64,000 nt of DNA from Chitinophagales bacterium (GTDB taxonomy: Bacteria; Bacteroidota; Bacteroidia; Chitinophagales; LD1), in contig JAEUUZ010000059.1 in the NCBI GenBank assembly GCA_016786765.1, positions 186,001 through 250,000 on the forward strand, in the 5' to 3' direction. Position 1 is the first letter of the stretch; the number at the start of each line of letters is the position of its first letter. Made by a program: the position numbers and the translations under genes. The notes below the pieces were generated by a model. The model was given only the letters and a program-made list of their open reading frames with translations. It was not told where the DNA came from and searched no databases. Positions 1-64,000 of the stretch are shown here, in pieces.

Positions 1-423
1 GGTTATGTTTTGAAAGGTTACTGTTGTTGGCGGACATCCGGCTTTTGGCGAAAAAGAGAAATTAGCAGTGGGCTTACAAAATACTCTTAATGCATTAGGT
101 ACAGTTCTGGTACATGTTTGTCCTGCTGCATTGGTTACCGTTAATGACACAGAATAATCGCCACAAACACTAAATATATAAGCATAGTTATTCGAAAAGC
201 CGAGTGGTAATGTTCCAATAGGGCCGGTAATCGTCCATGTTCTATTGGTAATAGTTGAGGATGAAGTGGAAGCATCGCTCAATACAATGGCTATAGGAGC
301 ACAACCTGAATCTTGTGTAGCTGTAAAATTACAGGTAATTTGTGCTTTTGCTTGGGTTAAACCTAATGCCCCAAAAAACAATATTGTAATGAATCGCAGT
401 ATACTTAATCGAAATTGAATCAT
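1..423 (-). CDS. PKD-domain secreted surface protein, C-terminus beyond window edge
   Basis: The frame is open from an ATG at 423 to base 1, so only the first 141 residues are present. Residues 1-28 form a signal peptide ending in a KAQ-like site (MIQFRLSIL... hydrophobic core ...AKAQ). The following sequence has PKD/Ig-like features: a Cys-rich strand with DSGCAP, then TWTITGP, then GDYSVSLTVTN, then a second unit starting PTANFSFSPKAGCPP. Such domains are common in large T9SS-exported adhesins, but the C-terminal sorting domain that would prove this lies outside the window. It sits upstream of no other gene here and is followed on the same strand's 5' side by porP/sprF and a type B cargo gene, a usual T9SS neighbourhood. 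Function beyond surface protein is unknown. Confidence 0.75.
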   Translation of the reverse strand, partial: MIQFRLSILRFITILFFGALGLTQAKAQITCNFTATQDSGCAPIAIVLSDASTSSSTITNRTWTITGPIGTLPLGFSNNYAYIFSVCGDYSVSLTVTNAAGQTCTRTVPNALRVFCKPTANFSFSPKAGCPPTTVTFQNIT

Positions 424-529
424 ATAGTTAGTCTTATGTAATATTTTAGAGTGCTTTCAGCATCCGAAAGTTGCAACAATTATTCCATTTTTTTTAGCGT
501 GTGGAAAAACTATTGGTAAGTTTTCACTA

Positions 530-1531
530 TTAAAAGTGAGGACAAGGGGTTTTATCCGCTTTGTCTTTTTTATTCCCTTGAAAAACATATCCCAAACCAA
601 CTTCAAAAGCGCCAACTGTTTTTGATGCTTTTCGAAAATTAGATACATTAATATCATACGATAGTCCCAGTGAAAAGTTGTATAGATCAAGCTTTATATT
701 CGGAATAACGGCATCTACACCACTGTTCACCAATCGGGCATTCACACCCACTGAGAAATAATTGGTGCTGGTGTATCTGTCCCCAAAAACAAATTGACCG
801 GCAGCGCCTAAATTGGTTTGCCAAATTTTATTTTGAAACATGAAAAGAAACTGTGGTACAACATTCCATTTATCGTTTAATTGAATTTGAGCACCGGCAT
901 GGCCAACATATTTTGCATACCATTTTTCGCTGCTGAATGCCGTTTTTTTATTAGCGGCCTGCAATAAGTGGTGGTAAGCAAAACCGGCATAAATATTTAA
1001 CTTCTTACGCACATAAACATGGTATCGTAGTCCAACATTTGCATCAAAAATCGAATTGCTTTGACCAAGTTTCTCATTGATTCCATCTGAAAAAACAGCC
1101 CCTGAAGTATTAAGCGAATTCATCTGGATTTCTGCTCCAACACCAAGGGCTATCGAGTGTTTTATCTCTCTCCCAAATCCCTTCGAATAGGCTAAATTGA
1201 CCATGGCATCAATAGTGGAAAAAGGATTCGTACCATTCTTATCATAATAAGCGCCTCCACCTACTCCAAAGTAATCATTTTTCAATAAACCCTTAAACAA
1301 TGAAGCATCCACATAACCTCCTCCTGTTTGAAATGAGCTGTTAAAGTTACTTACTGTTGCCCATTGGTTTCGATAAATGGCACCAATGCGCACAACCCCG
1401 TCATGAAACCCCGTCATAGCAGGATTTATATGCATGGGCATCATATGGAACTGACTGAAATGAACATCTTGAGCATTAGACCAAAGTGATGAAAATACAG
1501 TCGCGAATAGTATTGCTTTTTTCATATTCAT
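530..1531 (-). CDS. PorP/SprF family T9SS outer-membrane protein
   Basis: This 333-residue protein has a signal peptide (MNMKKAILFATVFSSLWSNAQ) followed directly by the family hallmark DVHFSQFHMMPMHINPAMTGF, then many alternating beta strands expected of an outer-membrane barrel. PorP/SprF proteins help T9SS deliver or attach partner cargo, and they are often encoded next to a type B (CHU_C) cargo, as here: its start codon overlaps the stop of the upstream cargo gene by one base (TAATG), which implies translational coupling. The length is normal for the family. A start two codons later (MKKAI) is also possible. Family assignment is firm; the specific partner being the neighbouring 585-residue cargo is inference from gene order. 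Confidence 0.92.
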   Translation of the reverse strand: MNMKKAILFATVFSSLWSNAQDVHFSQFHMMPMHINPAMTGFHDGVVRIGAIYRNQWATVSNFNSSFQTGGGYVDASLFKGLLKNDYFGVGGGAYYDKNGTNPFSTIDAMVNLAYSKGFGREIKHSIALGVGAEIQMNSLNTSGAVFSDGINEKLGQSNSIFDANVGLRYHVYVRKKLNIYAGFAYHHLLQAANKKTAFSSEKWYAKYVGHAGAQIQLNDKWNVVPQFLFMFQNKIWQTNLGAAGQFVFGDRYTSTNYFSVGVNARLVNSGVDAVIPNIKLDLYNFSLGLSYDINVSNFRKASKTVGAFEVGLGYVFQGNKKDKADKTPCPHF

Positions 1532-3288
1532 TATTTTACCAGGGTCACATAACCATTTACAATTTGTTTCACCGGCTGGGTGTATGTGCTGTAGGCAATG
1601 GTGTAACCATAGTTGCCGTCCATTTCTGAGTTATTGGTTTGGCTGTTCTTCCCATTCCATCGAAAATCAACATCAGTCGACTCAAATACTTTTGCCCCCC
1701 AGCGATTATAAATCCAGATTTGGAAGGTCTTAATTCCATCGTAATTCACATAAAAATCATCATTAACACCATCCCCATTGGGTGTAAAAATGGTAGGAAC
1801 TACTAGTTTACTTTCAGTAGTATCCACATATATGGTCGTCTGATCATTAAAAAGGCATCCTTTCCCGTATGTTGCAGTAGATGAATAAACGGTTGTAACA
1901 GTAGGGGATGTGTAATATTTCTTTTCATCATTTACACTTACATTAGCGGGGGTCCAAGAAATCGATTTGATTGCTGCATCGGTTTTGACTTCAATTTGGG
2001 CGGTTTGCCCTAATGCTATGCGCTGGTCTGCACCTAAATCAAAAAAGCTACCGTTAAAGGCCGGCACAGTTACACTAATCACTTGGGCACAATTAAACGA
2101 ATTATAGGCCGAAACCGTATAGTTCCCGGGTGCAAGATTTTTAGCAATGGCAGTTGTAAGTGAAGGGTCTTGTGCCCAAATATAAGAAAACGGACCGTCA
2201 TTACTCACCGGTGAAATTTCAATGCTGCCATTGTTACCATTTAAACAAGAAGAGTCAACTTTTAATACTTTGAAGGTAGGTGATCCTGTGTTCAAAATTG
2301 AATCGCTTTGCGTTACTGAACAGCCATTGATATCGGTTACAGTAACCGCCACTCGCGTTGGACCTACAATTCCGGTGAGCGAATCGGCATTGGTACTGCC
2401 TGTACTCCATTGAAAATTGTAGGGCGTTGTTCCTCCTGTAGTATTGGTTACTAATTTTCCATTCCCTTGCTGGCAGTTATCAGCAGTGCTCACCAAATTT
2501 AGTTTAACGGAATCAGTTGGACCAGACAGCGTAATCGTAGTGTCTATCGGCAAACAACCTCCATCATTAACGGTGATTGTATAAGGTGTTCCGGAAGTTA
2601 GATTTTGAGCATTATTTGTTTTATTGTTTGCATCGTGGCTCCAACTATAAGTGTAATTTCCTGTTCCTCCGGTTACCGTTACCTGAATACTTCCGGTAAC
2701 ATTGCCAAAGCAGGCCACTCCGGTTGTTTGTATATTCGTAAAAGAGGGGAAAGATGAATTATCGATTAGTGCTATCCCTTTAATGGTGTCTGAACAGCCT
2801 GTGATGTTATCGAAAACTGCAAAGTCATAAATCCCCGGGGGAGCATTGGTTAAAACCGATTTCCCGTCAGAATAATACAATCCATCTTTAAAATACGTGA
2901 ACACTAAAGATGTACCGGTAGCCAAAGCATTAATACTGCCATTCGATTTCCCGCAAGACGGATTAGTTTTCCCTAATAAAAGGGCTTGCACAGGAGTTAC
3001 AATCAATTTTACAGAGTCGGTTACCGTACATGTACCATTTGTCCAATTCACAATATAGGTCTGTGAGGCAGTAGGTGCCACATTAATTGCTGTGCCACTC
3101 ACAGGAGCTGGCAAATCGCCCCCGCTCCAAATTACAGTACCCGTAAAGCCGGTATTGGCAATGGAAACTGCAGTTGGTTGTCCAACACAAATCGTATCGT
3201 TCGGACTGAATTTAAACAGTAATTGACATTGGGCGAATGCTCCCAAACTCAATAAAACTAATAAAAGTAGCGTTGTCGTTTTTTTCAT
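1531..3288 (-). CDS. T9SS type B cargo with SprB-like repeats (gliding-motility C-terminal domain)
   Basis: A secreted 585-residue surface protein. Residues 1-19 are a signal peptide (MKKTTTLLLLVLLSLGAFAQ). The body consists of Ig-like/SprB-type repeats recognisable by CFGNVTGSI...TGGTGNYTYSW and CLNGNNGSIEI units. The C-terminal ~90 residues are a CHU_C (type B sorting) domain: FTPNGDGVNDDF, IYNRWGAKVFES, WNGK. Type B domains direct export through T9SS and are known to need SprF-like partners; the PorP/SprF gene is immediately downstream with a one-base overlap. The ligand or substrate is unknown. There is no catalytic domain, so an adhesive or structural role is the likeliest reading. Confidence 0.9.
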   Translation of the reverse strand: MKKTTTLLLLVLLSLGAFAQCQLLFKFSPNDTICVGQPTAVSIANTGFTGTVIWSGGDLPAPVSGTAINVAPTASQTYIVNWTNGTCTVTDSVKLIVTPVQALLLGKTNPSCGKSNGSINALATGTSLVFTYFKDGLYYSDGKSVLTNAPPGIYDFAVFDNITGCSDTIKGIALIDNSSFPSFTNIQTTGVACFGNVTGSIQVTVTGGTGNYTYSWSHDANNKTNNAQNLTSGTPYTITVNDGGCLPIDTTITLSGPTDSVKLNLVSTADNCQQGNGKLVTNTTGGTTPYNFQWSTGSTNADSLTGIVGPTRVAVTVTDINGCSVTQSDSILNTGSPTFKVLKVDSSCLNGNNGSIEISPVSNDGPFSYIWAQDPSLTTAIAKNLAPGNYTVSAYNSFNCAQVISVTVPAFNGSFFDLGADQRIALGQTAQIEVKTDAAIKSISWTPANVSVNDEKKYYTSPTVTTVYSSTATYGKGCLFNDQTTIYVDTTESKLVVPTIFTPNGDGVNDDFYVNYDGIKTFQIWIYNRWGAKVFESTDVDFRWNGKNSQTNNSEMDGNYGYTIAYSTYTQPVKQIVNGYVTLVK

Positions 3289-3502
3289 TTATAAAGCATT
3301 TGACCGTTGACGAATAGAGCCGTTTGCATAAACGTCAATTTTGTTGTTTTAGTTTTAATAGCTATAAATCTTTATTCTATTTTTTTCAGGGGACTGCGAA
3401 TGTAATATAAACGCAAATGTTTTGGGGGGAATTATGCTAAAAAAGTGGGTAACTCTATTTTGAGTTAGGGGAGTAATTACCGAAATTCGCCAAAATTTCA
3501 AG

Positions 3503-4273
3503 ATGCATTCTGCCATATGTCTTTTGAGTGTAGTTCCCATTCGCGCTTCTTTCACCCATAAAAGTGAACAGATTAGTCAAATGCTGTTCGGGGAAACCTG
3601 CCAAATCATCGAGCGAAAAATGGAGTGGTTTAAAGTAAAAACCGACTACGATGATTACGAAGGATGGGTGCAACGCGCACAATTGAAAGAACTTGCCAAA
3701 AAGGATCATGATACTTGTGTCCAACAAGTGGGAATCGCCTTGGAAATCGCCAGTAATGCCACTTCAACCGAAACTTCTATTCCAATTCTTTTGGGTAGTT
3801 CTTTGCCCCAGTTTGACGGCATTAATTTTAAGATATTAAAAGAAAAGTTCATCTATAACGGTCAGTCGGTTCAAAACGAGCAGCAACTTAATTCTGCTTT
3901 TATCGAAAAGATTGCACTCAAGTTTTTAAATGCTCCTTACATGTGGGGCGGACGATCACCTTTCGGCATCGATTGCTCCGGCTTTACCCAAATCATTTTT
4001 AAATGCATTGGTATTCAGCTCAAGCGCGATGCTTATCAACAAGCCGAGGCGGGAATTGTTGTAGACTTTATTCAATCAGCCGAGTTGGGCGATTTGGCGT
4101 TCTTTCATAACGATGAAGGGAAAATCATTCACGTAGGTATGGTGTTGAAAGAGCAAAAAATTATTCATGCCTCGGGAAAAGTGAGAATCGATACCCTTGA
4201 CCATTACGGTATTTTCGATGCGGAAAAGAAAAAGTATTCACATCAACTGAAGATTATTAAACGGGTACTTTAA
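3503..4273 (+). CDS. SH3-like plus NlpC/P60 cell-wall hydrolase
   Basis: A 256-residue protein predicted to cut peptidoglycan stem peptides (family C40 D,L-endopeptidase). The N-terminal half holds SH3b-like segments (YDDYEGWVQRAQL around residues 49-62). The catalytic half has MWGGRSPFGIDCSGFTQ with the nucleophile Cys near residue 158, and a downstream HVGMV with the catalytic His. No clear signal peptide is visible at the chosen ATG, although a short hydrophobic stretch (AICLLSVV) follows the start. It is the first gene of a tight plus-strand group; the stop is 4 bases before the Sir2 gene. Family assignment is strong; export route is unclear. Confidence 0.88.
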   Translation: MHSAICLLSVVPIRASFTHKSEQISQMLFGETCQIIERKMEWFKVKTDYDDYEGWVQRAQLKELAKKDHDTCVQQVGIALEIASNATSTETSIPILLGSSLPQFDGINFKILKEKFIYNGQSVQNEQQLNSAFIEKIALKFLNAPYMWGGRSPFGIDCSGFTQIIFKCIGIQLKRDAYQQAEAGIVVDFIQSAELGDLAFFHNDEGKIIHVGMVLKEQKIIHASGKVRIDTLDHYGIFDAEKKKYSHQLKIIKRVL

Positions 4274-4277
4274 TCCC

Positions 4278-4967
4278 ATGAAAAATATAGTTGTTTTAAC
4301 AGGAGCCGGCATTAGCGCGGAAAGTGGCATTAACACTTTTCGCGATAGTGGGGGATTGTGGGAGGGGCATCGGGTAGAAGATGTTGCTTCACCGGAAGGC
4401 TGGCACCGTAACAAACAATTGGTGCTCGATTTCTATAATTTGCGCAGAGCCGATGTGCTCAAAGCACAACCCAATGCCGCACATATAGCCTTAGTGGAAT
4501 TAGCTCAATATTTCAATGTAGATGTCATTACACAGAATGTGGATGATTTGCATGAACGTGCCGGTTCAAAAAATGTGTTGCATTTGCACGGTGAAATCTT
4601 GAAAGTGCGAAGCCAAGCCGGGAAGCAACAGGTATACGAATGGCGAAAAGATTTGAATATTGGAGATACATGTGAATTAGGGTCGCAGCTCCGTCCACAT
4701 ATCGTTTGGTTTGGCGAAGCTGTTCCTGAAATCGCAAACGCCATTCGAATAGTTCGAAAAGCCGATATTTGTATTGTTATTGGAACCTCAATGGTAGTGT
4801 ATCCGGCTGCAGGGTTAATTCACGAAGCGCCAAGAACAGCTTCCATTTATTTTGTAAATCCGGATGTGAATGCTGTACCCCAAATGCCGAATTTACATGT
4901 GATGGCCGAGAAAGCAGCCTCAGGGGTTCCAATGTTAGTGAATCAACTTATTCAAGACCAATGTTAA
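4278..4967 (+). CDS. Sir2-family NAD-dependent protein deacylase, zinc-less type
   Basis: A 229-residue sirtuin that would remove acyl groups from protein lysines using NAD+. Visible motifs: GAGISAESG (9-17), FRDSGGLW, QNVD (86-89) and HLHG with active-site His104. Tyr53 and Arg56 form the Y-x-x-R pair that marks class III (CobB/SIRT5-like) enzymes preferring succinyl- or malonyl-lysine. The four zinc-binding cysteines of CobB are absent: the region between His104 and LRPHIVWFGE holds only one Cys. I recall similar zinc-free forms in other Bacteroidota, so this is probably not decay. It shares an overlap of seven bases with menC. Substrate class is inference from the Y/R pair. Confidence 0.9.
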   Translation: MKNIVVLTGAGISAESGINTFRDSGGLWEGHRVEDVASPEGWHRNKQLVLDFYNLRRADVLKAQPNAAHIALVELAQYFNVDVITQNVDDLHERAGSKNVLHLHGEILKVRSQAGKQQVYEWRKDLNIGDTCELGSQLRPHIVWFGEAVPEIANAIRIVRKADICIVIGTSMVVYPAAGLIHEAPRTASIYFVNPDVNAVPQMPNLHVMAEKAASGVPMLVNQLIQDQC

Positions 4968-6010
4968 GTGCCTCTTTTCAAAAATATCAGTTGCAATTTA
5001 TTCGCCCTGTACTCACCTCGCGCGGAGCTATGGGGGTGAAGAATGGTTATTTTGTTACAGTTTCAAACGGACAAACAAGTGGAGTAGGAGAGTGCAGCTT
5101 TATTGAAGGGTTGAGTAGAGATGATTTGTCGATGATTGAACATGAACTTGATCGTGTATGCAGTAATATTCAACATTGGGAAAGCATAAAAGAGGAAGTG
5201 TATCAGCGATTCCCATCTATTGTTTTTGCGATTGAAACTGCATTGTTGGATTTTAAAAATGGAGGAACCAAACAATTGTTCGCAACGGATTTCTCTTCCG
5301 GAAGTAAAGCTATTGCCATTAACGGTTTAGTGTGGATGGGTTCAAAATCATTTATGTTGGAACAGTTGCAGCATAAGTTGGCACAGGGTTTTAAATGTAT
5401 TAAGATAAAAGTTGGAGCCATTGACTTTGAAGAAGAATGTGATTTAATCGCATTTATTCGAAGTCATTTCGATGCTACACAAATGGAGATTCGTTTAGAT
5501 GCGAATGGAGCATTTAAATCGGATGATGTGTTTGCTAAATTAGAACGACTGAGTCGTTTTCAGATACACTCTATGGAACAACCTATTGCCGTGAATCAAT
5601 GGGACTTAATGAAAGAAATTTGCAAAGCAAAAATTATAGATGTTGCTTTGGATGAAGAGTTGATATACACTGTAGATAAGGCAACTAAATTAAGTATGTT
5701 GGATGCTATTGCTCCGCAGTATATCATCTTAAAACCCAGTCTGATTGGCGGTTTCGAGAAATCTAACGAATGGATTCAATTTGCAGAGGAACGTAATATA
5801 AAATGGTGGGCTACTTCAGCATTGGAATCCAATATAGGCTTGAATGCTATAGCACAATGGGTTTCAGCAAAGCAAGATATTTTGATTCAAGGTCTTGGCA
5901 CAGGTGCTCTATATACGAATAATATTGTTTCGCCATTGGTAGTGAAAGGCGGACAATTATGGTACGATACTTCGCTTACATGGAAAACCAAGGATGATGT
6001 TACAGATTGA
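4961..6010 (+). CDS. menC: o-Succinylbenzoate synthase
   Basis: An enolase-superfamily dehydratase in menaquinone synthesis, converting SHCHC to o-succinylbenzoate. I place the start at the ATG at 4961 (349 residues), not at an earlier in-frame ATG at 4769 inside the Sir2 gene, because enzyme homology begins at QKYQLQFIRPV. Active-site residues are present in order: Lys148-Ile-Lys150 (CIKIKVG), Asp180 (RLDANG), Glu206 (MEQPI), Asp231 (LDEE) and Lys258 (LKPS). The gene starts seven bases before the Sir2 stop and ends 17 bases inside menE, so the three are probably one transcript. The remaining men genes are not in this window. Confidence 0.93.
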   Translation: MLSASFQKYQLQFIRPVLTSRGAMGVKNGYFVTVSNGQTSGVGECSFIEGLSRDDLSMIEHELDRVCSNIQHWESIKEEVYQRFPSIVFAIETALLDFKNGGTKQLFATDFSSGSKAIAINGLVWMGSKSFMLEQLQHKLAQGFKCIKIKVGAIDFEEECDLIAFIRSHFDATQMEIRLDANGAFKSDDVFAKLERLSRFQIHSMEQPIAVNQWDLMKEICKAKIIDVALDEELIYTVDKATKLSMLDAIAPQYIILKPSLIGGFEKSNEWIQFAEERNIKWWATSALESNIGLNAIAQWVSAKQDILIQGLGTGALYTNNIVSPLVVKGGQLWYDTSLTWKTKDDVTD

Positions 6011-7049
6011 TTTTAGTTTACCTGAAGCGGAATGGTTGACATCCGTAAATGCTGAAATAACTTGGCAGAAAGAGATTGTCGACTTCGTTGAATTGTGGTG
6101 TAGTTCGGCTATTTCATTTGCAATGCATACTTCGGGTTCTACTGGTACTCCAAAAGTGGTTGAACATTCGCGAAATGAATTAATGCAAAGTGCATTGCGA
6201 ACAAATCACTTTTTCAAACTCAATCATACATCGGTTTTCTTTTTGTGTTTACCGGTTCAGCATATCGGAGGTCGAATGATGCTTATCCGTGCTATAGTTG
6301 CAAAAGCAAAAATTGTATGTGTAGCACCTGCTTCCAATCCATTGTCGATAGGGGGGGATAGTTTGCCTATTACGTTTGCAGCATTCACTCCAATGCAATG
6401 CTTTGATGTATTACAACATCAGCAATCGACAACTTTGTTTTCATCGATTCCACATGTAATTATTGGCGGAGGAAAAATTAGTGATGCGTTGCTAACGTTG
6501 TTGAATGATATGCCTAATGCTATTTATGAAACATTTGGTATGACAGAAACCATAAGCCACATTGCATTACGAAGTATTGCTCCGTTTAAGGAAAATTATT
6601 TCCAATGTTTGGAAGGCATTTCTGTTGCAACCAATGAAGACTCTTTACTGCAAATTAAAGTTGAAAATCAGGCAGCAATTTCAACAAAAGATGTGGTTGA
6701 AATTATAGACAGCAAACGTTTTCGATGGTTAGGTAGACAAGATGAGGTAATTAATACCGGAGGAATAAAAGTGTTTGCACATCAAATAGAAAGTAAACTC
6801 CAATCTAAATTTTCAGTTCCATTTTTTATTACAGCAATGAATGATGATAAATTCGGACAAAGGGTGGTATTGGTATTGCAATCGCAAGAAGTGGCTGAAT
6901 CGCTTACTAAATCTTCATTTGAAACTTTATCCAATTACGAGCGCCCGAAAAGTATCTTTGTGTTGAAGCAATTTGAATATTCTGCTTTAGGTAAGTTATT
7001 GAAGAAAAGCAGTATTGAACATCATTTTCTAACCCGCATCGATGTATGA
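5994..7049 (+). CDS. menE: o-Succinylbenzoate-CoA ligase (AMP-binding enzyme)
   Basis: An ANL-superfamily acyl-CoA synthetase that would activate o-succinylbenzoate with ATP and CoA. At 351 residues it is about 100 shorter than the E. coli enzyme. The phosphate-binding loop is TSGSTGTPK (46-54), the A5 motif is YETFGMTE, and the C-terminal catalytic region includes WLGRQDEVINTGG and a final Lys-rich GKLLKKSS. Function is assigned from the family plus its overlap with menC. It begins 17 bases before the menC stop with two ATG codons in a row, either of which could serve, and ends in an ATGA overlap with ogt. Confidence 0.9.
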   Translation: MMLQIDFSLPEAEWLTSVNAEITWQKEIVDFVELWCSSAISFAMHTSGSTGTPKVVEHSRNELMQSALRTNHFFKLNHTSVFFLCLPVQHIGGRMMLIRAIVAKAKIVCVAPASNPLSIGGDSLPITFAAFTPMQCFDVLQHQQSTTLFSSIPHVIIGGGKISDALLTLLNDMPNAIYETFGMTETISHIALRSIAPFKENYFQCLEGISVATNEDSLLQIKVENQAAISTKDVVEIIDSKRFRWLGRQDEVINTGGIKVFAHQIESKLQSKFSVPFFITAMNDDKFGQRVVLVLQSQEVAESLTKSSFETLSNYERPKSIFVLKQFEYSALGKLLKKSSIEHHFLTRIDV

Positions 7050-7498
7050 TTAGTTGTTATAAAAGTCCTGTTGGTGATATAGCAGTAGAGTGTATTGATG
7101 ATGTCATCATTAGCGCTACACTAATGGATATGGCTACAACTCCGGAAACTACCAATCAAAGTGTTATTGATTTTTTCGATGCTTATTTTATCAGAGCATG
7201 GAAACCGGAAGTCATTACATTTGAACAAGAGGGCACAGCTTTTGAACAGCAGATTTGGTCTATTATACAAGCAATACCTTTTGGTTCTACCAAAACCTAC
7301 AAACAAATAGCCATACAAATTGGCGATGAAAAATATTCACGTGCGGTAGCCAATGCAGTTGGGAAAAATAAATTAGCGATTATTGTACCTTGTCATCGTG
7401 TTGTTGGCACAGCAGGCGATTTACGCGGTTTTGCTTGGGGTATAGCCCGCAAAAAATGGCTACTCGATTTTGAATGCGGTCAACAAAATTTATTTTAA
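7046..7498 (+). CDS. ogt: Methylated-DNA--protein-cysteine methyltransferase
   Basis: A 150-residue suicide repair protein that transfers methyl groups from O6-methylguanine to its own cysteine. The hallmark IVPCHRVVG holds acceptor Cys116. Upstream are FEQQIWSIIQAIPFG and TKTYKQIA, typical of the DNA-binding helix-turn-helix domain. The N-terminal domain is short and there is no Ada-type zinc domain, so it is an Ogt/MGMT rather than an Ada fusion. It overlaps menE by four bases (ATGA) and is followed three bases later by hldD. There is no obvious functional link to menaquinone synthesis; co-transcription may be incidental. Confidence 0.93.
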   Translation: MISCYKSPVGDIAVECIDDVIISATLMDMATTPETTNQSVIDFFDAYFIRAWKPEVITFEQEGTAFEQQIWSIIQAIPFGSTKTYKQIAIQIGDEKYSRAVANAVGKNKLAIIVPCHRVVGTAGDLRGFAWGIARKKWLLDFECGQQNLF

Positions 7499-7501
7499 AG
7501 C

Positions 7502-8482
7502 ATGATAGTAGTAACAGGTGCATATGGTTTTATAGGTTCAAATGTAGTTCGTGGCTTAAATGGATTAGGCATTACCAACTTGTTATTGGTAGATGATTTC
7601 GATGCTGTACAAAAAGCGTCTAATCTTGACGGATGTGTTTTTGAAGAAAAAATGAATCGCACTGTTTTTTTAGAATGGTTTCTTGAAAATGCCGATGAAG
7701 TAGAATTTGTATTTCACTTGGGCGCTCGAACCGATACTGCTGAATTCAATTTTAGAATCTTAGACTCACTCAATTTGGCTTATTCTAAGGCGTTATGGGA
7801 GATCTGTGCACGAAAAGATATTCCAATCATTTATGCCTCCAGTGCTGCAACTTATGGTTTGGGAGAACATGGTTTTGTTGATGATGAACAAAAAATTGGC
7901 TTACTCAAACCTTTAAACCCTTATGGTCTTTCCAAGCAATTGTTTGACATGTTTGTTTTAACGCAAGAAGCAAAACCTTCGCATTGGATGGGCTTGAAGT
8001 TTTTCAATGTTTACGGTCCGCATGAAACACATAAAGGCAGAATGGCTTCTGTGATTTATCATGCTTTTCATCAGATTAAAGCAACAGGTACATTGAAGTT
8101 ATTTCAATCGCACCACATCAATTTTAAGGATGGAGAGCAATTGCGTGATTTTGTTTTTGTGGATGATGTGGTAGCGGTGTGTCTGTATTTCTATAATGTG
8201 ATTAATTCGCAGAAAGTAACAGCTAGTCTTAACGGCATTTATAATTTAGGAACAGGACAAGCAAGAACATTCAATGATTTGGGGAAAGCCGTTTTTTCAG
8301 CGATGGGAAAACCTTCAACCATAACATATATTCCAATTCCTGAAGATATTCGCGACAAGTATCAATACTTTACCGAAGCCAATATGGCGAAACTAAAAAG
8401 AGCCGGATTCAATAAAGAATTCACGGCTCTTGAAGATGGTGTAAAGGCATATGTTCGCTTCTTGGAAGCCAACACGAACTGA
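7502..8482 (+). CDS. hldD: ADP-L-glycero-D-manno-heptose 6-epimerase
   Basis: A 326-residue SDR epimerase that makes the ADP-L,D-heptose precursor of LPS inner core. It has the Rossmann motif GAYGFIGSNVV near the N-terminus, HLGARTDT, the catalytic Ser region YASSAATYG, and the Tyr/Lys pair in NPYGLSKQLFD. FFNVYGPHE and GEQLRDFVFVDD match HldD closely. It is the last gene of the plus-strand group and abuts trxA tail to tail with zero bases between the two stop codons, so any terminator must lie inside coding sequence. Confidence 0.93.
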   Translation: MIVVTGAYGFIGSNVVRGLNGLGITNLLLVDDFDAVQKASNLDGCVFEEKMNRTVFLEWFLENADEVEFVFHLGARTDTAEFNFRILDSLNLAYSKALWEICARKDIPIIYASSAATYGLGEHGFVDDEQKIGLLKPLNPYGLSKQLFDMFVLTQEAKPSHWMGLKFFNVYGPHETHKGRMASVIYHAFHQIKATGTLKLFQSHHINFKDGEQLRDFVFVDDVVAVCLYFYNVINSQKVTASLNGIYNLGTGQARTFNDLGKAVFSAMGKPSTITYIPIPEDIRDKYQYFTEANMAKLKRAGFNKEFTALEDGVKAYVRFLEANTN

Positions 8483-8800
8483 TTATAAGTGTTTTTTCAA
8501 TGTAGCTTCTAACGTAGCTTTCGGCACTGCCCCAACGGTTTTGTCAACCAATTGTCCGCCTTTGAAGAATAAAATAGTAGGAATAGAACGAATGCCGTAT
8601 TGCATAGGCACATTCGAATTCGCATCTACGTCCATCTTACCGATATTCGCTTTTCCTTCATATTCTTTTGATAACTGCTCCACTACCGGACCAATTGCTT
8701 TGCACGGTCCACACCATTCAGCCCAAAAGTCTACCATAGTTACTTTGTCTGATTTTAAAACATCTGATTCAAAATTCGAATCGGTGAATTGTAATGCCAT
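8483..8800 (-). CDS. trxA: Thioredoxin
   Basis: A 105-residue cytoplasmic thioredoxin. The redox motif WCGPCK has Cys30 and Cys33, and the cis-Pro loop is IRSIPT. Length and sequence are standard and there is no signal peptide. It lies 80 bases downstream of a glutathione peroxidase gene on the same strand, which could use thioredoxin as its reductant, as is known for non-mammalian Cys-type enzymes. Assignment is firm. Confidence 0.96.
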   Translation of the reverse strand: MALQFTDSNFESDVLKSDKVTMVDFWAEWCGPCKAIGPVVEQLSKEYEGKANIGKMDVDANSNVPMQYGIRSIPTILFFKGGQLVDKTVGAVPKATLEATLKKHL

Positions 8801-8880
8801 ATTGTTTGATTTTATTTTGATAATAAATGTAATTGCTACAAAATGATGCCACAGCTATTACTATGACAATTTTGCAGATA

Positions 8881-9369
8881 CTAATTAAGTGCTTTTTCGA
8901 TTGCTTTTATAACCTTTTTGTCTGTAGGCTTTGTGAATGATGAATACACTTCAACCAAGTTGCCGTTTTTGTCAACTAAATATTTCCAAAAGTTCCACCA
9001 AGGTTGTTGGCTGTTTGTGCCATTTTGTTTCTTATCTGTCAAAAATTGAAAGACTTTGTTTTTGTTATCACCTCGAACATCCGATTTTGCCATGATGGGG
9101 AATTTTACGCCATAATTCATTTCACAGAACTCCGCAATTCCAGCTCCTTCTAAAGGTTCTTGTCCCATGAACTGATTAGAAGGAAAGGCAACGATTTCAA
9201 GTCCTTTAGGTTGATATTTTTCATATAATTCTTCCAAACCTTTTAATTGCGGAGTGAAGCCACATTTCGATGCCGTATTTACAATGAGCACTGCTTTGCC
9301 CTTTAAATTGGAAAAGTCAAACTCTTTGTTTTGAAGTGTTTTAAATTTTAACTCATGAAATTTAGACAT
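8881..9369 (-). CDS. Glutathione peroxidase family (thioredoxin-dependent) peroxidase
   Basis: A 162-residue peroxidase reducing hydroperoxides. The peroxidatic cysteine is Cys36 in NTASKCGFTPQ, the catalytic Gln is Gln70 in NQFMGQEP, and the Trp site is in WWNFWKY. No signal peptide is seen, so it is cytoplasmic. Bacterial Cys-type members usually take electrons from thioredoxin rather than glutathione, and trxA is the next gene downstream on the same strand, which supports that reading (inference). No terminator is visible between the two. Confidence 0.93.
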   Translation of the reverse strand: MSKFHELKFKTLQNKEFDFSNLKGKAVLIVNTASKCGFTPQLKGLEELYEKYQPKGLEIVAFPSNQFMGQEPLEGAGIAEFCEMNYGVKFPIMAKSDVRGDNKNKVFQFLTDKKQNGTNSQQPWWNFWKYLVDKNGNLVEVYSSFTKPTDKKVIKAIEKALN

Positions 9370-9440
9370 GCCTTTTTTCTTTTAGTAATGCAGAAATAAG
9401 CTAATTTGTTCAGTTCCAATAGTAATTTATCATTCTTTAT

Positions 9441-9475
9441 AAAAAAAAGAGTCACTTCATTTGAAGTGACTCTTT
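9441..9475 (-). terminator. Rho-independent terminator after the Calx-beta cargo gene
   Basis: A 14-bp perfect stem (9446-9459 with 9462-9475) with a very short loop. On the minus strand it is followed by a run of eight U. It lies 20 bases past the stop of the Calx-beta gene. Confidence 0.85.
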
Positions 9476-9495
9476 CAATAATTTTACAATTCAGA

Positions 9496-11736
9496 TTATT
9501 TGATGATCTGAATTTGTTTTGTTCCTGCTAATGTTTGTGCTTCAGCGTTTAAGAATACTAATGTATAATTACCAGTAGCCAAACCTTCTACAGATATGTT
9601 TGTTGTTCCTGCAGTAACGGTAGCTTCTTTCACTACTTTACCATTCATATCAACAATAGATAATGAATGATTTACAGTTGCTGATGGAAGTTCAACATTG
9701 AATGAACCTTGCGCAGGACTTGGATAAACTGAAATAGACTTCATTAAATCAGCATTCTCTATTCCTGTTCCGTCATTATCAACAATGGTAACTGTGGTTG
9801 CATTAGGTGTTCCAACGGTTGCTCCAGACGGAGTACCCAATGTTGCGATAACTGTTTCGTTTGCTTCAGTTACAGCATCGTTTACAATTGTAACAACAAT
9901 AGTGTCGTTTAATTTTCCTGCAGCAAAAGAGAAGCTGGTTTTACTTAATGTGTAATCTGCCGGGTTTGCAGCTGTACCGCTAAATGTTACAGGTGCAGTT
10001 ACAGCCCCAGTAGCTCCAAATGTTAATGATGCGATTAGTTTCACTGTTCCTCCTGCCTCAGAAACAGATGCAGAAGATGCGCTGATAGACAATGCCGGAG
10101 GACCGTCATTATCGTTAATTGTGATGGTTGCAGCAGCAGGTGATCCAACAGTTGCTCCAGATGGAGAAGATAATGTTGCGATTACGGTTTCAGAAGATTC
10201 AACAGCAGCATCATCAATAACGGTAACAATAATTGTATCAGTAGATTTTCCAACACCAATAGAGAAACTGGTCTTGCTTAATGTATAATCAGCCGGATTG
10301 CTTGCAGTACCTGAGATAGTAACTGCAGAGGTAACTGTACTTGTAGCCGGAGCAGAAAGTGTAGCAATTAATTTAACGGTACCAACAGATTCTAATACTG
10401 TTGCAGATGATGCAGCAACTGAAATTGTTGGTAGAACATCATTATCTGTAATTGTTGTAGTTGCCGCAGAAGGAGATCCCAAAGTACATGCTGATGGGCT
10501 GCTTAAAGTTGCAATAACAGTTTCGTTTCCTTCAACAAGTACATCATTAACAATAGTCACTTTAATAGTGTCTGTTGATTTACCTGCAGGGAAAGAGAAT
10601 GTTGTTTTGCTTAATGAATAATCTGTTACGTTAGTAGCTGTACCGCTCATTGTAACCCCTACCGATGAAGCTACCGAAGTAGCTTGAGACAAAGTTGCTA
10701 CTAAATTATACGATCCACCGGCTTCTCCTATTGAAGAAACAGCAGCAATAGAAACCGTTGGAACAACAGGTGCACCGTCATTATCAACAATGGTATACGT
10801 AAGTGCAGAAGGCGATCCTAAAGTAGCCCCTCCGGTTGGTGTTCCCAATGTCGCAATTATAGTTTCGTTTGATTCAACAGTTGCATCGTCAACAATAGTT
10901 GCTATAATAGTGTCCTTTAATTGTCCAGCAGCAAACGAAAATCCGGTAGGTTTGTTTACAGAGTAATCTGCTCCATAAGTTGCAGTTCCTGAAGGTGTAA
11001 CCGGTACTGTAATAGCCGAAGCAGAAGCACTAGACAAGGTAGCGATTAATCGAACGGTACTTACACTCTCTAAACCCGATGTTGTTGCAACCGATAGGCT
11101 TACAGATGGGTTAGCAGGCGCTGCATAAATTAATGAAATATCATCAACATACATAACACTGCCTTGGTGAATAATATTATAACTAGTTGCATAGTCGATA
11201 TGTAAAGTATCTGGTGTATTAGAATTTGCATATTGAAAAGGAAGAGTAATGTAGGTCATAGTAGGAACTGCCCCTGTAATTAAAAAGCCTGTACCTCCAA
11301 CATCAACAGTTGTTTTCGTTAAATACGCTTGAAAAACACCGGTATCTCCACCTGCAGGTAAGTATGCGATAGCAAATCTAATAGAGTCAGGTCTTCCGGT
11401 AAATGCTTGTCCATATGTATCAAATGCTGACCCGTTAAATACCCAATACCCTAATGAACAAGTACCTGGAAGGGTATCTCCAAGTGCAGCAATAAATTTC
11501 GATTGAAGTTTTATCGATGCAACACCGGCTTTAATATAGGTGGCATTGGTGTTTTTTGTTTCAAGCCCTTGTCCCGGAAGCCCTGCTCCAGCTAGTACTT
11601 GTGTAAATGTACCCCAGCCGGTAACCACATCGGTACTTGGCCAAGTTTCAAAACTTGGATTGCTCGGTTGCTGAGCAAAAAGGGAGAAGGTACTAAGCAG
11701 CACCGTGCCCATTAAGAGTAAAAATTGTTTTTTCAT
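9496..11736 (-). CDS. Calx-beta repeat protein, T9SS type A cargo
   Basis: A secreted protein of 746 residues. I set the start at the ATG at 11736 because MKKQFLLLMGTVLLSTFSLFAQ is a clean signal peptide; the upstream 19 in-frame codons do not look coding. After a ~200-residue N-terminal jelly-roll-like domain (NPSFETWPS, YVDDISLIY) come four tandem Calx-beta domains of about 108 residues, each ending in ...TIVDNDG or TINDNDG with an acidic calcium-binding pattern and conserved ADYSxxK. The C-terminus (SISVYPSPAQGSFNVEL ... GNYTLVF) is a type A T9SS sorting domain. The paralogous repeats are also similar at DNA level. Likely a calcium-stabilised surface protein; the target is unknown. Confidence 0.9.
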   Translation of the reverse strand: MKKQFLLLMGTVLLSTFSLFAQQPSNPSFETWPSTDVVTGWGTFTQVLAGAGLPGQGLETKNTNATYIKAGVASIKLQSKFIAALGDTLPGTCSLGYWVFNGSAFDTYGQAFTGRPDSIRFAIAYLPAGGDTGVFQAYLTKTTVDVGGTGFLITGAVPTMTYITLPFQYANSNTPDTLHIDYATSYNIIHQGSVMYVDDISLIYAAPANPSVSLSVATTSGLESVSTVRLIATLSSASASAITVPVTPSGTATYGADYSVNKPTGFSFAAGQLKDTIIATIVDDATVESNETIIATLGTPTGGATLGSPSALTYTIVDNDGAPVVPTVSIAAVSSIGEAGGSYNLVATLSQATSVASSVGVTMSGTATNVTDYSLSKTTFSFPAGKSTDTIKVTIVNDVLVEGNETVIATLSSPSACTLGSPSAATTTITDNDVLPTISVAASSATVLESVGTVKLIATLSAPATSTVTSAVTISGTASNPADYTLSKTSFSIGVGKSTDTIIVTVIDDAAVESSETVIATLSSPSGATVGSPAAATITINDNDGPPALSISASSASVSEAGGTVKLIASLTFGATGAVTAPVTFSGTAANPADYTLSKTSFSFAAGKLNDTIVVTIVNDAVTEANETVIATLGTPSGATVGTPNATTVTIVDNDGTGIENADLMKSISVYPSPAQGSFNVELPSATVNHSLSIVDMNGKVVKEATVTAGTTNISVEGLATGNYTLVFLNAEAQTLAGTKQIQIIK

Positions 11737-11795
11737 GTTTGTGTTTTTATGTTTTGTGTGATATGAAAATAAGTGTTTTGAGCAGTTAAGCAAAA

Positions 11796-13778
<1,983 letters not shown>

Positions 13779-13798
13779 TTAAGTGAAAAACTGAACTC

Positions 13799-13806
13799 CA
13801 AATATA
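13799..13806 (-). promoter_or_regulatory. Possible -7 box for gyrB
   Basis: On the minus strand these bases read TATATTTG, an exact match to the Bacteroidota -7 consensus TAnnTTTG, 35 bases before the gyrB ATG. No TTG is seen at the expected -33 position, so support is partial. Confidence 0.4.
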
Positions 13807-13957
13807 CCATTTTCATTTGTAAAAAAGGCGTGAAATCCGCTGTTTTACTGCTAATGTGGAAAGATTGTGCATATTCTTTTTTTTGTCGGTTTTTTCTTGT
13901 TAAATCCTTGTTAAATAGCTGGAATGCTTTACCTTCACTTTCAACCAAAATTGAGTT

Positions 13958-14719
13958 ATGCAAAAAAAGTACACTACTTATTTTTTTGTAGGATTGATGT
14001 GGTTTTCAGTGAATACTTTTGCTGCTGAAAATCCATTGTATTCGACATGGAAAAGTTTGATTTCCTTCAGTAAATTATCTCCGGAAATCGTAAAGAAAAA
14101 TTGTCCGCATTTTAACGAAAATGTTCAAAGTTGGATTACGAATTATCCATCGGAAGTTAAGGCCTTTTTAAATCTATCTGCTATCAAAAAACTGAATCCT
14201 TCTTTAGTGGATTTAGGACTCAAAAAAGAGGGTGAAGAGGCTCCAAAAACTTTTGGTAATCCATTTTTAAAATGGGTCAACGGAAGCGGTATATCTACTG
14301 CCGAATTGAAGTCAGTTGCACCGCATTTTCCAAATCCGAAAATTACAACAGATATCGCCACATCTGAAAAACAATACGAAGCTGTGTTAGCCGATTGGAT
14401 GGTAATTTATGCCAAAGAATATGAGACTTTGATTAATCATCCTAAGTTGGTGAAAAACAATAAATATTACACTAGTTACCTAAAAATTAATTCGCCTGTA
14501 GCCGATTCTTCTTGGAAAGTACTTGCCCCAAGTAAGGTTCAACCCACAAAAGAACAGTTTGATTCAGGGAATGAAGCCCTTGATGCTAAACGGTTTGAAC
14601 AATATACTCGCGCATGGTATTTCCGGTACAACAAAGTGGAATATTTCCGCATTTACGATCCTAAAAATGCTGAAAACTACTTGAAAGAATTGGAGAGAGA
14701 GAATAATGGTGAAAAATAA
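13958..14719 (+). CDS. Unknown secreted protein, 253 residues
   Basis: I do not recognise a family. The first ~22 residues form a signal peptide (MQKKYTTYFFVGLMWFSVNTFA followed by AEN), so the product is exported to the periplasm or beyond. The mature part is lysine-rich, has no cysteine cluster and no catalytic motif, and its C-terminal 50 residues contain aromatic segments (YTRAWYFRYNKVEYFRIYDP). There is no T9SS sorting domain. The stop lies just upstream of, or overlaps by 14 bases with, the large SprB-repeat cargo gene, so the two are probably co-expressed. A role linked to that cargo is only inference. Confidence 0.8.
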   Translation: MQKKYTTYFFVGLMWFSVNTFAAENPLYSTWKSLISFSKLSPEIVKKNCPHFNENVQSWITNYPSEVKAFLNLSAIKKLNPSLVDLGLKKEGEEAPKTFGNPFLKWVNGSGISTAELKSVAPHFPNPKITTDIATSEKQYEAVLADWMVIYAKEYETLINHPKLVKNNKYYTSYLKINSPVADSSWKVLAPSKVQPTKEQFDSGNEALDAKRFEQYTRAWYFRYNKVEYFRIYDPKNAENYLKELERENNGEK

Positions 14720-14732
14720 AAATACGAGAGTT

Positions 14733-17645
14733 ATGACACTAAAACAATACATAAAACCGCTCTATATACTTGCTTTCTTCTTTTTTGGTCAACGTTTGTT
14801 TGCGCAGCCCGGAAATGACGGAAATATGCAGGTTACAGTAAAAATTAATAACTTATGGACGAATGAAGATGGTCCCACTGAGTTAGGGAATAATGAAATG
14901 CAACAGCGTTTTAAATTGCGCGATTACCCGGATTTAGACGGACAAAGTTTTTTCCACTATCCTGGCGGAGGCTTAGCCCCTTCCCCAACGCCTTATCAGT
15001 ATAATGTTGGCGATTTTGATCCTGTACCTTATGCGTCTGCTATCCCGATGGAAACAAAAGTGTTTACTTACGGTGCGCCTACAACACTTGGTCCTAATCC
15101 TGCTCCACTAGGTATCCAATGGGGCTTCGAAGGCTGGGAAGCCGATTGTTTCGACTGTTTTCGTTGTACAGGTACATTCTTAGGGATATGTACCAGTTGG
15201 GCTTGCGATCAATGCGATCGTAACACGTATCATGCTTCGTGTCCATGTAGTGGAAACATTTTGTGCGGTGGTGGATGTAGCTCCGATGAAGCGTATTGTA
15301 TCAGCGATATGAATGGTGCAGCCTACAGTCCTTTCCGCGGTTTTGTTCCTTATGTTGATGCCTATCGTGGCGTTTTTAGCCAAAGTTCTTATGGCGCAAA
15401 TTGTGGTAGCGATAATTATGGTGTAACGCACTTCACGAATTGGACTTCTCCTTGTCCGGATACCATCTACACCGATCAACCGGTTTTATGCGACCCGGGT
15501 TATACAACATTACGCACAGGTGGTGCAGTCTTCAATGGTGAATTCCGTTGGTATAGAGTGGTTGGCGGAACCGAAGTTTTCCAACAACAAACACAAGATT
15601 CCTTCTACACGGTTTATGTTTCACAAACTACAAAATTCCGCGTGTATACGTGTAATACCGATGATACCAAAAAGAGTTGGAGCTATCGCGAAATCGAAAT
15701 TAAAGTGGGTAAACCTAGAATTACTTCGGTTACCAAAACCGATGTAAAATGTAATGGTGCCAGCGATGGAACAATTACAATTTTAGCCACAGGTGGAAAT
15801 GGTCCTTTACAATATTCTATTGATGCCGGAACTTCTTTTCAAAATAGCAATACCTTTACCGGCTTAGCACCCGGGGTTTATCTCATCAACGTTACCGATG
15901 GCTTATGTGTGGTACCCGATGGCTCTATTCCGGTGCAATTGAATCAACCTTCGCCATTAGCTACTTATGTTGAATCGGCTTCGAATGTAAAATGCTTTGG
16001 CGATTCCAGCGGTAGCGTAAACATTTCGGTTGCCGGTGGTACTCCGGGTTATACGTTTAACTGGACGAAGAATGCCGCTCCGTACGCTACCACTGAAGAT
16101 ATTCAACAATTATCGGGCGGTATTTATTATGTAACGGTAACCGACTTTAATGGTTGCTCAGCATCCACCAATTCAGCCATTACTGAACCGGCAGCACCGC
16201 TTAGCCTTTCTGCCGTTCAAACCGATGCTACTTGTGCCGATAGCGCCAATGGAGCTGTTGATTTAACGGCCGTGGGAGGTACAGTGCCTTATACTTATTT
16301 CTGGACCAATGGTGCTGTAACCCAGGATATATCGGGTTTAGCAGGAGGTAACTACACTGTAGTTGTTACCGATTTGAATAGCTGCACGGCTACTTCAAAT
16401 TACGCCATCCTTCAACCTGCTCCATACAGCTTTACCGATTCTATTGTGAATAATATTTGTGCAGGAGAAACTAAAGGTGCCATCTTTACAGCAGTATCCG
16501 GTGGTACGCCAAGCTATTCGTATGTATGGTCGAACGGACAAAATACAAGTGCAATCTCTAATCTTGCATCCGGAGTTTATAAACTCACATTAAGCGATAC
16601 TAAGAATTGCGCAAAAGCTTATTCCTTCAATGTTACAGAACCATCTGCTATTTTAACTTCAGTAGCAGGTAACGAACCCGATTGTAACGGAAACTTCACC
16701 GGATTTGCAGTTGTTACTGCCACCGGAGGAACAGCACCATTCACCTACAATTGGAGTACTACACCGGCACAAGCTTCAGTATTGGCTACTAAGTTACCGG
16801 GTAATCAACGTTACTATGTAACCGTTACGGATCATGCAGGCTGTCAGGTGCGCGATTCTGTGTTTATTAATGAGCCGGCTAAAGTAAATGTATCTGTAGC
16901 CGTAAACAATGTAACTTGTTTTGGAGGCAATAACGGAACGGTTGTAGCACATGCAACAGGCGGAACGGGTGTTTATACCTTCTATTTAAACGGTATTTAT
17001 AGTGGCGATAGCGTGTTCAATAACTTAGTCGCTAACAATTATGTTGTTGTAGCTGAAGATCAAAACAAATGTGGCGCTTCTACAACATTTACGATTGTTG
17101 AACCGAGTCAGTTTTCTGTGAAAGCCATAGATGATATTACTGCATTGCTGAACCAACCTGTGAAATTGGGCGTAACAGCATTCTCTTCGAAAGGAATCAA
17201 ATCGTATGCTTGGACACCGGTGAAATATCTTTCTTGTACAGATTGCACAAGCCCAACAGCAACTTGTGATGTTACTACCGATTTTGTGGTAACCGTTACC
17301 GATAGCGATGGTTGTGTGAACTACGATACCGTTCGTGTAATCGTGAAAAACGATTTCTTGTATTTCTTGCCAACAGCATTTACGCCAAACAATGATGGTT
17401 TGAATGATGTATTTGAAGTAAATATTTTAGGTGCTCAGAATATCAACATGAATATCTTCAACCGTTGGGGCGAAACAGTCTATTCTTCATCCGATTATGC
17501 TAACGGCAAAGCCAATGGCGATAAATGGGATGGCAAATTCCGCGGTAAAGATGTACAATTCGATACCTATACCTACTTGCTGAAAGTGAAGTTATACAGC
17601 GGTCGCGAAGAAACCTTAACAGGAACAGTTGCAGTGATGCGATAA
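14733..17645 (+). CDS. Large T9SS type B cargo with SprB repeats and a Cys-rich N-terminal domain
   Basis: About 970 residues. I prefer the ATG at 14733, which gives a clean signal peptide (MTLKQYIKPLYILAFFFFGQRLFAQ); an in-frame ATG at 14706 overlapping the previous gene is possible. Residues ~136-190 contain eleven cysteines (DCFDCFRC, DQCD, SCPCSG, GGGCSS), unusual for this class. Then follow roughly six SprB-type repeats with C-x-G/D...G-x-I/V...GG-x-x-PY-x-Y-x-W patterns. The C-terminus is a CHU_C domain (FTPNNDGLND, NIFNRWGETVYSS, WDGKFRG). SprB-type proteins are surface adhesins, some used in gliding. A strong terminator follows. Adhesin role is inferred; the ligand is unknown. Confidence 0.9.
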   Translation: MTLKQYIKPLYILAFFFFGQRLFAQPGNDGNMQVTVKINNLWTNEDGPTELGNNEMQQRFKLRDYPDLDGQSFFHYPGGGLAPSPTPYQYNVGDFDPVPYASAIPMETKVFTYGAPTTLGPNPAPLGIQWGFEGWEADCFDCFRCTGTFLGICTSWACDQCDRNTYHASCPCSGNILCGGGCSSDEAYCISDMNGAAYSPFRGFVPYVDAYRGVFSQSSYGANCGSDNYGVTHFTNWTSPCPDTIYTDQPVLCDPGYTTLRTGGAVFNGEFRWYRVVGGTEVFQQQTQDSFYTVYVSQTTKFRVYTCNTDDTKKSWSYREIEIKVGKPRITSVTKTDVKCNGASDGTITILATGGNGPLQYSIDAGTSFQNSNTFTGLAPGVYLINVTDGLCVVPDGSIPVQLNQPSPLATYVESASNVKCFGDSSGSVNISVAGGTPGYTFNWTKNAAPYATTEDIQQLSGGIYYVTVTDFNGCSASTNSAITEPAAPLSLSAVQTDATCADSANGAVDLTAVGGTVPYTYFWTNGAVTQDISGLAGGNYTVVVTDLNSCTATSNYAILQPAPYSFTDSIVNNICAGETKGAIFTAVSGGTPSYSYVWSNGQNTSAISNLASGVYKLTLSDTKNCAKAYSFNVTEPSAILTSVAGNEPDCNGNFTGFAVVTATGGTAPFTYNWSTTPAQASVLATKLPGNQRYYVTVTDHAGCQVRDSVFINEPAKVNVSVAVNNVTCFGGNNGTVVAHATGGTGVYTFYLNGIYSGDSVFNNLVANNYVVVAEDQNKCGASTTFTIVEPSQFSVKAIDDITALLNQPVKLGVTAFSSKGIKSYAWTPVKYLSCTDCTSPTATCDVTTDFVVTVTDSDGCVNYDTVRVIVKNDFLYFLPTAFTPNNDGLNDVFEVNILGAQNINMNIFNRWGETVYSSSDYANGKANGDKWDGKFRGKDVQFDTYTYLLKVKLYSGREETLTGTVAVMR

Positions 17646-17664
17646 ACTGAATTCCATTTTTATT

Positions 17665-17702
17665 AAAGCCGATTCCATCTTGTATGCGAATCGGCTTTTT
17701 TT
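17665..17702 (+). terminator. Rho-independent terminator after the SprB-repeat cargo
   Basis: An 11-bp perfect stem (17665-17675 with 17688-17698), a 12-base loop and a seven-T tail, 19 bases beyond the stop codon. Confidence 0.88.
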
Positions 17703-17793
17703 ATGCATACAACCTATAATCTGAAACGCTCATTGAAATCGTGTTTTTCAAAATTGAATTATATGTATTATGCATTAACAATTCAAAACCAAT

Positions 17794-19131
17794 ATGAAAA
17801 ACATTTTATTTCGCTTTGCTGCATTAACACTATTTGTTTTTATAACAACTATTGCCGCAAAGGCTTTTGACCCGCCTGCTCAATACTTGGTGAGCTATGA
17901 ACTGAAATATACCTACACACAAGATTCACTTAATCACTTTTGGAAGAAGACCCATATCCCCCAGATGATTGTACCTGTGCGCAATGCAGTGGATGTGTAC
18001 GAAGTGGTGTACAAAGGCTTATGGCTTGATAGTACATTCATAATTGCTAAAGGCTCATTGTATATACCGCGCACCACTAAACCTGCAGCTGAAATGGTGT
18101 ACGACCACGGCACACGCATCCGACTCAACCAACAATACGGCATTGAAGATTTCGAGCAAATTGTTTGCATTATGCATGCAGCCGATAATTACATATCGAT
18201 TTTCCCTTTCTATTATGGTTTTGGAGGAGGAGAAAAAGAACATGTGTATCAAGACGCTTGGACAGAAGCGATGGCTACTATTTACATGATAAAAGCTTGT
18301 CGCGAAATTTATCCGAAAATCGGACGAAGTACTTCCGGGCAATTGTTTTTAACGGGCTATTCGCAAGGCGGACATGCAGCTATGGCTACCCACAAAATGT
18401 TAGAGAGTGGTGCATTTGACGAAATTAAACTCACGGCTTCTTCGCCTATGTCGGGGGCTTATGATATGACAGGCGAACAAACTAAAACCATGTTTCGCAA
18501 TTACACACAGCCACATTACTTGCCGTATTTGATTGTATCGTATCAATACGCATACAACATCTGGAAAGGCGATGTGTACGATGTGTTCAAAGAGCCCTAC
18601 CGTTCGCGTATGCGCCAAGTGTTTGCACAGCCGCGCGACAAAGATTTTGGCGATGTGAATGCCATGTTGCCTAAGATTCCCGGAGAAATGATTGTGGACT
18701 CTCTACTCGATAAATTCGTGAACGATACTACTTTCCCTTTTACGTGTAAGCTGCGGGAAAACTGTTTATGTAATTGGGTGCCCAAAGCCCCCGTGCAGCT
18801 CTGTGCCTGTTATGGCGATGATGAGGTAATGGTGCAGAACACGGAAGTGGCCTATGCCTCCATGCGCGCAAAAACCGATGTGGTGCATCGAAGAGTTTTC
18901 GGCAAATATTTATCGCATAATCCATGCGCGCCTTTTGCCATTTTATCGTCTAAATTTTTCTTCGATAATTTCAGAAAAGGGAAAAAACATCCCGAGCGAT
19001 TTAGTGCCGGCAAAAAACTAGTATTGGCTATAGGTGTTGATATTGCTAACCGGCAAGCCAAAGCACACTTGAAGAAAACCGGTAAGGTGGAACACGATGC
19101 GCTGGCAAGTAGAAAAGGAAAGAAGAACTAG
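17794..19131 (+). CDS. Secreted alpha/beta hydrolase (lipase/esterase-like)
   Basis: A 445-residue hydrolase with a signal peptide (MKNILFRFAALTLFVFITTIAAKAF) and no T9SS sorting domain, so it is probably periplasmic. The nucleophile elbow is GYSQGGHA; a plausible Asp lies in CYGDDEVMV and the His in KYLSHNPC, giving the triad in the right order. The overall plan resembles secretory lipase (LIP) and related esterase families. A tail of lysine-rich residues follows the last strand. It stands alone, flanked by a terminator upstream and a long repeat-rich spacer downstream. The substrate is not evident. Confidence 0.8.
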   Translation: MKNILFRFAALTLFVFITTIAAKAFDPPAQYLVSYELKYTYTQDSLNHFWKKTHIPQMIVPVRNAVDVYEVVYKGLWLDSTFIIAKGSLYIPRTTKPAAEMVYDHGTRIRLNQQYGIEDFEQIVCIMHAADNYISIFPFYYGFGGGEKEHVYQDAWTEAMATIYMIKACREIYPKIGRSTSGQLFLTGYSQGGHAAMATHKMLESGAFDEIKLTASSPMSGAYDMTGEQTKTMFRNYTQPHYLPYLIVSYQYAYNIWKGDVYDVFKEPYRSRMRQVFAQPRDKDFGDVNAMLPKIPGEMIVDSLLDKFVNDTTFPFTCKLRENCLCNWVPKAPVQLCACYGDDEVMVQNTEVAYASMRAKTDVVHRRVFGKYLSHNPCAPFAILSSKFFFDNFRKGKKHPERFSAGKKLVLAIGVDIANRQAKAHLKKTGKVEHDALASRKGKKN

Positions 19132-19153
19132 TTTTTACCATTCCAAAAAGATT

Positions 19154-19246
19154 TGGGCGTGCCCCCGCTAGGAAGCGCGGTCGGGCTATTCGCTTCAATC
19201 TCTGCCTTAGGAAAAGGCAGAGGATTTTCGCTGCTATCCCTCACGG
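19154..19246 (+). repeat. Two-hairpin dispersed-repeat-like element (GGGCGTGCCC...CTATCCCTCACGG)
   Basis: The element opens with GGGCGTGCC, contains a GC-rich imperfect stem (19161-19169 with 19174-19186), then CTATTCGCTTCAATC, then a perfect 9-bp stem (19200-19208 with 19214-19222), and closes with TTCGCTGCTATCCCTCACGG. I recall similar interspersed intergenic elements with the same ends and a variable second hairpin in many Bacteroidota genomes. Only one copy is in this window, so repetition cannot be shown here. Confidence 0.6.
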
Positions 19247-19268
19247 GCATTGCGGTGCATTGGAAATT

Positions 19269-19303
19269 ATTTTTCACTTGTTGTGCTGAACGGAGTGAAA
19301 AAT
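19269..19303. repeat. Inverted repeat within the repeat-rich spacer
   Basis: ATTTTTCACT (19269-19278) and its exact complement AGTGAAAAAT (19294-19303) flank a 15-base loop reading GTGCTGAACGG. No long U tract follows, so it is not an obvious terminator. Confidence 0.55.
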
Positions 19304-19463
19304 TTTATAAAAGGAAGTAGTCGCTCTTAACACAGACTGCTTCGTTCCTCGCAGTGACGGTTTAATTTAGCTTATTCTCCACTTTTAACGGATAAAATAT
19401 AGATTTCTCTCTGCGTTCGAAATGACACGGAAATAATATTTGAAGCACGATTTGCGTAAGGGG

Positions 19464-19520
19464 TTGCAGCGGAAAGCCCACAGTGGAGCTGCATAGCGGA
19501 ACGCGGACTTGCAGCGGAAA
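19464..19520. repeat. 12-base direct repeat TTGCAGCGGAAA, two copies
   Basis: Exact copies at 19464-19475 and 19509-19520, 45 bases apart, each followed by a short A/C-rich stretch ending in CCC. The surrounding sequence resembles dispersed non-coding elements and shows no reading frame. Confidence 0.55.
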
Positions 19521-19603
19521 ACCCGGTGCCGCTCTTGTGGCATACGCCCAACATAAAATCTATTTTTAAAACGTTTTCTACTCCATACCTTTTTCTTAAT
19601 CCT

Positions 19604-19629
19604 TTCTAGCCGCTATTGGCTAGAAGCTA
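19604..19629. repeat. Palindrome TTCTAGCC/GGCTAGAA
   Basis: A perfect 8-bp stem (19604-19611 with 19618-19625) and a six-base loop. The 12 bases GGCTAGAAGCTA at 19618-19629 recur exactly at 59359-59370, suggesting members of one dispersed element. Confidence 0.55.
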
Positions 19630-19692
19630 TTCGTTTCTTCAAATTCTATTTCCCAAATAACAATTGTATATTGGTTTAAATAAGAAGTATTC

Positions 19693-20175
19693 ATGCAAGA
19701 ACACCATTTCAAAATTGCGTACCGCGAATATGCCCCGAACGAATTGCCTGCTGAAGTTGTAACGCTTTTCCAACATGCCAAAGCAGCATTGAAGGATGCG
19801 TATTCGCCTTATTCTAAATTTCGTGTGGCTTGTGCGATTCGTTTAGTGAACGGTGAAATTGTAACCGGTACGAATCAAGAAAATGCATCGTACCCGGCCG
19901 GTATTTGTGCCGAGGGAACTGCTTTAGGGGCTTGTGCTTCGTTGCACCCGAATGTAGGCGCAAAGGAATTGTTCATCACCATTGCATCTGATGCCTTTCA
20001 GGTAGAACAAATTGCTGCACCTTGTGGTATTTGTCGGCAACAATTATTGGAATTTGAAACGCGTTTTAATACACCTGTTTCGGTGTGGTTAGGCATTGAA
20101 GGGAAGCCGGTGATTCGCTTAGCATCGGTGAAAGACTTATTGCCATTGGCTTTCACGAAAAGCGATTTGCTTTAA
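19693..20175 (+). CDS. cdd: Cytidine deaminase
   Basis: A 160-residue zinc enzyme of pyrimidine salvage, turning cytidine and deoxycytidine into uridine forms. The zinc and proton-shuttle residues are visible as Cys72 and Glu74 (ICAEGTALG) and Cys111/Cys114 (PCGICRQ). Length fits the homotetrameric short class. It follows the repeat-rich spacer and its stop overlaps by four bases with the convergent gtrA-like gene on the opposite strand. Confidence 0.95.
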   Translation: MQEHHFKIAYREYAPNELPAEVVTLFQHAKAALKDAYSPYSKFRVACAIRLVNGEIVTGTNQENASYPAGICAEGTALGACASLHPNVGAKELFITIASDAFQVEQIAAPCGICRQQLLEFETRFNTPVSVWLGIEGKPVIRLASVKDLLPLAFTKSDLL

Positions 20176-20546
20176 GATTTAAACACCCACAATTTTTGCA
20201 GGGTAAAGTTGAAGCCCAGGGAAACCATGAGGTCTACAATAATTCTGCTGATTTTATAATCGATGCCAAAGTAGTTGGAGAAAGCGTAAGTGCCCGATGA
20301 TTTCAATAAAATACTTCCGGCCACCATCAATACAAACTTAGGCAGTTGTACTCTTTTTTTGGTATCAGTGGCATTGAAGGTCCACATTCGATTTAAAGAG
20401 AAGTTCACAATGGCGCCAATGATACCGCCAATCACAATGCTATAGGTGTAGAAAAAACCTACAATCTCTGTGAAAAAAAGCATTACCAAATAATCTACAA
20501 TTCCTCCCAGAAATGCAGAAAGTTGAGCTTTGGCAAAGGTTTTCAT
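20172..20546 (-). CDS. GtrA-family membrane protein
   Basis: A 124-residue protein with four hydrophobic segments, as in GtrA flippase-like proteins associated with undecaprenyl-phosphate-linked sugar transfer. Features: QLSAFLGGIVDYLVMLFF, a GAIVNFSLNRMWTF segment and FTLQKLWVF at the end; the repeated (N/Q)xxWxF is typical. It lies three bases after a CDP-alcohol phosphatidyltransferase gene, so both probably form a small membrane-lipid or glycan transcript. The specific substrate is unknown. Confidence 0.85.
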   Translation of the reverse strand: MKTFAKAQLSAFLGGIVDYLVMLFFTEIVGFFYTYSIVIGGIIGAIVNFSLNRMWTFNATDTKKRVQLPKFVLMVAGSILLKSSGTYAFSNYFGIDYKISRIIVDLMVSLGFNFTLQKLWVFKS

Positions 20547-20549
20547 GAA

Positions 20550-21239
20550 TTATTGTTGCGAAGCTTTTTTGGAGCGCTCTTCATCGTCTTTCGCGTTCGC
20601 CAATTGTACCAGTTTGTAGAAATCGACTCCGTTAATCACAAACAAAATGGCAATGCCGGCAACACCAAACCAGAATAAAAATCCGGGAATGAAGAATTCC
20701 ATAGCCGTAGATGCCGTTAGAATAATTCGCAATTCCGTTGGTCCGAGCAATCCATCGGCATCAATAAGATAGATATCAGTGATTTTATACCGCATCAAGG
20801 CAAGGATAAATGTTTGTCCGTACATAGCCATAAATAGAAGGGCTACTAAAGGGGTGTCGTGTAAATAGATAACATAAGCGGCCGTCATCATAGCCGTTGA
20901 AATCCAATCTAAGTTCATATCTAGTAACCAACCATACCATTTGCGTGGAGTGTTGCGATAGTATGCTATTCGTCCGTCTAGCGAATCGCCAAACCATTGA
21001 ATGGCCATACCCGGAATAATTAAAAACAGAAAATAGCGGTTGTAAATGGCAAGATAGACACTCGCTGCTGCAATCACACTCCCTAAAAATCCTATGGCGG
21101 AAAGCATATCGGGTGTAACAAACGAGGGCATTATTTTACAAAGAAACTCTATCGTTGCAAACTCAGGTTCACGGAGAATATTCGTTCTCTTTCGGCTGCT
21201 TCTTATGCGAACAAGGCCTTCGTCAACTGTTTTATCCAT
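20550..21239 (-). CDS. CDP-alcohol phosphatidyltransferase family protein
   Basis: A 229-residue integral membrane enzyme of phospholipid headgroup transfer. The catalytic signature is present as D-S-L-D-G-R-I-A-Y followed by nine residues and G-W-L-L-D-M-N-L-D. The usual AR after DG-x-x is AY here, so the conserved Arg is replaced by Tyr, while all four acidic residues remain. About five transmembrane segments follow. The head alcohol cannot be inferred. It sits upstream of the gtrA-like gene by three bases. A 9-bp inverted repeat lies in its 5' flank (21255-21287). Confidence 0.85.
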   Translation of the reverse strand: MDKTVDEGLVRIRSSRKRTNILREPEFATIEFLCKIMPSFVTPDMLSAIGFLGSVIAAASVYLAIYNRYFLFLIIPGMAIQWFGDSLDGRIAYYRNTPRKWYGWLLDMNLDWISTAMMTAAYVIYLHDTPLVALLFMAMYGQTFILALMRYKITDIYLIDADGLLGPTELRIILTASTAMEFFIPGFLFWFGVAGIAILFVINGVDFYKLVQLANAKDDEERSKKASQQ

Positions 21240-21254
21240 GGTATTTGTTATCTG

Positions 21255-21287
21255 ATTGAAACACTTAGTAGGGTTAAATGTTTCAAT
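21255..21287. repeat. Inverted repeat upstream of the phosphatidyltransferase gene
   Basis: ATTGAAACA (21255-21263) and its complement TGTTTCAAT (21279-21287) are separated by 15 bases. The copy nearer the gene ends 16 bases before the minus-strand start codon, so it could be an operator or a 5'-UTR hairpin. Confidence 0.4.
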
Positions 21288-21370
21288 GAAAGGTTAAAAT
21301 TATGCTGCGAATGTACAAAATCATCATGAAGGGAAACGAATAGTTAAAAAATTATTAACGAAACAAAAAC

Positions 21371-21398
21371 AAAAAGCCCCCCAAATGGGAGGCTTTTT
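21371..21398 (-). terminator. Rho-independent terminator after the Ig-repeat cargo
   Basis: A 12-bp stem with one mismatch (21371-21382 with 21387-21398), an AAAT loop, and a U-rich tail on the minus strand, 18 bases past the stop of the upstream cargo gene. Confidence 0.8.
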
Positions 21399-21416
21399 AC
21401 TTTGCTTTTTAACAGT

Positions 21417-23804
21417 TTATTGTTTAATCACTTTGATTTGCGCTTTGCCCATCTCCGTGTTTAATTTCACAAAATAGATTCCGTTCGATAATGATTCCAT
21501 TGGAACGTTGATGGTTTGTTTTCCGGAAATACTTCCCAATTCCATTTCGTTTACCGTTTTACCTGAAATATCTGTAATCGATAAACTAGCTTGGCTTGTT
21601 TTGCTCAAGGTAAAGTTAACTATCAATGTGCTCGATACCGGATTTGGCGAAGCTGTAAACTTAATTTCTCCGCTGATATCCTCAATACCTACTGAAACCA
21701 ATTGAGCGGCAGAAGTAGCAGAACAGCCATTGCCATCCGTAACTTTCAATGCATAGTTGCCGCTAGCGGTTGCTGTGTACGTTGAAGCAGAAGCTCCTGA
21801 AATTGGATTACCATTCAAATACCACTCATAAGTTAAGCCTGCTGTTGTTGCAGTAAGCACAGCACCAGCTTTGGTGAAAGCTGCATTTGGTGCAGTGAAG
21901 GCTGTTACGTTCGCTGAAACGGAAGTGCTTCCGCATGCTCCTGCTTTTGTTACCGTAACAGAATATGTTCCTGCAGTACTTGCATAAATAAAGCTGCTGG
22001 TTTTACCCGTACTCCATTTATAACCATTGTAACCGAAACCTCCATCTAACAATACAGAATCGCCAGGACAGAAAGATTTATCGGTAAGTGGTGGTGTTGC
22101 AGGAGGAGCGATAAGTCCTACCGTTACGGTTGTTGAATCCGCTTTTGTACATCCCGAAGCTGTTTTGTAAACAACAACCTGATAAGATCCAGGCGTTGTA
22201 ATCACTTTAGTTTGTGTGTTGGCTCCACCTGTCCATAAATAACCGTTATACCCGGCACCTGCATCTAATGTAACCGTTAAGTTGGAATCCGGACAAACTT
22301 TAGGGCTTGCCGGTGTTACCGCCAATGTAAATGAAGGAAGTGGGTTAATGGTTACAACCGATGAAGCCGTAGCCGAACCGCATGTTCCGGATTTTGTAAC
22401 GGTAACAGTATATGTATTCGATGATGTTACAGAAGCTGTTTGTGCATTACCTAAGGCATTAGACCAAGCATAAGTGGTATAACCAGCCCCAGCATCTAAT
22501 GTTACCGGTGTACCTACACAACCGCTAATAGTACTTGGTACTGATGTAATTGCAGGTATTGCTGTTCCAGCACTAATGGTCACTGAATCTACACCTGTAC
22601 TTGTACATGCCCCTGAAGTGAGGGTTACTGTAACGTAGTATTTACCTGGTGTAGTAACAATTTTGGTTTGACTTGTTCCTCCACCGCTCCATGCGTAAGT
22701 AGTGAATCCGGCTGCGGCTCTTAATGTATCCGGTTGTCCGGCACATAAGGTGGTAGAAGATGCAGTAGCATTCGCTGAAATTGGTCCACCACCTACTGAA
22801 ACAGCAACAGCTGTTGATGTATCAGTACAGCCACCTTTAGTAACAATAACTTTGTAACTGCCTGCAGTAGCTACTGTGTAAGTAGGCGTTGTAGCAACGT
22901 TTGCTCCGTTTTTAGTCCATATATAAGTAGTTCCTCCGGTTGGAGCAGCGGTTAATAGTTGCGTTCCTCCACCGCAAAGTACAATGGGTCCGGCAGGTGT
23001 GATGGCCGATCCAGGAAGTGGATTAACCGTAACAGTTGTTGCTGCAGACGTAGAGGCTAAACAGCCTTTTACTACTTTAACGGTATAACTTCCTGATGCA
23101 TTCGCAACATATGTTGCAGATGTTGCACTTGGAATTGGAGTTCCTCCATTGTACCATTGGTAAGAAGCTGCTCCACTTGGAGAAGCTGTTAATGTTACTG
23201 ATCCACCTTGGCAGAAAGTAGTTGGCGTTCCCGCAATGGTTGCCGTAAAAGCAGCACCAATAACTGTAGCTTTATTGCCTGGTGCTAAAGTATCTACCGG
23301 TGCACAAGTTCCGGTTGGTGTTTGTACACGTATAAAATACTTTAAGCCTTGATCGGCAAGGTTTTGATTGGCTTGCGAAACAGCTCCAAAAATAGGCACT
23401 TGAACGTTTGCGGTTACAATTACTCGTAAGGTGAACTGCCCAACATTGTCGTACGTTGTTCCGGTTACACGAATACAACCTTGTGCGCCTCCATTAAAGC
23501 GGTTGTTAGCAGAACTTGCCTTCCAACAAAGACCGCAAGGCAAGTTAGAGATTGTATCAATTTGAATGTAATTCAAGGTGTATCCGCCTCCCGTAGTAGG
23601 CACTTTCAATTGAATCGTTTGGTCATATGGAACACCTTGTATTGCGCAAGGTAAAGAGTCGTACGAAGGTGAAAAGCTGGGCAATGTTAAGTTCGTACCC
23701 GGTGTACAGACCGATGGACCTGATCCACCACAATATTGCGCAGCAGCATAATCCGTGAAAAGAAGGCAAAAAACGCCTGCAAACAATAGTTTGGTTAATT
23801 TCAT
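21417..23804 (-). CDS. T9SS type A cargo with multiple Ig-like domains
   Basis: A 795-residue secreted protein. The signal peptide is MKLTKLLFAGVFCLLFTDYAAAQ. A Cys-containing N-terminal domain of ~170 residues (YCGGSGPSVC, LPCGLCWKAS) is followed by about seven Ig-like units of 70-80 residues with the pattern F-C-x-G/C-P-G/D...L-x-A-G-x-G/F-x-x-Y-x-W...G-x-Y-x-V-x-V-T. The end (FTASPNPVSSTLIVNF ... LSNGIYFVKLN ... KVIKQ) is a type A sorting domain. Predicted to be exported by T9SS and anchored at the surface or released. No enzyme motif; an adhesin or structural role is inferred. Confidence 0.9.
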   Translation of the reverse strand: MKLTKLLFAGVFCLLFTDYAAAQYCGGSGPSVCTPGTNLTLPSFSPSYDSLPCAIQGVPYDQTIQLKVPTTGGGYTLNYIQIDTISNLPCGLCWKASSANNRFNGGAQGCIRVTGTTYDNVGQFTLRVIVTANVQVPIFGAVSQANQNLADQGLKYFIRVQTPTGTCAPVDTLAPGNKATVIGAAFTATIAGTPTTFCQGGSVTLTASPSGAASYQWYNGGTPIPSATSATYVANASGSYTVKVVKGCLASTSAATTVTVNPLPGSAITPAGPIVLCGGGTQLLTAAPTGGTTYIWTKNGANVATTPTYTVATAGSYKVIVTKGGCTDTSTAVAVSVGGGPISANATASSTTLCAGQPDTLRAAAGFTTYAWSGGGTSQTKIVTTPGKYYVTVTLTSGACTSTGVDSVTISAGTAIPAITSVPSTISGCVGTPVTLDAGAGYTTYAWSNALGNAQTASVTSSNTYTVTVTKSGTCGSATASSVVTINPLPSFTLAVTPASPKVCPDSNLTVTLDAGAGYNGYLWTGGANTQTKVITTPGSYQVVVYKTASGCTKADSTTVTVGLIAPPATPPLTDKSFCPGDSVLLDGGFGYNGYKWSTGKTSSFIYASTAGTYSVTVTKAGACGSTSVSANVTAFTAPNAAFTKAGAVLTATTAGLTYEWYLNGNPISGASASTYTATASGNYALKVTDGNGCSATSAAQLVSVGIEDISGEIKFTASPNPVSSTLIVNFTLSKTSQASLSITDISGKTVNEMELGSISGKQTINVPMESLSNGIYFVKLNTEMGKAQIKVIKQ

Positions 23805-23938
23805 GTTTTTTAGTTTGGTTTTTAAATTGGGTTGAAAGTAACCCTTTATTTTAAGAATGAAGAAAGTCTACCTTAATTCTATGTTAAATTTCAATCGAAC
23901 AATCATGCAGTTGATAGAGAAATTATAGACCGCAAAGA

Positions 23939-23953
23939 GATATTCTGAATATC
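23939..23953. promoter_or_regulatory. Perfect 15-base palindrome before the FGGY kinase gene
   Basis: GATATTC-T-GAATATC has two 7-base arms around one central base and ends 16 bases before the ATG. Size and position fit a repressor operator, but no regulator gene is adjacent. Confidence 0.35.
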
Positions 23954-23969
23954 CTTCTAATTTAGGCAA

Positions 23970-25547
23970 ATGAATATAAATGAACATTTGATTCTGACCA
24001 TTGATTTGGGTACAAGCGGCCCTAAAGTCTCTGTTTACAACGCTCATACCGATTTGATTGATTCGGCTTTTGAAACCAATCAGGTGATTTTAAAAGACCA
24101 TGGAGGAGCGGAACAAGACACCGCAGAATGGACGCAATCGATTACAAAAGCCTATCAAACCATAAAGGCTCGGGGATTGTTTAATCCCAAACATATTCGA
24201 GCGGTGAATGTAACAGCGCAATGGAGTGGAACTGTGCCGGTGGATAAAGACGGGAATGCCATAATGAATGCCATTATATGGATGGATTCTCGCGGAGCGG
24301 AATATGCGCATGAAGTAACAAATGGATTGATAAAGGTAGATGGGTATTCCGTATTCAAGATGTTGAAATGGGTGAAATTAACCGGTGGAGGCCCTACCAA
24401 ATCAGGGAAAGATTCTATCTCGCATATTTTGTATTTGAAAAATAAGTTGCCGGATATATATGCTAAAGCTTATAAATTCTTAGAACCTAAAGATTTTTTG
24501 AACGCTTGGATCAGTGGACAAATATGCTCTAGTTTTGATGCTATTACCGTGCATTGGGTAACGGATAACCGTGATATTTCGAATATCAAGTATTCAGATG
24601 ATTTATTGAAAATGGCGGGTGTGGAGCGTGAAAAATTACCGGATTTGTTACCGCCAAACTCTATAGTTGGAAAAGTGAGTAAAGCGTTTGCACAGGCATT
24701 TGAATTGGACGAAGAATGTGTTGTGGTGAGTGGTTCGCCTGATACCCATTCGGCAGCTATTGGTTCAGGGGCTGTTCATGATTTTGAACCGCATTTATAC
24801 ATTGGAACTTCATCGTGGTTGTTGGCGCATGTACCGTTTAAGAAAACGGACTTGTTACACAATATGGGTTGTATTCCATCGTCTATTCCCGGCAAATATT
24901 TGTTGATGAATGAACAAGAATGTGCCGGAAACAATCTTAATTTTTTAAAGAATAATATCCTTTTCCCTAAAGATGAATTGAATGATGAAGATGCTCCAAA
25001 AGACTTCTACAAACAATTAGATAAAATGGCCGATCGAATTCCTGCAGGAAGCGAAGGACTCGTTTATTTACCTTGGTTATACGGAGAGCGTTCACCTGTA
25101 GATGATCATTATGCGCGTGGTGGGTTTTACAATATGTCGCTGAATCATACCCGTGCTCATTTCGCACGTGCTATTTTTGAAGGTGTAGCCTTTAACAGCC
25201 GATGGCTATTAGGGTATGCCGAGAAAATGATGGGGCAGCAGTGCAAGGCGGTTCGATTCATTGGTGGGGGAGCCAATTCAGCCGTATGGTGCCAGATTTT
25301 TGCAGATGTTTTTGATCGGCCTATTCACCAAGTGAGCGATCCTGTTCATGCTAATTCGAAAGGTTCTGCCCTCTTAGCCGCAGTGGCCATGAAATGGATT
25401 GATTACAAAGATATTTCTACTTTAAGTAAAGTGGAAAATGTATATGAACCTAATCCGGCCAATAAGGTGCTGTATGATGATCGTTTCAATACATTTGTTA
25501 AAATTTATAACCGCAACAAGTCTATTTTTCACAAGTTGAACAAGTGA
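23970..25547 (+). CDS. FGGY-family carbohydrate kinase (xylulokinase-like)
   Basis: A 525-residue sugar kinase of the hexokinase/actin fold. The N-terminal phosphate loop is TIDLGTSGPKVSVYN, metal/substrate residues lie in IIWMDSRGAEYA, and the C-terminal ATP site is RFIGGGANSAVWCQIFADVFDRP. The layout is nearest to xylulokinase, but the substrate pocket cannot be read from sequence alone, so D-xylulose is only a suggestion. It lacks neighbouring xylose isomerase or transporter genes. A short palindrome precedes it. The downstream lipoprotein gene has its own promoter-like sequence beginning at this gene's stop. Confidence 0.88.
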   Translation: MNINEHLILTIDLGTSGPKVSVYNAHTDLIDSAFETNQVILKDHGGAEQDTAEWTQSITKAYQTIKARGLFNPKHIRAVNVTAQWSGTVPVDKDGNAIMNAIIWMDSRGAEYAHEVTNGLIKVDGYSVFKMLKWVKLTGGGPTKSGKDSISHILYLKNKLPDIYAKAYKFLEPKDFLNAWISGQICSSFDAITVHWVTDNRDISNIKYSDDLLKMAGVEREKLPDLLPPNSIVGKVSKAFAQAFELDEECVVVSGSPDTHSAAIGSGAVHDFEPHLYIGTSSWLLAHVPFKKTDLLHNMGCIPSSIPGKYLLMNEQECAGNNLNFLKNNILFPKDELNDEDAPKDFYKQLDKMADRIPAGSEGLVYLPWLYGERSPVDDHYARGGFYNMSLNHTRAHFARAIFEGVAFNSRWLLGYAEKMMGQQCKAVRFIGGGANSAVWCQIFADVFDRPIHQVSDPVHANSKGSALLAAVAMKWIDYKDISTLSKVENVYEPNPANKVLYDDRFNTFVKIYNRNKSIFHKLNK

Positions 25548-25580
25548 TTGAACGAATCCGTTCGCTTTCTGTTACCTTTG
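25548..25580 (+). promoter_or_regulatory. Bacteroidota-type promoter for the serine hydrolase gene
   Basis: TTG (25548-25550), 22 bases, then TACCTTTG (25573-25580), an exact match to TAnnTTTG with acceptable spacing. The ATG of the next gene is 15 bases further on, giving a very short leader. Confidence 0.55.
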
Positions 25581-25595
25581 CACTTTTCAATTACC

Positions 25596-26735
25596 ATGCG
25601 CTACTTTACTACGTTCTGTCTTTTTGTTTTGTTGTTCTCTTCTTGCAAAACGGCTTTTGTTCGAACGGTTATTTATAACGATCCGGGGATTAACGATTTA
25701 CATATTTTACCCACTCGAGAAATTCCGGCTTCCACAAAACCTTCTCAGATTCCTTATGCTGTTTCTTATAATACGAAACATCTGCCTGATACTTTGGTGG
25801 ATGCGCTAACCACTACAAAAACCGTTGCTTTTTTGGTGATGAAACACGATAGTATAGTGTATGAGTGGTATGCAAAAGGCTATTCCGATTCTAGTCACAC
25901 GAATCCGTTTTCGGCAACAAAAGCTATAGTTGGTGTACTTACCGGTATTGCTTTGAAAGAAGGTAAAATCAAAAGTTTAGATGAACCCGTGGGGAATTAT
26001 TTGCCTTCTTTTTCGCAAGATGAGCGCAACAAAATTACGTTTCGGCATTTGCTAACTATGAGTTCGGGAGTAGATTATTATGATCAATTCATCAATCCTT
26101 TTGGAAAGCTATCTAAGCTATATTACGGTAACGACATGCATCAATTGATTAATACTATTCATGCTGAAAAATTACCCGGCACCGAGTGGCGATACAAAAA
26201 TTGTGATCCTGAAATTCTTACTCTCGCATTGCAAAATGCAGTAGGTAAAAATATGAGCGACTATGCAGCCGAAAAATTGTGGCAACCGATTGGAGCAAAT
26301 CACAATGCTTTTTGGACCATCGACAGCAAAGAGGCCGGTAACGAAAAATCCTATTGTTGTTTTTATACCAATGCTAAAGATATTGCTAAAATTGGAATGT
26401 TGTATGAACATCAAGGAGCAGTGGGCAATCAACAATTGGTAGATAGTTTTTATGTGAAACAATCGGTTACTCCTGTTAATTTACCAAATGGCGAACGGGG
26501 TGGCATTCAAAATCATTATGGTTATTTGTGGTGGTTGCGTAATGTAGATGGAGTAGGCGATTTCAGCATGGAAGGGATGCGTGGGCAGTTTGTGATGGTG
26601 GTGCCTAAAGAGGAGTTGATTGTTGTGCGATTAGGCGAAAAAGAATGGGACAAATCATCGGAGCGTTTTAAACCCTTATCGCTTTACCCAACTATTCTTC
26701 GCTCAGTTTTAGGGCTATGGGGAACGAAGCGCTGA
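25596..26735 (+). CDS. Beta-lactamase-family serine hydrolase lipoprotein
   Basis: A 379-residue class C beta-lactamase-fold protein. I use the ATG at 25596: it gives a lipoprotein signal MRYFTTFCLFVLLFSSC with lipidated Cys17, and it sits just after a promoter; the TTG at 25548 is part of that promoter. The active-site S-x-x-K is Ser106-Ala-Thr-Lys109 (PFSATKAIVG), with YKN in EWRYKNCD as the second motif. It is probably anchored to a membrane facing the periplasm. Members act as esterases, D-aminopeptidases, carboxypeptidases or lactamases; which one cannot be told here. Confidence 0.87.
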   Translation: MRYFTTFCLFVLLFSSCKTAFVRTVIYNDPGINDLHILPTREIPASTKPSQIPYAVSYNTKHLPDTLVDALTTTKTVAFLVMKHDSIVYEWYAKGYSDSSHTNPFSATKAIVGVLTGIALKEGKIKSLDEPVGNYLPSFSQDERNKITFRHLLTMSSGVDYYDQFINPFGKLSKLYYGNDMHQLINTIHAEKLPGTEWRYKNCDPEILTLALQNAVGKNMSDYAAEKLWQPIGANHNAFWTIDSKEAGNEKSYCCFYTNAKDIAKIGMLYEHQGAVGNQQLVDSFYVKQSVTPVNLPNGERGGIQNHYGYLWWLRNVDGVGDFSMEGMRGQFVMVVPKEELIVVRLGEKEWDKSSERFKPLSLYPTILRSVLGLWGTKR

Positions 26736-26774
26736 GCGGTAGATAAAATTTCCCCGTAAATACTTGGTTTTATT

Positions 26775-26782
26775 TATATTCG
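26775..26782 (+). promoter_or_regulatory. Possible -7 box (TATATTCG) for fbp
   Basis: TATATTCG differs from TAnnTTTG by one base and ends 17 bases before the fbp ATG. The same octamer stands at similar distances before other starts in this window (51465, 48055 and 59836). No well-spaced -33 TTG is visible. Confidence 0.35.
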
Positions 26783-26799
26783 GGCTCGAATTTTAAACT

Positions 26800-27750
26800 A
26801 TGCCTTTTTCTGTTTATTTACAACAAGTGGATCCCGATTTAGCAGGCTTGCTTTCAGCAGTAGCCGATGCTTCCGTTAAATTATCAGATGCAGTGCGTAA
26901 TGCCCCTCTTCGAAATCTAACTGGCGCAATGGATGCCACCAATGTGCAGGGCGAAATTGTGCAGAAATTAGACGATTACAGTAACCAGGTGTTAATGGAT
27001 TATTGTAAGTCGAGTTCGGCATGCGCAGGTTATTTAAGTGAAGAGAATGAAGGGGTAACCACGATGAATGAAACAGGCGCATTGGTTATTGCAGTTGATC
27101 CGCTCGATGGTTCATCGAATATTGATATTGCAGCTCCAATCGGTACCATTTTCGCAATTTGGAAACGCAAATCAGCTGTTGGGGCAATTCATGAATCCGA
27201 TTTCTTGCAAAAGGGCGATGAATGCTTAGCTGCAGGTTACGTGCTTTATGGAAGTGCTACTATGTTGATGTTATCAGTGGGCAAAGGCGTTCAGCTTTTT
27301 GCATTGAATTCAGGTACAGGCATGTACGAGTTAGTGAACAACACTATTCAACTGCCAACAAAAGGGAAAATCTATTCCATGAATCAAGGGAATTTATCGA
27401 AATTCGAAAAGGCAGCGAAAAACTTTGTAGCGTATTGTACGGAAACAGATAAGTCTACTTCACGTCCGTTTTCAATTCGTTATATTGGTTCAATGGTTGG
27501 CGACTTATATCGCACGTTCTTAAAAGGCGGAGTATTTCTTTATCCTGCATATGAAGGCGAAACAAAAGGGAAATTGCGTCTGCTTTACGAATGTATACCA
27601 ATGTCGTTCTTAGCGGAGCAAGCCGGAGGTAAAGGTACAAATGGGAAGGAGCGAATTTTAAGTATACAACCTACTGAATTGCATGAACGTTGTGCAATCG
27701 TTATTGGGTCGTCCGACTTAGTAGATCAATACATTGCTTTTTCAAAATAA
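26800..27750 (+). CDS. fbp: Fructose-1,6-bisphosphatase, class I
   Basis: A 316-residue gluconeogenic enzyme removing the C1 phosphate of fructose 1,6-bisphosphate. The metal/active-site motif DPLDGSSNIDIAAPIGTIFAIW lies near residues 98-119, with the acidic SEENEG (78-83) upstream and GGVFLYPAYEGETKGKLRLLYE as the substrate-binding C-terminal motif. Length and motif order are normal for class I. It stands alone, with no terminator visible before the next cargo gene 36 bases downstream. Confidence 0.95.
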   Translation: MPFSVYLQQVDPDLAGLLSAVADASVKLSDAVRNAPLRNLTGAMDATNVQGEIVQKLDDYSNQVLMDYCKSSSACAGYLSEENEGVTTMNETGALVIAVDPLDGSSNIDIAAPIGTIFAIWKRKSAVGAIHESDFLQKGDECLAAGYVLYGSATMLMLSVGKGVQLFALNSGTGMYELVNNTIQLPTKGKIYSMNQGNLSKFEKAAKNFVAYCTETDKSTSRPFSIRYIGSMVGDLYRTFLKGGVFLYPAYEGETKGKLRLLYECIPMSFLAEQAGGKGTNGKERILSIQPTELHERCAIVIGSSDLVDQYIAFSK

Positions 27751-27786
27751 TTTTTAATCCAAAGCATCATCATTCAACACTTACAC

Positions 27787-29571
27787 ATGAATAAACATTT
27801 TGCAGGTCTTATTTTGGTTTTTGTATCCCTTTTTTCGTTTGGGCAAAGTGCACCTACCGTTAAGAATGATACATTGTCTATTTGTTTAGGACGAATAGAT
27901 ACGGTTGACGTGTTAAGCAACGATTCTGATGCAGATGGCGACAGTATTTTCGTAAAACAAGTAATCCTACAACCTCAACATGGTACGATAGTACAATTAG
28001 GCAATGAATTTGCTTATACCCCAAGCGTTGGTTATATAGGTATCGATAGAGTTTACTTTCAAGTATGTGATAACAGTGCGTTCAATCAATGCACATATGA
28101 GTTTCTGGTGTTGAATATAGATACGTGTATTCCTGTAAATTTTGCTCCAATTGGCAATAATGACACAACTACGCTATGCTCTTTTGCGAATACGGTTTTT
28201 GCTCCTCTTTCGAATGATTTGAATGTAGATGGCGATAGTTTATTTGTGCAACAAGTGCTTACTCACGGTGTACACGGAACGGATACCTTAGTTGGAGGTA
28301 TAATACTCTATCAAGCAACCGATAGCATTGGCAAAGATACACTAAGCTATGTAGTATGCGATGTGCCTGCTTCGGGACTAACTGCTATGTGTGATACGGC
28401 ACTCGTTATTGTAAATATTGTTGATTGTTCAGTTCCTACGAATAGAACGCCAACCGCACAAATAGATATTGTGGCTGCAGTGGAGGATTTGGTTTCTTTC
28501 CCTCCTTTTGATCCACGCGACAACGATTCAGATCCGGATGGTGATAATTTGACATGGACTCCCGTATTTCCTCCTTTGAATGGAACAGTTTTCCCTTTTG
28601 GAGGTAAATGGATGTATCGACCAAATCCGAATTTTAACGGAATTGATGTAATGGCGTATCAACTTTGTGATGATGGGACTCCATCGTTATGCACATTTAG
28701 CTTAGTTGTATTTATTGTTGCACCGGTGAACGATGCTCCCAAGGCGCTCAACGATACGTTTACTTTAGCCGAAGACAACACTGTAGTTTTACCTGTATTG
28801 GATAATGACACCGATATTGATGGCGATAATCTTGTAGCAGAGATTCTTTCACAACCTTTACATGGCGCAGTTGTAAAATTGACCAATGGTGATTTGTCGT
28901 ATACTCCAAGTAGTAATTACAATGGACTAGATGAGTTTACGTATCAAGCTTGCGATCCATCGAACAAGTGTTCCAAAGCAAAGGTGATTTTGACTATAAC
29001 ACCTGTTAACGATGCCCCTATAGCCTATGCTGATTCATTATTGTTAGTAGATGTGCAAACTTCTGCAGTAGTTGATGTAACGGCAAACGACAAGGATGTA
29101 GAGAATGATGCTTTAACAATTTCGGCAGTTTCAGGAGGAACAAATGTTGCCGGAACTATAGTAATTAAAGATGGAAAGCAGCAAATTGAAGTAACTAAAG
29201 TAAATGCAGAAGCCTGTGGAAAAGACTCTTTGTTTTACACTATTTGTGACGGAGGTGGATTATGTTCAACAGGTGTTTTATATGTTGAAGTGCTTTGTAA
29301 TTTCAAAAATTTGATGCCACAGGGTTTCTCTCCCAATGGTGATGGAATAAACGATAATTTGGTTTTCCCTGGGTTACAGTATTATCGTCCGTTCCAATTT
29401 GAAGTATATAACAGATGGGGACATCCTGTATATATTAATGAAGATTACAACAACGATTGGAACGGCTATGCGCAAGACTTGAATCAGCCTTTGCCGGATG
29501 GAACGTACTATTATATTGTTCGCTTACCTGATGGACGCGAAATTGTAAACTATTGCATTATTAACCGTTAA
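27787..29571 (+). CDS. T9SS type B cargo with tandem cadherin-like (Ig/Big) repeats
   Basis: A 594-residue secreted protein with signal peptide MNKHFAGLILVFVSLFSFGQ. It contains five repeats of ~95 residues built as N-D-x-x...(V/L)xxNDxDxDGDxL...xxxHGxxxxxxxxxxYTPxxxYxGxDxFxYxxCD, the pattern of tandem-95/cadherin-like domains with acidic calcium sites. The last ~85 residues are a CHU_C type B sorting domain (FSPNGDGIND, FEVYNRWGHPVY, WNGYAQD). Likely a calcium-rigidified surface filament or adhesin; the ligand is unknown. A bidirectional terminator separates it from the convergent ribF operon. Confidence 0.9.
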   Translation: MNKHFAGLILVFVSLFSFGQSAPTVKNDTLSICLGRIDTVDVLSNDSDADGDSIFVKQVILQPQHGTIVQLGNEFAYTPSVGYIGIDRVYFQVCDNSAFNQCTYEFLVLNIDTCIPVNFAPIGNNDTTTLCSFANTVFAPLSNDLNVDGDSLFVQQVLTHGVHGTDTLVGGIILYQATDSIGKDTLSYVVCDVPASGLTAMCDTALVIVNIVDCSVPTNRTPTAQIDIVAAVEDLVSFPPFDPRDNDSDPDGDNLTWTPVFPPLNGTVFPFGGKWMYRPNPNFNGIDVMAYQLCDDGTPSLCTFSLVVFIVAPVNDAPKALNDTFTLAEDNTVVLPVLDNDTDIDGDNLVAEILSQPLHGAVVKLTNGDLSYTPSSNYNGLDEFTYQACDPSNKCSKAKVILTITPVNDAPIAYADSLLLVDVQTSAVVDVTANDKDVENDALTISAVSGGTNVAGTIVIKDGKQQIEVTKVNAEACGKDSLFYTICDGGGLCSTGVLYVEVLCNFKNLMPQGFSPNGDGINDNLVFPGLQYYRPFQFEVYNRWGHPVYINEDYNNDWNGYAQDLNQPLPDGTYYYIVRLPDGREIVNYCIINR

Positions 29572-29590
29572 TCGGTTAGTCGTAAATAAA

Positions 29591-29617
29591 AATAGCGCCT
29601 TGTAAGGCGCCATTTTT
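29591..29617. terminator. Bidirectional terminator between cargo gene and ribF
   Basis: A 7-bp GC-rich stem GCGCCTT/AAGGCGC (29595-29601 with 29604-29610) with T-rich flanks on both strands, between two convergent genes. Confidence 0.8.
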
Positions 29618-29629
29618 ATTTATGAACTA

Positions 29630-30580
29630 TTACAGTCCGAGTTCTTTAAACTGCTTTTGCAGTATGGAAGTGATAACTACTTTATCGCCATCAATACCTT
29701 TGATGAGCGCCTCCATGGATTCAAATTTTTTCTCATCGCGAATATATTGTATAAACTCAAGGGTGATACGTTGTCCATAAATTTCTCGAGAGAAGTTGAG
29801 AATATTAACTTCAACACTTAGATGCTTTCCGCCAAAGGTAGGATTAAACCCAATACTCAGCATGCCACCAAACCACTGCTCATCTACACGCACACGAACG
29901 GCATAGATTCCTTTTTTGGGAATTAGCTTGTTGAATTCATCGGGTTGTATGTTAGCTGTTGGATAGCCTAGTTTTCGGCCATTTTGCAAGCCTTTAATCA
30001 CAATGCCGGATAGGGTATAGGCATGTCCTAACAATTCGTTCGCTTGTTCTATTTCGCCATCATTCAACGCATGCCGAATTTTAGTTGAACTTATGGTAAT
30101 ATCTTCCAGTGTTTGTTTATCTATTTCTTCTAAAGCATACCCAAATTTGGTTTTGTATTTTTCCAATAAGGAAAAGTCGCCTTTTCTATCTCTTCCAAAT
30201 TTGTGGTCATAACCGATAACGATATGTTTCGGTTGGAAATTTTTCACTAAAAAGTGTTCAATGTAATGATCGGCACTTTGTTCTGAAAAGTCGCGCGAAA
30301 AAGGAATAATAACAACATTATTTACTCCATACTTTTCCAGTAATTCAATTTTTTCGTTGGGTGTAGATAAGAGTTGCACCGCTTGCCCATCGGGTTGAAT
30401 CACTAATCTAGGATGCGGATGGAATGTAATAATTACTGATTCTCCTGCATTGTCTTTGGCTAATTGATTGATACGCGCAATTATTTGTTGATGCCCCAAA
30501 TGTACTCCATCGAATGTTCCGATTGTAATAACCGCATTTTTGAATGGATTAAGTTCTTCAATATGTCTAAAAACCTTCAT
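29630..30580 (-). CDS. ribF: Bifunctional riboflavin kinase / FAD synthetase
   Basis: A 316-residue enzyme making FMN and FAD. The N-terminal nucleotidyltransferase has GTFDGVHLGHQQII and a VIGYDHKFGRDRKGD segment; the C-terminal kinase has GRKLGYPTANIQP and the long beta-barrel with KGIYAVRV. The start codon overlaps the truB stop by four bases (ATGA), and it is the last gene of the ftsX-DUF3098-uppP-truB-ribF transcript, an order I know from other Bacteroidota. Confidence 0.95.
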   Translation of the reverse strand: MKVFRHIEELNPFKNAVITIGTFDGVHLGHQQIIARINQLAKDNAGESVIITFHPHPRLVIQPDGQAVQLLSTPNEKIELLEKYGVNNVVIIPFSRDFSEQSADHYIEHFLVKNFQPKHIVIGYDHKFGRDRKGDFSLLEKYKTKFGYALEEIDKQTLEDITISSTKIRHALNDGEIEQANELLGHAYTLSGIVIKGLQNGRKLGYPTANIQPDEFNKLIPKKGIYAVRVRVDEQWFGGMLSIGFNPTFGGKHLSVEVNILNFSREIYGQRITLEFIQYIRDEKKFESMEALIKGIDGDKVVITSILQKQFKELGL

Positions 30581-31287
30581 GCTTGTTTTACGGTTTCAAT
30601 ATCAGCAATAGTTTTTATCAACGCTTCCAGCTGCCAGGCATCTTCAATGGTAAACGCACCATTCTTTGTTCTTCTTAGTGCCGTCATATAAGCTCCGCAA
30701 CCAAGTAATACACCAAAGTCGTTCACCAGTGTACGAATATATGTTCCTTTACTACATTGCACTCTAAAATCGATATAGGGAAGTTCAATGCGTGTGATTT
30801 CAAATGCTAAAATAGTAATTGTTCTTTTCGGAATTTCAATCGTTTTGTCTTTCCGAGCCATATCATAGGCTCTTTTTCCATCTACTTTAACCGCTGAAAA
30901 TTGGGGAGGGGTTTGTTCGATGGTTCCCGTTAACTGTTTTACTGCATCTTCAATCATTGCATTGGTTACCCCGGCAAAAGGTTGGTGATTAATTTCTTCC
31001 GTTTCAGCATCGAAGGATGGGGTAGTGGCACCCAATTTAAGTGTGCCTGTGTATTCTTTCTGTTGGGCTTGGTAGTTGTCGAGTTCTTTTGTTTTTTTAC
31101 CGGTGCAAATAATGAGCAGGCCAGTCGCTAATGGATCTAATGTTCCCGCATGGCCTACCTTCAATTTTCCTGTTTTACGTGAAATGGCATAGCGTAATTT
31201 GTTTACAACATCAAATGACGTCCAATTTTGGGGCTTATCCACCAATAATATTTCCCCTGATAAAAATTGTGCGGAAGTGAATTTCAA
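30577..31287 (-). CDS. truB: tRNA pseudouridine(55) synthase
   Basis: A 236-residue enzyme that converts U55 of tRNA T-loops to pseudouridine. The catalytic Asp is in GHAGTLDPLATGLLI. Other family features are LVDKPQNWTSFDVVNKLR near the start, QTPPQFSAVKVDGKRAYDMAR and VQCSKGTYIRTLVNDFG. It is on the short side because it lacks the C-terminal PUA domain, as in many Bacteroidota. It overlaps ribF and starts 22 bases after uppP. Confidence 0.95.
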   Translation of the reverse strand: MKFTSAQFLSGEILLVDKPQNWTSFDVVNKLRYAISRKTGKLKVGHAGTLDPLATGLLIICTGKKTKELDNYQAQQKEYTGTLKLGATTPSFDAETEEINHQPFAGVTNAMIEDAVKQLTGTIEQTPPQFSAVKVDGKRAYDMARKDKTIEIPKRTITILAFEITRIELPYIDFRVQCSKGTYIRTLVNDFGVLLGCGAYMTALRRTKNGAFTIEDAWQLEALIKTIADIETVKQA

Positions 31288-31309
31288 AATTGTTTGTTTT
31301 AAGGAATCC

Positions 31310-32149
31310 TTACTTCAAAATTTGAAATGGTAAATGGAAAACATAAATCCCAACAAGGATTATAAGGCCCAATATGATTCTGTAATAGCCGAAATATTTC
31401 AATCCAAACTTATTGAGGAAAGCCAAGAAAAACTGAATAGCAATGAGTGCAACAATAAACGAAGTGATATTGCCATAAACTAGCTGTTCCACATGTACCC
31501 CTTTAATGCTTTTGAAGCCTGCATATGTTTTGTACAAAGCCGCAGCAGAAATGGTGGGTACCGCAAGAAAAAAGGAAAATTCAGCCGAATTTTTGAAACT
31601 CATTTTTTGGGTTAGCCCTCCAATAATAGTTGCAGCACTTCTTGATACTCCCGGAATCATTGCCACACATTGCGAAAGACCAATAACAAAAGCTTCTTTG
31701 TATGTTGGAAGAGGTGGGTATATGATGGTTTCATGCCCATCTTCGTCAATGTGAATTTCTTCATCTTCATGGATCAAGCTATCTTTGAAAAGTTTATCTA
31801 CCCATATCATTACAATACCGCCAAGAATGAGCATAACTGCTACTACAGGGACACTTTCCAATAACGAATCTATAAACTTATTAAGAGTGAAGCCAAAGAC
31901 CATCGCAGGAATGAATGCAACAATCAAAATTTTGTAGAATTCAAATGATTGAAAAAACCTTCTGAAATAGGTTACTAATACTGCAAGTATGGCTCCAAAT
32001 TGTATGTTAATCAAGAATACTTTTACAAACGAAGATTCTTGTATTTGCAGAGCTGCCTGCGTCAAAATCATATGCCCTGTTGAAGAAACAGGTAAAAACT
32101 CAGTGAGCCCCTCTACAATGCCTAAAACAACCGCCTCAAATGTTGTCAT
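31310..32149 (-). CDS. uppP: Undecaprenyl-diphosphatase
   Basis: A 279-residue inner-membrane enzyme recycling undecaprenyl pyrophosphate for peptidoglycan and O-antigen synthesis (BacA family). The two signatures are GLTEFLPVSSTGHMIL near the N-terminus and MIPGVSRSAATIIGG in the middle, carrying the conserved Glu, Ser and Arg. Around seven membrane segments are visible. An insert between these (DEDGHETIIYPPLPTY) forms a short acidic loop. It overlaps the DUF3098 gene by four bases. Confidence 0.95.
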   Translation of the reverse strand: MTTFEAVVLGIVEGLTEFLPVSSTGHMILTQAALQIQESSFVKVFLINIQFGAILAVLVTYFRRFFQSFEFYKILIVAFIPAMVFGFTLNKFIDSLLESVPVVAVMLILGGIVMIWVDKLFKDSLIHEDEEIHIDEDGHETIIYPPLPTYKEAFVIGLSQCVAMIPGVSRSAATIIGGLTQKMSFKNSAEFSFFLAVPTISAAALYKTYAGFKSIKGVHVEQLVYGNITSFIVALIAIQFFLAFLNKFGLKYFGYYRIILGLIILVGIYVFHLPFQILK

Positions 32150-32439
32150 GCTTCAGCAGGCTTCTTTAAAATGGCAAAAATTTCGATTCCGAAACCAATC
32201 ATCACAACCAATGGAGCCAAGGTGATTCTTCTAAAGCTGTAAATTTCATCCGCAGGAAACACATTTGGATTTACATTGTTGCTACCAATCATGAGTAAAA
32301 AGCCGATGATGACTACCACAATCCCTATAATCATTAAGGTGTAGTTATCTTTATTAAACATAAACGTTGCAGGGGTTTTTGAATTTGTTGATTTAGGCGC
32401 ATCAACCTTTGGTTTTGATACGGGTTTTGTAGTAGCCAT
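32146..32439 (-). CDS. DUF3098 small membrane protein
   Basis: A 97-residue protein with a basic, Pro/Thr-rich N-terminal third, then two hydrophobic segments (YTLMIIGIVVVIIGFLLMIGS and LAPLVVMIGFGIEIFAIL) separated by a conserved stretch ending in DEIYSFRRITLAPL. This is the DUF3098 pattern of Bacteroidota, typically encoded between ftsX and uppP as here. Function is unknown; position suggests a part in division or envelope assembly (inference). It starts two bases after ftsX ends. Confidence 0.88.
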   Translation of the reverse strand: MATTKPVSKPKVDAPKSTNSKTPATFMFNKDNYTLMIIGIVVVIIGFLLMIGSNNVNPNVFPADEIYSFRRITLAPLVVMIGFGIEIFAILKKPAEA

Positions 32440-32441
32440 GT

Positions 32442-33296
32442 TTAAAATTTTAAATATCTTATAAGTGCTAAAATTGTACTAAGCGGTATAAAGACAATAG
32501 AGAACAAAATCAATGCCACACTTAGATTTGCGAATGTATATAAATCATTCATTAAATTAAGCTGGGCGAAGGTAAAATTCATATAATACCCTATGCCAAA
32601 AATTGTTATCGAAGCTAAAATGGCCGATAATACTGAAACCAATAGTGCGCCTCCTAAAAAAGGCTTCACGATAAACCATCGTGTAGCTCCAAACAATTTC
32701 ATGCTTTCAATACTTTGTTTCTCGAATGATAGGGTGAGTCGGGTGATAAAAAAGATAACAAGTAAAATAAAAAATACGAGAACGCCCACTACAATGAGCG
32801 TAGAGATTTTAACTACAGGTACGATTTTTTCCAATTGCGCGATAGATTCTGCAGAGTAGCGAACATCGTCTATTCCTTTTAGGTCTTTCAACTGCGTTTC
32901 GATTTTAGCAATAGAAGAAGAGCGAACATATTCATCTTTAAGATGAAGCTGAATGGAATTATAGAGCGGATTGTTGTCTAAAAAATCGACTGCTGTTTCA
33001 CCGATTTCGTTTTTGAGTATACTTAAAGCGCTGTCTTTGCTTATAAAGGTGGCTTCTAAGCAATAGTTCGAGCGTTTTATTGCGTTTAGCGTGGATAACG
33101 AATTTTCTTGTGAAGAACTGCGATTGAAAACAATTTCTACTACAAACGACTCTTTAATGGTTCGCTCGGCATTGTGTAATTTGTAGAATAATATCCCAAG
33201 TAGCCCTAACCCTACTAATGCTATAAATGAGCATAAAAATGTGACCAATAATGCTTTATTCCTTTTCAAGGTAAATATTTCGACAAATTTACTCAA
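32442..33296 (-). CDS. ftsX: Cell-division permease-like protein FtsX
   Basis: A 284-residue four-transmembrane protein: one segment near residues 15-37, an extracytoplasmic domain of ~120 residues, then three more (VVGVLVFFILLVIFFI, GGALLVSVLSAILASITIF, LSVALILFSIVFIPLSTILAL). FtsX pairs with the ATPase FtsE to activate peptidoglycan hydrolases at the septum. IDDVRYSAESIAQLEKI and SIESMKLFGATRWFI are typical of the family. ftsE is not in this window. It begins the minus-strand five-gene group. Confidence 0.9.
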   Translation of the reverse strand: MSKFVEIFTLKRNKALLVTFLCSFIALVGLGLLGILFYKLHNAERTIKESFVVEIVFNRSSSQENSLSTLNAIKRSNYCLEATFISKDSALSILKNEIGETAVDFLDNNPLYNSIQLHLKDEYVRSSSIAKIETQLKDLKGIDDVRYSAESIAQLEKIVPVVKISTLIVVGVLVFFILLVIFFITRLTLSFEKQSIESMKLFGATRWFIVKPFLGGALLVSVLSAILASITIFGIGYYMNFTFAQLNLMNDLYTFANLSVALILFSIVFIPLSTILALIRYLKF

Positions 33297-33430
33297 TATT
33301 TACCGTGCTTCCCAACCCTAAAATGTGGATAAAATAGGCTGATTGTATACTTTGCTAAAATCAATTCATAAAAAATTTTTCATTTTGCAGAAAAATTGTA
33401 TTCTTTTGCGCTCCCTAATCTAAGAAAAAT

Positions 33431-33652
33431 ATGTTTTGGACACTAGAACTTGCATCATACCTTGAAGAAGCCCCTTGGCCGGCTACTAAAGACGATTTAA
33501 TTGATTTCGCTATTCGAAGCGGTTCTCCGGTTGAAGTAATCGAGAACCTCCAAGAATTGGATGACGATCAAGAAATGTACGAAGGTATAGAAGATATTTG
33601 GCCTGATTATCCAACTAAGGAAGACTTTTTCTTTAACGAGGAAGAGTACTAA
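33431..33652 (+). CDS. DUF2795 small acidic protein
   Basis: A 73-residue acidic protein with MFWTLELASYLEEAPWPATKDDLIDFA at the start and a C-terminal tail of Glu, Asp and aromatic residues (EDIWPDYPTKEDFFFNEEEY). This is the DUF2795 form common in Bacteroidota. No enzyme motif and no signal peptide, so cytoplasmic. Function is unknown. It stands alone between ftsX (divergent) and a strong terminator. Confidence 0.88.
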   Translation: MFWTLELASYLEEAPWPATKDDLIDFAIRSGSPVEVIENLQELDDDQEMYEGIEDIWPDYPTKEDFFFNEEEY

Positions 33653-33671
33653 TTATTTAAGTTTTGTGAAT

Positions 33672-33703
33672 AAAAAAGCACTGTTAGTAGCAGTGCTTTT
33701 TTT
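33672..33703 (+). terminator. Rho-independent terminator after DUF2795
   Basis: A 12-bp perfect stem (33672-33683 with 33691-33702), a seven-base loop and a T run, 20 bases past the stop. Confidence 0.88.
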
Positions 33704-33747
33704 GTTTGGCAAGATTATTGGTTTACATTCAATATAAAATTTAGACA

Positions 33748-34809
33748 ATGCAAAAATTAATGCTTTTAGGTTTGACTACCCTTATGTTTGGTTGTGGTAC
33801 TTTTGCACAGACAACAACTACAAAAAAGGTTGCTGCCAAAACAAAGGTTGTTACCAAAACAACGAACACTACCGGGAAAAAACCGTCTGCCCCTTCAACG
33901 CTACCTACCGGCACAAAATCAACGGTAACTTCTACTACTACAGGACCTAGCAAAACAACAACAACGACTACAACCACTCCTTCATCAACAACTTCAACAC
34001 CTTCTTCTACGCCTGCATCAAGTGGCGCTAAAAAGGGTGGTTTTGGAGGTTCGTCAACGTCTACGCCTTCTACCGGTTCCACAACGTCAACACCAACCTC
34101 AACACCATCAACCACTACTACCGGAACAGGTACTTCGACTTCTGGGGGAGGAATTGGAGATGTTATTGGCTCGGTTTTAGGGGGAGCAACCGGAGGTGGT
34201 TACACACAAAGCGATGCTGCGAACGCTATTAAAGATGCGTTATTAAATGGGATTACAAATGGCGTTAAACTTGTATCGGTAAAAGACGGATATTTTGGTA
34301 ATAGTTTAATTAAAATTCCTTTTCCAACGGAAGCACAACCTATTGTGAGTGCTTTGCAAATGGTGGGAGCCGGAAGTTTAGTAGATAAATTGGTGTTGCA
34401 AATCAACCGTTCTGCTGAAGAAGCTGCTGTACAAGCTACACCTATATTTGTAAACTCAATTAAACAATTAACCATTGCCGATGCTGTGAATATTGTAGGT
34501 AATCAGCAATCGGATGCTGCTACTCAATTCTTGAAAAGAACGACAAACGAACAGTTAGTGGCTGCATTTCGTCCTAAAATTAAAGGTGTTTTAGATAAAA
34601 CAATGACCACCCAACTTTGGAGTGAAATTATGGGCACTTACAATCAAATTCCATTTGTTCAAAAAATCAATCCAGATTTGACTGACTTTGTAACACGTAA
34701 AGCACTAGATGGTTTATTTGTGATGGTAGCAAAAGAAGAAGCAAAAATCCGAAAAGACCCGATGGCACAGACTACTGATATTTTGAAAAAAGTATTTGGT
34801 AAGAAATAA
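33748..34809 (+). CDS. DUF4197 protein with long Thr/Ser/Pro-rich N-terminal linker
   Basis: A 353-residue exported protein. The first ~20 residues are a signal peptide (MQKLMLLGLTTLMFGCGTFA; the Cys might be lipidated but is followed by GTFAQ, so cleavage after AQ is also possible). Residues ~22-130 are Thr, Ser, Pro, Lys and Gly rich with short repeats, probably disordered. The C-terminal ~220 residues match DUF4197: GGYTQSDAANAIKDALLNGI, VKDGYFGN, IPFPTEAQ, RSAEEAA, FVTRKALDGLF. DUF4197 has no known function. The linker makes this longer than usual members, which have roughly 220-250 residues. Confidence 0.87.
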   Translation: MQKLMLLGLTTLMFGCGTFAQTTTTKKVAAKTKVVTKTTNTTGKKPSAPSTLPTGTKSTVTSTTTGPSKTTTTTTTTPSSTTSTPSSTPASSGAKKGGFGGSSTSTPSTGSTTSTPTSTPSTTTTGTGTSTSGGGIGDVIGSVLGGATGGGYTQSDAANAIKDALLNGITNGVKLVSVKDGYFGNSLIKIPFPTEAQPIVSALQMVGAGSLVDKLVLQINRSAEEAAVQATPIFVNSIKQLTIADAVNIVGNQQSDAATQFLKRTTNEQLVAAFRPKIKGVLDKTMTTQLWSEIMGTYNQIPFVQKINPDLTDFVTRKALDGLFVMVAKEEAKIRKDPMAQTTDILKKVFGKK

Positions 34810-34826
34810 GTTTTGTAATTAAGATA

Positions 34827-34860
34827 AAAAAAGCGCTCCAATTTTAGAGCGCTTTTTTTT
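34827..34860. terminator. Bidirectional terminator between DUF4197 and M16 genes
   Basis: A 12-bp stem AAAAAAGCGCTC/GAGCGCTTTTTT (34827-34838 with 34847-34858) with an eight-base loop, between convergent genes 18 and 17 bases from their stops. Confidence 0.87.
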
Positions 34861-34877
34861 ATGAAGTAGTGTTGGGA

Positions 34878-37799
34878 TTAGTACCCGAAAACCTCTTTTA
34901 GCGTTAACTCCTTAACATCTCCCATTTTTGCCAAGGCATTCATGTCGATATCCCCTTTGTTGCCAACGACCAAAAATACATATTGCTTTTGGCTTACATT
35001 CTCATTAAAAAACGATTTTACTTCAGTATATTTTATAGTTTTTGCTTTTTCATAAATCTCTTTTTTGATATCGTAGTTCAAGCCTCGTTTTAATGCCGTT
35101 TGATAGGCCCAATACACATTGTCATTTGTAGTCCAATCGCTTTCTAAGCGTTTAATGAGCGATTGGCGAGACATGTCAAATTGTGCTTGTGCATCCGGCA
35201 AATCATTCAATAATTCGGTCATTTTATTTACAGCAGTAGGGAGTTTATCGGCTTGAGTCCCCACAAAAGCAAACACGTAATGCGATTCATTTTTCTTTTG
35301 CGGAATACTATAGTTGCCAAAAGCAGAATAGGCTAATGCCATTTTTTCACGGATTTCTTGGAAGATAACCGATGCCATTGAGCCACCGTAATATTCATTG
35401 AACATACTCACCACAGGAACAATCGTTTTATCAAACAAATCACCTTTGGAGAGCATTACAATTTGTGCTTGTTTCATGTTGTAATTACAGAAATACACTA
35501 TAGGTCTTTCATAAGTAACCTCTGCGTATACTTTTGCTATAGGATATTCTTTCAAGGTAGTATTTGTTTTATGTAATTCTTTTAGTGTTGTGCTGACTGT
35601 GTTAATGTTGTTCTGACCGTAGTAGAAAATTTTATGCTTATACCCTGAAAGCTGATGGATAATGCCACTCAGTACATTGGCATCAAGTTGAGTAAGTGCA
35701 TTATTCGAAACAATATCATTATTCGGATTTTTCGCACCATATTTTCCATAGTTCAATAGTCCTTCCCAAAGAATAGCATCTTTGTCGAGCTTTACATCCA
35801 ATCGCTTTTTGATTACGTTTTGCGCAAATTCATTATATACATTTTGATCAGCTGTACATTCGCTTAGTACATGTTCAAATAATGTAATACCCTCGTTGAG
35901 ATTTTTTTCTAAGCCTGAAAGTGAGATATAAACTTGATCTCTGGAAGAACTTACATCGAAGACTAATCCTAATTTATAGAACTCTTGCTTTAGCGCTGCC
36001 GCATTATATTTTTGAGTGCCCATGTAAGGTAGGAAGTCGATAGCTAAACCTAATAAGGAATCATTATCGGTTCCCATATCGAAAATGTAATTGAGCTTAA
36101 AGGTTTTATTTAAATCGTTGTGGACATAGTCTAGCCCAACATTTTGGTTGAGTTGTGTATGTTGGATGGCTTTCTCGAAGTCGCAGAATTTTGGCTCCTG
36201 ATTGCCTTCAGCCATAGCGTCAAATTGCTTTCGGAATAAAGAGATTGAATCTTTATTTAAAACAACAGGCGTGATGGTTGGTTTTTCTACTTTATATAAG
36301 CTTGGTTCGCCCATTCGTTTGTAGCAAACTGCATAATTATTGCCATAATGTTGGTTGGCAAACGCTATAATATCAGCCTTGGTGATTTTCGATAATTCTG
36401 CTATTTCTTTTTTTCGGTCTTCTAATGAAACATCTTTTACAAACGCGAATACAATGTCGAAGGTACGTCCTTGATTAGTTTCAGCCTGTTTAATCATGTC
36501 GTATTTCATGTTGTCGATAACAGCTTTTAGTAACCAATCCGGGAATTTACCCTGCTTTACAGAATCGATTTGCGCTAGCAATAGCTCTTTTACATCTTCT
36601 AGTTTTTGTCCTTCTTTCGGCTGTCCGTAAAGCTTTTGAATGGTGTAATCTTTATTATCACTAAATGTGCTATAGGCATCCAAAACTTTTTGTGAAAGTT
36701 TTAAATTTAGATCAATTAAGCCGGAGCCTTTCCCATTCGCTAGGATAGCATCTACAAGTTTCACATATAAAGGATCGCGGGTATTTGCCCCATCAAATCG
36801 GAACCCTACATATACATGTTCGGGCTCTTGGCCTTTCTTTTCCGTATAAAGTGGTTGGGTAATTGTAACCGGCTCTTGACGTACAAATTTGGGTACTTCT
36901 TTCGCTTTCCATCCGCCAAAATACTTTTCGATAAGGGCAATCGTTTTATCGGGGTCGACATCTCCGCTCAGCACAATCGCACAGTTATTAGGCACATAAT
37001 AGGTGTTGAAATAGTTTTGAATATTGATAAGCGAAGGGTTTTTTAAATGCTCACTTAAACCAATTGTTGTTTGGCTTCCATAGGGGTGGTTCGGCATAAG
37101 CAATGAATCTACAGCTTGTGACGACCACTCCTGATCATAAGACGTGCTAATATTGAATTCCTCATAAACCGCTTCTAACTCGGTATGAAAAATGCGCAAT
37201 GTTAGATTTTGGAAGCGATCACTTTCCATAAAAAGCCATTTCTCAAGCGCATTTGAGGGAATATCGTTGATATAACACGTTAAGTCTCTATCGGTAAACG
37301 CGTTTGTTCCTTTTGCACCAATAGAGGAGACCATTTTGTCGTATTCGTTTGGAATAGCCCATTTTGAAGCTTCATACGAAAAGGAATCAATTTTGCTGTA
37401 AATAGCTTTTTTCTTTTCCGGGTTAGGTTCGTTTTTTCGTTGTTCGAAAAGAGCAGAAATAGAATCTAAGTATGGCTTTTCTTTCTCGTAATTAATTGTT
37501 CCAAATTGATGGGATCCTTTGAACAACATGTGTTCCAAATAGTGCGCTAATCCAGTTGTTTGCGGAGGGTCGTATTTACTGCCTGCTTTTACGGTAATCG
37601 CTGTTTGAATGCGAGGAGCTGTTTTATTAACGGTAATAAATACTTTCAAACCGTTCTTTAAGGTGTATTCTTTTACAGGAAAGTAATCTGCACCTCCAGC
37701 ATTAGTATTTAAAGCTTGTTTATCTCTAAAACAAGACGAGAGCATAAGTAAGCTTACCAAAAAGAAGAGTTGAAAAATGGTTTGATGCGTTCGCTTCAT
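34878..37799 (-). CDS. M16 family zinc metallopeptidase lipoprotein (two-domain)
   Basis: A 973-residue insulinase-type protease. The N-terminus is a lipoprotein signal with Cys23 (LLMLSSCFRD), so it is probably tethered to an envelope membrane and faces the periplasm. The inverted zinc motif is His86-Tyr-Leu-Glu89-His90 (GLAHYLEHMLFKG) with the distal Glu in ELEAVYEEF. The second half repeats the M16 fold without an HxxEH, as expected for the inactive C-terminal partner domain, and carries the substrate-binding Arg/Tyr type SGGSMASVIFQEIREKMALAYS. It is thus a single-chain two-half protease, and substrates are probably peptides. Solitary gene. Confidence 0.92.
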   Translation of the reverse strand: MKRTHQTIFQLFFLVSLLMLSSCFRDKQALNTNAGGADYFPVKEYTLKNGLKVFITVNKTAPRIQTAITVKAGSKYDPPQTTGLAHYLEHMLFKGSHQFGTINYEKEKPYLDSISALFEQRKNEPNPEKKKAIYSKIDSFSYEASKWAIPNEYDKMVSSIGAKGTNAFTDRDLTCYINDIPSNALEKWLFMESDRFQNLTLRIFHTELEAVYEEFNISTSYDQEWSSQAVDSLLMPNHPYGSQTTIGLSEHLKNPSLINIQNYFNTYYVPNNCAIVLSGDVDPDKTIALIEKYFGGWKAKEVPKFVRQEPVTITQPLYTEKKGQEPEHVYVGFRFDGANTRDPLYVKLVDAILANGKGSGLIDLNLKLSQKVLDAYSTFSDNKDYTIQKLYGQPKEGQKLEDVKELLLAQIDSVKQGKFPDWLLKAVIDNMKYDMIKQAETNQGRTFDIVFAFVKDVSLEDRKKEIAELSKITKADIIAFANQHYGNNYAVCYKRMGEPSLYKVEKPTITPVVLNKDSISLFRKQFDAMAEGNQEPKFCDFEKAIQHTQLNQNVGLDYVHNDLNKTFKLNYIFDMGTDNDSLLGLAIDFLPYMGTQKYNAAALKQEFYKLGLVFDVSSSRDQVYISLSGLEKNLNEGITLFEHVLSECTADQNVYNEFAQNVIKKRLDVKLDKDAILWEGLLNYGKYGAKNPNNDIVSNNALTQLDANVLSGIIHQLSGYKHKIFYYGQNNINTVSTTLKELHKTNTTLKEYPIAKVYAEVTYERPIVYFCNYNMKQAQIVMLSKGDLFDKTIVPVVSMFNEYYGGSMASVIFQEIREKMALAYSAFGNYSIPQKKNESHYVFAFVGTQADKLPTAVNKMTELLNDLPDAQAQFDMSRQSLIKRLESDWTTNDNVYWAYQTALKRGLNYDIKKEIYEKAKTIKYTEVKSFFNENVSQKQYVFLVVGNKGDIDMNALAKMGDVKELTLKEVFGY

Positions 37800-38191
37800 G
37801 GTTATGTTTTTGTTGGCAATAAATGTAAAGCAAATTACGATGAATCAAAACGATATCCATCGATATACAGTCGAAAATATTGGTGTTTTAGACTGTTATG
37901 GGTGAATGTCAAAATGCATATTGCTTCAAGTACTCACTCAGAAACTGAGTGGGAAGTTTGCATAATGTTTAAACTCAAATTCCTTAGGCAATTGGTGATA
38001 AAATAGCTGAATTACTTCTAATGTATTTTTTGCATGGTTAAAATAAAGCGAACAAAATTTCGCTGAACAACACTCACTTCCTTACATGAAGTATTTCCTT
38101 TATAAGATTCCTTTCGCTAAAGAGATAAAAGCGGATAAGCTTTTATACAGAATAAATAGATGCTCTTCATCAAAAGCTTAAAATTAAAATC
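37800..38191. other. 392-base spacer without a convincing gene
   Basis: It contains a 7-bp hairpin CACTCAG-AAA-CTGAGTG (37935-37951) without a U tract and a 9-bp inverted repeat TAAGCTTTT/AAAAGCTTA (38136-38144 with 38172-38180, 27-base spacer). A 31-codon frame at 38086-38181 starts MKYFLYKIPFAKEIKADK, but nothing else supports it. It probably holds the promoter of the M16 gene; no clear -7 box was found. Confidence 0.55.
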
Positions 38192-38617
38192 TTACAGTTT
38201 AATTTTTGTGCTGCCACTATCAAGTTGAATGTGACAACAGTCGTGACTAATTTTATACTTCGAATCCACAACCACTTGATTGTTTATATAACCCTGAAAA
38301 CGAAATTGTTTTCCGCAACGATCTGTTTTTTCAGTATGACTATCGTCAAGGATAGGATATGTTCCTATATTTTTTCGTGTAGTATCTTCAAACAAACTTA
38401 TTCCAGTTTGTAAATCGATTTCTTCGTTGTTTTCCAATTTAATTGTTCTGTATTTATCCAGCGCAACAGGAAGTCCATTATTGTCTTTAAGCTCAATAGT
38501 TATGCTCCTGAATTCCATTGTGCACATTGTATTCGTAGGACATTCAGTGGAACAAGTTTTTGTTTTCTCGCACGAAGTAAAAAGGAAAATGCTCAAAGCA
38601 AACAACAACGTTTTCAT
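38192..38617 (-). CDS. Unknown small lipoprotein, Cys-rich
   Basis: A 141-residue predicted lipoprotein: MKTLLFALSIFLFTSC gives lipidated Cys16. The mature part has seven further cysteines, including a cluster just after the lipid anchor (CSTECPTNTMC) and a late HDCCHIQLDSG, so disulfides are likely in the envelope. The middle (MEFRSITIELKDNNGLPVALDKY) looks like a carboxypeptidase-regulatory or beta-sandwich domain, but I cannot name a family. It lies 19 bases downstream of the glycosyltransferase gene on the same strand. Function unknown. Confidence 0.75.
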   Translation of the reverse strand: MKTLLFALSIFLFTSCEKTKTCSTECPTNTMCTMEFRSITIELKDNNGLPVALDKYRTIKLENNEEIDLQTGISLFEDTTRKNIGTYPILDDSHTEKTDRCGKQFRFQGYINNQVVVDSKYKISHDCCHIQLDSGSTKIKL

Positions 38618-38636
38618 ATATATTGGTTTACGTTAA

Positions 38637-40565
38637 TTACCGACCTCCACCTGCAATTTGTTGATAATAATATTGTGGTAATTGATATTCGGGACTGATA
38701 TTTATTGCATTGGTTAATGCCGTTGAAGCCTCTTGCATTCTGCCGGTATTCGCATAAGCAATGCCTAGATAAGTCCAAGCTATCTCGTTGTAACTATCGT
38801 ATTTTACAGCATCTTCAAGGAATTTGATGCCATTCACAAAATCATTTTTTTTCACCGCTTCAATACCATAGTAGTCAGATTTGTTTTCCCGTTTTACAAC
38901 ACAGGCAATAACAGAATTGTCTACTTTAACTTCATGTATGGTACCTTTTGGTGGGAAGAAGTGACGCTTCATCATTGTTGGATCTACGAATTGGGGCAGA
39001 AAAACGGCATAATCCCAATTTTGTTCATTGCGTTCACGGAAACGTATGTATTCTGATTTTCGAGACGATTTTCCGCTTTCCCAAGACATATTCAACTCCC
39101 AAGGATTGTTGGATACAATTTTTTCTCCTGCATTTAAAGGAACGTTTTTCGTCATCCAATCTGCAGCAGGTTTAGCACTACATGCATAGTAATCCATTTG
39201 GTAGTCGCCATAAGTACCATCTACTCCACCGGCCAATTCATTGAAGTACACATAAATCATTGGAAAGTTATTGATAATAAAAAGCGCAGGCGATAACATA
39301 CCTAAAGCTAAAACTGCATATAGTACATATTGGCCAACCTTTGGTTTAATTAATCGGAAGAGTGTTTCGAATCCTAATGCTGCCATCACACAAAGTCCGG
39401 TAAAGGTGAAATAACTGTGTCTCCAGCCATTCAACAAAGCCGATTTTTTATAAATGATATAGAACAGTGGGAAAAGCGACACAAATAATAGTAAAACAAG
39501 ATACTGCGTTTTATACATTTTGCGCATTGCCGGGAACAGTATAATGGACGCCACTAATCCAAGTAGTGTAATAATCGGGGTAGTGTATGCAATGTAAGTA
39601 AGATTATAGTTCCATGGAACTTCGTTAGATGGAATGTATTCTCCTCCAAACAGAACACGAATTACAGTTGGGTAGGTGGATTGTACTTGAAGTGCATAAA
39701 ACGGATGGGTTAATGGTGCTTTGAGGGCGGCCGGCCAAGTAATAATTCCAATTATCCAAGAGCCAACGAAAACTACAAGAAGACTAATTATCAACGGTCG
39801 ATAGTAAGTAAAGTCAAATGCAAACAATTTCTTCTTCCATTCCTCTTGACTAAGCAAGGCAATCAGTAAGAATAAACCGAGATAAGCATAAAGTAAAAGT
39901 CCCCCAACACGAATCGCAAAGGCCAGCCCAATACCCAGCGTGAGCAATAATGTTGCTTTCCAATTGGGCTTTGGAAGATGCTCAAAGTAATAAATTAATG
40001 CAAAAATAGCCATCATGTAACCGGCTGCAAAAGGAGGGTCTTTGGGGTTGTTGAATGCTTCTCCAAGAATTCGCGGTGCAAGTAACATCAGTAGCATGGC
40101 TATAGTTCCTGCTCGCCATCCGCCAATTTGTTTTCCGGTTAAACCGGCAAAAAGGAAGAGAAGAAACGTGAAAACAGTGATAACTAAATGCCTTGTTGGT
40201 AAAGGATCTAGGTTGAAGTTTTTATACAGTGCTGATGCTGTTACTTCTAATAGTGGTCCGTAGTTGAGCAAAAGTGCACCATCATCTCGTCCGTTCGGAG
40301 AATAATGGAAAATCGTGTCGTTCTTTCCGGCTGTTGAAAGATAATCGTAAGAAAAATCTCCAATCACTTTGTGATAGATTTCATCGCTACTTGGTCCAAA
40401 ATTGTAGCTCAAAATAGGTCTCACAAAAAATATTGCAACCGCAATCACTAAGAATGCATATTTCCAATTGCGCTGTTGCGTATCCGAAAGCGTTGAATAA
40501 CTTGTTCCGGATTTGGTCTCTGTAACTGAGCTTACGCTTTTTTGTTTTGGTTGTTGTTTCGCCAT
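38637..40565 (-). CDS. Membrane glycosyltransferase (GT39/ArnT-like) with C-terminal TPRs
   Basis: A 642-residue integral membrane protein with roughly eleven hydrophobic segments. After the first segment comes a loop with GPSSDEIYHK, matching the catalytic acidic loop of GT-C polyprenyl-phosphate sugar transferases (PMT/ArnT-like). The C-terminal ~90 residues contain two tetratricopeptide repeats (FVNGIKFLEDAVKYDSYNEIAWTYLGIAY, then NTGRMQEASTALTNAINISPEY). Such enzymes move a sugar from a lipid carrier to protein or glycan on the periplasmic side. Substrate is unknown. It lies 15 bases after a methyltransferase gene and near an epimerase-GT2 fusion that could make its lipid-linked donor (inference). 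Confidence 0.85.
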   Translation of the reverse strand: MAKQQPKQKSVSSVTETKSGTSYSTLSDTQQRNWKYAFLVIAVAIFFVRPILSYNFGPSSDEIYHKVIGDFSYDYLSTAGKNDTIFHYSPNGRDDGALLLNYGPLLEVTASALYKNFNLDPLPTRHLVITVFTFLLFLFAGLTGKQIGGWRAGTIAMLLMLLAPRILGEAFNNPKDPPFAAGYMMAIFALIYYFEHLPKPNWKATLLLTLGIGLAFAIRVGGLLLYAYLGLFLLIALLSQEEWKKKLFAFDFTYYRPLIISLLVVFVGSWIIGIITWPAALKAPLTHPFYALQVQSTYPTVIRVLFGGEYIPSNEVPWNYNLTYIAYTTPIITLLGLVASIILFPAMRKMYKTQYLVLLLFVSLFPLFYIIYKKSALLNGWRHSYFTFTGLCVMAALGFETLFRLIKPKVGQYVLYAVLALGMLSPALFIINNFPMIYVYFNELAGGVDGTYGDYQMDYYACSAKPAADWMTKNVPLNAGEKIVSNNPWELNMSWESGKSSRKSEYIRFRERNEQNWDYAVFLPQFVDPTMMKRHFFPPKGTIHEVKVDNSVIACVVKRENKSDYYGIEAVKKNDFVNGIKFLEDAVKYDSYNEIAWTYLGIAYANTGRMQEASTALTNAINISPEYQLPQYYYQQIAGGGR

Positions 40566-40580
40566 AAGAAACGTATTAGT

Positions 40581-41216
40581 TTATGAATTTCTGCAAACAA
40601 AAACATAGTTTCTGCTACTGTAATAAGTCAGAACAGGAGAATGCACATCGTAATCCGAAAAGGCTTGTTTTACAAGGCCTTCATATTCCGCTTGTGTGCG
40701 AATACTTCTACCGCGATCTGCTTTAGCAAAGAATTTTTCCATCAGCGTCATGTTGTCGAAAATACCGGTATCATAGGTAACGAAAATACCTCCAGGTTTC
40801 AGTGCTTTTCGAGCAATTTGCAAAAGATTGACAACAATAGGGTCATCCAAATGATGCATTAAACCAATGGCCATTACAATATCGTAGTTATTAAATTCCT
40901 TTACGGTATCTTCCGTGAGCATTTTCTGGAAGAAGTGAATGTTTTTTTCGTCTTTATATTTTTCATTTGCGGAATCGATATAAGATTGTTCACCATCAAA
41001 TCCGTTGTATTCAAAATTCGTTACATATTTTTTGAGGTGCTCAATATATTCGCCTGTTCCACAACCAATATCTAAAATTTTGCAGCCTTCAAAAGGTTGG
41101 ATATAGTTCTTAACCATGTTGTTGCGATACATTGGCGCACCGGCAACGAGTTGAATTAAATTATAAACCCAAGGGAAACTAATGAATTGGTATAGTCCTT
41201 TTCTATTTTCAGCCAT
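40581..41216 (-). CDS. Class I SAM-dependent methyltransferase
   Basis: A 211-residue methyltransferase with the SAM-binding motif ILDIGCGTGEYIEHLK (about residues 47-62), acidic motif II NGFDGEQSYID and motif IV NYDIVMAIGLMHHLDDP. This layout is of Methyltransf_11/25 type and gives no substrate. It is six bases downstream of another methyltransferase on the same strand and 15 bases ahead of the membrane glycosyltransferase, so it likely acts on a glycan or lipid-linked product of this group (inference). The two methyltransferases share only the general fold, so they are not a recent duplication. Confidence 0.88.
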   Translation of the reverse strand: MAENRKGLYQFISFPWVYNLIQLVAGAPMYRNNMVKNYIQPFEGCKILDIGCGTGEYIEHLKKYVTNFEYNGFDGEQSYIDSANEKYKDEKNIHFFQKMLTEDTVKEFNNYDIVMAIGLMHHLDDPIVVNLLQIARKALKPGGIFVTYDTGIFDNMTLMEKFFAKADRGRSIRTQAEYEGLVKQAFSDYDVHSPVLTYYSSRNYVFVCRNS

Positions 41217-41222
41217 TAAACT

Positions 41223-41930
41223 TTACTTTGAAGCAGTTAAAAAAATCGATTGTGATACAAAACGAGTAAACGGAATTTTTTCCAAAATATCGCCAATAAC
41301 AATAGATGGCTTTACAAGGAAATAAGGGATACCGGGAAGCAGAAAATCTTTGTATTCCACTTCTACTTTACCAAAGCCCGCTTTCGTTAACTTTTCACGA
41401 ATATATGTTCTTGAAAAAGCCATTTCATCCGGTTCTAAGTGCGCCATTTTTCGGAGAAACGATACGTTGAAGATAGCCGCTATATATGGGTTGTACATGT
41501 TAGGCTCGTAGAAAATAAGTTTTCCGTCTTCTGCTAATAAGTCTTTGAGTGTAACCAACACTTGATCGAGGTTGTAATAAAGGTGATGCAATATTCCATT
41601 GCCGATAATGTAATCGAATTTTCTGCCTTTAATATCCTCCGGATTGTTGAAATCTAAAACCTCATACGTAAGATTATCTCTTTTGAAATTTTCGTTTGCA
41701 AAGTCTATAAAAGGTTTACAAATATCAGTTCCAATAACTTTGTGTTGTTTCTTTTCAGCGATCCAAAATGCAATTTCACCTGTTCCGCAACCTATTTCTA
41801 AAACTGTTTTGTTATTGCCGTCTGTCATAGCCGACATGAGGTAATCTGCCCGTCTGCGCATACGCACTTCCGTGGAAGGGGTCATTTCAAAACCCTGGTT
41901 AAATCCTTGATCGTCTTTTATTGATGCCAT
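41223..41930 (-). CDS. Class I SAM-dependent methyltransferase
   Basis: A 235-residue methyltransferase. Motif I is LEIGCGTGEIAFWIAE, motif II VIGTDICKPFIDFA and motif IV FDYIIGNGILHHLYYNLDQVL, followed by FYEPNMYNPYIAAIFN. The C-terminal third is hydrophobic (PGIPYFLVKPSIVIGDI) and may bind a lipid or membrane, as in methyltransferases acting on lipid-linked sugars. It is first in a three-gene minus-strand run. A TATATTTA sequence 17 bases before the start resembles a -7 box. Substrate unknown. Confidence 0.87.
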   Translation of the reverse strand: MASIKDDQGFNQGFEMTPSTEVRMRRRADYLMSAMTDGNNKTVLEIGCGTGEIAFWIAEKKQHKVIGTDICKPFIDFANENFKRDNLTYEVLDFNNPEDIKGRKFDYIIGNGILHHLYYNLDQVLVTLKDLLAEDGKLIFYEPNMYNPYIAAIFNVSFLRKMAHLEPDEMAFSRTYIREKLTKAGFGKVEVEYKDFLLPGIPYFLVKPSIVIGDILEKIPFTRFVSQSIFLTASK

Positions 41931-42094
41931 TTAATTTCTTGAGGCTTAAATATACTTTTTTTTGAAAAATGGCTTGTTTTTTTTGATGTTCAGATCAAGT
42001 AGAAGTAATAGATACATTATGTATATACCAATACATTTCTTTTGATGCTAGTTAAACACCATAGCGTTAAGCGTAATGCAAAAAACGAAAAAGA

Positions 42095-44029
42095 TTAGCG
42101 TTCTCTTCTGAAAATACGCTTACGAATAAATTTCGGACGTCTTTTAACTTCCTCAATAATCTTAGCTTGATATTCGCCAATTACAGCAACAGCCATCATG
42201 TTCAATCCTCCGAAGAAGAGAATTAAAACAATGATTGATGTTATACCATGTGGAATATTACTATTCACAAAGTAGGCTACAATCTGTATGATGATTGCTA
42301 AAAACGAAATTGCGGTAAGTGTTGCTCCAACATAAGTTAGCAATTCCAGCGGCACATAACTAAATGAAAAAATCGCTTTTCTTGCCCAACCGATATTCTT
42401 TCTCCAATTGTTGGTGGTAACGCCAAACATACGCTCCGGACGAACATAATCTACACCAATTTGCTTGAAGCCAACCCATGCTCTCAATCCGCGCATAAAT
42501 TGATCTGTTTCCGGCATTTTCACTAGTTCTTCAACTACTTTTCTATCCATCAACGAGAAATCTCCGGCATCCAAAGGAATCGGAACATATGAGACAGAAC
42601 GAAACACACGATAGAACAATTTGTAGAATAATGCTAACGATTGATTGCCCTCTCTCGCAACACGTCTGCCATAGATTACATCATAGCCTTCTTGGTATTT
42701 CGTGTAGAATTGCTCGATTAATTCAGGCGGGTCTTGTAAATCACCATCCAAAAGAATAACTCCATCTCCTGTAGAAATTTCCATCCCACTTAAAAAGGCC
42801 GCTTGAGAACCAAAGTTTCTAGAATGCTCAATGGCAATAACATGTTCATCTTTGTTGACAATGCGCTGCAACACTTCTGAAGCATTGTCGGGTGAAGCAT
42901 CATTCACGAAAATGATTTCGTAATCCACGCCAATTTTTCGGAAGGTATTCGTCAATCGCTCATACATGTAGGGAACAGCTTCAGCATCCCGATAACAGGC
43001 AATTACAGCCGATAGTTTATGCCGAATTTTATCTTGTACAATCTTTTTTTCATACAAAGGCTTCGCATAATCTTTTTGCCATAAGTAAGTAGCATTTAAA
43101 CCATCTTTTAAACTCGTTTCATTTTGCCATCCTAAAAGCGCTTTAGCTAAATCCGCGTTGCCGTACCAATCTTTTAAGTCCCACTTGCGGTTAGGGAAAT
43201 CACCCCATTCAGGTTCATTCGAAAGATGGAATACATTTTTTATAGTGTTGGCAATTTCTCGAATAGTTGTCTTTGCGCCACTGGCGATATTGATTGACTT
43301 TCCTCTTGTTTTTAGAAAGTCGCTGTTTGCAGATAGTAGCGTAGCATAAACAGTATCATCAATGTAAACAAAATCGCGGGAAATGTCGGGCTGAACTAAT
43401 GGCGGATATATACCCTTCATGCCTTTATCGATGAGTTGCGGAATCAAACGATCCGGTTCTTCAAAAGGTCCGTAAATAGAGTAATAGCGAAGATTCAACA
43501 CCGGCATTTCTTTAATGGTGCCGTAGAACTTAATCATCTGGGCGGCTGCTGCTTTTGTTACAGCATAATGCGAATTGGGTTGCAATGGTGCGTCTTCGTT
43601 TGGAGCAGCACAGTTCAATCCGTACTCCGATGAACTTCCTGCATGAATAAAGGCTTTTATCGAAAACTTGGAGGACAGTTCGAGTAGATTCAGTAGCCCG
43701 ATATAATTAGTTTCGTGAATTAAATCAATATCATCTTGCTTTGAATAGGCACCATAAGCTGCAAGGGTAAAAATGGTTTTGAATTGATGTTCTTCAAACA
43801 ACTGCTCTATATCCGATTTTTTGGTGATGTTGCAATGCAAAATCTTTTTATGATCGCAATCATCTAAACGCCAGGGTATAAAAGGCTTACTCGTAACGGC
43901 AAAAACATCTTGGCGGTATTGCGCAATTTGGCGAAACAAGTTGGCGCCAATAAATCCACCTGCCCCGAAAATCACAATCGGTCCTTGAAGTTTTAAGACT
44001 TCCTCTTGAATTTTTTCTGCTAAAGACAT
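42095..44029 (-). CDS. Fusion of NAD-dependent sugar epimerase/dehydratase and GT2 polyprenyl-phosphate glycosyltransferase
   Basis: One 644-residue protein with two enzymes. Residues ~1-320 are an SDR epimerase/dehydratase: Rossmann motif VIFGAGGFIGANLF, HAGSSSEYG with the catalytic Ser, SHYAVTKAAA with the Tyr/Lys pair, and SRDFVYIDD. Residues ~337-644 are a GT2 enzyme of the GtrB/ArnC/DPM type: LSAVIACYRDAE, FVNDASPDNAS, LLDGDLQDPPELIEQF, and two C-terminal transmembrane helices with a basic tail. So one polypeptide would first modify a sugar nucleotide and then load the sugar on undecaprenyl or dolichyl-like phosphate. There is no stop or frameshift between halves. These two functions are usually separate genes. 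Sugar identity unknown. Confidence 0.88.
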   Translation of the reverse strand: MSLAEKIQEEVLKLQGPIVIFGAGGFIGANLFRQIAQYRQDVFAVTSKPFIPWRLDDCDHKKILHCNITKKSDIEQLFEEHQFKTIFTLAAYGAYSKQDDIDLIHETNYIGLLNLLELSSKFSIKAFIHAGSSSEYGLNCAAPNEDAPLQPNSHYAVTKAAAAQMIKFYGTIKEMPVLNLRYYSIYGPFEEPDRLIPQLIDKGMKGIYPPLVQPDISRDFVYIDDTVYATLLSANSDFLKTRGKSINIASGAKTTIREIANTIKNVFHLSNEPEWGDFPNRKWDLKDWYGNADLAKALLGWQNETSLKDGLNATYLWQKDYAKPLYEKKIVQDKIRHKLSAVIACYRDAEAVPYMYERLTNTFRKIGVDYEIIFVNDASPDNASEVLQRIVNKDEHVIAIEHSRNFGSQAAFLSGMEISTGDGVILLDGDLQDPPELIEQFYTKYQEGYDVIYGRRVAREGNQSLALFYKLFYRVFRSVSYVPIPLDAGDFSLMDRKVVEELVKMPETDQFMRGLRAWVGFKQIGVDYVRPERMFGVTTNNWRKNIGWARKAIFSFSYVPLELLTYVGATLTAISFLAIIIQIVAYFVNSNIPHGITSIIVLILFFGGLNMMAVAVIGEYQAKIIEEVKRRPKFIRKRIFRRER

Positions 44030-44098
44030 GGCATAAAGATGCAGAAATTATTGAATAATTCTAAAAAGCACCTTCGACTGTCTCAAAGAAGGCGAGAA

Positions 44099-44641
44099 TC
44101 ACCAATTACTTCTCAATTTCAATTGGTGGATGTGTTCGAAATGGTGTTTTGAGTGCCAAACATAGGACCCAATGATATATTTTACCGACATGCTTTTTTC
44201 ATATTGCGGATGGTAAACGGTTCGTTGTAGTTCGTTTTCATTCAACGATTGAAGAAACATTGCCCAGCGTTGATGTACACCTTCAATCAAACTTAAGGAA
44301 ATGCTAATGACAGGTGATTTTCCATCAATAGTTTCCGACCAATATTGCTCTTTATAGGGTTTAATAGTAGGATTGTTTTCTGTAATGGCCAATTTACAAC
44401 GAATATAGGCATTCATGTGGCTATCGGCTAAATGATGCACCACTTGTGCTACAGTCCAACCATCGGGCCGATAAGTGGTTAATCGTTTCGGTTCATCGAA
44501 ATCTTGAACTAAAGCATTTAGTTGTTGCGGAAAATCAGCAAGCCATTGAATTTGTTCTTGAACTGCTTCTGCAGAAATAGTTTCATCAAAAATAAATTTG
44601 CCAATAGGGAAGCGAAGTTGCTCTAATGCTTCAGCAGTCAT
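44099..44641 (-). CDS. DinB/YfiT-family putative metal-dependent hydrolase or thiol transferase
   Basis: A 180-residue protein of the DinB-like four-helix fold. The metal triad is visible: His in VVHHLADSH and the C-terminal HSKHHFEHIHQL. It opens with LRFPIGKFIFDE, as in YfiT-type proteins, some of which (BstA) transfer bacillithiol to electrophiles. Bacillithiol is known in several Bacteroidota, so that role is possible but not shown. It overlaps the upstream transketolase half gene by four bases (ATGA), so the two are translationally coupled for no obvious reason. Confidence 0.82.
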   Translation of the reverse strand: MTAEALEQLRFPIGKFIFDETISAEAVQEQIQWLADFPQQLNALVQDFDEPKRLTTYRPDGWTVAQVVHHLADSHMNAYIRCKLAITENNPTIKPYKEQYWSETIDGKSPVISISLSLIEGVHQRWAMFLQSLNENELQRTVYHPQYEKSMSVKYIIGSYVWHSKHHFEHIHQLKLRSNW

Positions 44642-45531
44642 TTGTTGATGAGTTTTTGAACGGAATCAAGAAGCGCTGTTCCAGCTAATCCGTTTTCTTC
44701 TTGATGCCAAAGTTGATTGCCATATTTTCCGCTAGGGTAACCTGTTGCGTAAAGTGGTATGTATGTGTTTACTTTATTCCCGTTTTGCAAGAAAAGAGAG
44801 GCTAATGCTTCGTGCATGCCACATTGACCTTGATGTTCTTCAATGGTTAATACTTTCCCGATGGTATTTATTTTGTCACTTAATTCAGTTGGAATATGAT
44901 TGACAGGGAAAATACTCAACAACCATACTTCTAAATCCTTAGCTTCTTCTAACTGCAAGATGTTTTCCAACACCGGTCCGGTGCCAATCACCACACCCTT
45001 TGTACCCTCTTTTATTTTACGCCATTGCTGAAATGGAGTGGTAATGGTCTTTGCCGCCAAGTTCAAACGCAGATAATTAGGGTGTTTATCGGCAATCATC
45101 CACTGAATGGCTTCTCCAACATCAGTTCCATTAAAAGGAATAACAATGCGCATGTTTTGCAACAAACGCAAAGCACCAATATCTTCAATATTATGATGGG
45201 TTGCGCCCATAATTCCATATCCGAAACCTCCACCATTGCCTACAATTTTTACAGGCAAATTGTGTAAACACACATCGTTTCTAATTTGCTCATATGGCCT
45301 AAGGGTTACAAAAGGCGAAATGCTGTAACACCATGGAATAAAACCTTCATGTGCCAATGAGGCCGCTACAGTAATCATGTTTTGTTCTGCAACACCAGCA
45401 TTGATAAAATGCTCGCCAAATGTTACTTGCACTTTTTCTAATGCCATATAGCCTAAGTCTCCGGTGAGGAAAATAAGGTTATTGTGTTCCGTTTTGGCAT
45501 TAATGATTGACTGTGCAAATTCGTTACGCAT
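44638..45531 (-). CDS. Transketolase C-terminal half (pyrimidine-binding and C domains)
   Basis: A 297-residue protein corresponding to only the second half of a transketolase-type thiamine diphosphate enzyme: LTGDLG near the start, GVAEQNMITVAASLA with the catalytic Glu of the pyrimidine domain, a GATHHNIEDIGALR loop with the conserved His, and the C-terminal domain VIGTGPVLENIL and TIEEHQGQCGMHEAL. Split transketolases exist and are usually encoded beside their N-terminal TPP-binding half. No such half is adjacent here: the upstream neighbour is gap and the downstream one is a DinB-like gene. It may pair with a distant partner, often in sugar-building clusters. Start is at an ATG directly upstream of MRNEFAQ. 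Confidence 0.85.
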   Translation of the reverse strand: MRNEFAQSIINAKTEHNNLIFLTGDLGYMALEKVQVTFGEHFINAGVAEQNMITVAASLAHEGFIPWCYSISPFVTLRPYEQIRNDVCLHNLPVKIVGNGGGFGYGIMGATHHNIEDIGALRLLQNMRIVIPFNGTDVGEAIQWMIADKHPNYLRLNLAAKTITTPFQQWRKIKEGTKGVVIGTGPVLENILQLEEAKDLEVWLLSIFPVNHIPTELSDKINTIGKVLTIEEHQGQCGMHEALASLFLQNGNKVNTYIPLYATGYPSGKYGNQLWHQEENGLAGTALLDSVQKLINK

Positions 45532-45600
45532 GGGTTAAATGTTCTCCGACAAAAGAAAGATTAAATCTATGGAATACCAAGCCTGTTTGGGTAATGTTTC

Positions 45601-45636
45601 AAAAAAAATACCGCTGAAGTTTTCAGCGGTATTTTT
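45601..45636 (-). terminator. Rho-independent terminator after gap
   Basis: A 15-bp perfect stem AAAAATACCGCTGAA/TTCAGCGGTATTTTT (45604-45618 with 45622-45636), a three-base loop and a U run on the minus strand, nine bases past the gap stop. Confidence 0.88.
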
Positions 45637-45644
45637 GGAATATT

Positions 45645-47093
45645 TTAGAAGTAAATATTTCGTCTTACTCCGGCTAAGTGCTTTGCTAATCGCATCACCT
45701 GGCAAGTGTAACCATATTCATTATCGTACCAAGCATAAATCACGATGTTTTGTCCATCTTCCGAAACAATCGTAGCATGACTATCAATTTCACATGCTTG
45801 TGGATTTCCGATTACATCCGATGAAACTAATTCGGCTGACATAGAATAATCAATTTGCTCTACTAAATCGCCATACAATGAAGCGTTTTTCAATAGATTA
45901 TTCAACTCCGCAACGTTTGTTCCTTTTGCAATTTTTAAGTTCAAGATCGCTAAAGATACATTTGGAACAGGAACACGAACTGCATTTGACGTTAATAGTC
46001 CTTGCATATCCGGGAATACTTTTGTTACTGCTTTTCCTGCACCTGTTTCAGTAATTACCATGTTGGTAGGAGCTGAGCGACCTCTTCTTTCTTTTTTGTG
46101 GTAATTATCTAATAAGTTTTGATCGTTGGTAAACGCGTGTACGGTTTCAATATGACCTTTTTCGATGCCGAAGTTTTCTCTAATCACTTTGATAACAGGA
46201 ACGATTGCATTTGTAGTACAACTTGCTGCAGAGAAAATCTGTCCATCACGTCCAGCCTCATATTGTTTGTGATTTACACCGTAAACGATATTAGGAATAT
46301 TGCCTTTGCCCGGTGCAGTCAAAATCACCATGCTAACGCCTTTGGATTTCAAGTGTTCGCTCAAACCTGCCTCATCTCTCCATGCTCCGGTATTATCAAT
46401 TACAATTGCATCGTTAATGCCATATGCAGTGTAATCTACTGATGAAGGCGAAGCGGCAGTAATCATTTGTACTTTATGTCCGTTGATGATGATGCAACCG
46501 CTTTCTTGATCGGCTTCAACAACACCTGCAAATTTTCCGTGAACAGAATCTTTACGTAACAATGATGCTCTTTTTACTAAATCATCCGTTGCTTTATCGC
46601 GCGTAACAATAGCTTTCAAACGCAATTGGTGCCCAGAGCCTGAGTGCTCAATCAAAATTCTTGCCGCTAAACGACCAATACGTCCGAAGCCATATAAAAC
46701 AACATCTCTTGGTTTTAGTTCTTTTGGTTCAGCGTTAATTAACGAATCTAACTTCGTTTTTACAAAGGCATCGTAATCCGGATTTGATCCGTCTTCAATG
46801 TATTCTTTTGATAAACGACCGATATCGATTTTAGCAGGAGCTAAATTTAACTTTTCAATGGCGGAAGTTAGGTTCAATGTTAATTGCACATTGATAGGTA
46901 GCCCGGTGAATTTTACTGCGTATGCGTGGTCGTTGATGATTTCACTTACGCGTTTATCGAATAATTTTCTTCTGAATAGTACTAATTCTACCGAGTTGTT
47001 GAGTTGTAGTTTACTTGCTTTTTCTAAAAGCTCCAAAGTTGCTCGCTCGTTGTTAATCCAGTTGTTAAGCTCCGCTTCGTATCTGTCTGCCAT
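45645..47093 (-). CDS. gap: Glyceraldehyde-3-phosphate dehydrogenase, long Bacteroidota form
   Basis: A 482-residue enzyme of glycolysis/gluconeogenesis. After a ~125-residue N-terminal extension (ELNNWINNERATLELLEKASKL...), the NAD(P) Rossmann motif VVLYGFGRIGRLAARIL appears, then the catalytic Cys in SAASCTTNAIVPV, the HAFTNDQNLLDN segment and WYDNEYGY. The extension is not seen in standard ~335-residue GapA, but a long form of this type is known to me from Bacteroidota. Its role and cofactor preference are uncertain. The gene is followed by a strong terminator. Confidence 0.93.
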   Translation of the reverse strand: MADRYEAELNNWINNERATLELLEKASKLQLNNSVELVLFRRKLFDKRVSEIINDHAYAVKFTGLPINVQLTLNLTSAIEKLNLAPAKIDIGRLSKEYIEDGSNPDYDAFVKTKLDSLINAEPKELKPRDVVLYGFGRIGRLAARILIEHSGSGHQLRLKAIVTRDKATDDLVKRASLLRKDSVHGKFAGVVEADQESGCIIINGHKVQMITAASPSSVDYTAYGINDAIVIDNTGAWRDEAGLSEHLKSKGVSMVILTAPGKGNIPNIVYGVNHKQYEAGRDGQIFSAASCTTNAIVPVIKVIRENFGIEKGHIETVHAFTNDQNLLDNYHKKERRGRSAPTNMVITETGAGKAVTKVFPDMQGLLTSNAVRVPVPNVSLAILNLKIAKGTNVAELNNLLKNASLYGDLVEQIDYSMSAELVSSDVIGNPQACEIDSHATIVSEDGQNIVIYAWYDNEYGYTCQVMRLAKHLAGVRRNIYF

Positions 47094-47119
47094 TTCGATT
47101 AAAGGTTTGTTTTGTTAAT

Positions 47120-47151
47120 AAAAAAAAGTCCATAACTGAATGTATGGACTT
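47120..47151 (-). terminator. Rho-independent terminator after rpoD
   Basis: A 9-bp stem (47126-47134 with 47143-47151), an eight-base loop, and a run of U on the minus strand, ten bases past the rpoD stop. Confidence 0.82.
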
Positions 47152-47161
47152 CCTAAAGTTT

Positions 47162-48028
47162 TTATCCTAAGTAAGATTTTAACAGCTCGCTTTTCGCGCT
47201 GGCTTTTAGGCGCATCAAGGCTTTATCCTTAATCTGACGAACACGTTCTTTCGTCAAATCATATTTCATAGAAATGTCTTCCAAAGACATAGGATGATCC
47301 ATACCAATACCGAAATACAATTTCAATACTTCAGCTTGTTTTTCATGTAAGGTGCCTAATGAACGCTCAATTTCCTGACGCAAAGAATCGTGATATGCAA
47401 TTTTACCATCCGCTGATTCCGCATTTGGGTTCACCAAAACGTCAATCAAAGCATTTTCTTCTCCATTTACGAAAGGCGCATCAACAGATACGTGACGACC
47501 TGCAATACCTAATGTTGTTCTTACTTCATCTTCCTCTACATTCAACAAAGTCGCTAACTCTTCCGGAGATGGCTCACGTTCGAATTCTTGCTCCAATGTT
47601 TGGAACGCTTTGTTGATTTTCGTTAAAGAACCCACTTTGTTCAATGGCAAACGCACAATACGCGATTGTTCAGCTAATGCCTGTAAGATAGACTGACGAA
47701 TCCACCACACCGCGTAAGAAATGAATTTGAAACCTTTGGTTTCATCGAAACGTTGAGCGGCTTTGATTAGACCTAAGTTTCCTTCGTTAATTAAATCGGG
47801 CAAACTTAAACCTTGGTTTTGGTATTGTTTAGCCACAGAAACCACGAAACGCAAGTTGGCTTTCGTTAATTTTTCAAGGGCTCTTTGGTCGCCCATTTTT
47901 ATCTTTTTCGCCAAAACCACCTCTTCTTCAGCGGTAATCAAGTCTACTTTTCCTATTTCCTGTAAATATTTTTCTAATGAAGCACTTTCACGATTCGTAA
48001 TTGATTTCGTGATTTTGAGTTGACGCAT
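47162..48028 (-). CDS. rpoD: Primary RNA polymerase sigma factor (RpoD/SigA, Bacteroidota type)
   Basis: A 288-residue group-1 sigma factor. I choose ATG at 48028, giving the usual N-terminus [14 protein letters not shown]; the GTG two codons earlier is less likely. Region 1.2 begins [14 protein letters not shown], region 2 has [21 protein letters not shown] and [13 protein letters not shown], region 3 has [14 protein letters not shown], and region 4 has [25 protein letters not shown]. It lacks the acidic region 1.1 insert of E. coli RpoD, matching the Bacteroidota form that reads TTG...TAnnTTTG promoters. The gene is divergent from the RPE-CBS gene with facing promoters. Confidence 0.95.
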
Positions 48029-48054
48029 TCCCACTATTCCTATAATTTAGAACG

Positions 48055-48085
48055 CGAATATAGTACATTTTAGGCAGATGCGCAA
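48055..48085 (-). promoter_or_regulatory. Possible rpoD promoter
   Basis: Minus strand: TTG (48085-48083), 20 bases, then TATATTCG (48062-48055), one mismatch from TAnnTTTG, with the ATG 27 bases beyond. Spacing fits the Bacteroidota -33/-7 pattern. Confidence 0.45.
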
Positions 48086-48148
48086 GGGGGATTCCACTAT
48101 TTTGGATATTTTTATTGATATCAAAAATTGTACCATAATCTATAAATC

Positions 48149-48177
48149 TTGGAATTTCAATTCTAAAATTACCTTTG
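48149..48177 (+). promoter_or_regulatory. Promoter of the RPE-CBS gene
   Basis: TTG (48149-48151), 18 bases, then TACCTTTG (48170-48177), an exact consensus match. The ATG starts only six bases after the box, so the transcript would have almost no 5' leader. Confidence 0.55.
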
Positions 48178-48182
48178 TAACA

Positions 48183-49187
48183 ATGAAGATATCTGCCTCC
48201 ATCTTTGCACAAAATCAAAAAACAATTGATGCGCTTGTGGCTGAACTCCAAAAAATTGGGGTAACGATGTTGCATGTAGATTGGAAGGGAGAAGCAAACG
48301 TTATTGCTTTTTTGGAAGAAAATTTATCGCATCTCACTTTGCCGTTAGATGTGCATTTGATTCATGCGCAACCGCAACAGTTTTTTTCTTCATTATCTGC
48401 CATAAAACCGCAACGTGTTTGTTTGCAGTTTGAGGAAATGAATAGTATTGATTCCGCTTTTTTCAGTTTGCCTGCACTGAAAGGCATGGCGATAACTACA
48501 CAAACACTCATAAGTACATTGGGTTCAGCACTAATAAAGCAATTAGATTTTGTGATGTTGATGTGTACGACTCCCGGTGAAAGTGGCGGAAAATTCCAAA
48601 AAGAGAATTTTCAAAAAATCAATCAACTTAAATACGAATATCCTAACCTATCCATTACTATTGATGGTGGTGTAAATAGTGAAGTGGCCTTTATTCTTCG
48701 TTTGTTAGGGGTAGATACCATTGTTTCCGGCTCCTACCTGATGGATAAAAGCGAGTATGGCGCCAACATGTTGAATTTACTTCGTCCGTATGCCGGAGAA
48801 ACCTTTTGCGTAAAAGATTTTATGGTGAGTAAAGCCTATTTACCAATGCTCAAAACTGGTACATTTAGTTTTAAAGAAGCCGTGCAAAAAATCGAAGATT
48901 ATAAGTCGGGTTACGTTTTGATAGAAGATGAAAATGGCCGATTTTGTGGGATTGTATCGAATGCCGATGTGCGCAAAACTATGTTGAAACATTGGACGAA
49001 TTTAGATGGAATTGCTGAATCCGATTTTGTGAATGCAACACCTTTTTCAGTGAATGAAAATGCGACCGTGCGCGAAATGTTGAAAACGATTGAAGCAATT
49101 GGCAGGGTAATTTTATTTTTACCGGTGATTAATAACAATAATGAACTCACAGGATTAGTGCCTTTGAACAATTTGGCAAAAGGCTAA
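48183..49187 (+). CDS. Divergent ribulose-phosphate 3-epimerase-like domain fused to a CBS pair
   Basis: A 334-residue protein; the ATG at 48183 is preferred since homology begins at MKISASIFAQN and a consensus -7 box lies directly upstream. Residues 1-205 are an RPE-like TIM barrel: metal ligands His31, Asp33 (LHVDW), His58 (LDVHLI) and Asp161 (TIDGGVN) are kept, but MDGxFVPN after Asp33 is replaced by WKGEAN and NPGFGGQ by TPGESGGKF. Residues ~208-334 are two CBS motifs (KDFMVSKAYLPML, YVLIEDENGRFCGIVSNADVRK, LFLPVINNNNELTGLVPL), which usually bind adenine nucleotides. So it may be a nucleotide-regulated epimerase or a related isomerase. Followed by a DAHP synthase 17 bases later. Confidence 0.82.
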   Translation: MKISASIFAQNQKTIDALVAELQKIGVTMLHVDWKGEANVIAFLEENLSHLTLPLDVHLIHAQPQQFFSSLSAIKPQRVCLQFEEMNSIDSAFFSLPALKGMAITTQTLISTLGSALIKQLDFVMLMCTTPGESGGKFQKENFQKINQLKYEYPNLSITIDGGVNSEVAFILRLLGVDTIVSGSYLMDKSEYGANMLNLLRPYAGETFCVKDFMVSKAYLPMLKTGTFSFKEAVQKIEDYKSGYVLIEDENGRFCGIVSNADVRKTMLKHWTNLDGIAESDFVNATPFSVNENATVREMLKTIEAIGRVILFLPVINNNNELTGLVPLNNLAKG

Positions 49188-49204
49188 TCTCAAATCTGAA
49201 ACTG

Positions 49205-50203
49205 ATGATATTACACTTACATAAAGGAACAACAGAAGAACATGCGCAAACGCTGGCAAAAGAAACGAAAAGCACTATCTCGTTTGATGGGGAAAAATAT
49301 GTTTTGGTGACTTCGTCAAAAGTAAAAGAGGTGCCTGAAATCGCTAAAACATTGGTGTCAGAGTCTTTTGTTACATCATCTGATATTCAATTGGCAAGTA
49401 AAGAATATCAGCAAGCGGTGCGCACTATTCAGCTTAACGATTTTGCTATTGGCGGAACAACTTACAATACCGTAATGATAGCGGGACCTTGTTCCGTAGA
49501 ATCGGAGGAACAGATTGAACAAGCTGCAAAGTTGTGCGTAGAGTTAGGCGTGAAAGTATTGCGTGCCGGGGCATACAAGCCGAGGACATCACCATATACG
49601 TTTCAAGGTTTAGGATTAGACGGATTGAAGTTATTGGCCAAGATGCGCGATAAGTATGGCTTACAAATCATAACGGAAGTGCGCGACAGTACGCATATTG
49701 ACGAAGTAATTGAATATGCCGATATCATTCAAATTGGCGCAAAAGCCATGTACGATCATGGTATATTACGCAAATGCGGAGAAACGAAAAAGCCTGTATT
49801 GTTGAAAAGAGGCTTCGGTACTACATTACAAGAGTTTGTACAAGCGGCAGAATTTATTTTGAGTGGAGGCAATCCCAATGTGATTTTGTGCGAACGCGGT
49901 ATAAGAACCTTTGAAACCAAAACCCGTTTCACACTCGATTTGTGTGGCGTTGCTTGGTTGAAACAATACACGAATTTGCCGGTAATATTGGATCCTAGTC
50001 ATGCTATTGGCTATGCTTATGGAGTGCCTGATTTGGCTAGAGCTTGTGTGGCCATGGGTATTGATGGATTATTGATTGAAACGCATCCAAATCCCAAATT
50101 AGCACAATCGGATGCCGATCAACAATTGAATTTTGATGAATTTAGACATTTATATGCCTCGTTAAATGCAGTAGCTTCGGCTGTTTGCAGAAAGATGGTG
50201 TAA
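49205..50203 (+). CDS. 3-Deoxy-7-phosphoheptulonate (DAHP) synthase, class I-beta
   Basis: A 332-residue enzyme condensing PEP and erythrose 4-phosphate, the first step of aromatic amino acid synthesis. An N-terminal ferredoxin-like domain (~90 residues) precedes the barrel with the motifs MIAGPCSVESEEQI, LRAGAYKPRTSPYTFQG, QIGAKAMYDHGILR, LLKRGFGTT, LCERGIRTF and LDPSHAIG. This is the I-beta form; no chorismate mutase domain is fused. It sits 17 bases behind the RPE-CBS gene. Both substrate pools are linked to the pentose phosphate pathway: RPE output feeds erythrose 4-phosphate, so co-expression makes metabolic sense (inference). Confidence 0.94.
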   Translation: MILHLHKGTTEEHAQTLAKETKSTISFDGEKYVLVTSSKVKEVPEIAKTLVSESFVTSSDIQLASKEYQQAVRTIQLNDFAIGGTTYNTVMIAGPCSVESEEQIEQAAKLCVELGVKVLRAGAYKPRTSPYTFQGLGLDGLKLLAKMRDKYGLQIITEVRDSTHIDEVIEYADIIQIGAKAMYDHGILRKCGETKKPVLLKRGFGTTLQEFVQAAEFILSGGNPNVILCERGIRTFETKTRFTLDLCGVAWLKQYTNLPVILDPSHAIGYAYGVPDLARACVAMGIDGLLIETHPNPKLAQSDADQQLNFDEFRHLYASLNAVASAVCRKMV

Positions 50204-50234
50204 TGGTTTTGAAATATTAACAGCGAAAGTCACA

Positions 50235-51398
50235 ATGGAAAAATACCTACAACGCGGAGTATCAGCATCGAAAGAAGATGTACATAATGCAGTAGCGCAC
50301 TTAGATAAGGGTTTATTCCCGAAATCGTTTTGCAAGATTTTCCCCGATTATTTTTCCGGAGATGCCGATTATTGTATTGCACAAAGCTCTGATGGTTCTG
50401 GAACGAAATCGGTGTTAGCCTATTTATATTGGAAGGAAACCGGAGATGTAAGCGTTTGGAAAGGCATTGCACAAGATGCACTAGTGATGAATTTGGATGA
50501 TTTGCTCTGTGTAGGGGCTACCGATAATTTTCTCTTTACTTCTATCATCAATCGCAATAAAGCGAATATTCCCGGAGAAGTTATTGCGGCTATCATCGAA
50601 GGCTCAAATGCTTTCGTAGAGAAGATGCGCGGATTAGGCGTTAATATTCATTTTACCGGTGGAGAAACAGCCGATTTAGGCGATGCTGTTCGAACCGTAA
50701 CTGTAGATGCTTCTATTGCCGTGCGCATGAAACGTGAAGATTTGATTCTTACGCAAAATATTAAACCGGGTTTGATGATTGTGGGCTTTGCATCAGACGG
50801 ACAAGCAACCTACGAAGAAGAATACAATTCAGGGATTTCAAGCAATGGATTAACCTCTGCCCGACATGATTTACTATCGAAATATTATGCCGAAAACTAT
50901 CCTGAAACTTATGAGCCTTCATTAAATCCGGCTATAGTGTATTGTGGATCTAAACGTGTTACAGATACATTAGAAGGTACGCCACTCAATATTGGGAAGG
51001 CTTTACTTTCACCTACAAGAACATTTGCTCCAATTATCATGCAAATGCAAAAAGAGTTGCGAGGTCAAATCAAAGGTATTATCAATAATACAGGTGGCTC
51101 ACAAACTAAGGTAATGCACTATGTAGAAGACGTTCGCATTGTGAAAAATAATTTGTTGCCTATTCCTCCTTTATTTGAATTGATTCAACGCGAATCAAAT
51201 ACCAATTGGAAAGAAATGTTCAAAGTGCTGAACTGCGGTACACGCATGGAGGTGTATGTGGAAGAGCAATATGCGCAACAAGTAATCGCCATAGCCAAAT
51301 CGTTCGGTGTACATGCTGATGTTATTGGCTATACAGAGGCGCACAAAGGAGTTGAAGTGAAAGTGCAATCTACATTTGGGGAGTTTTTATACTCTTAA
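50235..51398 (+). CDS. purM: Phosphoribosylformylglycinamidine cyclo-ligase (AIR synthase)
   Basis: A 387-residue PurM-type ATP-dependent cyclase of purine synthesis. Conserved features: SSDGSGTKSVLAYL with the phosphate-binding Asp and Gly-Thr-Lys, DALVMNLDDLLCVGA, FTGGETADLGDAV, and a C-terminal domain with NIGKALLSPTRTFAPI, NNTGGSQTKV and FKVLNCGTRMEVYV. It is longer than E. coli PurM (345), as I recall for the Bacteroidota form. It is the last gene of the run and is followed 87 bases later by the small ORF that begins the inorganic-carbon operon. Confidence 0.9.
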   Translation: MEKYLQRGVSASKEDVHNAVAHLDKGLFPKSFCKIFPDYFSGDADYCIAQSSDGSGTKSVLAYLYWKETGDVSVWKGIAQDALVMNLDDLLCVGATDNFLFTSIINRNKANIPGEVIAAIIEGSNAFVEKMRGLGVNIHFTGGETADLGDAVRTVTVDASIAVRMKREDLILTQNIKPGLMIVGFASDGQATYEEEYNSGISSNGLTSARHDLLSKYYAENYPETYEPSLNPAIVYCGSKRVTDTLEGTPLNIGKALLSPTRTFAPIIMQMQKELRGQIKGIINNTGGSQTKVMHYVEDVRIVKNNLLPIPPLFELIQRESNTNWKEMFKVLNCGTRMEVYVEEQYAQQVIAIAKSFGVHADVIGYTEAHKGVEVKVQSTFGEFLYS

Positions 51399-51464
51399 TG
51401 GGAAACATCTTTGATAAAAATCATTAACATAAGGTGTAGATTTATTAATTTTCAACTATACTAT

Positions 51465-51472
51465 TATATTCG
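51465..51472 (+). promoter_or_regulatory. Possible -7 box (TATATTCG) for the inorganic-carbon operon
   Basis: TATATTCG ends 13 bases before the TTG start at 51486. It is one mismatch from TAnnTTTG and identical to the boxes at 26775, 48055 and 59836. No -33 TTG is seen at the expected distance. Confidence 0.4.
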
Positions 51473-51485
51473 TCAAAATTCTTTT

Positions 51486-51797
51486 TTGAAAAGTATTCTC
51501 ACATATTGCTCAATACTATTACTGACTTTACTTGTTTCCACTAAACCACTATTCAGTTTAGTAGGTAAAAGCAAGTTGTTTTCAGTTTGTTATTTGGTTG
51601 AAAGCGAAAGTGAAGAAGATTCTAAGTCTAAAGTTATAGAAGAGGAGTCTGACAAACTAATGTATTCGCAATCTTTTTCCGCAACCGATTTCACCAGCAT
51701 CGAGCAATCGGAAAAAATAATTACAATGACTTTTTATATATTAGGGAAAATCGATTTCCCTTTTATTCAAAATGTATTGCTTCCTCCTGAACTTTAA
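51486..51797 (+). CDS. Small acidic membrane-anchored protein of unknown function
   Basis: A 103-residue product with a TTG start at 51486; an earlier TTG at 51411 would lie upstream of the putative -7 box. It has a hydrophobic N-terminal stretch (SILTYCSILLLTLLVSTKPLFSLV), then an acidic, disorder-like run (ESESEEDSKSKVIEEESD), then hydrophobic segments FYILGKIDFPFIQNVLLPPEL at the end. So it is likely exported or anchored with an acidic external loop. I recall similar small proteins in Bacteroidota ending in IPPPE, also of unknown function. It comes directly before a SulP-CA-DabA-DabB group, but short hairpins and 122 bases separate them, so operon membership is inference. Confidence 0.65.
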   Translation: MKSILTYCSILLLTLLVSTKPLFSLVGKSKLFSVCYLVESESEEDSKSKVIEEESDKLMYSQSFSATDFTSIEQSEKIITMTFYILGKIDFPFIQNVLLPPEL

Positions 51798-51813
51798 TTT
51801 CCCCTTCCTTATT

Positions 51814-51849
51814 GCGCCTATATTTTGGCGCTTTTGCCAATCATTTGGC
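51814..51849 (+). other. Consecutive short hairpins between the small ORF and SulP
   Basis: GCGCC/GGCGC (51814-51818 with 51827-51831, then TTTT) and GCCAA/TTGGC (51836-51840 with 51845-51849). The first could be a weak terminator or attenuator; stems are short. Confidence 0.4.
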
Positions 51850-51919
51850 TTGAGTTATTCCTCCCAAATATTTTTTTTGGAAATGATAGCGAGTATTTAG
51901 TAGTTACATAAAATGTTAT

Positions 51920-53539
51920 ATGAAAGAAAGTGTTGAGAAAATGGGGTTGTTTTCCCATTTAGGTGATGATGTAAAATCCGGGATAGTTGTATTTTTGGTT
52001 GCATTACCGTTGTGTTTAGGAATATCATTAGCTTCTGGAGCTCCATTTTTTAGTGGAATTATATCCGGAATTATTGGCGGTGTAGTGATTGGAATTTTAA
52101 GTAGTTCCAAGTTAAGTGTTAGTGGACCTGCTGCCGGTTTAGCAGCTCTTGTTTTGTCCGCCATTACTAATATTGGGGATTTTCGACTATTCCTTTGTGC
52201 TGTTTTATTGGCCGGGATTATTCAAATTGGGATGAGTTTCGCTCGATTAGGAGGGTTAGCTAATTATTTCCCTTCTAGTGTAATAAAAGGAATGCTTACC
52301 AGTATTGGCATTTTGATTATCGCTAAGCAAATTCCACATGCTTTGGGTTACGACAAAGATGAAAAGGGGCATCTTTCTGAGCTACTCCCTTATGGCGATA
52401 TACACGAAATCTTTTCACCACTTCAACATGTTGATATGGGTGTTTTTATGATTTGTGTTGTTTCAATAGTGATCATGTTACTTTGGGAGCGACCTTTTTT
52501 TAAACAAAAATTTAAATTTGTTCCGGGTGCTTTAGTAGCTGTAATTGTAGCTATTCTTATTAGCGAGGGTTTGAAAGCTATCCAAAGTTCTTTCGCAATT
52601 GAACAAGATCATTTGGTTACGCTAAAGGCAGCCGGAAGCGCAAGCGAGTTTTTGAGTTTTTTCACTTTCCCTGATTTTTCAGGTTTTTTGAATAGTCAGG
52701 TTATTGTAACGGGGATAATGATTGCCGTTATTGCTACACTGGAGACGCTTTTAAGCATTGAAGCTGTTGATAATATTGACCCCGAAAGAAATGTAACGAA
52801 TACAAATCGCGAGTTACTTGCACAAGGTATTGGTAATGCTATTTCAGGTTTAATAGGAGGATTGCCAATTACAAGTGTAATTGTTCGGAGTAGTGCCAAT
52901 ATTAATGCTGGTGCTAAAACAAAGCTATCGGCTATTTTTCACGGACTACTATTATTGGTTTGTGTAATTGCGATTCCAAGTTTGTTGAATCGAATTCCTT
53001 TATCAGCACTAGCGGCAATACTTCTACTTACGGGGTATAAACTTTGTAAGCTGGATGTGTTTAAACAGATGATTGGTAATGGAAAATATCAGTATATCCC
53101 ATTTTTCGTAACAGTATCAGTAATACTTGCAATTGACTTATTCGGCATTGTTCATCACCTCAAAGGCGAAGGCTTGTTAATTGGAGTTGTAGCCGGTCTC
53201 ATCACTGCATTTATTGCCATTCTTCATGGGAATTTAAAGAACTCGTATTTTTTTCATCGCGAAAACCATACGGATGGAGATATAATCCGAATTCATTTGG
53301 CCGAGGAAGTTTCATTCTTAAATAAAGCGAGTATTCGTGAAACATTAGATCATATACCGGCCAATGCAAAAGTGGTGATTGACGCTTCTGATACCCATTA
53401 CATCGATTTTGATGTGTTAGAATTGATAAAAGAGTTTAGAGATATTAAAGCTCCACTGAAGCAAATTGTTTGCACAACAGAAAATTTTAAAGAAGTATAT
53501 AAAATAGATAATAGTTATAACGTCTCATCAGGACACTAA
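51920..53539 (+). CDS. SulP-family anion (probable bicarbonate) transporter
   Basis: A 539-residue membrane protein. It has about eleven hydrophobic segments and the SulP signatures FLVALPLCLGISLASGAPFFSGIISGIIGG, SVSGPAAGLAAL, GLIGGLPITSVIVRSSANINAG, then a C-terminal STAS domain (from ~450: DIIRIHLAEEVSFLNKASI, VVIDASDTHYIDFDVLELI). SulP proteins carry sulfate, bicarbonate or other anions. Here it is 14 bases ahead of a beta-carbonic anhydrase and DabA/DabB, which points to bicarbonate uptake, as in BicA-like members (inference from context). It starts with ATG at 51920, 122 bases after the small ORF. Catalytic specificity cannot be read directly. Confidence 0.9.
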   Translation: MKESVEKMGLFSHLGDDVKSGIVVFLVALPLCLGISLASGAPFFSGIISGIIGGVVIGILSSSKLSVSGPAAGLAALVLSAITNIGDFRLFLCAVLLAGIIQIGMSFARLGGLANYFPSSVIKGMLTSIGILIIAKQIPHALGYDKDEKGHLSELLPYGDIHEIFSPLQHVDMGVFMICVVSIVIMLLWERPFFKQKFKFVPGALVAVIVAILISEGLKAIQSSFAIEQDHLVTLKAAGSASEFLSFFTFPDFSGFLNSQVIVTGIMIAVIATLETLLSIEAVDNIDPERNVTNTNRELLAQGIGNAISGLIGGLPITSVIVRSSANINAGAKTKLSAIFHGLLLLVCVIAIPSLLNRIPLSALAAILLLTGYKLCKLDVFKQMIGNGKYQYIPFFVTVSVILAIDLFGIVHHLKGEGLLIGVVAGLITAFIAILHGNLKNSYFFHRENHTDGDIIRIHLAEEVSFLNKASIRETLDHIPANAKVVIDASDTHYIDFDVLELIKEFRDIKAPLKQIVCTTENFKEVYKIDNSYNVSSGH

Positions 53540-53553
53540 AATGAATTAGAAAA

Positions 53554-54207
53554 ATGGAAGAATCATATCAAAAACTTATAAGAGGAAATAAATTGTTTGC
53601 TGAAACTAAGTTGTTTCAAGACCCCGATTATTTTAAAAAATTAGCTGAAGGACAAACCCCTACCTATCTTTGGATTGGTTGTAGTGATAGTCGTGTACCT
53701 GCCAATGAGATCACGCACACACAAAGTGGTGAAATTTTTGTACATCGGAATATCGCCAACTTGGTGGTGCATACCGATTCGAATCTGTTAAGTGTATTAG
53801 AATATGCGGTGAATTTTTTAAATGTTAAACATATCATTGTATGCGGGCACTATGGTTGTGGTGGAGTGAATGCAGCCATGTCGAATTCGTTTCACGGTTT
53901 TGTTGACAATTGGTTGCGCAACATAAAAGATGTTTATCACAAGCACGAAAAAGAGTTAGCTGCTATTGAAGATCGAACGGATCGTGCGAATCGCCTTACT
54001 GAGCTTAATGTAATCGAGCAAGTGCGAAATCTAGCTAAAACTACCATTGTGCAAAAGGCATGGTCTGAGCGACCTTTGTTTTTGCATGGTTGGGTATATG
54101 GATTAAATAATGGCTTAGTGAAAGATTTAGCTGTGATTCATGATGAAGGAGAAGACATCGACCCGATTTATCGCTTCGATATTTCAAAAAAGACAGATCA
54201 TAGTTGA
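53554..54207 (+). CDS. Beta-class carbonic anhydrase
   Basis: A 217-residue zinc enzyme interconverting CO2 and bicarbonate. Zinc ligands are Cys43 (IGCSDSRVP), His99 and Cys102 (GHYGCGG), with Asp45 and Arg47 forming the usual catalytic pair. There is no signal peptide, so it acts in the cytoplasm. It lies between SulP and DabA with its stop directly touching the DabA ATG. In such a module it can either equilibrate imported bicarbonate with CO2 for carboxylases or interconvert the substrate of the DAB complex. Confidence 0.95.
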   Translation: MEESYQKLIRGNKLFAETKLFQDPDYFKKLAEGQTPTYLWIGCSDSRVPANEITHTQSGEIFVHRNIANLVVHTDSNLLSVLEYAVNFLNVKHIIVCGHYGCGGVNAAMSNSFHGFVDNWLRNIKDVYHKHEKELAAIEDRTDRANRLTELNVIEQVRNLAKTTIVQKAWSERPLFLHGWVYGLNNGLVKDLAVIHDEGEDIDPIYRFDISKKTDHS

Positions 54208-56748
54208 ATGGAAAACATATCGTCATTTGATGAAATGCATTTGCTGCACGAACTAAAGCATTATTTGCCTTCGCAAACTCCGCTTAAAGATTTCATCCAT
54301 CATAACTCGCTACATGCGTTTCAGGAGATGAAATTTTTCGATGCAATTTTTAAGGCTTCCACTATTTTTGGATATCAAGCTACTCTGCCATTACAGGATT
54401 TCAGAAGTTTGTATCACATTGGAAGAATTGATGATGATGTTCTGAGTCGAGTTATTGCAAATCGAAAAGGTGTTGAGGCAATTGAAGCATGGAAATCAAA
54501 TTGTTTGCATAAACAATACGATGAAGTAAACGTGCCCAGAATAGGGTTGCTTAGACAGGAATGGAAACGCAAGTATAAGATTGATGTCGATAACAGTGTA
54601 CAACCGCTATTGTTTCGAATACTAGTGGGTTATCTTGATCAAGGAATAGCGCATACTTCTTTTCCTGCAACCGGATTAGGTTTTCTTGATAGTATAAGGG
54701 CATTAGAGCAAAATAGTTTTACCAGCTTTTTCACCTCTTCTCGGGCTAAACAATTGCTTCAGAAGTCGAGTATTACGATTGCAGAGTTGTTGGAAATTGT
54801 TGTGGGAAATGAAGCATTTTATGAACAATATATTTTCGATCAACAGTTTAGTCATAGAGGTTGGAGTGGAATTGTTGCGACTGTAGAGGATCGTCCGGAA
54901 ACCTTACTCAGTCCGAAGAAGATTTCGCTTCATGATGTAATTGTTTTTGAGTTGCTTTTAGAAATCGATAGGCTAGATACTGTATTAGGTGAACTATGGG
55001 AGCCTATCGCAAAGGATTCAATATTGAAACCGATTGATTTATTTGCTTCTATTGAAGAACAAGAATTTCACGAGATTTTAAAAATTTGGCAAGAAGCTTT
55101 TGAATGGAGTTACTATGATGAAGTATTGGCCGGTATTCAGCAATTGAAAATGCAGAATTCTACTGGAAGTACAACAACTCCTAAGCCATCATTTCAAGCT
55201 TTGTTTTGTATTGATGAACGCGAATGTAGTTTAAGGAGGCATATCGAAAGCACAGTGCCTAGCTGCGAAACGTTTGGTACACCTGGATTTTTTAGTGTTG
55301 AATTTTATTTTCAAGCTTTTGGTGCTAAGTTTTACGATAAACTTTGTCCTGCTCCTGTAACACCTCAATATTTAATCAAAGAATACGATGTTACTGATGC
55401 GCGGAAACATGATTTATTATATACTTCTAAGACACATCAATTAGCAACCGGCTTTTTAAGTTCATTAACGTTTGGCTTTTGGGCTGGGTTTCGTTTGATA
55501 CAAACTATCTTCAAACCTAAAATGAGCCCTGCTATTTCAAATGCTTTTGCGCATATGAATCTTCAAGGGAAACTGACTATTGAGAACACTTCACTCGAAG
55601 ACAAAGAGAACGGGTTACAAGTTGGATTTACTGTTGATGAAATGACATCTCGTGTAGCCGCTTTGTTGAATGGTATTGCATTAACCAAGCAGTTTGCACC
55701 TATAGTATATGTTGTTGCACATGGAAGCAGCAGTGCGAATAATCCGCATCATGGAGCACATGACTGTGGGGCTTGTAGTGGTCGACCCGGATCCGTGAAC
55801 GGAAGAGTTTTTGCCGCCATGGCTAATCATCCTAAAGTTAGACTTCAATTACAAGCATTAGGCATTTTTATTCCGGAATCAACTCAATTTGTAGGTGCGC
55901 TTCATGATACCGCTGCCGATGAAATGGAGTATTATGATGTAGCTATTTTAAATGATGAGAACAGGCTATTGCATATACAAAATGTTACCGCTTTCGAACA
56001 TGCATTGGATTTAAATGCTAAGGAGCGTTCAAGGCGATTTGCATCTATTGATACCAAACAAGACATCAAAAAAATTAGGAAGGCGATTAAAGATCGGTCG
56101 GTTTCTTTGTTTGAACCTCGTCCGGAGTTAGGTCATGGTACGAACACTTTATGTGTTGTAGGCAAAAGAACGCTTACTAAGGGATTGTTCTTAGACCGCA
56201 GGGCATTTCTTAATTCTTACGATTATGAAACAGATCCGGAAGGAAAATTTCTGACCGGAATTATGCGCCCACTTGGGCCTGTATGTGGAGGGATAAATTT
56301 AGAATATTATTTCTCACGAGTAGATAATCAAAAGCTAGGTGCGGGCACAAAACTTCCGCATAATGTAATGGGGCTTATTGGTGTAGCCAACAGTAGTGAT
56401 GGCGACTTACGTGCGGGTTTGCCTTGGCAAATGATTGAAGTCCACGACCCACTGCGTTTAATGATTATTGTGGAGCATTTTCCTGAAATAGTTCTTCAAG
56501 TTATAAAGAGCGATACTTCAATGTATGAGTGGTTTATTAATGAATGGGTTCATCTTGTTGCAATTCATCCTGAAAGCGGTGAATTATTTTATTTCAGAAA
56601 AGGGAACTTTGTGCATTACGAAACTCTTGCAAAGGATATTCACTTCTATAAAGATGTTCATACCTTATTAGAGGGCGCGAAAGAAATGGAAACCAATCAT
56701 ATTGTTCATGCCACGCAGGAAAATTTACCTGTTCATTTATACGATTAA
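54208..56748 (+). CDS. dabA: DabA inorganic-carbon transporter subunit (DUF2309)
   Basis: An 846-residue protein of the DabA/UPF0753 family, known as the carbonic-anhydrase-like subunit of a CO2-hydrating DAB complex. The zinc site is intact: Cys334 and Asp336 (FCIDERECSLRRH), His505 (VAHGSS) and Cys520 (HDCGACSGRPG), with spacings that parallel the published C351/D353/H524/C539 set of Halothiobacillus DabA2. Other family blocks include DFIHHNSLHAFQ near the N-terminus, DPEGKFLTGIMRPLGPVCGGINLEY and GLPWQMIEVHDPLRLM. No transmembrane segments are obvious, so it is a peripheral subunit docking on DabB. The ATG starts exactly after the CA stop, and DabB begins three bases after its end. Confidence 0.93.
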   Translation: MENISSFDEMHLLHELKHYLPSQTPLKDFIHHNSLHAFQEMKFFDAIFKASTIFGYQATLPLQDFRSLYHIGRIDDDVLSRVIANRKGVEAIEAWKSNCLHKQYDEVNVPRIGLLRQEWKRKYKIDVDNSVQPLLFRILVGYLDQGIAHTSFPATGLGFLDSIRALEQNSFTSFFTSSRAKQLLQKSSITIAELLEIVVGNEAFYEQYIFDQQFSHRGWSGIVATVEDRPETLLSPKKISLHDVIVFELLLEIDRLDTVLGELWEPIAKDSILKPIDLFASIEEQEFHEILKIWQEAFEWSYYDEVLAGIQQLKMQNSTGSTTTPKPSFQALFCIDERECSLRRHIESTVPSCETFGTPGFFSVEFYFQAFGAKFYDKLCPAPVTPQYLIKEYDVTDARKHDLLYTSKTHQLATGFLSSLTFGFWAGFRLIQTIFKPKMSPAISNAFAHMNLQGKLTIENTSLEDKENGLQVGFTVDEMTSRVAALLNGIALTKQFAPIVYVVAHGSSSANNPHHGAHDCGACSGRPGSVNGRVFAAMANHPKVRLQLQALGIFIPESTQFVGALHDTAADEMEYYDVAILNDENRLLHIQNVTAFEHALDLNAKERSRRFASIDTKQDIKKIRKAIKDRSVSLFEPRPELGHGTNTLCVVGKRTLTKGLFLDRRAFLNSYDYETDPEGKFLTGIMRPLGPVCGGINLEYYFSRVDNQKLGAGTKLPHNVMGLIGVANSSDGDLRAGLPWQMIEVHDPLRLMIIVEHFPEIVLQVIKSDTSMYEWFINEWVHLVAIHPESGELFYFRKGNFVHYETLAKDIHFYKDVHTLLEGAKEMETNHIVHATQENLPVHLYD

Positions 56749-56751
56749 ATC

Positions 56752-58623
56752 ATGCTTGTAGTATTGCAGTTTTTAGTGTTTTTACCTTTACTCGGTTTTT
56801 TTTTAAGTCTGTTGTTTAGCGGACAAAAAGAAAGATGGATATCAACGGTTACATTCGGTGCACTTGGTTTGCATTTATTGCTGGTTATTGTTTTCAGCGG
56901 TTTATGGGTAGCCACTGATGCTGAAGTACTCGACTTGAAACATATTGTGTTTTATAAAGAGGATACTATTGAAATTTATCTCGATTTTTATTTTGATCAT
57001 TTTACAGCGGTATTTAGTGTTTTAGGCGCATTTATTACATTCTTAGTGGCCATTTTTAGTTCTTTTTATTTACACAGAGACGAAGGTTATAAACGTTTTT
57101 TTAATACCCTTTTGTTGTTCTATTTCGGTTATAATGTCGTTGTGTTTTCAGGGAATTTTGAAACTTTGTTTATTGGTTGGGAATTTTTAGGGATCACATC
57201 TTTCTTACTGATTGCCTTTTACAGAGATCGTTATTTACCGGTAAAGAATGCCCTTAAAACTATATCGCTGTATAGGGTTGGGGATGTATGTTTAATTTTA
57301 GCGTTATGGATGAGTCATCATCTATGGCACGAGAATATAACGTTTATAAAATTGAATCATGTAGACTTAGTCGTAGCGCATATTCAAGAACACTATTATT
57401 TTGTGCTGTTTATCATACTCATGTTGGTGATTGCAGCAGCCATTAAATCTGCTCAAATTCCCTTTTCATCGTGGTTGCCAAGAGCAATGGAAGGCCCAAC
57501 AACATCGAGTGCAGTTTTTTATGGTTCACTTTCAGTGCATTTAGGTGTTTTTTTACTGCTCAGAACTTATCCTTATTGGGAAACTATTGGCGTAGCAAAA
57601 CTTCTCATTATTGCTATTGGTGTTATAACAGCCCTAATTGCATCTTCAATTGCTAATGTTCAAGCTTCTGTAAAAACACAAATTGCATATAGCTCCATTG
57701 CGCAAATCGGGATAATGTTTGTTGAAGTTGCCATGGGATGGCATACTTTAGTATTGATGCATTTGGTTGGAAATGCCTTGTTGAGGACTTATCAATTACT
57801 CGTATCGCCATCTGTTTTGGGGTATATGATACACGATCAGTTTTTTAATTTTCAGCCTAAGGAAAAGATAGCACAAACTGGATTTTCTTTAAAGTGGAAT
57901 TCAACCATTTACATGCTTAGTTTGAAAGAATGGGAAATGGATAGACTTTTTATGTTGTTGCTATGGCGACCGGTGAAATGGATGGGAAGAAAGTTGAATT
58001 TTGTTTCCTCTAAATGGGCAATTGTTATTCTTGTAATCGTTTATATAACCGGCTTAGTTGCCTTCTCGTTCGAAGAACAAATTCCACAGCAACTTGACGA
58101 AGATATTCATTTGTTGTTTGGCTTTATTGGATTGATACTTGTACTGCGATCATTTGTTGAGCGCGATAATGCTATTAGAGCTTGGGCTTTAATTATTTTT
58201 AGTCAGTTTTTTAACGTATTATCAATTGCCTTACTCAACGATAAATACGAGTATCAAGAGATCTTATTGTACATCAGTGGATTATTGATTTCGGCAGTAA
58301 TTGGATTAGTTTGTTTGTTCAAGTTGAAAGCAAAAGAAAGGAAAATTGATTTGCAATCTTTCTATGGAAATGTATACGAGTATCCAATATTAAGTTTTGT
58401 TTTTCTTATGTCCTGTTTAGGTTTTGTGAGTTTACCGTTTACGCCTTCTTTTATTGGGATTGATTTGATGTTTAGTCACATTCATAAGCACGAATACCTA
58501 CTTATTATTTTTACTGCTTTGGGTTTTCTATTACTTGAAATAGCTGTATTGCGTATTTATGCACGATTGTTTCTCGGCCCCCACAGCAAGTTATATCACC
58601 CTGTTGCGTATCGTTCATCCTAA
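56752..58623 (+). CDS. dabB: DabB, NuoL/MrpA-like proton-conducting membrane subunit
   Basis: A 623-residue protein with about fourteen transmembrane segments, related to complex I subunit NuoL and Mrp antiporters. The channel motif AAIKSAQIPFSSWLPRAMEGPTTSSAVFYGSLSVHLGVFLLLR is present, including the conserved Lys and Glu expected for proton conduction; TPFPHAAM-type blocks of true NuoL are replaced by YGSLSVHLG, typical of DabB. In DAB systems DabB couples proton flow to directional CO2 hydration by DabA. It is at the end of the four-gene run. There are no other nuo genes nearby, so it is not part of complex I. Confidence 0.92.
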   Translation: MLVVLQFLVFLPLLGFFLSLLFSGQKERWISTVTFGALGLHLLLVIVFSGLWVATDAEVLDLKHIVFYKEDTIEIYLDFYFDHFTAVFSVLGAFITFLVAIFSSFYLHRDEGYKRFFNTLLLFYFGYNVVVFSGNFETLFIGWEFLGITSFLLIAFYRDRYLPVKNALKTISLYRVGDVCLILALWMSHHLWHENITFIKLNHVDLVVAHIQEHYYFVLFIILMLVIAAAIKSAQIPFSSWLPRAMEGPTTSSAVFYGSLSVHLGVFLLLRTYPYWETIGVAKLLIIAIGVITALIASSIANVQASVKTQIAYSSIAQIGIMFVEVAMGWHTLVLMHLVGNALLRTYQLLVSPSVLGYMIHDQFFNFQPKEKIAQTGFSLKWNSTIYMLSLKEWEMDRLFMLLLWRPVKWMGRKLNFVSSKWAIVILVIVYITGLVAFSFEEQIPQQLDEDIHLLFGFIGLILVLRSFVERDNAIRAWALIIFSQFFNVLSIALLNDKYEYQEILLYISGLLISAVIGLVCLFKLKAKERKIDLQSFYGNVYEYPILSFVFLMSCLGFVSLPFTPSFIGIDLMFSHIHKHEYLLIIFTALGFLLLEIAVLRIYARLFLGPHSKLYHPVAYRSS

Positions 58624-58715
58624 ATGGATTGTACAAGTTGAAAACTATCTACAAATGTGTTCAATTTAATCTGTGATAATTTGCAAAGACGTTTATTTTA
58701 GCCGAAAATTACGTC

Positions 58716-59357
58716 TTGTCATACCATTTCATCACGATTGAGGGTTGCATAGGAGCCGGGAAGACCACATTGTCGAAAATGTTGGCCCAGGAATTCAATG
58801 CGCAATTGATTCTGGAGCAATTTGAAGACAATCCATTTCTCCCCGGTTTCTATCAAGACCCAGAGCGACATGCCTTTCCGGTGGAGTTATATTTTATGGC
58901 TGAACGTTTTCAGCATTTGAAAAAACTGTTGAGCGAAGGAAGTTTGTTTCAAACGTTTACGGTTTCTGATTTTCTTTTTCAGAAGTCGTTGATTTTCGCC
59001 AATCAAAACTTGAAATCCGATGAAGCCAAGTTATATCGGATGTTGTTCGATATCATCAATCCCTCTTTACCCAAACCGGATCTAATTATATACTTATATG
59101 CTCCGGTAGAGAAATTGTTGAGCAACATCAAGCATCGCGGACGGGATTACGAACAATCCATCCCAGCTAGTTATCTAGAAAATATTCAACAAGCTTATCT
59201 CGATTATTTCAAATACCAAAGTCAACTTAAAGTTGTATTGGTAGATGTAACGCATCTTAATTTCTTGGAAAATAAAGCCGATTACGAATTCTTGAAATCC
59301 CTTTTGAGTAGAGAGTTTCAGCCCGGAATAAATCATGTGGAAGCCTCTAGCTTCTAG
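58716..59357 (+). CDS. Deoxynucleoside kinase
   Basis: A 213-residue kinase phosphorylating deoxynucleosides for dNTP salvage. The P-loop is GCIGAGKTT (residues 10-18), preceded by FITIE; LEQFEDNPFLPGFY and YFMAERFQHLKKLL are family blocks. The start is TTG at 58716, chosen because homology begins at MSYHFITIEG and there is no suitable ATG upstream in frame; translation would be less efficient. The stop codon lies inside a 12-bp palindrome (59346-59372) shared with the convergent gene. Confidence 0.9.
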   Translation: MSYHFITIEGCIGAGKTTLSKMLAQEFNAQLILEQFEDNPFLPGFYQDPERHAFPVELYFMAERFQHLKKLLSEGSLFQTFTVSDFLFQKSLIFANQNLKSDEAKLYRMLFDIINPSLPKPDLIIYLYAPVEKLLSNIKHRGRDYEQSIPASYLENIQQAYLDYFKYQSQLKVVLVDVTHLNFLENKADYEFLKSLLSREFQPGINHVEASSF

Positions 59358-59372
59358 TGGCTAGAAGCTAGA
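59346..59372. repeat. 12-bp palindrome spanning the ends of two convergent genes
   Basis: TCTAGCTTCTAG (59346-59357) pairs with CTAGAAGCTAGA (59361-59372) around a TGG loop. It provides the TAG stop of the kinase and, on the other strand, the TAG stop of the convergent gene. Its GGCTAGAAGCTA also occurs at 19618-19629. Confidence 0.7.
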
Positions 59373-59815
59373 AGCTTCTTAGTTGTTTCCAAATCACTCA
59401 AGAAGTAATCTTTATCTTCTTGTTTGGCGATACCCTCAGCCGAAGTTTTGGCTAGATTATAGTAATGTAGCGCTTCTTCGTTGCGTTTCAGGACAGCTAA
59501 AGCTCTGGCCATAGATTCGTAGCCAAACGAGAGGTCAAAATCTTTAAAATCGTGCTTTTGTGTGAGTTCCAAGCAGCGTTTAGCATGGTAAAGCGCCATT
59601 TCGCCCATCTCGAAAACTGCATAAACACGGGCAATCATCCATTCGCCCCGCTGTGCATTTATAGCTTCGCCACATTGCAGCCAATGCCAAAGCGAGGTAT
59701 GCGCCAATAATATGGCTTCTGCTTGGTCATCGGTTGTCTTTTCAAGTTTATCTAAGACGTTCCAGGTATTGTTAAAACAATCTACGGCAATCTTACGGTG
59801 TTCGGTTTTTTCCAT
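59354..59815 (-). CDS. Conserved hypothetical protein, probable helical repeat fold
   Basis: A 153-residue protein, starting at ATG 59815 (MEKTEHRKIAVDCFNNTWNVLDKLEK); in-frame sequence further upstream lacks coding character and a TATATTCG box ends 20 bases before this ATG. It is almost wholly alpha-helical with TPR-like paired helices: AVFEMGEMALYHAKRCLELTQKHD and YESMARALAVLKRNEEALHYYNLAKTSAEG. A central HTSLWHWLQCGEAINAQRGEW is striking for Trp and His content. I recognise it as a conserved small family but know no function. Its last codons and stop come from the palindrome at 59346-59372. Confidence 0.75.
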   Translation of the reverse strand: MEKTEHRKIAVDCFNNTWNVLDKLEKTTDDQAEAILLAHTSLWHWLQCGEAINAQRGEWMIARVYAVFEMGEMALYHAKRCLELTQKHDFKDFDLSFGYESMARALAVLKRNEEALHYYNLAKTSAEGIAKQEDKDYFLSDLETTKKLLASSH

Positions 59816-59835
59816 GATTTCACTTAAAAAGTAAC

Positions 59836-59843
59836 CGAATATA
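59836..59843 (-). promoter_or_regulatory. Possible -7 box (TATATTCG) for the conserved hypothetical gene
   Basis: On the minus strand the bases read TATATTCG, ending 20 bases before the ATG at 59815. A CAA (minus TTG) 25 bases further away is a loose -33 candidate. Confidence 0.35.
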
Positions 59844-59942
59844 AACAGTTCATCCGTTTTTATAAATTCAATGCTTATTTTAGAAAATTCAATACTATTG
59901 TAAACGCCATGCGAAATGCTTGGTTTCAAAAAATAAAACAAC

Positions 59943-61151
59943 ATGAGAGAAGCGTATATCTATGATGCTGTGCGGACACCGCGCGGAAGAGGAAAGAAAA
60001 GCGGAACGTTGAATGAGGTTCGGCCCATTGATTTATTGGCGCAATTGTTTCGTGCAATCAGCGAGCGGAATGGTTATTTTGATACCACAAAAGTAGATGA
60101 TGTGGTGATTGGTTGCGTTACTCCCATTGGCGAGCAAGGGGGTGATATTGCTAAGTTCGCACACATGTATGCCGGTTGGGATCAAGTGGTTTCGGGCATG
60201 CAAATCAATCGTTTTTGTTCATCGGGATTAGAAGCGGTGAATCTAGCTGCAATGAAAATTCGTTCCGGGTGGGAAGAAATGATTGTGGCAGGAGGAGTAG
60301 AGTCGATGAGCCGAAACCCAATGGGGAGCGATGGTGGAGCATGGTACATGGATCCGATGGTGAATAATCAATTGGGTTTTATTCCTCAAGGCGTAAGTGC
60401 CGATTTGATTGCAACCATTGAAGGCTTCACGCGCGAAATTGTAGATGAGTATGCATTGCGTTCCCATCGTTTAGCCGCACATGCTCGCAAAAATGGTTAT
60501 TTCAACAAGTCGATTATTCCGGTGCGCGATATGAATGGCTTACTGATTTTAGATAATGATGAAACCATTCGTGAAGATGCGAATATGGCGAGTTTAGCTA
60601 AGTTGAGTCCATCGTTTGAAATGATGGGCGAAATGGCATTCGATGCAGTTGCGCAATTGAAATATACGAAAGTGGAGAAAATCAATCACGTACATACACC
60701 CGGTAATTCTTCCGGCATTGTGGATGGTGCGGCTTTAACGCTGATTGGTTCGAAAGAAATGGGAGCTCAATTGGGTTTGAAACCACGTGCGAGAATTGTT
60801 TCAGCAGCTGTTACTTCGGCCGATTCAACGATTATGCTTACCGGTCCTTCATTCTCTGCTGAAAAGGCGTTGAAGTTAGCAGGAATGTCGCCAAAGGATA
60901 TTGATATCTACGAGATGAACGAAGCTTTTGCATCTGCCGTGTTGAAATTTCAACGCGAATTAAATATTGATGACGATAAGCTGAATGTGAATGGTGGCGC
61001 TATTGCCATGGGGCATCCATTAGGCGCAACAGGAGCGATGTTGGTTGGAACCGTATTAGACGAATTAGAGCGTACGAACAAAACTACCGGATTGATTACC
61101 CTTTGTGTAGGCGGTGGAATGGGCGTTGCTACCATCATTGAACGAGTATAA
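59943..61151 (+). CDS. fadA: Acetyl-CoA acyltransferase (thiolase)
   Basis: A 402-residue thiolase. The acylated Cys lies in [19 protein letters not shown], the other catalytic groups in [16 protein letters not shown] (His) and [10 protein letters not shown] (Cys). It precedes the FadJ-type gene by 36 bases, and together they provide the last two steps of fatty-acid beta-oxidation. Use of the pair for synthesis or for short-chain ketone metabolism is possible, but the neighbour makes degradation the best call. Confidence 0.93.
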
Positions 61152-61187
61152 CAAGCAGCATTTTTGAAACCATAAAAGAAATTCATC

Positions 61188-63314
61188 ATGATAAATTATT
61201 CAAAAGATAGTGACAATATAGTAACGTTAACGCTCGATAATCCAAACCGAAGCGCCAATCTGATTAACATCGCCTTTGGAGAAAAATTTCGCGAAGTATT
61301 AGCGCAATTGCAGGCCGATACTGACATTCGCGGTATCATTATCACTTCCGCCAAAGATACATTTATGGCCGGAGCCGATATTGATGAGCTGTTTGCAGAA
61401 AGCGATGCACAATCGTTTTTTGATCGCGGACAAGAATTGAAAGCAGGCTTTCGATATCTAGAAACACAAGGGAAACCGGTGGTGGCAGCCATGAACGGCA
61501 CAGCATTGGGCGGTGGTTTTGAATTATGTTTGGCAGCACATCGCAGAATTGCCATCGATAATCCGAAAACACAAATTGGTTTGCCGGAAGTAACATTGGG
61601 CTTATTGCCCGGAGGGGGAGGAGTGGTGAGAATGGTTCGTCTGATTGGCTTACAGCCATCACTACCATTCTTAACGGAAGGTAAAAAGGTATCGCCTAAA
61701 GAAGCATTGAGCAATGGATTAATTCATGAATTGGCAACAGATAAAGACGATTTATTAGCCAAAGCCAAAGCGTACATCCTCGAGAATAAAACAGCAAAAC
61801 AGCCTTGGGATCAAGATGGATATAAAATGCCGGGTGGAACACCACTCACTCCGAAAGTGGCGCAAATGTTGCCGATTGCTCCAGCCATGTTAGCGAAGAA
61901 AACCTACAATAACTATCCTGCGCCATTAGCTATTATGGCTGTGGCTATTGAAGGCGCTGTGGTTGATTTTGAAACAGCAACACGCATTGAGTCGCGTTAT
62001 TTCGCAAAACTGGCAACAGGAAATGTGGCGAAGAATATGATTAATGTGTTTTGGAAACAATTGAATGGTTTGAATGCCGGAGGATCTCGTCCGAAAATTG
62101 AGCAGAAGTATTCTTTCAAAAAAGTAGGTGTAATAGGTGCCGGAATGATGGGAAGTGGTATCGCTTATGCTTGTGCGATGAGTGGCTTAGAGGTAGTGTT
62201 GAAAGACGTTTCGCAAGAAGGAGCCGATAAAGGGAAAGCCTATTCTGAAAACTTGTTGAAGAAGCGCGTAAGTAAAGGAAAATCAACCAAAGAAAAGGCC
62301 GATGAAATTTTAAATCGCATTAAAGCAACGGCTGATGCGAATGATTTAGCTGGATGCGATTTGATTATTGAAGCTGTATTTGAGAATCGTGAATTGAAAG
62401 CAAAGGTAACTGCCGAAGCAGAAGCGGTGATGGATGCAACGGGTGTGTTTGCGTCAAATACTTCAACATTGCCGATTACAGGCTTAGCCGAAAAATCTTC
62501 TCGTCCAAAGCAATTTGTTGGATTGCACTTTTTCTCTCCGGCCGATAAAATGCCTTTAGTAGAAATCATTATCGGCAAAGAAACTTCAGATGAAACATTG
62601 GCAAGAGCCTTTGATTTTGTGAAACAAATTAAGAAGACGCCAATTGTAGTGAACGATTCAAGAGGTTTCTACACATCAAGAGTATTCGCTACCTATGTGT
62701 TAGAAGGTATTGCATTGTTGGAAGAAGGGAATCATCCACGTGCCATAGAGGCAGCAGGTTTGAAAGCCGGAATGCCAGTTGGGCCGTTGGCGTTAACCGA
62801 TGAAGTTTCATTGTCGTTATTCGCGCATATTCGCACACAAACGAATTTGGATTTAGCGGCTGAAGGCAAAGCGATTCCACAACATGCCGCCTATCGTGTA
62901 GTTGATAAAATGTTGGAGATGGGTCGTGAAGGAAAAGCAAAAGGAGCAGGGTTTTACGAGTATCCGAAAGAAAGTGGTGCGAAGAAATTCTTGTGGCCGG
63001 GCTTAGCAGAACAGTTCCCTAATACTATCGATTTAACGGAGCAAGAAATGATTGAACGTATGTTGTTCATTCAGTGTATAGAAACTGTTCGTTGCTTCGA
63101 TGAGAATGTATTAATGTCGGTACCAGATGCCAACATAGGTTCTATTTTCGGATGGGGCTTTGCACCATTTAAAGGTGGAACATTACAGTATATCAACGAT
63201 TATGGTGTAGCTAAGTTTGTTGCTCGTGCGAAAGAGTTGCACGCTAAATACGGTGAGCGTTTTGCGGTTCCGGCTTCATTAGAGCAAAGAGCAGCAGAAG
63301 GGAAAGAGTATTAA
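61188..63314 (+). CDS. fadJ: Bifunctional enoyl-CoA hydratase / 3-hydroxyacyl-CoA dehydrogenase
   Basis: A 708-residue multifunctional enzyme. The N-terminal crotonase domain has AMNGTALGGGFELCLAAH and IGLPEVTLGLLPGGGGVVRM with the two catalytic Glu. The Rossmann dehydrogenase has KVGVIGAGMMGSGIAYACAMSG (residues ~310-330), the catalytic His is in GLHFFSPADKMPLVEII, and the two C-terminal dehydrogenase helical domains follow, with GFYEYP. There is no thiolase domain, consistent with fadA being separate and just upstream. FadB/FadJ naming cannot be split by sequence alone. Confidence 0.93.
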   Translation: MINYSKDSDNIVTLTLDNPNRSANLINIAFGEKFREVLAQLQADTDIRGIIITSAKDTFMAGADIDELFAESDAQSFFDRGQELKAGFRYLETQGKPVVAAMNGTALGGGFELCLAAHRRIAIDNPKTQIGLPEVTLGLLPGGGGVVRMVRLIGLQPSLPFLTEGKKVSPKEALSNGLIHELATDKDDLLAKAKAYILENKTAKQPWDQDGYKMPGGTPLTPKVAQMLPIAPAMLAKKTYNNYPAPLAIMAVAIEGAVVDFETATRIESRYFAKLATGNVAKNMINVFWKQLNGLNAGGSRPKIEQKYSFKKVGVIGAGMMGSGIAYACAMSGLEVVLKDVSQEGADKGKAYSENLLKKRVSKGKSTKEKADEILNRIKATADANDLAGCDLIIEAVFENRELKAKVTAEAEAVMDATGVFASNTSTLPITGLAEKSSRPKQFVGLHFFSPADKMPLVEIIIGKETSDETLARAFDFVKQIKKTPIVVNDSRGFYTSRVFATYVLEGIALLEEGNHPRAIEAAGLKAGMPVGPLALTDEVSLSLFAHIRTQTNLDLAAEGKAIPQHAAYRVVDKMLEMGREGKAKGAGFYEYPKESGAKKFLWPGLAEQFPNTIDLTEQEMIERMLFIQCIETVRCFDENVLMSVPDANIGSIFGWGFAPFKGGTLQYINDYGVAKFVARAKELHAKYGERFAVPASLEQRAAEGKEY

Positions 63315-63331
63315 TCTTATCTGCCCATGCC

Positions 63332-63757
63332 ATGCAAATGAAATACCCTATTTGGTTTAGGCTAATTACTATATGTACTTTCCTCTTTTACATCCTTATG
63401 GGTTGTTGTTTTGGAGAACGATTCATTTATGCAAATGTATTTATTGATTATTCAGGCTTTGTATCGGATACAACATATAATCAATACTACCTAGTTGGAT
63501 CTTTTCAAAGCGATACCTCTCTCAATAATCCGTTTTCAGGTTTTAATTCGCTTAAAGGTTGTTATTTATCATTAGAACATTTTGATGATAACGATTCTAT
63601 AAAGGTCATTATTGAGTTGAATCAAACCGGACATCGGGATACGTTTAGCCGAGGTAAATATCAACTTAAAGGGGAATGCAGAACTGATACTTATAATGAA
63701 TCGGTATTCGTAAATCAAGAACAAAGATTTGGAAAATTGATATCGATTAAACCATAG
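63332..63757 (+). CDS. Small unknown protein, possible lipoprotein
   Basis: A 141-residue protein that begins 17 bases after the fadJ stop. The N-terminus (MQMKYPIWFRLITICTFLFYILMGC) ends in a lipobox-like LMGC, suggesting a lipid anchor; a start two codons later (MKYPIW) is equally possible. The mature region has beta-rich segments (VFIDYSGFVSDTTYNQYYLVGSF, CYLSLEHFDDNDSIKVIIEL) but no known motif. I cannot assign a family. Probably an envelope protein. Confidence 0.6.
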   Translation: MQMKYPIWFRLITICTFLFYILMGCCFGERFIYANVFIDYSGFVSDTTYNQYYLVGSFQSDTSLNNPFSGFNSLKGCYLSLEHFDDNDSIKVIIELNQTGHRDTFSRGKYQLKGECRTDTYNESVFVNQEQRFGKLISIKP

Positions 63758-63761
63758 ATGT

Positions 63762-64000
63762 CTATCGTTCTCCAAACAAAATCGACCCCACACGAATCAT
63801 TGTAGCGCCATGTTTTAGAGCCAATTTGTAATCGGACGACATGCCCATGGATAACTCTTTGAAATAAGGACTATTAGAGAAGAAGTTGTTTTTTATACTT
63901 AGAAAGAGTTTGTGCAAGGTTTCAAATTCTTGCTCAACTTGATCTTCATTATCGGTGTTGGTGGCCATTCCCATTAATCCATGTATTTCGATATTGCTGA
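63762..64000 (-). CDS. YggS/PROSC-family PLP homeostasis protein, C-terminal part
   Basis: The frame runs from the stop at 63762 to the window edge at 64000, so the N-terminus with the PLP-binding Lys is not visible. The visible part reads SNIEIHGLMGMATNTDNE, then LSMGMSSDYKLALKHGATMIRVGSILFGER: the GLMGM(A) and SMGMSxDYxxAxxxGxTxxRxGxxxFG motifs are the C-terminal barrel signatures of YggS. These proteins bind PLP and control amino-acid and vitamin B6 balance without known enzyme activity. Its stop is four bases from the small lipoprotein gene, tail to tail. Confidence 0.88.
   Translation of the reverse strand, partial: SNIEIHGLMGMATNTDNEDQVEQEFETLHKLFLSIKNNFFSNSPYFKELSMGMSSDYKLALKHGATMIRVGSILFGER

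What the first reader, a model, noticed from the sequence alone, without database searches (positions are those of the whole stretch)
48183..49187. Ribulose-phosphate epimerase-like barrel fused to a CBS nucleotide-sensing pair
RPE is normally a free housekeeping enzyme. Here the metal ligands H31, D33, H58 and D161 are kept, but the usual MDGxFVPN and NPGFGGQ loops are changed, and a CBS pair follows. With DAHP synthase 17 bases downstream, this looks like an energy-state switch on pentose or erythrose phosphate supply for aromatic synthesis, or a new isomerase.
Basis: partly seen in the sequence, partly recalled or inferred. Interest (0 to 1): 0.58.

Follow-up and report, generated by a model that had tools for sequence, protein, structure and literature searches.

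The report
Likely substitute front end for Kdo

Summary
In detail: window 48183-49187 encodes an intact ribulose-phosphate-epimerase-like barrel fused to a CBS pair, 17 bases before a DAHP-synthase-like gene, and the fusion is conserved. The aromatic "energy switch" reading is not supported.

In 198 genomes of the order, the 45 with the fusion all lack KdsD (arabinose-5-phosphate isomerase) and KdsA (KDO8P synthase); of the 153 others, 134 have KdsA and 125 KdsD. 41 of the 45 keep KdsB. 44 further fusion-bearing genomes, seven of them Gammaproteobacteria, also show no KdsA or KdsD above cut-off. The usual operon is fusion - DAHPS-like - KdsC-like phosphatase; in Thiohalophilus it runs on into a heptosyltransferase and KdsB. 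The CBS pair's best match among solved structures is that of KdsD. The genome has a separate normal rpe.

Best explanation: a non-orthologous replacement of KdsD (fusion) and KdsA (DAHPS-like partner). Distribution and context are shown; the product (most likely arabinose 5-phosphate) is inferred. Main weak point: the partner still looks like a DAHP synthase and is the only type I one in 14 of 39 genomes examined, so it may serve both pathways. No paper found describes this.

The parts
48183..49187 (+). RPE-barrel/CBS fusion (called c0 here), proposed substitute for KdsD
   Evidence: Pfam, alignment, AlphaFold, distribution
48183..48797 (+). barrel domain, residues 1-205
   Evidence: Pfam 2-186; VIA-align model range 1..205 to RPEs
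48795..49184 (+). CBS pair, residues 205-334
   Evidence: Pfam CBS; best PDB hit the KdsD CBS pair 4o9k
48198..48200 (+). codon of S6, active-site serine (role recalled from RPE)
   Evidence: invariant in 37 relatives
48273..48275 (+). codon of H31, metal ligand (role recalled from RPE)
   Evidence: invariant in 37 relatives
48279..48281 (+). codon of D33, metal ligand and acid/base (role recalled from RPE)
   Evidence: invariant in 37 relatives
48354..48356 (+). codon of H58, metal ligand (role recalled from RPE)
   Evidence: invariant in 37 relatives
48663..48665 (+). codon of D161, metal ligand and acid/base (role recalled from RPE)
   Evidence: invariant in 37 relatives
49205..50203 (+). 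DAHP-synthase-like partner (c1), type I-beta with its own clade-specific residues; proposed substitute for KdsA, perhaps still making DAHP
   Evidence: NCBIfam TIGR01361 329 bits over cut-off 267.75; within 400 bp downstream of c0 in 100 of 111 loci; own clade and residues

Best explanation
The fusion (c0) and its partner (c1) replace the first two enzymes of Kdo synthesis. c0 is a metal-dependent sugar-phosphate isomerase or epimerase on an RPE barrel that makes the aldose phosphate for Kdo, most likely D-arabinose 5-phosphate from ribulose 5-phosphate (or ribose 5-phosphate), in place of KdsD. c1, a DAHP-synthase-family enzyme, condenses it with PEP to Kdo 8-phosphate in place of KdsA; it may also still make DAHP where it is the only type I synthase. 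A KdsC-type phosphatase (in the operon of many relatives, not in this window), KdsB and WaaA follow as usual. The CBS pair probably senses a pathway product such as CMP-Kdo. Shown: the domains, the conserved metal site, operon context, mutual exclusion with KdsD and KdsA, retention of KdsB and WaaA. Inferred: substrate, product, direction, CBS ligand.
For: Mutual exclusion: 45 of 198 genomes have c0; 0 of these 45 have KdsA (134 of 153 others do) and 0 have KdsD (125 of 153 do) (tallied in 81; Fisher 1e-29 and 1e-25, which ignores relatedness). 41 of 45 keep KdsB. WaaA in 47 of 51 genomes (45 c0+, 6 c0-). Swaps inside close groups: in genus g3 the c0-less G103, G115, G127 and G137 have KdsD and KdsA; in g2 G007 and G040 do and G145 (c0 split over two frames) does not; also inside family f13. 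G127 keeps the ABC transporter - c1 - PurM gene order with c0 missing and has kdsA-kdsD. Second sample: 44 c0+ genomes (of 80 loci), 7 of them gammaproteobacterial, 0 with KdsA and 0 with KdsD over cut-off. Operon: c1 within 400 bp in 100 of 111 loci, KdsC-like within 2.2 kb in 59 of 111. Thiohalophilus L080: c0, c1, KdsC-like (156 bits, over cut-off), heptosyltransferase, KdsB (304 bits, over cut-off), all overlapping. L090: kdsB, kdsC, lptC, lptA, lptB diverge next to c0. CBS pair: best CBS hit in PDB is the KdsD pair 4o9k (48 bits; 52 bits). KdsB and WaaA trees mix c0+ and c0- within g3 and KdsB shows no consistent active-site change, so both routes seem to feed the same sugar.
Against: c1 passes the DAHPS equivalog cut-off, not that of KdsA, and keeps the DAHPS motif KPRTS. 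In 14 of 39 genomes examined c1 is the only PF00793 protein; 11 of these 14 were in the aroB search and 10 have aroB, so c1 may make DAHP; type II DAHPS was not tested. G007, G040, G127 and G051 have c1 without c0 and with KdsD and KdsA. No c1 was found within 400 bp of c0 in 11 of 111 loci, four of which had under 600 bases of sequence left. KdsC was found in 31 of 51 genomes and not in this one. G087 (100% complete) has KdsB but no c0, KdsA or KdsD. No activity was measured.
Confidence: 0.7

Rival explanations
1. Same operon, different sugar: c0 epimerises erythrose 4-phosphate at C2 to threose 4-phosphate (E4P is ribulose 5-phosphate without C1, with the same spacing from reactive carbon to phosphate), and c1 makes 3-deoxy-D-lyxo-heptulosonate 7-phosphate, a seven-carbon Kdo with the same ring configuration, which KdsB and WaaA then use.
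For: c1 keeps the DAHPS-type motif KPRTS of enzymes that use a four-carbon aldose; c0 keeps the RPE metal site while the substrate loops differ; some Gammaproteobacteria keep a separate KdsC next to KdsB as well as the operon's own phosphatase. The chemistry is my own reasoning.
Against: KdsB and WaaA of c0+ and c0- genomes intermix in trees within one genus and KdsB shows no consistent change (one position, T237, is V in 9 of 20 c0+ and T in 20 of 20 c0-).
Confidence: 0.12
2. c0 serves the aromatic pathway: it feeds or regulates the DAHP synthase beside it.
For: c1 is next to c0 in 100 of 111 loci and looks like a DAHP synthase; a chorismate-binding enzyme follows c1 in L054 and its relative in L056.
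Against: Does not explain why none of 45 plus 44 c0+ genomes has KdsD or KdsA above cut-off, nor KdsC and KdsB in the operon. c1 persists without c0 in G127. Gammaproteobacteria with c0-c1 also have an AroG-like DAHPS.
Confidence: 0.08
3. c0 is a sensor or scaffold without catalysis that controls c1, and arabinose 5-phosphate comes from another, unknown enzyme.
For: 17 genomes of the order have KdsA but neither KdsD nor c0, so unknown A5P sources exist.
Against: All five active-site residues and several phosphate-loop glycines are invariant in 37 relatives down to 25% identity.
Confidence: 0.07

Closest known systems
Ribulose-5-phosphate 3-epimerase (Rpe)
   Same: barrel fold (Z 25), metal site S6/H31/D33/H58/D161, Pfam PF00834
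   Different: 75 bits to TIGR01163 against a cut-off of 212.6; loops changed; CBS pair added; genome has its own canonical rpe
KdsD/KpsF/GutQ arabinose-5-phosphate isomerase
   Same: catalytic domain followed by a CBS pair; the KdsD CBS pair is the nearest in PDB by sequence; same pathway context and complementary distribution
   Different: no SIS domain; the catalytic domain is an RPE barrel
D-allulose-6-phosphate 3-epimerase (AlsE)
   Same: RPE-family barrel acting on another ketose phosphate (3ct7, Z 23.1)
   Different: 40 bits to NF007266 against a cut-off of 271; no CBS pair
DAHP synthase type I-beta (TIGR01361) and KDO8P synthase KdsA (TIGR01362), for the partner c1
   Same: 329 bits to DAHPS (cut-off 267.75); nearest solved structures are DAHP synthases 1vs1, 4grs, 1zco and 1rzm
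   Different: 127 bits to KdsA (cut-off 314); clade-specific K180, Y183, D184, F242, C247 where other I-beta DAHPS of the order have R, Q, N, N, N

Membership tests
Ribulose-5-phosphate 3-epimerase | PF00834 barrel | tested here: met
   85.6 bits, cut-off 21.1; Z 25
Ribulose-5-phosphate 3-epimerase | metal-site residues Ser, His, Asp, His, Asp | tested here: met
   invariant in 37
Ribulose-5-phosphate 3-epimerase | equivalog score TIGR01163 | tested here: not met
   75 bits against 212.6
Ribulose-5-phosphate 3-epimerase | loops MDGxFVPN and NPGFGGQ | tested here: not met
Ribulose-5-phosphate 3-epimerase | 3-epimerase activity | not testable with these tools
   needs protein
KdsD arabinose-5-phosphate isomerase | SIS domain | tested here: not met
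   Pfam lists none in P0001; TIGR00393 matches only its CBS part, 33.7 bits against 203.7
KdsD arabinose-5-phosphate isomerase | C-terminal CBS pair of the KdsD type | tested here: met
   best CBS hit in PDB is 4o9k, over the whole pair; 3k2v and 3fna also hit. Nearness, not proof of descent.
KdsD arabinose-5-phosphate isomerase | place in the Kdo pathway | tested here: met
   mutual exclusion and operons with KdsC and KdsB
KdsD arabinose-5-phosphate isomerase | Ru5P to A5P activity | not testable with these tools
   needs protein
KDO8P synthase KdsA (partner c1) | TIGR01362 score | tested here: not met
   127 bits against 314
DAHP synthase type I-beta (partner c1) | TIGR01361 score and KPRTS motif | tested here: met
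   329 bits against 267.75; KPRTS
DAHP synthase type I-beta (partner c1) | residues conserved in other I-beta DAHPS of the order | tested here: not met
   23 positions differ between the two groups at the thresholds used

The most novel reading that the evidence does not exclude
These bacteria do not make Kdo at all but a seven-carbon analogue, 3-deoxy-D-lyxo-heptulosonate: c0 epimerises erythrose 4-phosphate to threose 4-phosphate, c1 condenses it with PEP, and KdsB and WaaA put it on lipid A. That would be a new inner-core sugar and a second branch from DAHP-synthase chemistry.
Probability: 0.12. Interest if true: 0.92.

Novelty: new variant of a known kind. Interest (0 to 1): 0.78.

Why it matters
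Kdo is usually taken to be made by KdsD and KdsA. If this is right, many environmental Bacteroidota and some Gammaproteobacteria use unrelated or repurposed enzymes for those steps, with a known type of sensor domain on a new catalytic barrel. It would correct the annotation of these genes as ribulose epimerase and DAHP synthase, explain genomes that seem to lack the start of Kdo synthesis, give a new fold for this chemistry, and bear on inhibitors aimed at KdsA and KdsD.

Tried and rejected
Free housekeeping epimerase: rejected, canonical rpe at G000:C14; from the match counts, 40 of the 45 c0+ genomes show a further RPE-family match beside c0.

Chance neighbours: rejected, c1 follows in 100 of 111 loci.

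Parallel pathway beside normal Kdo synthesis: rejected, because KdsD and KdsA were not found in c0+ genomes.

Test that aroB would be missing where c1 is the only type I DAHPS: failed. aroB is in 48 of 51 genomes, in 10 of the 11 c1-only genomes that were in that search, so c1 may be dual.

Test for a changed KdsB in c0+ genomes (which would favour a different sugar): no consistent change in 20 against 20; one c0+ row, L210, was extracted wrongly (41 aa) and was dropped from the tree (39 rows).

Literature: ten searches; [quoted passage not shown] None listed describes, by title or abstract start, an RPE-CBS fusion or a substitute for KdsD and KdsA. The library lacks most subscription journals.

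Rows dropped before counts: A1 holds 37 of 45 c0 proteins (near-duplicates, the split gene L073, the shortened L061 and the insertion-bearing L076 left out). One search used 111 of 125 loci; 14 were left out as duplicates of unnamed-genome loci, judged from contig lengths. One search left out 19 listed c1 rows as near-duplicates or fragments. Searches used 44 of 80 loci; that these 44 do not overlap the 45 was judged from contig lengths only. One search used 39 genomes.

Full report
What is there. Window 48183-49187 (+) encodes a 334-residue protein with a ribulose-phosphate-epimerase barrel (Pfam 85.6 bits) and a CBS pair. It scores far below the rpe equivalog (75 against 212.6 bits), and the genome carries a normal rpe elsewhere (243.6 bits). 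In 37 aligned relatives S6, H31, D33, H58 and D161 are invariant, as are several phosphate-loop glycines; the loops that in Rpe read MDGxFVPN and NPGFGGQ differ. That is the pattern of an active enzyme with a changed substrate. The roles of these residues are recalled from Rpe.

Who has it. A search of 198 genomes of the same order gave full-length relatives in 45 (one of them, G145, split over two frames). A species-wide scan gave 309 stretches; the best 80 come mostly from Bacteroidota, with seven from Gammaproteobacteria, among them the isolate Thiohalophilus thiocyanatoxydans DSM 16326. In the tree of the partner protein the gammaproteobacterial rows form one group (SH-aLRT 98) inside the Bacteroidota rows, which suggests horizontal transfer.

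What lies beside it. The partner (c1, window 49205-50203) follows within 400 bp in 100 of 111 loci, and a KdsC-like phosphatase within 2.2 kb in 59 of 111. In the listing of 80 loci, 46 show a 4-base overlap with the next gene. In Thiohalophilus the operon is c0, c1, KdsC-like, heptosyltransferase, KdsB, all overlapping. In L090 (and by ORF pattern L081 and L099) kdsB, kdsC, lptC, lptA and lptB diverge from it; as I recall, kdsD is the usual neighbour of kdsC there.

The key test. Presence of c0 was set against the Kdo genes in the same 198 genomes. KdsA: 0 of 45 with c0, 134 of 153 without. KdsD: 0 of 45 and 125 of 153. KdsB: 41 of 45. Tally; Fisher p values 1e-29 and 1e-25 ignore relatedness, but both states occur inside genera g2 and g3 and family f13. 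In G103 and G127 kdsD and kdsA lie side by side (coordinates), and G127 keeps c1 in its usual gene order with c0 gone. In a second set of 44 c0+ genomes none has KdsA or KdsD over cut-off; the KdsD matches cover only the CBS part of the profile. WaaA is found in 47 of 51.

The CBS pair. A profile of the family, and one of its CBS pair alone, find the KdsD CBS pair 4o9k as best CBS hit among solved structures (48 and 52 bits). Its title is cut at 'in com'; I recall that it holds CMP-Kdo. So the pair probably senses a product of the Kdo pathway rather than energy charge. This is inference.

The partner. c1 is a clade of its own among type I-beta DAHP synthases, with 23 group-specific positions, among them K180, Y183 and D184 after the conserved QIGA. 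It keeps KPRTS and passes the DAHPS cut-off. Its near solved relative 1zco is, as I recall, the Pyrococcus furiosus enzyme that can also use A5P and R5P. In 14 of 39 genomes c1 is the only type I member (G091, G015, G056, G067, G003, G024, G037, G050, G062, G030, G043, G210, G228, G229). The first 11 were in the aroB search and 10 of them have aroB (all but G056). So c1 may make both DAHP and Kdo 8-phosphate, or a type II enzyme, not tested, makes DAHP. Gammaproteobacteria with c0-c1 also have an AroG-like enzyme (6 of 7 by a full match, the seventh by a fragment).

Which sugar. If c0+ bacteria used another sugar, KdsB and WaaA should differ. In genus g3 their trees mix c0+ and c0- genomes with support (KdsB: G127 with G160, 98/84; WaaA: G127 with G160 and G109, 100/99), and KdsB shows no consistent change apart from T237, V in 9 of 20 c0+. 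This favours Kdo itself, hence A5P. A C7 analogue through threose 4-phosphate stays possible.

Against. G087 has KdsB but none of the others; KdsC was found in 31 of 51 and not in this genome; some c0 genes lack c1 beside them; c1 occurs without c0 in four KdsA+ genomes; G145 has a split c0. Nothing has been measured.

Verdict.

Noticed in passing
genomes G018, G032, G045, G058, G069, G070, G080, G094, G100, G106, G110, G112, G113, G114, G135, G150, G179 (order sample): 17 genomes have KdsA but neither KdsD nor the fusion, ten of them in family f18; they need some other source of arabinose 5-phosphate.
   Followed up: no
G087 (order sample, 100% complete): KdsB present but no KdsA, KdsD or fusion found.
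   Followed up: no
window 42095-44029 (-): One protein joins an NAD-dependent sugar-nucleotide epimerase/dehydratase half to a PgfS/ArnC-like membrane glycosyltransferase half.
   Followed up: partly
window 44638-45531 (-): Stand-alone C-terminal half of a transketolase/Dxs-like enzyme; its partner half was not looked for.
   Followed up: no
window 45645-47093 (-): 482-residue glyceraldehyde-3-phosphate dehydrogenase of the long type PRK08289 (675.7 bits) with about 130 residues before the usual domain.
   Followed up: no
L076:6619-7893: A fusion protein with a long low-complexity insert between barrel and CBS pair.
   Followed up: no
G145:C36:9650-10656: The fusion is split over two frames, a broken gene or a sequencing error, in a genome without KdsA and KdsD.
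   Followed up: no
G103:C26, G137:C9 and G127:C20: KdsD there is a short form matching only the SIS half of the profile, without CBS pair, next to kdsA.
   Followed up: no
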